Below, piece by piece: positions 1 to 32,490 of a stretch of 32,490 bases of DNA (position 1 is the first letter of the stretch; each line of letters begins with the position of its first letter). The notes under the pieces were generated by a model. That model did no database searches and had not been told where the DNA came from. It saw only the letters and a list, made by a program, of their open reading frames with translations. Source of the stretch: an uncultured Schlesneria sp. (GTDB lineage: Bacteria > Planctomycetota > Planctomycetia > Planctomycetales > Planctomycetaceae); NCBI GenBank assembly GCA_903899985.1, contig CAIULL010000054.1:1-32490 (forward strand), in the 5' to 3' direction. The position numbers and the translations under genes were made by a program.

Positions 1-479
1 AGCGTCAAATTACAGTGAATCCCTTCACGTTCAAGCACCTCCGCCGCTTTAATTCCTTCCCATGTCGATGCGATCTTAATCAGAACCCGATCGCGTGCGA
101 TCCCATTTTTTTCGTAAAGTCCGATCAACTGTCGGGCTTTCGCCAGTGTCCCAGCCGTATCAAACGAAAGTCGTGCGTCAGTCTCTGTTGAAACGCGGCC
201 TGGGACAATTTTCAAGATCTCCATCCCGAAATTCACCAGAACGTGGTCGATGATGTCGTCGACCTGTTTGGCACCGGTCAGCCCCGAGGATTTCCTGTCA
301 GCGACGGCCTTATCCACAAGATACGCGTACTCAGGCTTGGAGGCCGCAGCGAGAATCAGCGACGGATTGGTTGTCGCATCCCGCGGCTGATATTGCTTCA
401 TCGACTCGAAGTCACCGGTATCCGCGACAACGACTGTGACTTTCTTAAGCTGTTCGAGTTGTGACGCTGATTCTGACAT
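1..479 (-). CDS. tal: Transaldolase, 3' part missing at the left edge
   Basis: This is the N-terminal 159 residues of a class I transaldolase of the TalA/TalB type, the cytoplasmic pentose-phosphate enzyme that moves a dihydroxyacetone unit between sugar phosphates through a Schiff base on lysine. The translation shows VVADTGDF near the N-terminus, then [25 protein letters not shown] and [13 protein letters not shown]; the lysine in LIKIAST is the expected Schiff-base residue. The similarity to E. coli TalB as I remember it is close and colinear. The start is the ATG at 479, preceded by an AGGAG ribosome site about 7 bases upstream. The gene runs off the left edge, so about half of the usual ~315 residues is not visible. 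It lies 157 bases downstream of the Rieske gene on the same strand. Identification is firm. Confidence 0.95.
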
Positions 480-636
480 GGGAAGGCTCCTGAGAGGTCC
501 GATCAAGGATCTAAACAATTCGCTGCCAGTTTTACTCGCTGCGGTCCACAGAATCCATCACCAGAAATAGACGAAAACACTTCTCTGAAAATGTCAATTC
601 GCACTTCCGAACAGGAGCACGACTTTTTTGGCGTTT

Positions 637-948
637 TCATCCCGTCGGTAATTCAATCCAAAGCGAATCGTCTTCAACCGTTACGGGAAAACAGGGCTGC
701 TTCAATTGCGCATTCAAACAATGATGTCCTGAAGCGACGTCGAATTGCCATCCGTGCCACGGACACGTCACAACCTGGCCGTGAAGAGCCCCTTTAGCGA
801 TCGGACCGCCTGCATGGGGGCAGATTCCATCCAACGCGTGGAAAGCTCCATCCACATTGAAAACTGCCACGATCTTACCGCCAGCGACGAATTCACGCCC
901 CGCACCCGGCGGGATGTCAGAAACCGCAGCAATTCGATGTCGACTCAA
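637..948 (-). CDS. Rieske [2Fe-2S] ferredoxin-like protein (TTG start)
   Basis: A 103-residue stand-alone Rieske domain, the size of NirD-like or dioxygenase-ferredoxin electron carriers. Both cluster-binding boxes are present: CPHAG at residues 43-47 and CPWHG at 62-66, giving the two Cys and two His ligands. No signal peptide or membrane segment is seen, so it is probably cytoplasmic. The start is a TTG at 948, chosen because an AGGAGGTGA Shine-Dalgarno sits six bases upstream and the frame has no earlier start. It lies 80 bases downstream of the exported sugar isomerase and upstream of transaldolase, all on the minus strand. No oxygenase or nitrite reductase partner is in the window, so the redox partner is unknown. 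The family call is firm; the specific role is not. Confidence 0.9.
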   Translation of the reverse strand: MSRHRIAAVSDIPPGAGREFVAGGKIVAVFNVDGAFHALDGICPHAGGPIAKGALHGQVVTCPWHGWQFDVASGHHCLNAQLKQPCFPVTVEDDSLWIELPTG

Positions 949-963
949 AAGTCACCTCCTGAA

Positions 964-1012
964 CTCATCAGTTTCATCAGTCCTACAGTTCCATAAATCC
1001 CATAGGTCTCAT
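964..1012 (-). repeat. Degenerate 9-bp tandem repeat between two genes
   Basis: Read on the minus strand, this stretch breaks into about five and a half units resembling ATGRRACYT: ATGAGACCT, ATGGGATTT, ATGGAACTG, an 8-base TAGGACTG, ATGAAACTG and ATGAG. It fills most of the 80-base gap between the isomerase stop and the Rieske ribosome binding site. The period is visible directly; any function is unknown. Confidence 0.6.
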
Positions 1013-1028
1013 TTATCCCTGAAAAATT

Positions 1029-1991
1029 TCATGCAAACGCTTTATCGAGTGCCGCTTTCGTCTTTTCAAAACCGGTCTTCGCAACTTCGAAGGCGTCCTG
1101 CTTCCAGTAGTCGCGGTTGAACAGTTCCAGTGAGACGACACCTCGATAGCCGTTGTCTCGCAGCGTCCTGAAAATCTTGTCCAGTGGCGCAATTCCGTCG
1201 CCTGGGTAAACCCGGTGAGAATCATTGATCGTTTCACGAGGTGGATCCGCCGGGTAGTCATTCACATGAAAGTTGTGCATCCGCGACCCGGCAAACATCG
1301 CCAGGCCTTCGAAATCAGATCCCCCTTTGAAAATGTGATAAACGTCGAGCAGAAAGCAGGCTGCCGGGTGAGCCGCTTCAATGCCGACGAACGCAACTTC
1401 ACCCATCCGGCACAACGTTTTCGCGAACCCCCACAGCTCCAATTGCGGCAGAACCCCTTCTTTTTGCCCCAGTTCGCACAAGGCCCGGTATCTGTCAGCC
1501 AGTTTCAGCGGATCAAGCCCTGTTTTGTCAGTCACGCCAACGGGAGGTGCCGCAATTCGAGTCCCTCCGATTTCTCGCACAAGCCCCATACATCGCCTGG
1601 CTTCTTCCAGTCCTTTTTTTCGCTCTTGTTCGTCTTCGGCAAGGAACGCGGCAAAGCCAATCGCGCTTTCGACGGTCAGACCGGCGTCGGCAATTCGCTT
1701 ACGCAAATCAGGCAGCGTTCCGCCTCCTTTGGTGTAGGCATCGATTTCTCCGATCCACGGCTCAATCCCGGAATAGCCTGCCTTCGATGCCACCTCGACA
1801 GCACCGCGAATATCGATCTTATTTCCCTTGTACTGGCATTCACGAACCGTGCTTGTGTTCAAGCAGAGCCGAAATGGAGTCGCAGAACCCGCGGCCGCTT
1901 CGCTTCGCTCTGGTGCAGCCAGTGACGTCGCTGCAGCGGCGGCAGCCGCCGAGGTCGCAAAAAAATTTCGGCGGGAAAGAGACATCGACAT
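1029..1991 (-). CDS. Tat-exported sugar-phosphate isomerase/epimerase-like TIM-barrel protein
   Basis: A 320-residue protein of the xylose isomerase-like TIM-barrel superfamily (AP endonuclease 2 fold). The N-terminus carries a twin-arginine motif, SRRNFFATS at residues 6-14, followed by an Ala-rich hydrophobic stretch, so export by Tat is expected. Likely metal-binding residues of this fold are E185 in QLELWG, D216 in FLLDVYH, H242 in HNFHVND and E289 in VSLEL. I chose the ATG at 1991 because it places the Tat signal at the N-terminus; an ATG six bases downstream is an alternative, and a longer reading frame upstream adds an implausible Phe/Arg-rich leader. The substrate cannot be told; such proteins are abundant in planctomycetes and are presumed to act on sugars. 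A second one lies at 31122-32150. Confidence 0.88.
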   Translation of the reverse strand: MSMSLSRRNFFATSAAAAAAATSLAAPERSEAAAGSATPFRLCLNTSTVRECQYKGNKIDIRGAVEVASKAGYSGIEPWIGEIDAYTKGGGTLPDLRKRIADAGLTVESAIGFAAFLAEDEQERKKGLEEARRCMGLVREIGGTRIAAPPVGVTDKTGLDPLKLADRYRALCELGQKEGVLPQLELWGFAKTLCRMGEVAFVGIEAAHPAACFLLDVYHIFKGGSDFEGLAMFAGSRMHNFHVNDYPADPPRETINDSHRVYPGDGIAPLDKIFRTLRDNGYRGVVSLELFNRDYWKQDAFEVAKTGFEKTKAALDKAFA

Positions 1992-2227
1992 GTCAATCAC
2001 TTTCGTTAGAAATCGAATGGGCTGAGAAAATATTGGACAGCGAAAAAGAAAAACAATTCGCCGGACTTCCCACGTTCGGACGAAAAAACTCGTTCGCACA
2101 GTTTACTTCGTATGATCATCAGTGGAAACTGCCGTGACAACGACAAGTTCAGCCACTGAACTGAACTTTAACGAATGTGGACTCGCACGTCCGCGCTACG
2201 AACGATCCTTGCCGCGATAAATCTTCA

Positions 2228-2821
2228 ATGCTGTTCATTCTCGATAACTACGATTCGTTTACTTACAACCTCGTTCAACGGTTTGGCGAAATCGATGCGC
2301 GACTGGACGTCAAAATCGCCCGCAACGATCAAGTCACAATTACCGAAATCGAAGCCATGCAGCCGAAGGGAATCGTGGTCTCGCCAGGTCCGTGTACTCC
2401 TCACGAGGCGGGAATCTCGATGGAGTTAATTCGGCAGCTCGGCCCGAAGATTCCGATTCTTGGAGTTTGCCTCGGCCATCAGTCGATGGCGGAAGTCTTT
2501 CAGTCGCCAGTTGTCCGTGCCGAGCGCTTGATGCATGGTAAAGTTTCGGCAATTCATCATACCGGAAAGGGGGTCTTCTCCGGCCTGCCAAACCCATTCA
2601 CCGCAACGCGATATCACAGCCTGTGCGTCCCGGAAGCAACGCTCAGCCCGGAACTGGAAGTCACCGCGTGGGCAGAATTTCCAGGGCACGCACGCGAGAT
2701 CATGGGCCTGCAACATCGCAAATATCCGATTCACGGAGTTCAATTCCACCCGGAAAGCTTTTTGACCGAATCGGGGATCGAACTCTTAAAGAACTTTTTG
2801 AAAATCGCTGGTGAGATCTGA
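2228..2821 (+). CDS. trpG: Glutamine amidotransferase of anthranilate / aminodeoxychorismate synthase (TrpG/PabA)
   Basis: A 197-residue class I glutamine amidotransferase, full length for the TrpG/PabA family. It starts with LFILDNYDSFTYNLVQ, the family hallmark, has the oxyanion segment SPGPCTPHEAG at 52-62, the nucleophile C81 in GVCLGHQ, and the other triad members H174 and E176 in QFHPES. It supplies ammonia from glutamine to a chorismate-using partner for tryptophan or folate synthesis. The TrpE or PabB partner is not nearby, so the two roles cannot be separated, and in many bacteria one protein serves both. The ATG at 2228 puts the family hallmark at the N-terminus; there is no clear Shine-Dalgarno. 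The next gene, a hydrolase, follows after a 153-base hairpin-rich spacer. Confidence 0.93.
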   Translation: MLFILDNYDSFTYNLVQRFGEIDARLDVKIARNDQVTITEIEAMQPKGIVVSPGPCTPHEAGISMELIRQLGPKIPILGVCLGHQSMAEVFQSPVVRAERLMHGKVSAIHHTGKGVFSGLPNPFTATRYHSLCVPEATLSPELEVTAWAEFPGHAREIMGLQHRKYPIHGVQFHPESFLTESGIELLKNFLKIAGEI

Positions 2822-2844
2822 AAACGTTGACATTTTGAGAATAG

Positions 2845-2937
2845 GTGCCACTGTTTGACCGTCTTCGGTCAAGCAGTGCTCTTTGACGTTCATACGGAGA
2901 AGACACTGCTTCTCCGAAGACTCCGAAGCAGCGGCAC
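2845..2937 (+). repeat. Multi-hairpin palindromic element with CACTG/CAGTG half-sites
   Basis: The spacer after the amidotransferase gene is almost entirely inverted repeats. A 13-bp stem, CACTGTTTGACCG at 2849-2861 pairing (one G-U) with CGGTCAAGCAGTG at 2866-2878, closes a TCTT loop. A second stem, GGAGAAG at 2896-2902 with CTTCTCC at 2909-2915, follows, and CTGCTTC/GAAGCAG forms an alternative. The outer arms GTGCCACTG at 2845-2853 and CAGCGGCAC at 2929-2937 pair with one mismatch, so the whole may fold as a multibranch structure. There is no T-run, so it is not a standard intrinsic terminator. It resembles a REP-like element. Confidence 0.7.
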
Positions 2938-2974
2938 AAAATCCGCTCTCAGATGTTTAACGAAGCAATCGCCC

Positions 2975-4063
2975 ATGTCGGAAATACCACCAAAATCGCT
3001 CGCCGCGACGACTCGTCATCTCATCCAGTTGGCATTGAGAGTCTATCTGCTCTGCCTCGCACCGATCACGTACTTTCAACGGTCACTGATTTACCACCCA
3101 AATCGATGCGAACGTTTATTGGGGGATAAAGCCGATATCACCGTCCGCTCGCACGACGGACTGGAACTGCATGGCTGGCTGAGCCTCGCTGGAACACCTC
3201 GCGGTACCGATTCCGCTGATATCAAGCAGGTTTTAGCAGCCGGACAGCCGGTCGTATTATTTTTTCCTGGTAACGCTGGCAATCGCTCGGATCGAGACAT
3301 CCAATTCCGGGTACTCGGATCGCTGAACGCACATGTTCTGCTCGTCGATTATCGGGGCTACGCCGACAACCCAGGCAAACCGTCCGAAGCGAACTTCGCC
3401 AAAGACGCCAGGTCGGTCTGGAACAAGCTCACTCAGGATTTAGATGTCCCACCGCAACGAATTGTCATCTATGGCGAGTCCTTAGGTGGCGGGGTCGCCA
3501 CTCGATTAGCGAGCGAGTTGTGCCAGGAAGGAATCGAGCCGGGTGGACTGATTATTCAGTCAACCTTTAGTTCGCTCGTCGCCGTCGCTCAGGCCCATTT
3601 TCCTGTCGCCCCGGTGTCATTGCTGCTGGTCGACCGTTATCCGTCAGACCAGCGGATTAAAGAGGTGACCTGCCCGATTCTGCAAATTCATGGACAGCAG
3701 GACACGATCGTTTCGTTCTCGATCGGCCAGAAGCTGTTCGACGCCGCACCAGAGACTTCCTCTCAAGGGATCGGGAAACAGCAAATCGTCATGCCGCACA
3801 CCGATCACAACGACGTCTATTCCGAGTTAAGCGACCACGACAAACTGATCGATGGCCTGAAAGGGTTTCTTGATGAAGTTGATCACCGATCGAAAACAGG
3901 CGTCAATCGAGAAACCAGGACAACTGGACGATCTATCAATCCGCTAAAAGACGAATCCCGATTCATCAACATCGACTGGACGATTGTTGTACCAGTACTA
4001 CTGGTCGCACTTGTTGTTGCGTCATGGTGGTATTTCCGACCACCACAGATCAAGCCGCAATAG
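2975..4063 (+). CDS. Membrane-anchored alpha/beta hydrolase (BEM46/ABHD13-like)
   Basis: A 362-residue serine hydrolase of the alpha/beta fold. The nucleophile elbow is YGESLGGG with S169; the acid is likely D243 in HGQQDTIV and the histidine H278 in HTDHNDVY, in the usual order. The oxyanion region FFPGNAGNRSDR and the VLLVDYRGYADNPG strand-turn resemble BEM46/ABHD13-type hydrolases. A hydrophobic segment at about residues 13-34 looks like an N-terminal anchor, and a second at 335-354, WTIVVPVLLVAL, is followed by a short charged tail, so the catalytic domain sits between two membrane segments, which is less common. The ATG at 2975 was chosen over an upstream start at 2855 that would translate through the hairpin element. 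The substrate is unknown. Confidence 0.85.
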   Translation: MSEIPPKSLAATTRHLIQLALRVYLLCLAPITYFQRSLIYHPNRCERLLGDKADITVRSHDGLELHGWLSLAGTPRGTDSADIKQVLAAGQPVVLFFPGNAGNRSDRDIQFRVLGSLNAHVLLVDYRGYADNPGKPSEANFAKDARSVWNKLTQDLDVPPQRIVIYGESLGGGVATRLASELCQEGIEPGGLIIQSTFSSLVAVAQAHFPVAPVSLLLVDRYPSDQRIKEVTCPILQIHGQQDTIVSFSIGQKLFDAAPETSSQGIGKQQIVMPHTDHNDVYSELSDHDKLIDGLKGFLDEVDHRSKTGVNRETRTTGRSINPLKDESRFINIDWTIVVPVLLVALVVASWWYFRPPQIKPQ

Positions 4064-4308
4064 CGCAAGAGTTTTTTGTCACTTTTCGTTTAACCCGCAA
4101 ACAGCGGCGCAGGCTGATCGGCGTTCAGCCGATCGATTCTTACGTTGCTGAGACTCGTTGCAGATCTTCGAGCGACAACGAAAAACACAGCTTCAACTGC
4201 CAAACGAACAATGACACATCGGGTTTCTCAGTGACCCCGGCGGTCTCGCTTCCCTGCGAGGCGCGGTTAAGCGATGCGAACCGCCAATAAAGCCGTCGTT
4301 AATGACCT
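4064..4308. other. Spacer between convergent hydrolase and mutS genes with hairpins
   Basis: A 245-base non-coding gap between the ends of two convergent genes. It contains GATCGGC at 4116-4122 pairing with GCCGATC at 4128-4134 over a five-base loop, and a second potential stem where GGCGGT and ACCGCC flank an inner CTCGC/GCGAG hairpin near 4240-4287. Neither has a clear T-run. They could help termination on either strand, but I cannot confirm this. Confidence 0.4.
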
Positions 4309-6996
4309 TCACTTCAACCGTTCACGTAACCGATGCAACTCTTGTAATGCCGCCATGGGTGTCATCTCGTTGACATTGAGCTGACGAAGTTCGTCAATGA
4401 TCGGATGTTCTTCCTCTTCAAACAGTGCCAGTTGTTTTTCATTCTTTTTCTTCGTTCGCCGTGAGGGAATCTTTGTCCGACCTGATTCATCGACATGATC
4501 GTTTTCCAACGTCTTCAAAATGACCTTGGCGCGATCAAGCACGATTCGGGGAACGCCCGCTAGTTGTGCCACGTGGATTCCGTAACTCTTATCTGCCGAA
4601 CCGGGAATGATTTTGTGCAGGAAAATGACATCATCGGCGTCTTCACGAACCGCAACGTTCCAGTTGACGCACTCTTTCAACGATTCCGTCAATTGCGTCA
4701 ATTCGTGGTAATGCGTCGCAAACATTGTCCGGCAACCCGTCACGTCATGCAGGTACTCCGTAATCGCCCAGGCGAGCGAGATTCCGTCGTAGGTACTCGT
4801 TCCTCGACCGATTTCGTCAAGAATCACCAGACTTTGCTTTGTCGCCGCGTTCAGAATCCTTGCCGTTTCGGTCATCTCGACCATGAATGTGCTCTGGCCC
4901 TTGCCGAGCTCATCGCTCGCGCCGACGCGGGCAAACACTCGGTCAGCGATCCCGATCCAGGCTGCTTTTGCGGGGACAAACGACCCCATTTGAGCCATCA
5001 CCGTCAACAACGCCGCCTGCCGGATATAAGTGCTTTTCCCTGCCATGTTCGGCCCGGTGATCAATTGCATCATGCCGCCAGAACCATTCATCGTTTGCGA
5101 TTCTTCAGGTTCCGCTGATGCCTCTGGCACTACAGTCTTCGAGTTGACCGTACGGCCCTTCCCCATCCGCACATCATTCGGCACAAACTCACCACTCGGT
5201 TTCAGCCGGTCAAGAACTGGATGGCGTCCTTCACGAATATCGAGCACAGGCTCGGTTGTGATCTCAGGCCGACAGTAACCAGCACTGACCGCCAGCGTTG
5301 CGAGTCCTGCCAAGGTGTCGACTTCCGCCAGGACTTCGGCAATCTCACGAAGTCGAGCCGATTGCAGTGCGATCCGTTCACGAAGAGCGTTAAACAACTC
5401 TTGTTCAAGCTGGATCGCCTGCCCTTCCGCCCGCAAAACTTTCTCTTCGTACTCTTTCAATTGCGGAGTGATAAATCGTTCGTTGTTTTTCAACGTCTGT
5501 TTGCGAATGTAGTCAGCGGGAACTTTTTCCGCTTGGACTGCGGTGCATTCCAGGTAGTACCCGAACACACGATTGAAGCCCACTTTCAAGTTCGGAATGC
5601 CAGTCCGCTCGATTTCCTCGGCCTGATAACGCGCGATCCAGTCTTTGCCTCCTCGCGCCAGGTCTCGCCATTCGTCAAGCTGCGCGTGAAAACCTTCACG
5701 AATCATCCCACCATCGCTTGTCAGCATCGGCGGCTCGTCGACCAGAGACATTTCAATGTCGCTACGAATTTCAGGACACAAGTCCAGTCGTTCTTCCAGT
5801 TCGACCAGTCGCCTTGCTTTACGGCCCGACAGTTTTGCCTTCAACTTGGGAAGCAATGCGAGCGTCCGCGCCAGACATGACAGGTCTCGCGGCGAACATC
5901 GGCCCGTCGCCACCCGCGCCGTCAGTCGCTGTAAGTCGTATGCCTCTTGAAGTTGCTCGCGTAAATCACGACAGAACACCGCATCGGTCGTCAGTTCTTC
6001 GACCGCATCCAGTCGCAGATTAATCCGAACCGGATCAGTCAATGGGTTGGAAAGCCATTCACCCAGCAGCCGAGCACCCATGGGAGTCACCGTTTCATCG
6101 ATGACTGCAAGCAAACTTCCTTCCCGCTGCCCATCCCGCAGGGTTCGCGTCAATTCCAGGCTGCGACGCGTCGCTTCATCGATCAACAGGCTTGATCCTC
6201 GTCGATATGGCTCGAGCCGAGTGATATGTCCCAAGCCACTTTTTTGTGTTTCGCGGACATATTCCAGCAGCGCCCCCGCAGCAGTGACACCTGGTGTATC
6301 GTCGTCGATATCGAAACCGGACAGGGATCGGGTCTGGAAATGATCCAGTAGAGTTCGTTTGCATTGGTCAACGGCGAACGACCACGGAGGTCGATCGCTG
6401 ACCAGCATCCCTGTCATCTGCATCAGAATTTGAACCAGCGGAAGATCGTGTGAATTGTCAGGAACAAGACATTCCGCCGGTCGGATACGAGCAATTTCAT
6501 CGACGACATGATCGCTGGCCAGATCGGCCATCACGAAGCGTCCGGTCGACACTTCCAGCCACGCCAATCCACACACTTCCTTCGTCGGAAAGACGCACGC
6601 CAGAAAGTTACTTTCGCGAGGATCAAGCAGCGAATCTTCGGTCAATGTTCCGGGAGTGACCACGCGAGTCACGTCACGTTTAACCGGCCCCTTCGCCAGT
6701 TTCGGATCTTCCATCTGTTCGCAGATGGCCGCTCGATAGCCCGCTCGGACAAGCTTCTGCAGGTAACCATCCAACTGATGATAGGGAAACCCCGCCATGG
6801 GGATCGGGTTCGGCGACCCTTTGTCACGACTGGTCAGAGTCAGCCCAACCGCTTTCGAAGCAAGGACCGCGTCTTCATAGAAAAGTTCATAAAAATCCCC
6901 CATCCGGAATAAAAGAATGGCCTGAGGATGCTGGGCCTTCACTTCCAGATACCGCTGCATTGCGGGGGTGGGAGCACGTTCGGGCGTCGTCGTCAT
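4309..6996 (-). CDS. mutS: DNA mismatch repair protein MutS
   Basis: A full-length 895-residue MutS, the cytoplasmic mismatch-recognition ATPase. Domain I carries the mismatch-reading Phe-X-Glu motif, F35-Y-E37 in GDFYELF. The connector, core and clamp domains follow, with the clamp/core segment around [10 protein letters not shown] at 474-483. The ATPase has Walker [11 protein letters not shown] at 647-656, Walker [13 protein letters not shown] at 723-734 and the conserved THYHEL at 761-766. QLALF at 855-859 fits the beta-clamp binding pentapeptide. Residues about 611-642, between FVPND and the Walker A strand, form a Ser/Glu-rich linker roughly 20 residues longer than I expect. The ATG at 6996 matches the usual N-terminus; no Shine-Dalgarno is apparent. 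It lies 223 bases downstream of the peroxiredoxin gene, which has its own terminator, so it probably has its own promoter. Confidence 0.98.
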
Positions 6997-7119
6997 GGAT
7001 AAGCAAATCAAGTCGGTAAGTAAGGGAAGCCAGTAGACCCCCAGCACTCTAACGACCAGCAAGGAACTCGCCCACCATGCCGCAGTTCAGTTCTTATTCT
7101 CAACCTCGAGTTTGAAAAT

Positions 7120-7170
7120 GAGAAATAAGCAACAAAGCCCCGAGCCACGCGCATTGTGAGTGACCCGGGG
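7120..7170 (-). terminator. Intrinsic terminator after the peroxiredoxin gene
   Basis: On the minus strand, CCCCGGGTCAC (7170-7160) pairs with GTGGCTCGGGG (7148-7138) across an 11-base loop, with two G-U pairs in an 11-bp stem, followed by the T-rich CTTTGTTGCTTATTT. It lies about 50 bases after the peroxiredoxin stop codon and in the right orientation to terminate it and insulate mutS. Confidence 0.65.
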
Positions 7171-7219
7171 ACCATGCGGTCTTGACGTTCTGAGCTCGAA
7201 TGGATTGCCTCATTCAGAT

Positions 7220-7762
7220 TCAGTTCAGAGTTTTGTCCCCTGGCTTCCAGTTACAAGGAACGAGTCGATCCGTCTGCAGGGCGTCAAGCACTCGCAGGAC
7301 TTCCGTGACGTTGCGACCGACACTGAGATCATGAATCGCCAACCAACGGACGATTCCCTTTGGATCGATCAGGAAAATGCCTCGGTTCGCCAGACCCTTC
7401 TCCTCGTCGTAGACGTCGTAGGCCGTTGCGAACTTGTGCGTCAGATCCGAGAGCATCAAGTATTTGAGCTTCTGAAGCTCTGGATGGCTGTCGCACCAGC
7501 CTTTGTGCGAATACACGCTGTCTGTGCTGGCGGTCAGAAGCACGCAATTGCGTTCTGCGAATGCTGCCACGCTGCCGTTAAATGCCGAGATTTCCGTCGG
7601 ACAGACGAAGGTGAAATCGAGCGGATAAAAGAAAAGGCAGACCCATTTGCCGCTGAAATCACTCAACTTTACGGTTGAAAACTGTTGTTCTGTATCGTTT
7701 TTCGTTCGATCGTATGCCTCGACTTCAAAACTGGGGGCCGGTTGGCCAATTCGAACCGTCAT
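7220..7762 (-). CDS. Typical 2-Cys peroxiredoxin (AhpC/TSA family)
   Basis: A 180-residue thiol peroxidase that reduces hydrogen peroxide and organic hydroperoxides in the cytoplasm. The peroxidatic cysteine is C54 in DFTFVCPTE, and the resolving cysteine is C170 in LVPCNWKPGD near the C-terminus, the arrangement of AhpC/Prx1-type enzymes. An extra cysteine, C90, lies in KGWCDSHPE. The start at 7762 has a GAGGAG ribosome site five bases upstream. No dedicated AhpF or thioredoxin reductase is next to it, so the reductant is unknown. Its upstream region carries a perfect 18-bp tandem duplication containing ATAATTAT palindromes, a plausible site for a Fur/PerR-type regulator (inference). Identification is firm. 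Confidence 0.95.
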   Translation of the reverse strand: MTVRIGQPAPSFEVEAYDRTKNDTEQQFSTVKLSDFSGKWVCLFFYPLDFTFVCPTEISAFNGSVAAFAERNCVLLTASTDSVYSHKGWCDSHPELQKLKYLMLSDLTHKFATAYDVYDEEKGLANRGIFLIDPKGIVRWLAIHDLSVGRNVTEVLRVLDALQTDRLVPCNWKPGDKTLN

Positions 7763-8109
7763 GAAACTCCTCTTTCAAAAAATATCGTCACCAAAAGAAA
7801 CATCGTCGTGGCTCTGGAACATCACAAATGAGATCCCAGTCCGACCTGTTCGTCGTACTTCAAGATAATTATAGTCGTAAAGATAATTATAGTCGTATAG
7901 CAAACAACGAACCACGTTGGCTCGTTCCGATGTTCCTCGTTTACCCGCGAGAGCTTGGGAGCGACAAAATAATGCGGATACACACGAGCGACGATGAGCT
8001 TAAAAGAACGTCATCTGAAAAGTCGTGTTTGTTCTTTCGCGAACGGCAGGCTTACACTGCACTTCCCATCTCACGCTTTTTCTGGCACCCGTTTCAAAAG
8101 GAACACCCG
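7763..8109. other. Divergent intergenic region between peroxiredoxin and a secreted protein
   Basis: A 347-base region between two genes pointing away from each other, so it should hold both promoters. I see no convincing sigma-70 boxes. Its main structured content is the tandem 18-bp duplication at 7862-7897. The rightward gene has an AAAAGGAA ribosome site just before its ATG at 8110. Confidence 0.55.
7862..7897. promoter_or_regulatory. Perfect tandem 18-bp duplication with ATAATTAT palindromes
   Basis: AAGATAATTATAGTCGTA occurs at 7862-7879 and again, identical, at 7880-7897. Each copy holds the 8-bp palindrome ATAATTAT, so two identical palindromes sit 18 bases apart, near two helical turns. 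It lies about 100-135 bases upstream of the peroxiredoxin start. A/T-rich palindromes of this kind resemble Fur/PerR family boxes, but the match to a consensus is partial, so the regulator is inference. Confidence 0.55.
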
Positions 8110-9039
8110 ATGACTCGTCGTACAATCGCGGTAATCTGTGGACTGACCTCCCTGGTATTGGTCGTCGTCACGTCGCTACCGACGCAACTGGCAGCCGCAA
8201 GCAAAACCGGACAGACCTTCAAGAAGCCGATTAAGAATCCAAAACTCGACCCATCGGCAGAACAGGTTGACATTTTCGATGCAGTCGATGCCGGACAGGT
8301 TAGCATTAGATTGATCCCCAGGAACGCGATGGGGGGCAATGTCTTGATCGAAAACAAGACCGATAAGCCCCTGACAGTCAAAATCCCCGAGGCGGTCGTG
8401 GGAGTCTCGGTCCACTCACAATTCGGCAATTTCGGTGCAGCAGGTAATCTGGGACTGGGAAATCAGGGACCGGGTAACAACGCTGGTCTGGGTAACGGTC
8501 AAAACGGCCCGCAAAAGATTGGCGGAGGAATCGGACCTGCACCTGGGCTGGGAAATGGCCAGCCCGTCGGAAATGGCCAGGGAAACGGACCGGGAATCGG
8601 CCAGGGCTTCTTCTCGATTCCTGCGGAACAAGTGATCTCTCTGAATTTCAACTCCGTCTGTCTCGAGCACGGAAAGCCCGAACCGGGTCCCAGCAGCAAA
8701 TATACACTCGCCCCAGTGTCGAAAATCAGTCGCGATCCCGTGCTTTATCAACTGCTGACCGTCGTCGCATCAAACAAAGTCGACACCAAAGCCGCCCAGG
8801 CAGCAGCATGGCATCAGGCAAACAAAATGACGTTTCAGCAACTGTCCGAGAAAATGAACACTCCCTTAGGTGCCCTGACGCAAACGGCAGAATTTACCCG
8901 CAGCCAGCTCCTCGTCGCCGAAGAACTGATCGCTCAGGCAAAACAGCGAGCGGCCGAAGCCAGTCTTGTTGAGACATCTGAACCGAAGGTGGAACCCGAC
9001 ACTCAAGGCAAGCGACTGATTGGACTTGTGAAGAATTAA
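8110..9039 (+). CDS. Secreted Gly/Asn-rich protein of unknown function
   Basis: A 309-residue protein with an N-terminal signal peptide: a short basic start MTRR, a hydrophobic core to about residue 22, and a likely cleavage after LAAA near residue 30. Residues 105-167 are a low-complexity Gly/Asn/Gln/Pro region built of GLGNG, GNGQ and GPGIGQ-like repeats. On either side are more ordered parts: a beta-rich segment around 62-100 (QVSIRLIPRN, VLIENKTDKPLTVKIP) and a C-terminal part with VCLEHGKPEPGPSSKY at 183-198 followed by helices rich in Ala and Gln. I recall the LEHGKP-type segment from other planctomycete secreted proteins, but no function is known to me. The ATG at 8110 is chosen for its signal peptide and AAAAGGAA ribosome site. 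Confidence 0.8.
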   Translation: MTRRTIAVICGLTSLVLVVVTSLPTQLAAASKTGQTFKKPIKNPKLDPSAEQVDIFDAVDAGQVSIRLIPRNAMGGNVLIENKTDKPLTVKIPEAVVGVSVHSQFGNFGAAGNLGLGNQGPGNNAGLGNGQNGPQKIGGGIGPAPGLGNGQPVGNGQGNGPGIGQGFFSIPAEQVISLNFNSVCLEHGKPEPGPSSKYTLAPVSKISRDPVLYQLLTVVASNKVDTKAAQAAAWHQANKMTFQQLSEKMNTPLGALTQTAEFTRSQLLVAEELIAQAKQRAAEASLVETSEPKVEPDTQGKRLIGLVKN

Positions 9040-9440
9040 ATCATGAGGGCCAGTGGTCGAATTCGCTGTTTGACCATGCGTCACAGACCTGCGAGTGAAT
9101 CGGCAGCAGTGAAAAGACGGCGGCATCGTAGCTCGCTTGGCCATTGTGGTTGCCTTGTCCGCCGTCAAACAGCCGTCAGCGTACAAGTTGAGCACCAACG
9201 TTCCGAGAGATCGAATCCCCAATGGGTACTAGACTACCGAAGGTGCTCAATAAAATGCAAAAGGAGGAAAGAATCAGGGAGTTTACACCGCACCAGCTCG
9301 CTTGGTTTTGTTCGTAGGCTCGCTTTGAATTCAAGACTTGGACTGGTTTATCCGTTCTGGAGGATCGCAGGCTTTGAAACAAAGACGTAGAATTTGGGAA
9401 TCCATTGAAAGCCGAGATTTGCGCATGCGGAAGGACGGGT
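9040..9440. other. Gene-poor spacer with a possible gene remnant on the minus strand
   Basis: About 400 bases between two co-oriented genes with no convincing gene. On the minus strand, 9175 down to the TGA at 9041 is a 44-codon open stretch, without start codon, whose translation (FDGGQGNHNGQASYD and onwards) looks protein-like and could be the 3' end of a decayed gene. On the plus strand only very short frames occur. I see no repeats or hairpins of note. The ribosome site of the next gene, AAGGA, is at its right end. Confidence 0.35.
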
Positions 9441-12400
9441 ATGAGAAGGATTGCAGAAGACTCGATGAGGCTCAGAGGTTGGCTCTGCCTCGCTCTCTGT
9501 CTCGTTACAAACAGCGATGCGTTCCCTGACGATCTTGCGACGTCTCCAGCGAAATCATTACTCGCTCATAAATGTGTTTCATGTCATAGCGGTGATGATG
9601 CCAAGGGAAAACTTGACCTGACATCACGCGAAAAGATGATTGCCGGTGGCGAGTCTGGCCCCGCGCTCGATTCGAACTCGCCTGACAAAAGCCCGATCTG
9701 GCTGCGAGTAGAACAAAACGAGATGCCGCCTAAGCATCCTCTCTCAGCGGATGAAAAACGTCTGCTGAAGGAATGGATCACGAGTGGTGCCAACTGGTCA
9801 GGCGGTGCGATTGATCCCTTGGCGATTACGTCCGAACATCGCGCGGGACTTGACTGGTGGTCACTTCAACCGTTGCGACAGGTTCTTATTCCGAGGTCAA
9901 AGTCTCTGATCCAACGGCTTCAGCCGGTAGATGACTTTATTGCTGAAAAGCAGGAGGAACGAAACTTGACGATGTCCCCGGAAGGGACTCGACAAGTCTT
10001 GATCCGGCGGATTTCTTTTAATCTACTCGGTCTTCCCCCTGCCCCGGATCGAGTCGATGAATTCGTGCACGACCAGCGGCCAGATGCCGTCGAGCGACTG
10101 GTGGATGAATTGCTTGCTTCACCGCATTACGGCGAACGCTGGGCACGGCACTGGCTGGATGTTGTTCGTTTCGGTGAAAGCAACGGGTTTGAGAGGGATC
10201 TTCCGCGGCCGAACGCCTGGCCTTATCGAGACTGGGTGATTAGTGCCCTCAACCAGGACATGCCCTACGACGAATTCGTCCGCTGGCAACTGGCAGGTGA
10301 CCTGCTATCGCCTGACAATATCGAAGCGATCAAAGCCGTTGGGTTCCTTGTCGGGGGTGCTCATGACACGGTTGTTCCTGTCGTTGATCGGATGCGAGCA
10401 ATGATGCGGCAGGACGAACTGGAGGACATCGTCGGGACCGTCAGCCAGACATTTCTGGGGCTGACAGTCAACTGTGCCCGGTGTCACGATCATAAATTCG
10501 ATCCGATTACGACACGTGAGTACTACCAGATTGCTTCTGCCCTTGCGGGGATCGACCATGGCGAGCGCGAGTTCACTCCGCCGGAGGTTGTCCGTCAACT
10601 TGAAGTCTGGCGGTCGCAAATCGAATCCCTGTCGAAAGAACTTCGTGACGAAGAGACACCGATTCGAGATTCTATCCTGACGGAACGAGCATCTGCCGAA
10701 GGGAGGCTTTCCCAGACAGGCCGAGGACCGATGCCAATGGCAGCATGGGATTTCACAAAAGACCTGCAAGACCAGGTGGGGGACATGCATGTGAAACTCG
10801 TCGGACCCGCAAAGCGTTTACCCGAAGGATTGGTCGTTGACGGGGCATCGTTCGCGGTTTCATCCCCGCTGGCTCAAGATGTCATCGAAAAAACACTTGA
10901 AGTTCGCGTCCGTTTGCAAACGTTGCAACAATCGGGCGGCGGAGCCATCAGCCTGCAGACAGCTGATGGACACACCTTCGATGCGATCGTGTTTGGCGAA
11001 CTCGAATCCGCTCGTTGGATGCCGGGCAGCAACGGATTTCAGCGGACCTTGTCATATCGGGCTAACGCCGAAGACCATGCGGACAAGGAACCGGTCGTGA
11101 TGACGCAAGTTCATCAGGCCGACGGAACAATCATCGCATATCGAAATGGTCAGCCATACGGCAATCCAATCCGCAAGGATGCCGCAGTCAAGTACGAGGC
11201 CGGAAAGGCTCAAGTCTTGTTTGGTCTCCGGCATGGAACTGACATCGGTGGAAACCGGTCGCTGAAGGGCACAATCCTCTCCGCGAAGCTTTATGGAAGA
11301 GCCCTGACACCAGAAGAAGTTGCGGTTTCGGCTGATGCGTCAAACACGTTCGTAACCGAAGCCGAAATCGTGTCGAAGCTCAGTCGTGAAGCACAGGCGA
11401 TAAGAGTCGCCAGGCAGAACGAATTGAGAAAATTGCGGCAGCAACATGCCAACTTGACAAAGCGAGGGCCACTAACGCTTTACACGGCGATCGCGACGCA
11501 ATCGCCACCCATGAAAATTCATAAACGAGGGAGTGTCGCGTCGCTCGGAGATGAAGTTGAACCAGCAGGGTTGGCAGCCATTTCAGGATTGAGCCCTCAA
11601 TTCGATCTTCGCCCCGACGCGATTGAATCGCATCGGCGACGTAAACTGGCTGAATGGATTACCGATCCCCGCAATCCGCTGTTTGCGCGAGTGATGACGA
11701 ATCGGATCTGGCATTACCATTTTGGAGTGGGGCTGGTCGACTCGCCCAACGATCTCGGTTTTCATGCGGGAATGCCCAGCCATCCCGACCTGCTGGAATG
11801 GCTCTCGCGCGACTTCGGTGGCCGACTTCAACAGACTTCATCGGGCAAAGCGGGGTATCAAGACAGCGAACGGTTTTCGCTCAAACGTATGCACCGCTTG
11901 CTGGTCAGTTCGGCGACGTATCGTCAGTCATCGAAATTCAATGACGGGGCGGCGAAAGTTGATTCGAACAATCGACTACTGTGGCGAATGAACCCGCATC
12001 GGCTGGAAGCCGAGGCCGTTCGCGATGCGATGCTCGCGGTTTCCGGAGAATTGAATACGGAAGTCGGGGGCAAAGGATATAGCGACGTGAATTCGTACTT
12101 TTTCAAAGGGACGCAATTCTATGATCCGATCGATCCCGTCGGATATGCCAACAATCGGCGTACGCTGTACCGCATGGGAGCACGTGGCGGTCGCAGTCCT
12201 TTTCTTGATAATTTCGATTGTCCAGACCCATCCACAACGACTCCCCGCCGATCCGCAACAGTGACGCCGTTGCAAGCGTTATCTCTGCTGAACCATTCAT
12301 TCAGCTTGCGAATGGCTGATCGATTCGCGGACCATCTGACAGCAGCTTCACACTCGTTAGACGATCAGATCGCGACCGCTTTTTTGCTGATTTACAGCCG

Positions 12401-12512
12401 CCGTCCTGATGAGAAAGAATCCGCGCTCAGCATCGATTTCATTAACAGGCGAGGCCTACCCGCGTTTTGTCGAGCTTTGTGGAATTCATCGGAATTCCTG
12501 TTTGTCGACTGA
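9441..12512 (+). CDS. Secreted planctomycete cytochrome c / DUF1549 / DUF1553 protein with LamG-like insert
   Basis: A 1023-residue exported protein of the large planctomycete family that joins a cytochrome c-like domain to DUF1549 and DUF1553. After a signal peptide (about 1-27) comes the heme-binding motif CVSCH at residues 45-49, with MPPKHPLS near 95-102 as a likely axial-ligand region. DUF1549 spans roughly 155-375, with RRISFNLLGLPP, HYGERWARHWLDVVRFGES and a second C-X-X-C-H, CARCHDHKFDPI at 345-356. A concanavalin/LamG-like region follows from about 433 (AAWDFTKDLQDQVGD) to 630. DUF1553 begins near RRKLAEWITDPRNPLFARV and runs to the end. The ATG at 9441 has an AAGGA ribosome site; 9405 and 9465 are alternatives. 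Its biochemical role is not established; a link to polysaccharide use is only proposed. No paired DUF1501 gene follows. Confidence 0.92.
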   Translation: MRRIAEDSMRLRGWLCLALCLVTNSDAFPDDLATSPAKSLLAHKCVSCHSGDDAKGKLDLTSREKMIAGGESGPALDSNSPDKSPIWLRVEQNEMPPKHPLSADEKRLLKEWITSGANWSGGAIDPLAITSEHRAGLDWWSLQPLRQVLIPRSKSLIQRLQPVDDFIAEKQEERNLTMSPEGTRQVLIRRISFNLLGLPPAPDRVDEFVHDQRPDAVERLVDELLASPHYGERWARHWLDVVRFGESNGFERDLPRPNAWPYRDWVISALNQDMPYDEFVRWQLAGDLLSPDNIEAIKAVGFLVGGAHDTVVPVVDRMRAMMRQDELEDIVGTVSQTFLGLTVNCARCHDHKFDPITTREYYQIASALAGIDHGEREFTPPEVVRQLEVWRSQIESLSKELRDEETPIRDSILTERASAEGRLSQTGRGPMPMAAWDFTKDLQDQVGDMHVKLVGPAKRLPEGLVVDGASFAVSSPLAQDVIEKTLEVRVRLQTLQQSGGGAISLQTADGHTFDAIVFGELESARWMPGSNGFQRTLSYRANAEDHADKEPVVMTQVHQADGTIIAYRNGQPYGNPIRKDAAVKYEAGKAQVLFGLRHGTDIGGNRSLKGTILSAKLYGRALTPEEVAVSADASNTFVTEAEIVSKLSREAQAIRVARQNELRKLRQQHANLTKRGPLTLYTAIATQSPPMKIHKRGSVASLGDEVEPAGLAAISGLSPQFDLRPDAIESHRRRKLAEWITDPRNPLFARVMTNRIWHYHFGVGLVDSPNDLGFHAGMPSHPDLLEWLSRDFGGRLQQTSSGKAGYQDSERFSLKRMHRLLVSSATYRQSSKFNDGAAKVDSNNRLLWRMNPHRLEAEAVRDAMLAVSGELNTEVGGKGYSDVNSYFFKGTQFYDPIDPVGYANNRRTLYRMGARGGRSPFLDNFDCPDPSTTTPRRSATVTPLQALSLLNHSFSLRMADRFADHLTAASHSLDDQIATAFLLIYSRRPDEKESALSIDFINRRGLPAFCRALWNSSEFLFVD

Positions 12513-12607
12513 ACTTTTTAGAACGGAAGATTTGATCGGGTGGTTTGAGCCGCCTTTCCACGGCTTGATGTCTTCCAGTCAGCAGATGATGCTAACGTTC
12601 TTCCTAC
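12513..12607. other. Short spacer between convergent genes
   Basis: Between the ends of the cytochrome/DUF1553 gene and yidD. GGAAGA and TCTTCC flank a small inner AGCCG/CGGCT stem near 12528-12577. It may act as a weak bidirectional terminator, but there is no convincing T-run. Confidence 0.3.
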
Positions 12608-12844
12608 TTACGGCGGGTCGTAGCCGCCGGGATGAAATGGGTGACATCGAAAGATACGTAAGGTCCCTTTCCAAGCTCCCACAACAGCGCCATATTTTTC
12701 CACGGCCTGGATGAAGTAATTGCTGCACGACGGTTCGAATCGGCAGTGTTTTCCCAGGAAGGGACCGATACCCAATTGATAAAACCGAACACCGGCGATA
12801 AGTACCAGGCCGGGGAGCCTGGTGAACCACGTGGCGACCTTCAT
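12608..12844 (-). CDS. yidD: Membrane protein insertion efficiency factor YidD
   Basis: A 78-residue YidD (DUF37/haemolytic-domain family), a small membrane-associated protein that helps YidC-dependent insertion of inner membrane proteins. The family signature is clear: [24 protein letters not shown], with C34 and C40, then [32 protein letters not shown] with C67. The N-terminal [14 protein letters not shown] is amphipathic. Its ATG overlaps the rnpA stop codon in ATGA, so translation is probably coupled. rnpA-yidD adjacency is the common bacterial order; yidC, which usually comes next, is absent here because the next gene is convergent. Confidence 0.95.
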
Positions 12845-13221
12845 GGCGCCGCCTCACGACTCGATGCCGGTTGGTCGAGACGGCGCATCAGGCGACGAGT
12901 GGCCTTGACGAGGGATTCCTGGTAGGCAACCAGACTGGCCTTTTCCTTTGACAGTGGGATAACGATCAAGTCGAGGTTTGCGGGAATCTGATGCTGCATC
13001 AGACGGAACGCCTCGCGTAAAAGTCGCTTCAACCGGTTTCGCACGATGGCACCACCATGCTTTTTGGAGACACTCAGACCAATTCGTGTGACAGGCCCCT
13101 CATTGCGGGCGGCAAAGATCAGCAGTACTCCGTCAGCCGCCTTATTTTTCAAGGCGTAAACCCGCTCAAAATCGGATTTGGACCGAAGATGTTGAGCCTT
13201 GATGAAAGTGAATCGGTTCAT
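12841..13221 (-). CDS. rnpA: Ribonuclease P protein component
   Basis: A 126-residue RnpA, the protein cofactor of RNase P that processes the 5' ends of tRNA precursors. It has the [20 protein letters not shown]-terminal segment, [18 protein letters not shown] with the RNR motif at residues 61-63, and [10 protein letters not shown]. The size and basic charge fit the family. The start ATG at 13221 overlaps the stop of the upstream membrane protein gene, and the stop overlaps the yidD start, both as ATGA, so all are probably read from one message. Unusually, the ribosomal protein L34 gene rpmH, the common upstream partner of rnpA, is not in this operon or elsewhere in the window. Confidence 0.96.
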
Positions 13222-13679
13222 GATTCATCGTCTCGCATTTCTCCCATCAGCGGACGACGAATGGTGGAAATCTCAGTATCCGTCGCGTTCGGCTTGGGTG
13301 GCTTCAAAAACCAGAAATCATTGCCCGCCGTCTTTTGAATCGGACCTGAATCGCGAGCTAGGCGTCGCAATCGACGAGCCCAGATCATCGTCATGGCGAT
13401 GACACTCACCCCCAGAATGGCAATCGCTCCGACAGCCGCAAGCCCTATGGTCGCTTTCCGCTTTTTTTCCGCATCAATCGTCGAGGACTCATCGGAGGGA
13501 ACTGTCAGTTCCGGGGTGATGGATTTCTCGTCAAGCAATGTCTTTTCGGTCTCAACCGGCTGGTGAACGTCCTCTTGTGCGGCAGAGATTCCCGCCATCA
13601 CAGCGCAGATCAGGAGAATCGTCCAGGTTTGGACCCAATTGGATTCGGACCTTGCGCTGCAGCATGAGTGGTGCTTCAC
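13218..13679 (-). CDS. Membrane protein of unknown function in the rnpA operon
   Basis: A 153-residue protein I do not recognise. Residues about 17-35 (TWTILLICAVMAGISAAQ) form a likely signal peptide with cleavage near AAQ-ED. An acidic linker follows, and residues 76-99 (ATIGLAAVGAIAILGVSVIAM) form a transmembrane helix, preceded by EKKRK and followed by WARRLRRLAR. By the positive-inside rule the order is periplasmic acidic segment, membrane, cytoplasmic tail. The C-terminal tail contains DFWFLKPPKP. It overlaps both neighbours by four bases (ATGA), between a DnaJ-like gene and rnpA. That placement suggests a role linked to membrane protein biogenesis, but this is only inference. Confidence 0.8.
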   Translation of the reverse strand: MKHHSCCSARSESNWVQTWTILLICAVMAGISAAQEDVHQPVETEKTLLDEKSITPELTVPSDESSTIDAEKKRKATIGLAAVGAIAILGVSVIAMTMIWARRLRRLARDSGPIQKTAGNDFWFLKPPKPNATDTEISTIRRPLMGEMRDDES

Positions 13680-14629
13680 CAGAGTCCCTCGCGGACCGAG
13701 GACCCCTCCTCGGCAAGTTGTTGATAGAGAGCTTTGTCACGTTCAGAAATTATCTTTGGCAAGACGATTTTGATCACAACGAATTGGTCACCGATCTGTT
13801 TTGTCTGAGGATCCAATACACCTTTGCCGCGTAATCGAAGCTTCACGCCACTCGATGTTCCTGCCGGAATCTTCACGACGACACGACCTTCGGACAGAGT
13901 CGGCACGTCAACTTTGGTACCGAGAGCTGCTTCTGGAGGCGAGATGGGAACATCCAGCAAAAGGTTTGACCCCTCACGGCGAAAATAAGGATGGGGCAGG
14001 ATTTCGATACGCAGCAATAAATCACCTGGCGCACCACCGCGCAAGCCGGGACTCCCCTGCCCTGCCAGTCGAATAACCTGACCTTCGCTCACGCCTGCAG
14101 GAACCTTCACGCCGAGCGTCTCGACGGTACCGCCACGTTCGATGCGAACATCGACGGAACCGCCATTGACTGCCGTTTCGAAATCGACCTTGACTGTGGC
14201 GCGAGCATCTTCCCCTCGCATGGAGGCCTTCTTACTCCGACGTCCACCAGACGACGCAGTCCCCCCTCCCATGCCTCCGGCAAAGAAATCTCCGAGATCG
14301 ATCCCGCCATTACCGAATAATTCGCTGAAATCGATAGGGCCAGTTCCACCACCGAAACCGCCAGCCCCCCCTGATCCACCAGGTCCGAACGGGCCTTGTT
14401 GACCCATTCGGGCGAAGTCGGGACCGAACTGATCGTATTGCTTCCGTTTCGTCTCATCGTTCAAGACGTCATACGCTTCTTGAATTTGTTTAAACTTTTC
14501 GGCGGCCTTAGAATCATTGGGCTTGGCGTCGGGATGATTCACCCGTGCAAGCTTGCGATACGCCTTACGGATCTCGTCCGCAGTCGCAGTTTTCGAGACA
14601 CCTAGTGTTTTGTAGTAATCGTCTGCCAT
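13676..14629 (-). CDS. DnaJ-like co-chaperone without zinc finger (CbpA type)
   Basis: A 317-residue type II J-domain protein. The J domain is residues 1-70 with the HPD motif at 32-34 (VNHPDAKPND), which stimulates DnaK ATPase. A Gly/Phe-rich region spans about 77-127. The C-terminal substrate-binding domains include GEDARATVKVDFETAVNGG, VKVPAGVSEGQVIRLAGQG and GDLLLRIEILPHPYFRREG. The Cys-rich zinc finger of true DnaJ is absent, so it is CbpA-like. It is the first gene of a four-gene operon with a membrane protein, rnpA and yidD, joined by 4-base overlaps. The ATG at 14629 has no evident Shine-Dalgarno. It faces away from the PQQ protein gene, with a 259-base intergenic region that should hold both promoters. 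Confidence 0.93.
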   Translation of the reverse strand: MADDYYKTLGVSKTATADEIRKAYRKLARVNHPDAKPNDSKAAEKFKQIQEAYDVLNDETKRKQYDQFGPDFARMGQQGPFGPGGSGGAGGFGGGTGPIDFSELFGNGGIDLGDFFAGGMGGGTASSGGRRSKKASMRGEDARATVKVDFETAVNGGSVDVRIERGGTVETLGVKVPAGVSEGQVIRLAGQGSPGLRGGAPGDLLLRIEILPHPYFRREGSNLLLDVPISPPEAALGTKVDVPTLSEGRVVVKIPAGTSSGVKLRLRGKGVLDPQTKQIGDQFVVIKIVLPKIISERDKALYQQLAEEGSSVREGLW

Positions 14630-14888
14630 GTGTACTTTGAATGTTCGGCGAAAGTTTGGGGTTCAATCATGAAATTCTAAGACGACGGCGCACAGGGGAC
14701 AAGGACGTTGAGTCAGTTTTGATTCTCTCGCCCGTGACTTCAACAATCGTGGATTTGAAACGAATCGCCCATTTTCGGCGTCCGAGTTAAGATATTTCTG
14801 GTTGAACTGCGATAATAGTGGCCGCGAGCATCGAGTGTATTGATTTCGAAAAGACCACCAAGTGGTTTCCTGACAAGGAATTTGTTCT

Positions 14889-16586
14889 GTGAGTATTCCC
14901 CAAATGACTGAGTCTTCCGTTCCTGTGACAGCAACCAAGACGAACCTGCGGGGCCGCTGGATCTGGGCTGCGGGGATTCTGGCAATCGCTTGTATCGCTC
15001 AAAGTGCCCTCTGGGCCAAATGGTGGGAAGATCCCACGTATTTCGCGATGTCGGTGCTTTTCGTCTGGCCGGCAGCGCTGTTCGCGTTAGCGATCTGGTG
15101 GACCTTTTTTTCTGGCTGGTCATGGACAATCCGACTGGGATTGGTCGGAACGATCGCTGCGGCGTTTTTGGGATTTTTCAGCCTTTATCGGCTGGAGTGG
15201 GATGGTGGAATGATCCCTCGCCGCTTTATTTCGCGTTCGAAGCCGACACCTGAAGAAGTCGCCCGGCAGTATCGAAAACAGCAACTGGCTTCGACATCTG
15301 CTGCGGGAAAGAAGTCGACTGATGATGATTCACGAACCTCCGCTCCGCTGCCACTGGTTGTCACCGAGGGCGATTGGCCTGGTTTTCGTGGTCCTCGACG
15401 AGACGGCATCGTTCGAAACGGGTCGTTACGACGTGATTGGCAGTCTGCGCCGCCCAGACAGATCTGGCGACATCCGCTGGGACGTGCGTGGTCATCGTTC
15501 GCGGTGGTGGGAAACCATGTCTTCACGCAGGAACAGCGTGACGAATTTGAATGTGTGGTCGCATACGACATTGAAACGGGCGATGAATTATGGGCTCATC
15601 AGGACAAAACCATCCTTTCAATCGTCGATGCGAACGGTGGACCGGGTCCACACGCGACTCCACAATTTGACGAGGGATTCTTGTACACCCTTGGCGGAAC
15701 GGGATTGCTGAACTGCCTCGACGCCGCGACAGGAAAACAAATCTGGTCAACGAATATTCTCAAGGATGCCGGGGATGGAAAGATCGCCGCCCCGAACATT
15801 GAGTGGGGAATGACCGCGTCTCCCTTGATTATCGACGACTTGGTGATTGTTGTCCCGGGCGGGACAGCAAAAGAAGGTGCTCTCGGCTTTGATCATGGTG
15901 TGGCCGCATACGCCAAAAGTTCGGGGCAACGAGTCTGGTCGGCTGGAAAACGTCAAGCGAGCTATGGTAGCCCACGATTGGAAGTCATCGGGGGAACAAG
16001 GCAACTGTTGATCCCGAATGCAAATGGACTTTCAGCTCATTCATTGGACGGGGGAAACGAGTTGTGGTTCTTTCCACTGGAAAACTCTCCGAACGTCAAT
16101 TCTGCGATGCCATGGATGCTTGACGATGGTTCGTTGTTGTTCGGAACAGGTTACGGGGTTGGTTCGGTTCGGCTTGATATTACGAATGGTGACGGCCACG
16201 AATGGACAGTAAAACAACGGTGGCAGACGAACCGGTTTCGCCCAAAATTCAACGACTTCTTTGTTCGCGATAGCCATGCGTACGGCCTGGATGACGGCAC
16301 GCTGGCTTGTCTTGACGTCGAAACCGGAAAGATTAAATGGAAATCCGGACGATACGGTTACGGTCAATTACTGCTTGTCGATGACATCATGCTGATTATC
16401 ACAGAGGATGGGGAATTGCTACTGGTTCCTGCAACACCTGCAAAGCCCGAGACCATTGCGACCTTCAAAGTGTTCGACAGCGGATTTTGCTGGAACCATC
16501 CGGTCCTTGTTCGCGGAAAGTTACTGGTCCGCAACGCCTCTGAAGCCGTTTGCCTTGACGTAAGCGACGCAAAGAATGCGGAATGA
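14889..16586 (+). CDS. Membrane-anchored PQQ-type beta-propeller protein
   Basis: A 565-residue protein. Three hydrophobic segments, at about residues 24-43, 52-73 and 80-100, form a membrane anchor, followed by a linker and then a propeller starting at DWPGFRGPRRDGIVRNG (162-178). Repeated beta-blades typical of PQQ-like/outer membrane assembly folds are seen: FECVVAYDIETGDELWAHQ, LLNCLDAATGKQIWSTNI, GVAAYAKSSGQRVWSAG and LACLDVETGKIKWKSG. Whether it binds PQQ is doubtful: these planctomycete propellers are generally named for their repeats alone. The start is a GTG at 14889 with AAGGAA about nine bases upstream; an ATG at 14904 is an alternative without a ribosome site. The propeller is probably outside the cytoplasmic membrane. 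Function is unknown. Confidence 0.85.
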   Translation: MSIPQMTESSVPVTATKTNLRGRWIWAAGILAIACIAQSALWAKWWEDPTYFAMSVLFVWPAALFALAIWWTFFSGWSWTIRLGLVGTIAAAFLGFFSLYRLEWDGGMIPRRFISRSKPTPEEVARQYRKQQLASTSAAGKKSTDDDSRTSAPLPLVVTEGDWPGFRGPRRDGIVRNGSLRRDWQSAPPRQIWRHPLGRAWSSFAVVGNHVFTQEQRDEFECVVAYDIETGDELWAHQDKTILSIVDANGGPGPHATPQFDEGFLYTLGGTGLLNCLDAATGKQIWSTNILKDAGDGKIAAPNIEWGMTASPLIIDDLVIVVPGGTAKEGALGFDHGVAAYAKSSGQRVWSAGKRQASYGSPRLEVIGGTRQLLIPNANGLSAHSLDGGNELWFFPLENSPNVNSAMPWMLDDGSLLFGTGYGVGSVRLDITNGDGHEWTVKQRWQTNRFRPKFNDFFVRDSHAYGLDDGTLACLDVETGKIKWKSGRYGYGQLLLVDDIMLIITEDGELLLVPATPAKPETIATFKVFDSGFCWNHPVLVRGKLLVRNASEAVCLDVSDAKNAE

Positions 16587-16640
16587 GTTCAAATCGAAAA
16601 CCAGAGGCGCTAGCGTCAACTGGCATGGCGAAGTTGACTA

Positions 16641-17708
16641 TCAGCGAACTTTCGTTTCGGTCGTATTCGGCTGACGCAACTCATTCCAGGCGGCTTCGGC
16701 CTTGGGTCCCCAGGGTGTATCTCCATACCGGAAGACGACTTCGCTGTAGAGCTTGACTGCTTCGTTTCGATCGCCGGCGACGCTGAGCGATTCGGCGGCC
16801 TCGAAACAGGCACGACTGCTCAGCCATCGGTCAGCGTCATAGACAAGCGGCAGCCACAAAAACGCTCTCGCGGCTTTTTCGTGTTCTTTGCGCTGCTTCC
16901 AGGCATTTCCAATCACGAAGTAAGCCCCGCCGCGCAACTCGAAGGACAGGTCTTCAACGAATTTTTCCCAACCAGTGATCTCGTCTGGATCAATTTGGGA
17001 TGTCCCTTTCAATTTCATTCGCCATAATTGCATTTGCGCCAAACGCTGTATTCTAACATCCGGCTCACGCGCGAGTTTCTTCAGTGTTGCTTGAGCTTCC
17101 ATGTTCCCATCAGCCACCGACAAAAGCCAACTCGCCCCGATCAGTCGCGAAAGTGGTGTTGCTTTCGGTCCGATCCATTCCCTCGCATCAAGCCTGAGGT
17201 TTTCAGCGGGCTGATCATCGGTCCAATTTAACGGTACCAACCCATAATGAAACGTTTCAGCATCTGACTGGACGATCGGAATGAAACGGGAAACGGCGGT
17301 GTAATATTCACCGTTCCACAAGGTACACCTTACCTGATTCGCGAGAATCTCTCGCCTCACCCAAGGGCGGTCTTCGTCGTTTAACGCCTCAGTGAACTCA
17401 TCGCGCGCCTCGGCAATCTTTCCGCCAGCAAACAACTTGCGGCCCCGGTCATGATGCGGCGTATATTCCGTCGTCACTTCAACAATGTCAGTACGCGGAT
17501 AATGTCGAACCGGCTCATTCGGCTTGATTCGAAGTGAAATTCCCCGTCCCGTGTAGTCTTCGATGTATCCCGACATTGGAAATCGGCTGCCACCCGGTTG
17601 CTGGACCAGCACACGATCCTGTGCCGACGCTGGAACTGTCCACACCAGAGTCGTCGTATAGGTCGCCAACTGGAGCACAACCACAGCGTGAATCGAGCAG
17701 CGAGACAT
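16641..17708 (-). CDS. Secreted TPR-like protein of unknown function
   Basis: A 355-residue exported protein. The signal peptide covers about residues 1-30, ending ASAQ-D. A small beta-rich segment follows (FPMSGYIEDYTGRGISLRIKP, ending TDIVEVTTEYTPHH), then helical repeats resembling tetratricopeptide repeats: RKLFAGGKIAEARDEFTEAL, FVIGNAWKQRKEHEKAARAFLW and ESLSVAGDRNEAVKLYSEVVFRYGDTPWG. The ATG at 17708 gives a good signal peptide; a longer start at 17780 would overlap the upstream gene. It begins 23 bases after the HEAT-PDZ gene and is probably co-transcribed with it. It likely forms part of a periplasmic scaffold or protein-protein interaction system, which I infer from the repeats only. 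Confidence 0.82.
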   Translation of the reverse strand: MSRCSIHAVVVLQLATYTTTLVWTVPASAQDRVLVQQPGGSRFPMSGYIEDYTGRGISLRIKPNEPVRHYPRTDIVEVTTEYTPHHDRGRKLFAGGKIAEARDEFTEALNDEDRPWVRREILANQVRCTLWNGEYYTAVSRFIPIVQSDAETFHYGLVPLNWTDDQPAENLRLDAREWIGPKATPLSRLIGASWLLSVADGNMEAQATLKKLAREPDVRIQRLAQMQLWRMKLKGTSQIDPDEITGWEKFVEDLSFELRGGAYFVIGNAWKQRKEHEKAARAFLWLPLVYDADRWLSSRACFEAAESLSVAGDRNEAVKLYSEVVFRYGDTPWGPKAEAAWNELRQPNTTETKVR

Positions 17709-17731
17709 CGCGTTGTAACCTGTGCAGTGAA

Positions 17732-18703
17732 TCAGGGGCGCGGCTGTGGAGGAACATTGGCAGCTGCTGGCTTGGCCCATGCCGTCAGCTTGGCGGTGAC
17801 CTTATGCGTTTCGTCACCGCGTCGAAAGACGATCGGGACTTTCTCACCCGGTTCCTTCTCACCGATAATTTCGATCAGTTTTTCAAAGGAATCGACAGGC
17901 AGTCCGTCAATTTCGATGACTTCATCTCGAATCTTCATCCCTGCCTCTTCCGCAGCAGACCCCGGATCGATTGCATGAATCACACAGCCGTCATCGCTTG
18001 TCCTGCCGCGAATTCCCAGTCGGGCCGGTCCCCGTCGCTCGATCTTCAAGAACGGTAATCCCGTTGTGAGATCAAACAATGTCCTCTCCGAAACGTCGAT
18101 ACCTCGAATAATATACAATTGGGTCATCGAGAGTCGAAGGTCTTCGATCCGCCCAAGTAAGCGCAAATCGGATTCTTCACCCACCCAGTCTCGACCGAGC
18201 ATGACGTAATCGACGGTAGGCCGTCCAAGCAGCTGCCGATCTGTTGTCTGATCTGTAAAATGGATGATAGCGCCAAGTCGTTCAAGCCGGGCGACAGCGC
18301 GTTTCTGGCGGTTTTCTGCCCCGCTGTCAAAGGCTCGTTCAGCCCTGGCTGCGACCGCGAGGTGCTCGCTCCCCTTGAGTCGACTTAACACGATTTCGAC
18401 CATTTCAAATGCCGTTTCGTCGTCGCCGCGATAGAGCTGTTGTAAAACTTCAAATGCTCGGACCGATGCTTCCGGCGCACCGGCTTCCGCGACGACCATT
18501 AACGCAGGGATTGCACCTGCGCCGAGAGACGATAATTGTTTCACCGACGCCTCGCGCCGGTCGAAATCGGGATGATCGAGTTCCGAAATCGGGCCGCGTA
18601 AATGCTCTGGCACCCAGGCATCGGCCGGAAGCGCTTCGTCCGCAAAGCCTCTTCTCCCTGCGGAAACGACCGCAAATATCAGGCAGATTCGCAGAAGTTT
18701 CAT
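17732..18703 (-). CDS. Secreted HEAT / LRR-like / PDZ domain protein
   Basis: A 323-residue exported protein with signal peptide (about 1-22, AVVSAGRRGFADEA). Residues 35-125 look like HEAT-type helical repeats (DHPDFDRREASVKQLSSLGAGAIPALMVV). Residues about 140-220 hold leucine-rich-repeat-like strands (DLRLLGRIEDLRLSMTQL). Residues 227-308 are a PDZ domain: ARLGIRG, VIHAIDPGSAAEEAGMKIRDEVIEIDGLPV and EKVPIVFRRGDE. There is no serine protease domain, so it is not a DegP. The PDZ probably binds C-terminal peptides of periplasmic proteins. It is followed by the TPR-like gene 23 bases downstream. The mixture of short scaffold domains is typical of planctomycete secreted proteins. The specific partner is unknown. 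Confidence 0.85.
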   Translation of the reverse strand: MKLLRICLIFAVVSAGRRGFADEALPADAWVPEHLRGPISELDHPDFDRREASVKQLSSLGAGAIPALMVVAEAGAPEASVRAFEVLQQLYRGDDETAFEMVEIVLSRLKGSEHLAVAARAERAFDSGAENRQKRAVARLERLGAIIHFTDQTTDRQLLGRPTVDYVMLGRDWVGEESDLRLLGRIEDLRLSMTQLYIIRGIDVSERTLFDLTTGLPFLKIERRGPARLGIRGRTSDDGCVIHAIDPGSAAEEAGMKIRDEVIEIDGLPVDSFEKLIEIIGEKEPGEKVPIVFRRGDETHKVTAKLTAWAKPAAANVPPQPRP

Positions 18704-18960
18704 GGTTCACATCCCGTGAAAATCGATGGCGTTGCAGAACCAGACTCTATCGATATAATGCACGATTCGTTATTGAGGGCAAGTTCAATCTGGGTCAAGA
18801 TCATAATTTGACCCGACTTTGACATTTCACCGCTGGCAATCGGTGTTCAAAAAACTGTCTGGCGATCAGATTGTAACGATCAGCAAGGTGTAACCAAGCT
18901 GAAATCCCTCGCAAGTTTTCGTGGTGCTGCCAGTACCCTCCAGAAAGGGCTGAACTGACT
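18704..18960. other. Divergent intergenic region upstream of the TPR/alpha-CTD gene
   Basis: A 257-base region with genes leaving on both sides. It contains an inverted repeat GGGTCAA (18792-18798) and TTGACCC (18808-18814) separated by nine bases, and a TTGACA at 18819-18824 that could be a -35 element, though no good -10 follows at 17 bases. The promoters cannot be placed reliably. Confidence 0.4.
18792..18814. promoter_or_regulatory. Inverted repeat GGGTCAA-N9-TTGACCC
   Basis: A perfect 7-bp inverted repeat with a nine-base A/T-rich centre, centred about 158 bases before the TPR/alpha-CTD start and about 100 bases before the divergent HEAT-PDZ start. This is the geometry of a dimeric repressor or activator site, but no regulator can be named. 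Confidence 0.35.
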
Positions 18961-20334
18961 GTGATCAAGACGGCTGAACCAGTTAATATTCGTGGTATTC
19001 TGCAATCCAAGGGACATATGACGGCTGACGAGTTCAGCCAATTAAGGCGTGCGGTCGCGTCGGATCAGGTCGCAACGACCCGGCAAGAGATCGAAGCTCT
19101 GCTAAGAGAAGTCGAAAGCGGGGGTGCATCAAGCCAGTCCGTTCGCGCCGGGATTGGTGCCTACTTACTCGCGCAACATACCCTTGCTGAACGCCTTCTT
19201 TCGGGTGCGAGTGGCGACGGAGTTGCATATTACGTCCACGGATTGGTCTTTATGTCGTTGGAAAAATACGACGAAGCCGAAGCGAAGTTCGCAGCCGCCG
19301 CAAAGGCTGGGTACGATCCTGTTGAATGCACTATGAAAAAAGCTGGTGCAATCCGACTTCAAGGACGACTGGACGAAGCAGAAACGACACTTAAGCAAGC
19401 CGGTATGGAAGGCGCCCGACGAGCCGACTATTCGTACCAGATGGGATGCATCCTCGCTGATCGCGGCGATACCTATGGAGCAATTGAGTACTTCGAACGT
19501 GCGGTCGACATGGACCCACATCACTCACAGGCCCTGTTTCGCCTGGCAGGTGAGAATGCCCTTTACGGTAACGACAACGAAGCAATCCGCCTCTACGAAC
19601 AAGGACTCAGTAAAGCTCCATTCTACATTGGGGGTCTTCTGAACCTCGGCTTGTTGTACGAAGACAAAGGGAACTACTCTGCGGCAGCATTCTGCTTTCG
19701 ACGAGTGCTTCAGCACGATCAGAATCACGCTCGTGCTTTGATGTACATGAAGGACATCGAAGCAACGAACGAAATGTATTATGACGATGACATGGCCAAG
19801 AACGAAGCACGACTGGAGCAATTGCTCAGTCGGCCTGTCACTGACTTTGAACTTTCCGTTCGCAGTCGAAATTGCCTTGCCAGCATGGATATCCAGACGC
19901 TGGGCGATTTGACGAAGATTACCGAACCAGACTTGCTTCAAGGAAAGAATTTTGGCGAAACTTCTCTCGTCGAAATTCGTGAACTGATGCAGGCTCACGG
20001 CCTCAGAATCGGACAGAACCTGGCACCAGCCAAGCCGAAAGACGCCGGGGCATGGCAAGGGGCTGCTGCAACCGGAGGTCCCGTCGGTACTTATGCAATT
20101 CTGCCAACCGACCTGTCACCCCAGGAACAGGCAATGCTGGCTCGGTCTGTCTCCGACTTGAACCTGTCGGTACGGGCACGAAAATGCATGGCTCGACTTG
20201 GAATTACCAGCCTGTCTGAATTGGTCCAGCGGACTCCTGATGAATTGCTGGCGACCAAAAACTTCGGCGTGACGTCGTTGAACGAAATTCGACAGCAATT
20301 GGGTGAGATTGGCTTGAAACTGCGTAACGATTGA
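18961..20334 (+). CDS. TPR protein with two RNA polymerase alpha C-terminal domains
   Basis: A 457-residue cytoplasmic protein with no signal peptide. Residues about 60-265 are tetratricopeptide repeats, for example AYYVHGLVFMSLEKYDEAEAKF, YQMGCILADRGDTYGAIEYFERAVDMDP and GLLNLGLLYEDKGNYSAAAFCFRRVL. They are followed by two copies of the helix-hairpin-helix fold of the RNA polymerase alpha subunit C-terminal domain: 293-352 (FELSVRSRNCLASM, QGKNFGETSLVEIRELM) and 396-455 (LNLSVRARKCMARLG, ATKNFGVTSLNEIRQ). Residues aligning with E. coli alpha R265, S299 and E302 are kept in both; N268 is kept in the first copy and is Lys in the second. The assembly domain of alpha is absent. The start is a GTG at 18961. 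It probably acts in transcription, binding DNA, polymerase or alpha partners, but this is inference. Confidence 0.88.
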   Translation: MIKTAEPVNIRGILQSKGHMTADEFSQLRRAVASDQVATTRQEIEALLREVESGGASSQSVRAGIGAYLLAQHTLAERLLSGASGDGVAYYVHGLVFMSLEKYDEAEAKFAAAAKAGYDPVECTMKKAGAIRLQGRLDEAETTLKQAGMEGARRADYSYQMGCILADRGDTYGAIEYFERAVDMDPHHSQALFRLAGENALYGNDNEAIRLYEQGLSKAPFYIGGLLNLGLLYEDKGNYSAAAFCFRRVLQHDQNHARALMYMKDIEATNEMYYDDDMAKNEARLEQLLSRPVTDFELSVRSRNCLASMDIQTLGDLTKITEPDLLQGKNFGETSLVEIRELMQAHGLRIGQNLAPAKPKDAGAWQGAAATGGPVGTYAILPTDLSPQEQAMLARSVSDLNLSVRARKCMARLGITSLSELVQRTPDELLATKNFGVTSLNEIRQQLGEIGLKLRND

Positions 20335-20346
20335 AGAAGTGAATTT

Positions 20347-20384
20347 CATGGACATGGTTGTCCATGGCGTAAGACACGCGTGTC
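20347..20384 (+). repeat. Hairpin plus perfect 12-bp palindrome between TPR/alpha-CTD and SpoIID-like genes
   Basis: CATGGACA (20347-20354) pairs with TGTCCATG (20359-20366) over a TGGT loop, and the perfect palindrome GACACGCGTGTC follows at 20373-20384, ending directly before the GGAG of the next gene's ribosome site. There is no T-run. In the transcript the two structures could affect translation start of the downstream gene or mRNA stability. Confidence 0.6.
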
Positions 20385-20396
20385 GGAGACCGCAGC

Positions 20397-21773
20397 GTGA
20401 AAAACAGACCAAACGAGGCTGACAGCAAACCCGCTGCGCAGCCTTGTTTGTTTTCCTCCATTGAGGAACAAACACGTTCGCCCAGGGCCCGTGGCGTATG
20501 GATCGTTGTTTTACCGGCCTTTGCACTATTGATTGCAGTCGTGACCGTACAAACAGCCCCCGTAATTCATCGGGCGCCGCCACCATTGCAGACATTCGCC
20601 AAGCCCCGCTCAATACCCCCTACCCTTCCGCCTAAAACGGCTCGTCAAAAGGCGAAAGCAACCGAACCTGTCGTTCGAGTCAATGTCACACCCGGGGGCG
20701 TTAAGTCGTTCGAGCTTGATGTTCGTGGAAGATGCCGGTTGAGTTCGCTTGAGACGAATGAAGAACTGGCCTCTGAAGCCGGTCTCAGTCGAATCGTGGT
20801 GACATCCACGCCGAAAGGTCTCAAACTGGGATCGCGCCAGTACGCGACAAAACAGATTGAAATCCAGCCAGATCAATCACCTTCAATCCGCGTTGATGGC
20901 CACCTTTATCGGGGCCGATTGAGGTTGTTTCGTCGTGCGGATGGACTGATCTCGGCCGTCAACGTGTTGCCCCTCGAGGAATACCTCGCAAGTGTGGTCG
21001 ATTCTGAGATGCCGACCAAATTCCCCGAGGCAGCCCGACAGGCTCAAGCGATCGTGGCGAGAACTTACGCCTTGTATCAAGTCCGGCACGCCGACCCAAA
21101 CTCACAATTTGACCTGTTTTCTTCGCAGCGAAGCCAAAAGTATCTCGGCGTGGAATACGTGGATAACTCAGGTCGGCGACTGGCAGGAGAAAGTGAAAGC
21201 AGTCGCCGCGTAGTCAGAGAGACTCGTGGAGTGATCTGTACTCTGCGAAATGAGTTGTTCTGTACCTATTACTCAGCCGTTTGCGGAGGAAGAACGATCA
21301 ATGGCGACGAGGTATTCAAAGATGCCACCGACGCTTTGAAATCCGTACCATGTGAGTGGTGCCGCGAATCACCTCATTACCGCTGGACGACGGAATTGTC
21401 CCGTGACGCATTTCAACAACGAGCAACCAGTTCTAACAACAGCGGTAAGAAAATCGTTTCGATTCGTTCAATCCGGCAAACGACGTCCCCTGGAACTGGT
21501 TTGATTTCCCGATTTGAGCTCGATGCCGAGAAAGAACGCCCGTCCGTTAGCGGAATCGAACTTCGAGATCGGCTGCCACCTGGGACGCTGCATAGCCCTC
21601 ATTTCCAAATCAAACTGGAAAAGAATCGCGTTGTATTTGACGGTCGAGGTCACGGTCACGGCGTCGGTTTCTGCCAATGGGGAGCGAAAGGTCAGGCTGA
21701 AGCTGGTCGCACCAGTACAGAGATCATCCGACACTATTTTTCGGGAATCGAGCTGACAAATCTCGGTTATTGA
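20397..21773 (+). CDS. SpoIID/LytB domain protein, likely peptidoglycan lytic transglycosylase
   Basis: A 458-residue protein with an N-terminal membrane anchor at about residues 34-52 (VWIVVLPAFALLIAVV) and a Pro-rich linker. The SpoIID region has VNVLPLEEYLASVVDSEMP (188-206) with E204, matching the catalytic Glu of SpoIID, then AIVARTYALYQVRH, CTYYSAVCGGRT, and the closing motif GRGHGHGVGFCQWGAKGQAEAG (417-437). SpoIID cleaves glycan strands stripped of peptides. In place of the usual SGGHT segment there is AVCGGRT plus CEWC (319-322), so the cysteines C296, C319 and C322 may bind metal (inference). The start is a GTG at 20397 with GGAG upstream. It lies 62 bases after the TPR/alpha-CTD gene. 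In a non-sporulating planctomycete it would act in peptidoglycan remodelling. Confidence 0.9.
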   Translation: MKNRPNEADSKPAAQPCLFSSIEEQTRSPRARGVWIVVLPAFALLIAVVTVQTAPVIHRAPPPLQTFAKPRSIPPTLPPKTARQKAKATEPVVRVNVTPGGVKSFELDVRGRCRLSSLETNEELASEAGLSRIVVTSTPKGLKLGSRQYATKQIEIQPDQSPSIRVDGHLYRGRLRLFRRADGLISAVNVLPLEEYLASVVDSEMPTKFPEAARQAQAIVARTYALYQVRHADPNSQFDLFSSQRSQKYLGVEYVDNSGRRLAGESESSRRVVRETRGVICTLRNELFCTYYSAVCGGRTINGDEVFKDATDALKSVPCEWCRESPHYRWTTELSRDAFQQRATSSNNSGKKIVSIRSIRQTTSPGTGLISRFELDAEKERPSVSGIELRDRLPPGTLHSPHFQIKLEKNRVVFDGRGHGHGVGFCQWGAKGQAEAGRTSTEIIRHYFSGIELTNLGY

Positions 21774-21917
21774 ACCCGATTCGCACGAAACAAACTTGCC
21801 TTATGGGTAGCAATGGACGACATGTCGAGGGTATGCTGTTCGGAATCCCGTAAGTCCCCGACTCGCTTGGTCTCATTCTCGGCAGTCGTCCCATCAACCA
21901 CAGTCAGGAGAGCAGTC

Positions 21918-23201
21918 ATGTCGAAAAACGTTACGCAGCTTCATCGGCGTCAGTTTTTAAAGACATCCCTTTCGGCCAGTGCTGTTTTTGCCGCTCCCAT
22001 GATCATCCCGAGCTCTGCTTTGGGTCTCGATGGTGCCGTTCCACCAAGCGAACGAGTCGTCGTCGGCGGGATCGGAATCGGCAACCGAGGAACGTATGAC
22101 CTCGGTTGTTTCCTGGAACAAAAGGACGTTCAATTCGTCGCTGTTTGTGACATCAAAGAAAAGCAACGAATTGCGATCAAAAAGCGAGCCGATGATCACA
22201 ACAAAAATGAAAACTGCGCGACGTATCGCGACTTCCGTGAGCTACTCGACCGTAAGGACATTGATGCCGTACTGATCGCGACCGGACCGAATTGGCACTG
22301 CACTGCCGCCATGCAGGCAGCCAAGGCCGGCAAGGATATGTATTGCGAAAAGCCTTGCACCAAAAATATCGCTCAAAGCGTCATTCTGAAGGATACGATT
22401 CGCCGAACAGGCCGTGTCTTCCAGGCCGGAACCCAACGTCGAAACCTGCCGCACTTTGCCTTTGCCTGCGAACTGGCTCGTACGGGGAAACTCGGAAAAC
22501 TCAAGAAGGTCTATGCCCATCCAGCAGGGATGCAGGCGATGATGAGCGGCTGGTTGATTCCTGAAACGGAACCAAACGCAGAAGTCGTCGACTGGAATAT
22601 GTACCTCGGCCCCGCAGCGTGGCGGCCCTTTAACGCCAAGCTGCTCGACGGATTCAATTTTGAAAAAGGTGGCGGACTCGTCGGGGGCGGCGTTCTCGAA
22701 TGGGGTTCACATTGTGTTGACCTCTGCCAATGGGCCGTCAACGATGTCCCCGCACCGATCGAATACGACCCACCAAAGAATGGTCAGCTCGTAGCACGTT
22801 ACGCCGATGGCGTTGAACTGATCTTCCGCGAAACTGGCTGGATTCCGCTCGGTTCTTGCCCTGTCCGATTTGAGGGAGAAACGGGATGGGTTGAAACGGG
22901 TGATAGCGGGAAGCTCGTCCTCAGTTCTCCGACGCTGCTTGCTGGACGAACCGTCGCCGAGATCGCCGAATACCCAGCAACATTCCACGTTCGCGACTTC
23001 CTCGACTGCGTGAAGTCGCGCAGTCAACCTAAGGGGAACGCTGAAGCCGCTTGCAACGCACACATTGCGTGCCATGCTGCGAACATCGCGCTGCACCTGG
23101 GTCGACAAGTCAAACTCGACCCGAAAACCAACGAATTCATCAACGATGAACAAGCCAATCGCCTGCGTTCAGAAGCACTTCGTGAACCATGGCGGTTGTA
23201 A
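21918..23201 (+). CDS. Tat-exported Gfo/Idh/MocA family oxidoreductase
   Basis: A 427-residue NAD(P)-dependent oxidoreductase of the glucose-fructose oxidoreductase / inositol dehydrogenase family. The N-terminus has a twin-arginine signal, HRRQFLKTSLSAS at residues 10-22, so it is exported folded with its cofactor. The Rossmann domain has VVVGGIGIGNRGTYDLG (47-63), VAVCDI at 74-79 and DAVLIATGPNWH. The family motif EKPCTKN at 144-150 contains the usual catalytic-region lysine. The C-terminal alpha/beta domain includes GGGLVGGGVLEWGSHCVDLCQW. The ATG at 21918 is chosen because AGGAG lies seven bases upstream and it puts the Tat motif near the start. The sugar substrate is unknown. A strong hairpin follows the stop codon. 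Confidence 0.93.
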   Translation: MSKNVTQLHRRQFLKTSLSASAVFAAPMIIPSSALGLDGAVPPSERVVVGGIGIGNRGTYDLGCFLEQKDVQFVAVCDIKEKQRIAIKKRADDHNKNENCATYRDFRELLDRKDIDAVLIATGPNWHCTAAMQAAKAGKDMYCEKPCTKNIAQSVILKDTIRRTGRVFQAGTQRRNLPHFAFACELARTGKLGKLKKVYAHPAGMQAMMSGWLIPETEPNAEVVDWNMYLGPAAWRPFNAKLLDGFNFEKGGGLVGGGVLEWGSHCVDLCQWAVNDVPAPIEYDPPKNGQLVARYADGVELIFRETGWIPLGSCPVRFEGETGWVETGDSGKLVLSSPTLLAGRTVAEIAEYPATFHVRDFLDCVKSRSQPKGNAEAACNAHIACHAANIALHLGRQVKLDPKTNEFINDEQANRLRSEALREPWRL

Positions 23202-23496
23202 GATTTTCACCTCGAAGCCTTTCACAATCGGAAGCATGCCACTGTATCAGCAACGTCTGATACACAGTGGCTCTTCCGATTTCATTGCGACTCGGGATCA
23301 CTGCACGACCGGGCTGCATTGTGGCAAGGCGTCAGTTACGACCAATTAAACGCTTCAGTGAAGACTCACCCTTTCTGAATCAAGCGATTTTTTAACAGTC
23401 TTGTGCGAAGGCCCGTTAACCACCAGGACAGGCCCGGTGGGGTGGGTTTCAATTGAAAACTCATATCCTGACATCTCAGACTTCTGGACAGACACC
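23202..23496. other. Spacer after the oxidoreductase gene
   Basis: A 295-base non-coding gap. Its left part is occupied by the long hairpin at 23227-23280. The rest shows no gene or clear promoter. No ribosome site of note precedes the next start at 23497. Confidence 0.5.
23227..23280 (+). repeat. Long 21-bp hairpin with GCCACTG/CAGTGGC core
   Basis: Three stacked stems: ATCGGAAG (23227-23234) with CTTCCGAT (23273-23280), GCCACTG (23238-23244) with CAGTGGC (23265-23271), and TATCAG (23245-23250) with CTGATA (23257-23262), closing a CAACGT loop; small bulges separate them. It lies 26 bases after the oxidoreductase stop and lacks a T-run. The GCCACTG arm is shared with the element at 2845-2937, suggesting a dispersed family of structured elements that may serve as terminators or 3'-end protectors. 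Confidence 0.75.
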
Positions 23497-25653
23497 ATGA
23501 ATATCTTTCGACGAATCACCTTTGCGTTAATTCCCCTGGCACTAATTTTTTTCTCGACGGCATCGGCCCAAGCTGACGGTCCAGCAACGTCGCCTGAAAA
23601 AGAAGCGGAACTCATCGCCGTTCTGACATCAGAAGCACCAGCATCAGAAAAAGCGATCGCCTGTAAGAACCTGGCGATCTACGGTTCTGGCAAAGCCGTT
23701 CCTGAACTGGCCAAGCTGCTTAGTAACGAACAGCTCTCTTCCTGGTCGCGGATCGCTCTCGAAGCCATTCCTGGATCGGAAGCTGACGAGGCACTACGGA
23801 CCGCCGTCGGAAATCTACAGGGGCTCCTGCTCGTCGGAACAATCAATTCGATTGGCGTCCGCCGCGACACCAGCGCCGTTGAGCTTTTGGCTGCACGATT
23901 GCAAGACGCAGACCCCGAAGTGGCTTCGGCAGCTGCCGTCGCACTCGGACGAATCGGGTCACCCGCCGCTGCAAAGTCGCTGCAAAGCATGTTGGCAGCC
24001 GCTCCCGCTAAGGTTCGTTCTGCCATCGCTGAAGGATGTGTGCTGTGTGCCGAACGTTTTCAGGCGGATGGTCTCGAAACCGAGTCCATCGCACTTTATG
24101 ACTTTGTTCGCAAAGCGGACGTCCCCGAACAACGCATCCTCGAAGCGACTCGTGGTGCCATTCTCGCCCGAAAAAAGAATGGAATTCCTCTGCTGCTCGA
24201 ACAATTTAAGTCACCCAATAAGGGCCTGTTCAACATCGCCCTCAGCACGGCACGTGAATTCCCCGGAAGTGACATCGACGAGGCCTTAGCGACGGAACTG
24301 GCTCGCGCGACGGCTGAAGCACCTGACCGTGCGGCGCTCATCGTGACCGCCATGGCCGATCGACCAGACACCGTTGTCCTGCCCGCAATCCTGAAAGCCG
24401 CAAAAAGTGGTCCAAAACAAGTCCGGACTTCGGCACTCGAAGCACTCGGGCGGGTCGGCAACACGACCTGTCTGTCAACACTGCTCGAATCGGGCATCGA
24501 AACCGACCCAGTCGTTTCACAGACAGCGAAAAAGGCCCTGGCTGAACTTCCCGGTGATAGCATCGACAAAGAGATCATAAACAGGCTCGCCAAACCCGAT
24601 CCAAAACTGTACGTGTTGTTAATCGAATTGATCGGCAACCGTCGTATTGACGCCCTTCCCACTCTATTAAAAGCGGTCGATAACAGTGACAAGTCTATCC
24701 GCAGCGCCGCACTGACCTCACTCGGAAATACGGTTCCTGCCGATAAGCTTTCGGTGTTGATTAAGCAAGTTGTCACTCCAAAAACTCCCGATGACGCACC
24801 CTTGGCCCAGCAAGCACTCAAGACCGCTTGCGTGCGAATGCCGGATCGTGACGCATGTTCCACAGAATTAGCAGCGGCATTGGAACGTGCGCCGGTCCCG
24901 ACGAAGATCGCGCTGTTGAAAATTCTCGGAGCGGTTAGCGGAACCAAAGCCCTTCAAACGATTGGCACTGCGGCAAAGAACAACGATCCCCAACTGCAAG
25001 ACGTTGCCAGCGAGTTACTCGGAGATTGGATGACGATCGATGCGGCACCTGTATTGCTCGATCTCGCGAAGAACGCCCCTGCAGAAAAGTTCCAGATTCG
25101 AGCCATGCGAGGGTACATCAAAGTCGCCCGACAATTCACGATGTCCGAGCCTGAACGAATTGAGATGTGCAAACTGGCGACTGAGGCTGCCCAGCGAATT
25201 CCAGAAAAGAAGCTCGTCATCGAAGTCCTGAAGCGATATCCACATCTGGAAACGCTCAAACTGGCAGTGAAAGCGTATCAGAACCCCGAATTGAAAGAAG
25301 ATGCTGCGGCAGCGGCCTTGGTCATTGCGCAGAAGATTGCCGATAAGTCGCCCGAAGCGAGAGAGCTTCTTGGCAGTATTGAACTGAACAAAGTGAAGCT
25401 CGAAATCATCAAAGCGGAATACGGCTCAGGTGCTTCTCAGAAGGATGTCACAGAGATCTTGAAGAAACAGGCGACCGATACGCCGCTCATCACTTTGTCG
25501 ACCGCCAGTTACAATGAAGCCTTCGGCGGAGACCCTGCTCCAAATGCCGCGAAGCAACTGAAAGTGCAATACAAGATCAACGATAAGCCGGCCGATGTAA
25601 CTCTGCCGGAAAACTCGTTGATCATCCTGCCCTTTCCAAAGGAAAAGAAGTAG
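23497..25653 (+). CDS. Secreted HEAT-repeat protein with C-terminal beta domain
   Basis: A 718-residue exported protein. The signal peptide covers about residues 1-26 (LIPLALIFFSTASAQA-DG). Most of the rest is a HEAT/armadillo-like solenoid; clear repeats include LLAARLQDADPEVASAAAVALGRIGSPAAAKSL, ILKAAKSGPKQVRTSALEALGRVG and LLKAVDNSDKSIRSAALTSLGN. The last ~75 residues differ: AEYGSGASQKDVTEILKKQ, TASYNEAFGGDPAPNAAKQLKVQY and PENSLIILPFPK form a beta-rich domain that I recall seeing at the ends of other planctomycete secreted proteins. There is no heme motif, enzyme motif or membrane anchor. The ATG at 23497 gives the signal peptide. A strong intrinsic terminator follows. It is probably a periplasmic scaffold; partners unknown. 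Confidence 0.85.
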   Translation: MNIFRRITFALIPLALIFFSTASAQADGPATSPEKEAELIAVLTSEAPASEKAIACKNLAIYGSGKAVPELAKLLSNEQLSSWSRIALEAIPGSEADEALRTAVGNLQGLLLVGTINSIGVRRDTSAVELLAARLQDADPEVASAAAVALGRIGSPAAAKSLQSMLAAAPAKVRSAIAEGCVLCAERFQADGLETESIALYDFVRKADVPEQRILEATRGAILARKKNGIPLLLEQFKSPNKGLFNIALSTAREFPGSDIDEALATELARATAEAPDRAALIVTAMADRPDTVVLPAILKAAKSGPKQVRTSALEALGRVGNTTCLSTLLESGIETDPVVSQTAKKALAELPGDSIDKEIINRLAKPDPKLYVLLIELIGNRRIDALPTLLKAVDNSDKSIRSAALTSLGNTVPADKLSVLIKQVVTPKTPDDAPLAQQALKTACVRMPDRDACSTELAAALERAPVPTKIALLKILGAVSGTKALQTIGTAAKNNDPQLQDVASELLGDWMTIDAAPVLLDLAKNAPAEKFQIRAMRGYIKVARQFTMSEPERIEMCKLATEAAQRIPEKKLVIEVLKRYPHLETLKLAVKAYQNPELKEDAAAAALVIAQKIADKSPEARELLGSIELNKVKLEIIKAEYGSGASQKDVTEILKKQATDTPLITLSTASYNEAFGGDPAPNAAKQLKVQYKINDKPADVTLPENSLIILPFPKEKK

Positions 25654-25729
25654 TTTCAACAACGATCGACCACTTGAGCGGGGCAATACCCCTTCTCGCG
25701 TGATTTATTGGGAACTGGCATAAAACGAG

Positions 25730-25766
25730 ACGGAGCCAAGGGCTGATGCCCCTCGGCTCCGTTTTT
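25730..25766 (+). terminator. Intrinsic terminator after the HEAT-repeat gene
   Basis: ACGGAGCC (25730-25737) pairs with GGCTCCGT (25755-25762); the stem continues inward, past one A-C mismatch, with AGGG/CCCT around a short loop, and a run of five T follows at 25762-25766. It is the clearest rho-independent terminator in the window. It also lies just past the stop of the convergent small membrane protein gene, so it may work in both directions. Confidence 0.88.
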
Positions 25767-25774
25767 CGTTACGG

Positions 25775-26077
25775 TCAGGGTCGCTTGAAATATCCGCCAG
25801 CCACAATCAGCAGAATACCCAGCGCGGGAAATAGTGTGGACCATGAATAAACATTGGTGTTGATATCATGGACTTCGTGAACCATCTGGACGCTGCCGGG
25901 TGCAACCCCCTGCTCTGTGACGGTCACTTTCTTGTCGTACCAGGGACTGGCAGGTAATCCAAACGTAAGTCGGTCCTTGCGGCCGTTTGGAATTTCTTCG
26001 TGCCACATCGACGGGTAGAAAAACACAGCGACACACAGAATGCCGACCCAAAATTGAAGCCGTGAGGCTATTGCCAT
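25775..26077 (-). CDS. Small membrane protein of unknown function
   Basis: A 100-residue protein with a hydrophobic N-terminal segment at about residues 6-23 (RLQFWVGILCVAVFFYP) and a C-terminal transmembrane helix at about 81-97 (TLFPALGILLIVAGGYF) ending KRP. The middle ~55 residues would lie on one side of the membrane and contain PWYDKKVTVTEQGVAPGSVQMVHEVHD. I do not recognise the family. It begins 22 bases after the stop of the Cys-containing secreted protein gene on the same strand and is probably co-transcribed with it. The start at 26077 lacks a strong ribosome site. Confidence that it is a gene is moderate: the hydrophobic pattern and spacing support it. Confidence 0.65.
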   Translation of the reverse strand: MAIASRLQFWVGILCVAVFFYPSMWHEEIPNGRKDRLTFGLPASPWYDKKVTVTEQGVAPGSVQMVHEVHDINTNVYSWSTLFPALGILLIVAGGYFKRP

Positions 26078-26099
26078 TTCATGAATCCCATCGCGACGA

Positions 26100-27086
26100 T
26101 CAATATCGTGTAGGCTGCAATGAATCGACAGGAGTCAGCAGAAACTCAGTAGGTTCTGGTTTCGATTGATCAGCATCCAGCATCCGTTTCGCGCTTTGGG
26201 CGGCGGGGCTATCGGGATGCTTGTCCATCAGATCTTTCAATTGCTTTCGAGCTTCAACTAATTTAGACATCGCCTCATCGTTCGCGATTTCTTGCTTAAG
26301 CTCCTCGATCCGATCAGTCAATTCAAGAAAGGTTAACCGCTGCAGTTTCCGCCTGGCCAATTCCTGAGACAGTTCGAGGTATTTCGCAGTTAAATCGGAA
26401 GTACATTGTTCCCCGGTTTCAGGAAGTGCTTCAGCGTTCTGAATTGTGTTGGCAGTCAGAACAACTCCATAGCAGGCCCCACCGACAAATGAGATCGTTC
26501 CAAATGTCGTGTTGACATCCGAAACATCGACGAGATTCGTCGCAGCACCTGCCTGGCAATCAATTGCGCAACCGGCGCTACCCTCCAACGTGGGGATCGA
26601 ACTGCGGTCAACTCCATCACCAATAACTTGACAGCATCTTAGCTGGCAACCTGGTGGCACGTCCGAAACGGGAGTATTCGCGACGATGGGACTAATTCCC
26701 GCCGCGTTAAAGATACCCGGCGTATTTCGGGTTGGTGGAAACACGTTAAAGTTAAACGCACCATTGAGAATCTTCACCGATTCGGTGAAATTAAGCTTAC
26801 CATCAGAAGCAGAACTATCACCCGTGTGAATCAGGCGGGCCTGAAGAGTACCTGCGCCGTTTCGGTCAAACGACAACGTGTAACCATCCCAAGTGGCTCC
26901 TTGCGATGGAGTCGACTTAACTCGTTCAGCCTTAAATTCGCCTTTAACCGATGGATTTTCGGTCACGAGCAACGGCGCATCCTCGGCCCCTGCTGGCTTG
27001 AGCAATGAGTCACCCAGATGAAACGCCATTGGTCCAGCTGCCATGCCGAGCCCAAACAGTATGAACGCCATCCATCGATTACTCAT
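26100..27086 (-). CDS. Secreted or anchored Cys-containing protein with C-terminal coiled coil
   Basis: A 328-residue protein of unknown function. An N-terminal hydrophobic stretch (about 5-22, WMAFILFGLGMAAGPMAF) is a signal peptide or anchor. Residues about 60-210 are beta-rich, with seven cysteines at 147, 151, 152, 173, 177, 205 and 228, grouped as CQLRCC, CAIDC and GGACYG, probably forming disulfides outside the cytoplasm. Residues 232-300 are a charged helical or coiled-coil region (YLELSQELARRKLQRL, DRIEELKQEIANDEAM). The ATG at 27086 is preferred over the adjoining GTG at 27089 because AGGAGG lies eight bases upstream. It is the first of two co-oriented genes, followed by a small membrane protein. 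Confidence 0.78.
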   Translation of the reverse strand: MSNRWMAFILFGLGMAAGPMAFHLGDSLLKPAGAEDAPLLVTENPSVKGEFKAERVKSTPSQGATWDGYTLSFDRNGAGTLQARLIHTGDSSASDGKLNFTESVKILNGAFNFNVFPPTRNTPGIFNAAGISPIVANTPVSDVPPGCQLRCCQVIGDGVDRSSIPTLEGSAGCAIDCQAGAATNLVDVSDVNTTFGTISFVGGACYGVVLTANTIQNAEALPETGEQCTSDLTAKYLELSQELARRKLQRLTFLELTDRIEELKQEIANDEAMSKLVEARKQLKDLMDKHPDSPAAQSAKRMLDADQSKPEPTEFLLTPVDSLQPTRY

Positions 27087-27270
27087 CACTTAGCCCTCCT
27101 GGCTGAATTTCGTTCCCCACATTCCACGAAACGCGCGGAGTTTGCCCGGAATCGGCAGTTTCTGCAAGACGAATCGTCTGACGCCGCCGGTGAACTAACC
27201 AGACCGATACTTTTTCGTCCAGAAGGCGATGCGCCGTACGCGAGGTCTCATCAACAATACCAGGCAGCAA
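27079..27270 (-). CDS. Possible small gene or gene remnant overlapping the Cys-containing protein start
   Basis: A 63-codon frame from a TTG at 27270 to a TAA at 27079. Its translation (LPGIVDETSRTAHRLLDEK, VSVWLVHRRRQTIRLAET) looks protein-like, and its stop overlaps the next gene's ATG by eight bases, as in coupled gene pairs. Against it: the TTG has no ribosome site, and the frame is open only a few codons further upstream before stops inside the tandem repeat array. It could be the 3' end of a gene cut off by the array, or chance. Confidence 0.25.
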   Translation of the reverse strand: MLPGIVDETSRTAHRLLDEKVSVWLVHRRRQTIRLAETADSGQTPRVSWNVGNEIQPGGLSDE

Positions 27271-27285
27271 CGCGAAACCGAGAAC

Positions 27286-27651
27286 CCACCCACCAACGCA
27301 TTATCACGCGTTAAAAATCAAACAACGCGGAGTCGATAAAACCACGCACCAATGCATCGTTGCGCATTAAGAATTAAACAACGCGAAAGCGACGAGCCAC
27401 ACACAAACGCATCATCGCGCGATAAGAATCAAACAACGCGGAGTCGACAATCCACGTACCAACGTATCGTCGCGAGTTAAGAAACAAACAACGCGAAAGC
27501 GACAATCCACCCACAAACGCATCATCGCGCGTTAAGAATCAAACAACGCGGAGTCGACAATCCACGTACCAACGTATCGTCGCGAGTTAAGAAACAAACA
27601 ACGCGAAAGCGACAATCCACCCACAAACGCATCATCGCGCGTTAAAAATCA
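27286..27651. repeat. Tandem array of seven ~55-bp units with a 110-bp higher-order period
   Basis: Units begin at CCAC and start at 27286 (56 bp), 27342, 27397, 27452, 27507, 27562 (each 55 bp) and 27617 (truncated). Two types alternate, one with GGAGTCGAC and one with GAAAGCGAC near the end. The unit at 27562 is identical to that at 27452, and 27617 repeats 27507 until it stops, so the right half is a recent 110-bp duplication. Most units contain CGCGTTAA and, about a dozen bases on, AACGCG, forming a potential stem. Since 55 is not a multiple of three and frames are interrupted, it is non-coding. The array runs into the stop codon of the PPIase gene at 27649-27651. Confidence 0.9.
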
Positions 27652-28899
27652 TTCGGGGACGAATTGGGGGAGGGAGTACTGGGTTTCGATGACTGCTTTG
27701 GAGAAGAGGTCTTTCAGCAGTTTCTTGGGGCGGTTCTTGTTCTGTTCCTCGGTCAGGATGGCGCGAATTTCTTCCTGAACATCTTTGAAGGGTTGGCGAC
27801 CCGCTTCACTTCGATCAATGACACGGACCACACAGAATGTCTCTTTACCTTCGTGGACTTCGCTCAGTTTATTCACGGGCATCGTGAACAATTTCTGTTC
27901 AAGTTTGGTATCGGCAAGATTACCTGCTTCCATCCAATCCCAAACCCCACCTTCCTTAGCGGTTGGGCCGTCGGAGTATGTCTTGGCAACCTTGTCGAAC
28001 GACACTCCCTGATTCAATTCTGCGATGGCTTGATCGATCTTTTTACGGGCTTCGGATTTACTGACTTCAGGCGTGATTGAGACTTGAATCTGCTGCCATT
28101 TCACTTTGGCGTTAACAGTAAATTTGTCAGGATTGGACTGGTAGTATGCCACAAGATCGGGACGTTCAATCGGATCAGGCTTTTCAGACTTCGCGACGAA
28201 ATACTCGACTGACAGGCGATCCAGCGAGAAGCTGTCTTTCACATTTGCGAGCGTGGACCCCTTCTTGTTCAGCTCCAACTCCAGCTCCGTCTTGTTCGTC
28301 ACCTTCATTTCTCTCTTCAAACGATCGATTTCTTTTTCGAAGAGTTGATCAATATGAGCATTCATCTGCTTCATTTGTTCTGGCTTCAGGCTTCCCTTCA
28401 TCCGTTCGTAAAGCAGCTTCTTTTGAATGAAGCTTGAGATGTCCCGTTGAATCAGCGAGTAGCGGAATCGTTCAAAGTCATCGGGGGTCGGGATTGGCTG
28501 TCCGGGCGGCAACAACTTTGGATCTGCGGCCATTTTCTGCATCTGTTCGCGAACACTGATCAGATACCCGGCATAACGGTCGAGCACGTCGCCGTTCAGG
28601 ATGGGAGCGCCGTTGACGGTCGCTGCGACTTGCGAATTGAAGATCGTCGTATCGTCAACCCAATTCTTCCACGGGTTCTTTTCAAGAGTGGATTTGACAA
28701 GCATAATGTCAGAGCCGTCATCTTCCTTCGGATTTGACGGGACTTCCGCGACTTCCACTTCGCTTTCGTCTGACTCGACACGATCGACTCGCCGTGGAGC
28801 CTGCACCATTACGGGGTTATCATGCTTTTTCTGAATGCTATTGCAACCCGTTGCATCCAGGCATGACAGAATCAGCAACCAAAGCAGCCCTTGACGCAT
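27649..28899 (-). CDS. Parvulin-type peptidyl-prolyl isomerase lipoprotein (PpiC/SurA-like)
   Basis: A 416-residue exported foldase-like protein. The N-terminus is a lipoprotein signal: a hydrophobic core LLWLLILSCL and the box ATGC with C19 as the likely lipidated residue. An acidic linker follows, then a SurA-type N-terminal region (ATVNGAPILNGDVLDRYA at 93-110) with long helices. The parvulin domain lies at about 264-365: VKWQQIQVSI, AIAELNQGVSFDKVAKTYSDG, KEGGVWDWMEAGNL and KLFTMPVNKLSEVHEGKETFCVVRV. It would assist folding of envelope proteins by cis-trans isomerisation of prolyl bonds. The ATG at 28899 is chosen to fit the lipoprotein signal. Its 3' end meets a 55-bp repeat array. It faces away from the thioredoxin-like gene. 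Confidence 0.92.
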   Translation of the reverse strand: MRQGLLWLLILSCLDATGCNSIQKKHDNPVMVQAPRRVDRVESDESEVEVAEVPSNPKEDDGSDIMLVKSTLEKNPWKNWVDDTTIFNSQVAATVNGAPILNGDVLDRYAGYLISVREQMQKMAADPKLLPPGQPIPTPDDFERFRYSLIQRDISSFIQKKLLYERMKGSLKPEQMKQMNAHIDQLFEKEIDRLKREMKVTNKTELELELNKKGSTLANVKDSFSLDRLSVEYFVAKSEKPDPIERPDLVAYYQSNPDKFTVNAKVKWQQIQVSITPEVSKSEARKKIDQAIAELNQGVSFDKVAKTYSDGPTAKEGGVWDWMEAGNLADTKLEQKLFTMPVNKLSEVHEGKETFCVVRVIDRSEAGRQPFKDVQEEIRAILTEEQNKNRPKKLLKDLFSKAVIETQYSLPQFVPE

Positions 28900-29269
28900 G
28901 ATGCAGACAATTTCCTGGAAGAAAACCTGTTCCGTCAGCTTTTTGAAACAGCGGTGGCGACTCCGTCGAGCCGTAGCGGTCTCTGGGAAATATCGCGGTT
29001 TCAAAGTGCCTGTCCCCCTTCATCGGTGGGTGTGTAGACCGGCGCAAGTCTGACATGATTTTGAAGTGATTTTGACGAAGCGACTGAGGGTTGTAATCGC
29101 AGTTCCGTTTTCGTAGCAAGATCGATTTTCTATCGACCAGTGACACCCCCGTGAAAAAGCTCGTCTTGTTCGCTAATTGTCAGACAGGTAATCTCTGATC
29201 CAGCGCCGTTGAGACCACGTTTCGTGACGCGGTCCGGTATCCCCCCTGAAAGGCAGGTTCTACTCCTCA

Positions 29270-30436
29270 ATGTTTAAGTCTCTTATTACGTTTGGTCTGG
29301 TCGTCGCCCTCGCATTAACCCAAACTGTTTCGGCTCAAGAATTGACGATTGGCTCCAAGGCGCCAAAGCTCGAAGTGAAAAAATTCATCAAGGGCGACGA
29401 AGTGAAAAACTTCGAAAAAGGGAAAATCTATGTCGTCGAACTGTGGGCCACGTGGTGCGGACCATGCCTGAAAACGATTCCCCATTTGACCGACCTGCAA
29501 AAGAAGCATAAAGACGTCACCATCATTGGAGTGGCGATCATGGAAGAAGATCAGACAGTTGTCCCTGAATTCGTCGAAGAATTGGGGAAAAAAATGAACT
29601 ACCGAGTTGCCATCGATCTCGTTCCCGAAGACGGCGATCCCACGGATGGCAAAGTTGTCACGAATTGGATGAAACCTTCAGAACAAGAGGGAATTCCGAC
29701 GGCGTTCATCATCAACGGCGAAGGCAAAATTGCCTGGATCGGACATCCTGGTGAGATGGAAGAACCTCTCGAAAAGATTGTTGATGGGACATGGGATCTG
29801 GCCGCCGCGACCGAAAAAATGGCCGAAGCCAGGGCGGCGCAGAGAGAAGCCCGAGCGATGCAGAAGAAGGTCGCGGCCACTTACGGGAAGTTGCAACAGT
29901 TGTTCCGGCAATTCACCGAAGACGGCGATGCCAAAGAATTGCTGACCGCCCTTGATACCGCGACCGAAGAGCTTCCTGTAAAAGCCGATGACTTACAACT
30001 CGTTCGGTTTCAGGTGCTGTCGCTCGCAAAGGATCACGCGGACGATGCCGTGGCACTCGGTAACAAAATCGTCGAATCCGAACAGGGTAAGGATTTCCAG
30101 CTGCTCAATGGCATCGCCTGGATTATCGTCGATCCATCACGCGAAACAAAAGCGGATGCCAAACTGTTAAAATTCGCATTAAAGATTGCCACCAAAGCGG
30201 ACAAATTGGCCGAAGAGGAAGATCCAGCAATCGCTGATACGTTGGCCAAGGCCTATTTCGACAATGGCGAACTGGCGAATGCGGTCAAAACGCAGGAACG
30301 AGTGATCGAACTCGCCGCTGGGACCGAAATGGAATCTGATCCCGGCCTGAAGAAGCGACTGCGTCAATACAAAAAGGCCCTGGATGCATCGAAAGAAAAG
30401 GACAACGCGGATACGCCAGCGAAATCCAAACGGTGA
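29270..30436 (+). CDS. Secreted thioredoxin-fold (TlpA-like) protein with helical C-terminus
   Basis: A 388-residue exported protein. The signal peptide ends near residue 22 (TVSA-QE). The thioredoxin domain spans about 25-180, with the redox motif WATWCGPC (C63, C66) and the cis-proline in GIPTAF, plus EGKIAWIGHPGEMEEPL. The remaining ~200 residues are Ala/Glu/Lys-rich helices resembling TPR-like repeats (AKEILTAL-type and ADTLAKAYFDNGELANAVKTQERVIELAAG). Proteins of this layout are usually thiol-disulfide reductases or redox-responsive factors outside the cytoplasm. The start at 29270 gives a good signal peptide. Two hairpins follow the stop. A functional link with the divergent PPIase gene, both in envelope protein folding, is plausible but inferred from position. 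Confidence 0.9.
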   Translation: MFKSLITFGLVVALALTQTVSAQELTIGSKAPKLEVKKFIKGDEVKNFEKGKIYVVELWATWCGPCLKTIPHLTDLQKKHKDVTIIGVAIMEEDQTVVPEFVEELGKKMNYRVAIDLVPEDGDPTDGKVVTNWMKPSEQEGIPTAFIINGEGKIAWIGHPGEMEEPLEKIVDGTWDLAAATEKMAEARAAQREARAMQKKVAATYGKLQQLFRQFTEDGDAKELLTALDTATEELPVKADDLQLVRFQVLSLAKDHADDAVALGNKIVESEQGKDFQLLNGIAWIIVDPSRETKADAKLLKFALKIATKADKLAEEEDPAIADTLAKAYFDNGELANAVKTQERVIELAAGTEMESDPGLKKRLRQYKKALDASKEKDNADTPAKSKR

Positions 30437-30755
30437 TTCAGTGATCGTCAAAGTTGACGATTTTCATAAAAGGTTGCGTCCCTTGGACAAAAACAAGGGA
30501 CCTCTCTCAAGGTGCATCGTCGCGAGAACGAACTCCTTAACGAGGTTTCGGCCGTTCAGAAAAACGTCTTCAGATTTTCCGTGTTATGGATTTTCGAGAG
30601 TTTGCAGGATTCAACGATTAATTTGCCATCAACCCATTAACTTGGCACCGAGCAATAATATCTCTGATTTTGCCGAACGCTCACCTGCGAAGTTTTACGA
30701 GATCAATAATTTAGATATCTCTCGATCTCATTAAACTGAGTCAAGGCGCGTCACG
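30437..30755. other. Spacer with two hairpins after the thioredoxin-like gene
   Basis: A 319-base non-coding gap. Close to the left end are two hairpins (30444-30464 and 30478-30501). The rest is relatively A/T-rich and probably carries the promoter of the small secreted protein gene at 30756; no clear boxes are seen. Confidence 0.5.
30444..30464 (+). terminator. Likely intrinsic terminator after the thioredoxin-like gene
   Basis: ATCGTCA (30444-30450) pairs with TGACGAT (30455-30461) over an AAGT loop and runs straight into TTTT, eight bases after the stop codon. A second perfect 8-bp stem, GTCCCTTG (30478-30485) with CAAGGGAC (30494-30501), lies just beyond and may back it up. Confidence 0.6.
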
Positions 30756-31103
30756 ATGCTTCGAAAATGGATTTTGTACAGCGTCAACATTCTCGTGGTC
30801 ACCGCCGTGCTGGCAGGAACAGATGGTCGGGCCAACGACTTCGTTGGTCTACGACTGAGCCCGCCAACAATCCCCTACAAACCTGGTTATGGTTCGCTTC
30901 AAGCAGGTGGTGGCGATCACTATCTGGGTGGATGGCTGCGTGGTTGTAGCTGCCGACGACCTGGTGAACGCAACCCGATTTATTACCGGACGAATTCAGG
31001 GTTGTATGCCAACTCGAGCACGAGTGTCATCGGGAATAACACAAGCCAACCAGTACCAGCCATCCCACCTGCTCCGACACCGTCGAACGTCGCCAGTAAA
31101 TGA
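30756..31103 (+). CDS. Small secreted protein of unknown function
   Basis: A 115-residue protein with a signal peptide (hydrophobic stretch about 5-20, WILYSVNILVVTAVLAG, likely cleavage near GRA-ND). The mature part is short and Gly/Pro/Asn-rich, with a pair of cysteines in GGWLRGCSCRRPGERNPIYY and a Pro-rich tail, VPAIPPAPTP. No membrane segment beyond the signal and no known domain are seen. It converges with the second sugar isomerase gene, only 18 bases away. I do not recognise it; the signal peptide and independent reading frame support a real gene. Confidence 0.65.
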   Translation: MLRKWILYSVNILVVTAVLAGTDGRANDFVGLRLSPPTIPYKPGYGSLQAGGGDHYLGGWLRGCSCRRPGERNPIYYRTNSGLYANSSTSVIGNNTSQPVPAIPPAPTPSNVASK

Positions 31104-31121
31104 ATTGCGGAGTTAGAGCGT

Positions 31122-32150
31122 CTATTTCCTTCCCAGCATACGGTCCAGTGAATCACCGGTTTGATAAATCAACGCCTCGGGCCAGTGCTGATAAGGATGG
31201 AAGTACTCAAAAGTCAAATACCGCTGGTAGCCACTCGTTTCGAGTGCTTCCAGCACGGCGGGCCAGTTCGTCGTACCGTCCAATAGTGGTCGAAAGGCTT
31301 CGAGCGAAGAATCGGTCCCCTTCTTAGTGAACTCTTTCAAGTGAACGTTTCGGATTCGTTTTCCCAGATAGGCGATCCAGTGCTCCGGGAACTGGTACTG
31401 CATGATGTTTCCGGTGTCGAAATGAACGTGGACGAATTCTGAGTGAAATCCGTCGACGAACGCGGCCATTTCCATCGGGGTCATCAGGTACCCGTTAAAG
31501 AAGATGTTCTCGATGTTCATGTGGATTTTCAGCTTCTCGGCCTGAGGAAGCAATTTGGCAATCGCCTCTTTCGCTCGTCGATCACAGACGTCATTGGGGA
31601 CTGGTTCGTAATCGGTTCGCCAGGGAATATGAACCGCACCAGGGACAACCAATAAGTTGTCGGTACCCAGATCATGAGCGGCTCGCGTCATCAACCCTGC
31701 CAATTCAAGTGCTCGTGATCGCTTTTCAGGATCGTTACTGGTCAGGGGATATGGCCAGAAAAGGAATGAACAGAGACCACTCACCGCAATACCAATCTTG
31801 TCTGCCAATTTTCGGATTGCCATGAATTCCGCAGTTCCTGACTTCGGTGACAGTTCGCTGTCCAGATCGAAATTCAGTTCAATTCCATCAAAGCCGGCAT
31901 CCTTTGCTAACCGCAGACACTGTTCCAGCGACATCTTGTCCGGATAAGGAAATGCCCAGAGGTTGATCGATTTTTTCATGTCATATTTTTTGCTCCGATT
32001 CGAAACGACGCCTGATGGATCAGCCGCCGACGCCAATCCCCACGGGCCTCGCATAACCGCCGTCGCAGCCCCGGCTGCGGACAATGCTGTTCCCAAAACC
32101 GTCCGGCGACTAAGGCCACGTGAATCCTGAGACGGGTTCAAATCAGACAT
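31122..32150 (-). CDS. Tat-exported sugar-phosphate isomerase/epimerase-like TIM-barrel protein
   Basis: A 342-residue protein of the same superfamily as the gene at 1029-1991. The twin-arginine signal is LSRRTVLGTALSAAG at residues 13-27, followed by a typical hydrophobic region. Likely metal ligands are E214 in NIENIFF, D245 in HVHFDTGN, H270 in NVHLKEF and E315 in LTFEYFH, the usual pattern for this fold. KDAGFDGIELNFD at 83-95 is the first barrel turn. The ATG at 32150 is chosen because GAGGAA lies seven bases upstream and the Tat motif falls near the N-terminus. The substrate is unknown; similar proteins are annotated as sugar isomerases or inosose-related enzymes. Overlapping palindromes lie 66-93 bases upstream. 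Confidence 0.92.
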   Translation of the reverse strand: MSDLNPSQDSRGLSRRTVLGTALSAAGAATAVMRGPWGLASAADPSGVVSNRSKKYDMKKSINLWAFPYPDKMSLEQCLRLAKDAGFDGIELNFDLDSELSPKSGTAEFMAIRKLADKIGIAVSGLCSFLFWPYPLTSNDPEKRSRALELAGLMTRAAHDLGTDNLLVVPGAVHIPWRTDYEPVPNDVCDRRAKEAIAKLLPQAEKLKIHMNIENIFFNGYLMTPMEMAAFVDGFHSEFVHVHFDTGNIMQYQFPEHWIAYLGKRIRNVHLKEFTKKGTDSSLEAFRPLLDGTTNWPAVLEALETSGYQRYLTFEYFHPYQHWPEALIYQTGDSLDRMLGRK

Positions 32151-32490
32151 GATGATTCCTCGAAAAAAAGAAAGCGTCTGCGACCGCAATAGGATAAGGC
32201 GTAAACGATGCAGAATGAATCTCGCGAGATTCAGAATTCTGAACAAATTGAGCGACGGGAAAATCGCAAGCACGTACTGTGAATATCAGTTTTCGAAAAT
32301 TGACGATGGTAAGCCACCAGTGTCAACAGCGTCTTAAGCAATTTTGCCACAACAACTTAGGCGAGATAAAACCCACCTCACCAGAAAGTACAGGGGCGCC
32401 GTCGTGACAAAACTTTAAAAAAAATCTCGGAAACCTCAATTGTGACTCAGGATACCCAGACAACCTGCCGATGATTGAGCGATACAGAGA
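32151..32490. other. Upstream region of the second sugar isomerase gene
   Basis: A 340-base region without a convincing gene, holding the isomerase promoter and the palindromes at 32216-32243. An ATG at 32471 opens a frame that runs off the right edge, but only six codons are visible and no ribosome site precedes it. Confidence 0.5.
32216..32243. promoter_or_regulatory. Two overlapping perfect palindromes (candidate operator)
   Basis: TGAATCTCGCGAGATTCA (32216-32233) is a perfect 18-base palindrome and overlaps TTCAGAATTCTGAA (32230-32243), a perfect 14-base palindrome. TGAAT/ATTCA half-sites recur, and a further CAGAAT lies just to the left. The pair sits 66-93 bases before the isomerase start, where a regulator could act. 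The regulator is unknown. Confidence 0.6.

Follow-up and report, generated by a model that had tools for sequence, protein, structure and literature searches.

A TPR protein carrying two RNA polymerase alpha C-terminal domains is present across the Planctomycetota

Introduction

The C-terminal domain of the RNA polymerase alpha subunit (alpha-CTD) is a textbook part of the enzyme, and acts in cis on the alpha subunit. We describe here a planctomycete protein in which this domain (PF03118) is found away from RpoA. It differs from the RpoA domain in three respects: the alpha N-terminal domain (alpha-NTD) is missing, two CTDs lie in one chain, and both are carried on a TPR scaffold. A partial parallel is offered by SicA and InvF of Salmonella, where likewise a TPR protein is linked to an activator working with RNA polymerase alpha; these are reportedly separate proteins of a different pathway, and no fusion is involved (PMC10761746, PMC10977090).

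In searches of the open-licence literature of PubMed Central, no title or abstract opening among the matches listed describes the planctomycete fusion. A transposon study of Planctopirus limnophila counts 739 genes as essential, and reports 108 proteins that are essential, phylum-specific and of unknown function (PMC10632474). The terms TPR, tetratricopeptide and rpoA have 0 occurrences in the main texts of this study and of PMC12283558.

Results

The gene lies in a stretch of 32,490 nucleotides from an uncultured Schlesneria sp. (contig CAIULL010000054.1), hereafter the window. Its features, all on the + strand, are as follows.

18961..20334 (+): whole fusion gene, from its GTG start through the stop codon, encoding 457 aa (TPR - alpha-CTD - alpha-CTD)
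18988..19200 (+): poorly conserved helices at the N-terminus, residues 10-80 (model secondary structure)
19219..19773 (+): TPR solenoid, residues 87-271 (Pfam TPR models; conservation by TPR position)
19774..19827 (+): connecting helix, residues 272-289, with a 'MyYDE' motif (model; conservation)
19828..20013 (+): CTD1, residues 290-351, equivalent to E. coli alpha 254-315
20014..20121 (+): linker between the CTDs, flexible, residues 352-387, of which 357-380 have pLDDT < 50 (AlphaFold model)
20122..20331 (+): CTD2, residues 388-457, with Lys replacing N268

The sequence-only reading of this DNA had proposed such a protein, with TPRs and two tandem alpha-CTDs, and the open reading frame, the TPR models and two PF03118 matches bear it out. 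Pfam TPR models matched inside residues 75-260, several of them over cut-off, and PF03118 matched twice (E=1.3e-40 for the whole protein). The AlphaFold model was all-helical, with a mean pLDDT of 91.4, and no signal-like stretch was seen by eye in this putatively cytoplasmic protein. A scan for promoters and terminators gave nothing above shuffles.

Profile searches with the two domains taken separately, a check suggested at the outset, placed both far over the curated PF03118 cut-off of 23.8 bits: CTD1 alone reached 70.8 bits (7.9e-20) and CTD2 alone 74.9 bits (4.1e-21), whereas the best other helix-hairpin-helix (HhH) type models gave 0.063 or worse on the isolated domains. The C-terminal region was modelled alone, because TPR proteins fill the whole-chain structure search, in which all 50 matches listed were TPR or TPR-like solenoid proteins. 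With this region, the 50 matches listed by Foldseek (best 50 of 243) were all RNA polymerase or alpha-CTD entries by title, and a second look again gave 50 out of 50 among the matches listed. A generic HhH reading of the two domains was thus rejected, in agreement with the alpha-CTD fold first proposed.

The protein is not a second RpoA. No alpha-NTD family was found among its Pfam matches, and the RpoA equivalog models remained below cut-off, at best 138.4 of 302 bits, their best stretches being residues 261-457. The window genome (8.0 Mb, 99.97% complete) contains three PF03118 matches, two in the fusion and one in RpoA, and the separate full-length rpoA (L001) sits between ORFs that read by eye as rpS11 and rpL17. 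The early claim that the assembly domain is missing holds, and RpoA is the only other PF03118 protein of the genome. Lacking the alpha-NTD, the fusion should be unable to replace RpoA in the core enzyme, and the candidate reading as a second RpoA was dropped on account of both the missing domain and the separate rpoA in a ribosomal protein operon.

Relatives had been expected in other planctomycetes, and a protein search of 392 Planctomycetota genomes found matches at E<=1e-20 in 369 of them, a count by E-value, with match ranges covering the top-scoring part of the list. The 23 genomes without such a match were all less than 95% complete by table; one of them, G143, still has three PF03118 matches. 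PF03118 itself was found in 388 of the 392 genomes: exactly three matches in 303, more in 50, one or two in 35 and none in 4. Three is the number expected for rpoA plus the fusion, the matches being counted without individual inspection. A family-profile search of 40 relatives found exactly one full-length match in 38, and none in G409 (95% complete) and G420 (89%). Genome counts for the 392-genome searches and for the 40 relatives were read from tables by eye. When 84,980 species were scanned, 578 relatives were obtained, and the 80 best of these all carry planctomycete names. The fusion is thus present across the Planctomycetota, and a chance or lineage-local fusion is rejected; we do not claim that it is restricted to this phylum. 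Among plasmids, none of the 37 matching records covers 80% of the query, and the annotated ones among the 30 matches listed are rpoA. Viral contigs gave 12 pattern stretches, none of which is a relative.

Two contigs of the metagenome bin CALGTK01 carry different fusion genes (L098:7837-9189, + strand, and L100:3639-5021, + strand), so that a second copy or mixed binning does occur. Two long N-terminal extensions (L046, 1202 aa, and L047, 690 aa) were considered as informative fusions and rejected; they were treated by eye as mis-set starts, because what precedes the usual start in these GC-rich genomes looks like unrelated sequence. Both were excluded from set A2.

Conservation was measured in a phylum-wide set of 22 genomes, with one fusion and one RpoA per genome, and in 120 distinct homologues, a set dominated by class Planctomycetia. 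In the former, mean pairwise identity was 68.8% for CTD1, 51.7% for CTD2, 53.7% for the RpoA CTD and 57.9% for the RpoA NTD; in the TPR part it was 39.7% for residues 150-262 and 24.9% for residues 60-149. CTD1 identity exceeded that of the RpoA CTD from the same genomes in 207 of 231 genome pairs, with 5 ties, and the difference was 15.3 points (11.0-18.4, bootstrap over genomes). In contrast, CTD2 was not more conserved than the RpoA CTD (higher in 94 of 231 pairs). Our most surprising result is that the detached CTD1 evolves at a slower pace than the tail attached to the polymerase.

Residues R265, N268, C269, G296, S299 and E302 (E. coli numbering) are positions which, from E. coli work, we take to contact DNA. 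The pair 259/261 we assume to face sigma, to be dispensable for DNA binding and, at E261, to have sigma R603 as partner. In CTD1 of the 22 genomes, R265, N268, G296, S299, E302 and E261 were each found in 22/22 and C269 in 21/22, and in the larger set R265, N268, S299 and E302 were kept in 120 out of 120. R267 (21/22 in CTD1, 20/22 in CTD2) and K293 (22/22 and 18/22) are also frequent; at these two positions and at E261, the phylum's RpoA varies, unlike CTD1. The position of K298 is T in all 22 CTD1, as it is in the phylum's RpoA. Both members of the 259/261 pair were acidic in 22/22 CTD1, versus 9/22 CTD2 and 8/22 RpoA CTDs, and R603 was kept in the top RpoD-type (TIGR02393) match of 22/22 genomes, 20 of these matches being over the family cut-off.

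For CTD2, the 120 homologues had R265 in 120, S299 in 119 and E302 in 119 (one gap), so the reported presence of R265, S299 and E302 counterparts in both copies, seen in the window fusion, extends nearly invariantly to its homologues. The Lys noticed at position 268 of the second copy is there in the window, and this residue is K in 108 homologues, R in 10, N in 1 and H in 1. In the 22 genomes, R265 is present in every CTD2, and residue 268 is K in 12, R in 8, N in 1 and H in 1. Lys at this place, which adds positive charge, is thus close to a phylum-wide trait, judging by the sequences sampled. At 14 positions that we took to be DNA-facing, mean charge was +2.2 for CTD1, +3.6 for CTD2 and +1.3 for RpoA.

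Inspection of the TPR solenoid revealed a conserved groove. With the repeat register set by eye, and the last repeat cut at 14 positions, mean entropy in the last three repeats was 1.21 at presumed concave positions, 1.29 in the structural core and 2.13 elsewhere (Mann-Whitney p=3.2e-4). Other groupings of the repeats gave p=6.7e-4 (all six) and p=0.0034 (middle three). N228, E234 and D265, within the groove of the last three repeats, are invariant in the 22 genomes. A conserved ligand would be expected to leave such a pattern. Between D265 and residue 290, the spacing was 25 in 120/120 homologues, whereas the stretch 352-393 ranged from 23 to 76 residues (median 26), and the linker between the two CTDs is disordered in the window's AlphaFold model. 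The distance between scaffold and CTD1 is thus constant, and CTD2 follows on a linker.

A tree of 71 CTDs, weakly resolved over its 59 columns, grouped CTD1 in one clade (94/81) and 21 of the 22 CTD2 in another (96/93), while the planctomycete RpoA tails fell outside both and did not form one group. All CTD2 came together in only 19% of bootstrap trees, owing to G122, whose degenerate copy stands apart. From the two separate clades, both copies probably predate the phylum's diversification.

The G122 copy (L048:8231-9598, - strand, family f46) has lost the NFG..S motif from CTD2, and four other f46 genomes (G088, G195, G239 and G275) have only 2 PF03118 matches each. Two CTDs are therefore not always needed, and these genomes are natural versions useful for testing the contribution of CTD2.

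Picking the longest ORF recovered the fusion at 85 of 101 loci, and the neighbourhood counts given here come from a later pass. Among the 21 of 22 phylum-wide loci that have at least 4 kb downstream, 18 had at least one of ruvA, ruvB, spoIID, tgt, yajC and secDF downstream, on the same strand and within 4 kb, and in eight the ruvA start lay within 230 bp; no same-strand cluster gene was found upstream in the 22 loci, up to 8 kb. The cluster is complete in L048, where the fusion is followed by ruvA, ruvB, a gene presumed queH-like (judged by eye on its first residues), spoIID, tgt, yajC and secDF. In other bacteria, it is ruvC that usually lies upstream of ruvA. The fusion thus heads an old ruvA-ruvB-spoIID-tgt-yajC-secDF cluster. 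Of 56 named loci having 4 kb or more of downstream sequence, most of them from Planctomycetia, only 23 kept a cluster gene, and one named locus has a cluster gene upstream of the fusion. Gene order is thus clearly conserved over the phylum but eroded in the window's own class. One remnant of it is found in the window, next to two divergent upstream genes:

20397..21773 (+): SpoIID/LytB-domain gene, 62 bp downstream of the fusion (TIGR02669 E=2.9e-56), cluster remnant
17732-18703 (-): PDZ-domain protein, divergent upstream; its end overlaps the next gene
16641-17780 (-): TPR/YbgF-like protein, divergent upstream of the fusion gene

Discussion

Our preferred reading, to which we give a probability of about one half, is that the fusion may be an alpha-CTD adaptor acting in trans, which would hold promoter DNA and sigma region 4 while its TPR groove tethers a partner. 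Like the CTD of RpoA, CTD1 would dock in the AT-rich minor groove close to the -35 element of the promoter, with R265 in the groove and E261 facing R603 of sigma region 4, and CTD2 would touch DNA at a second place. A conserved protein would sit in the TPR groove, be it a global activator, a sigma factor or RNA polymerase itself, and the fusion would thereby recruit polymerase to promoters, or stabilise it there, without relying on the tail of RpoA. It could have arisen once, by the time of the phylum's common ancestor, inside a housekeeping gene cluster. Binding to DNA, sigma and polymerase is predicted here from the residues kept and from the E. coli contact map.

In favour of the adaptor stand the fold and family, the invariant contact positions of CTD1, the basic DNA face, the acidic 259/261 pair and the conserved R603, together with the higher conservation of CTD1 relative to the RpoA CTD, the separate clades of the two copies, the phylum-wide presence, the TPR groove and the fixed spacing. 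Against it, the genes around the fusion serve recombination, tRNA modification and secretion rather than transcription, CTD2 is not extra-conserved and is degenerate in some f46 genomes, and a few genomes are without the gene.

Three other explanations were weighed, and they account for less of the position-specific pattern than the adaptor does. The proximity of ruvA, together with the HhH domains that RuvA itself contains and the conserved, basic DNA face of the CTDs, would suit a DNA-binding protein linked to recombination, in which the alpha-CTD folds serve as minor-groove binders, possibly with RuvAB, and never contact RNA polymerase. We consider this unlikely, as the presumed sigma-facing pair, which DNA binding should not need, is acidic in every CTD1 of the 22 genomes. 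Moreover, spoIID, tgt, yajC and secDF belong to the cluster as well, and the adjacency therefore looks like an old housekeeping cluster and not like shared function; conserved over the phylum but eroded in Planctomycetia, it dates the gene and does not explain it.

A decoy or anti-activator, whose alpha-CTDs away from polymerase would soak up activators or sigma otherwise docking on RpoA, could be expected to look as the fusion does in having CTDs without the polymerase NTD, a flexible linker to CTD2, and E286 kept in 119 of 120 CTD1, beside position 287 (E. coli numbering), which we take to be the CAP-contact determinant. Yet position 287 is variable in CTD1, its six most frequent residues among the 120 homologues being Q (71), N (16), A (15), P (6), S (6) and G (2), while the DNA-contact positions are invariant, and a pure decoy need not retain DNA contacts; we regard this explanation as rather improbable. 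Mimic, bridge and decoy were the roles first put forward for the protein. A polymerase mimic or bridge appears to fit best, because the DNA-facing and sigma-facing positions are constant in CTD1, and the decoy seems to fit somewhat less well, because the presumed CAP-contact position varies.

Lastly, a hub function, with alpha-CTDs that no longer bind DNA and were recruited to a process of the cluster (envelope, secretion or tRNA modification), is very doubtful: TPR proteins often are protein-protein hubs and the synteny with spoIID, tgt, yajC and secDF is conserved, but the joint invariance of R265, N268, G296, S299 and E302 in CTD1 is hard to explain without DNA.

The adaptor reading can be carried one step further. 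The fusion might be a dissociable accessory factor of the polymerase that has taken over from RpoA's CTD the contacts with the UP element and with sigma region 4 (E261-R603), docking at promoters in trans and being regulable via its TPR groove. This takeover is suggested by the acidic 259/261 pair that CTD1 keeps while RpoA varies there, and we put it forward tentatively, with the odds leaning against it. In any case, nearly all sampled Planctomycetota genomes carry a second, physically separate set of alpha-CTDs, and the stricter keeping of CTD1 than of the polymerase's tail suggests an unrecognised part of planctomycete gene activation. If promoter docking is true, the transcription machinery of this phylum has an extra component, and its RpoA tail may be partly relieved of its job. 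We know of no such transcription component in any model bacterium.

Other proteins of the phylum likewise carry an alpha-CTD outside RpoA, in architectures that differ from the fusion. Non-RpoA PF03118 proteins of this kind were found in nine of ten genomes, these genomes having been picked for extra matches, and no TPR model matched the six that were scanned. Some are single-domain proteins of about 99-135 aa, from genomes G121, G339 and G357 of the window's class (L193:1044-1451, - strand, PF03118 E=4.2e-18; L194:946-1245, + strand; L195:936-1274, - strand). Two others, L200:2174-4000 (+) and L201:1583-3643 (+), combine two or three alpha-CTDs with sigma-70 region 4, one of them having HARE-HTH as well, and are possibly promoter-related. 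In L199:535-3426 (-), a protein of PurS-PurL type, an alpha-CTD-like domain (E=1.1e-10) is located between PurS and the FGAR-AT linker. Finally, L198:5-4238 (-) encodes a PglW-like kinase protein with NERD, kinase and PF03118 (E=7.2e-12) domains, and L197:2-3841 (+) reads by eye, with a PF03118 match, as a PglW-like kinase with an alpha-CTD-like domain.
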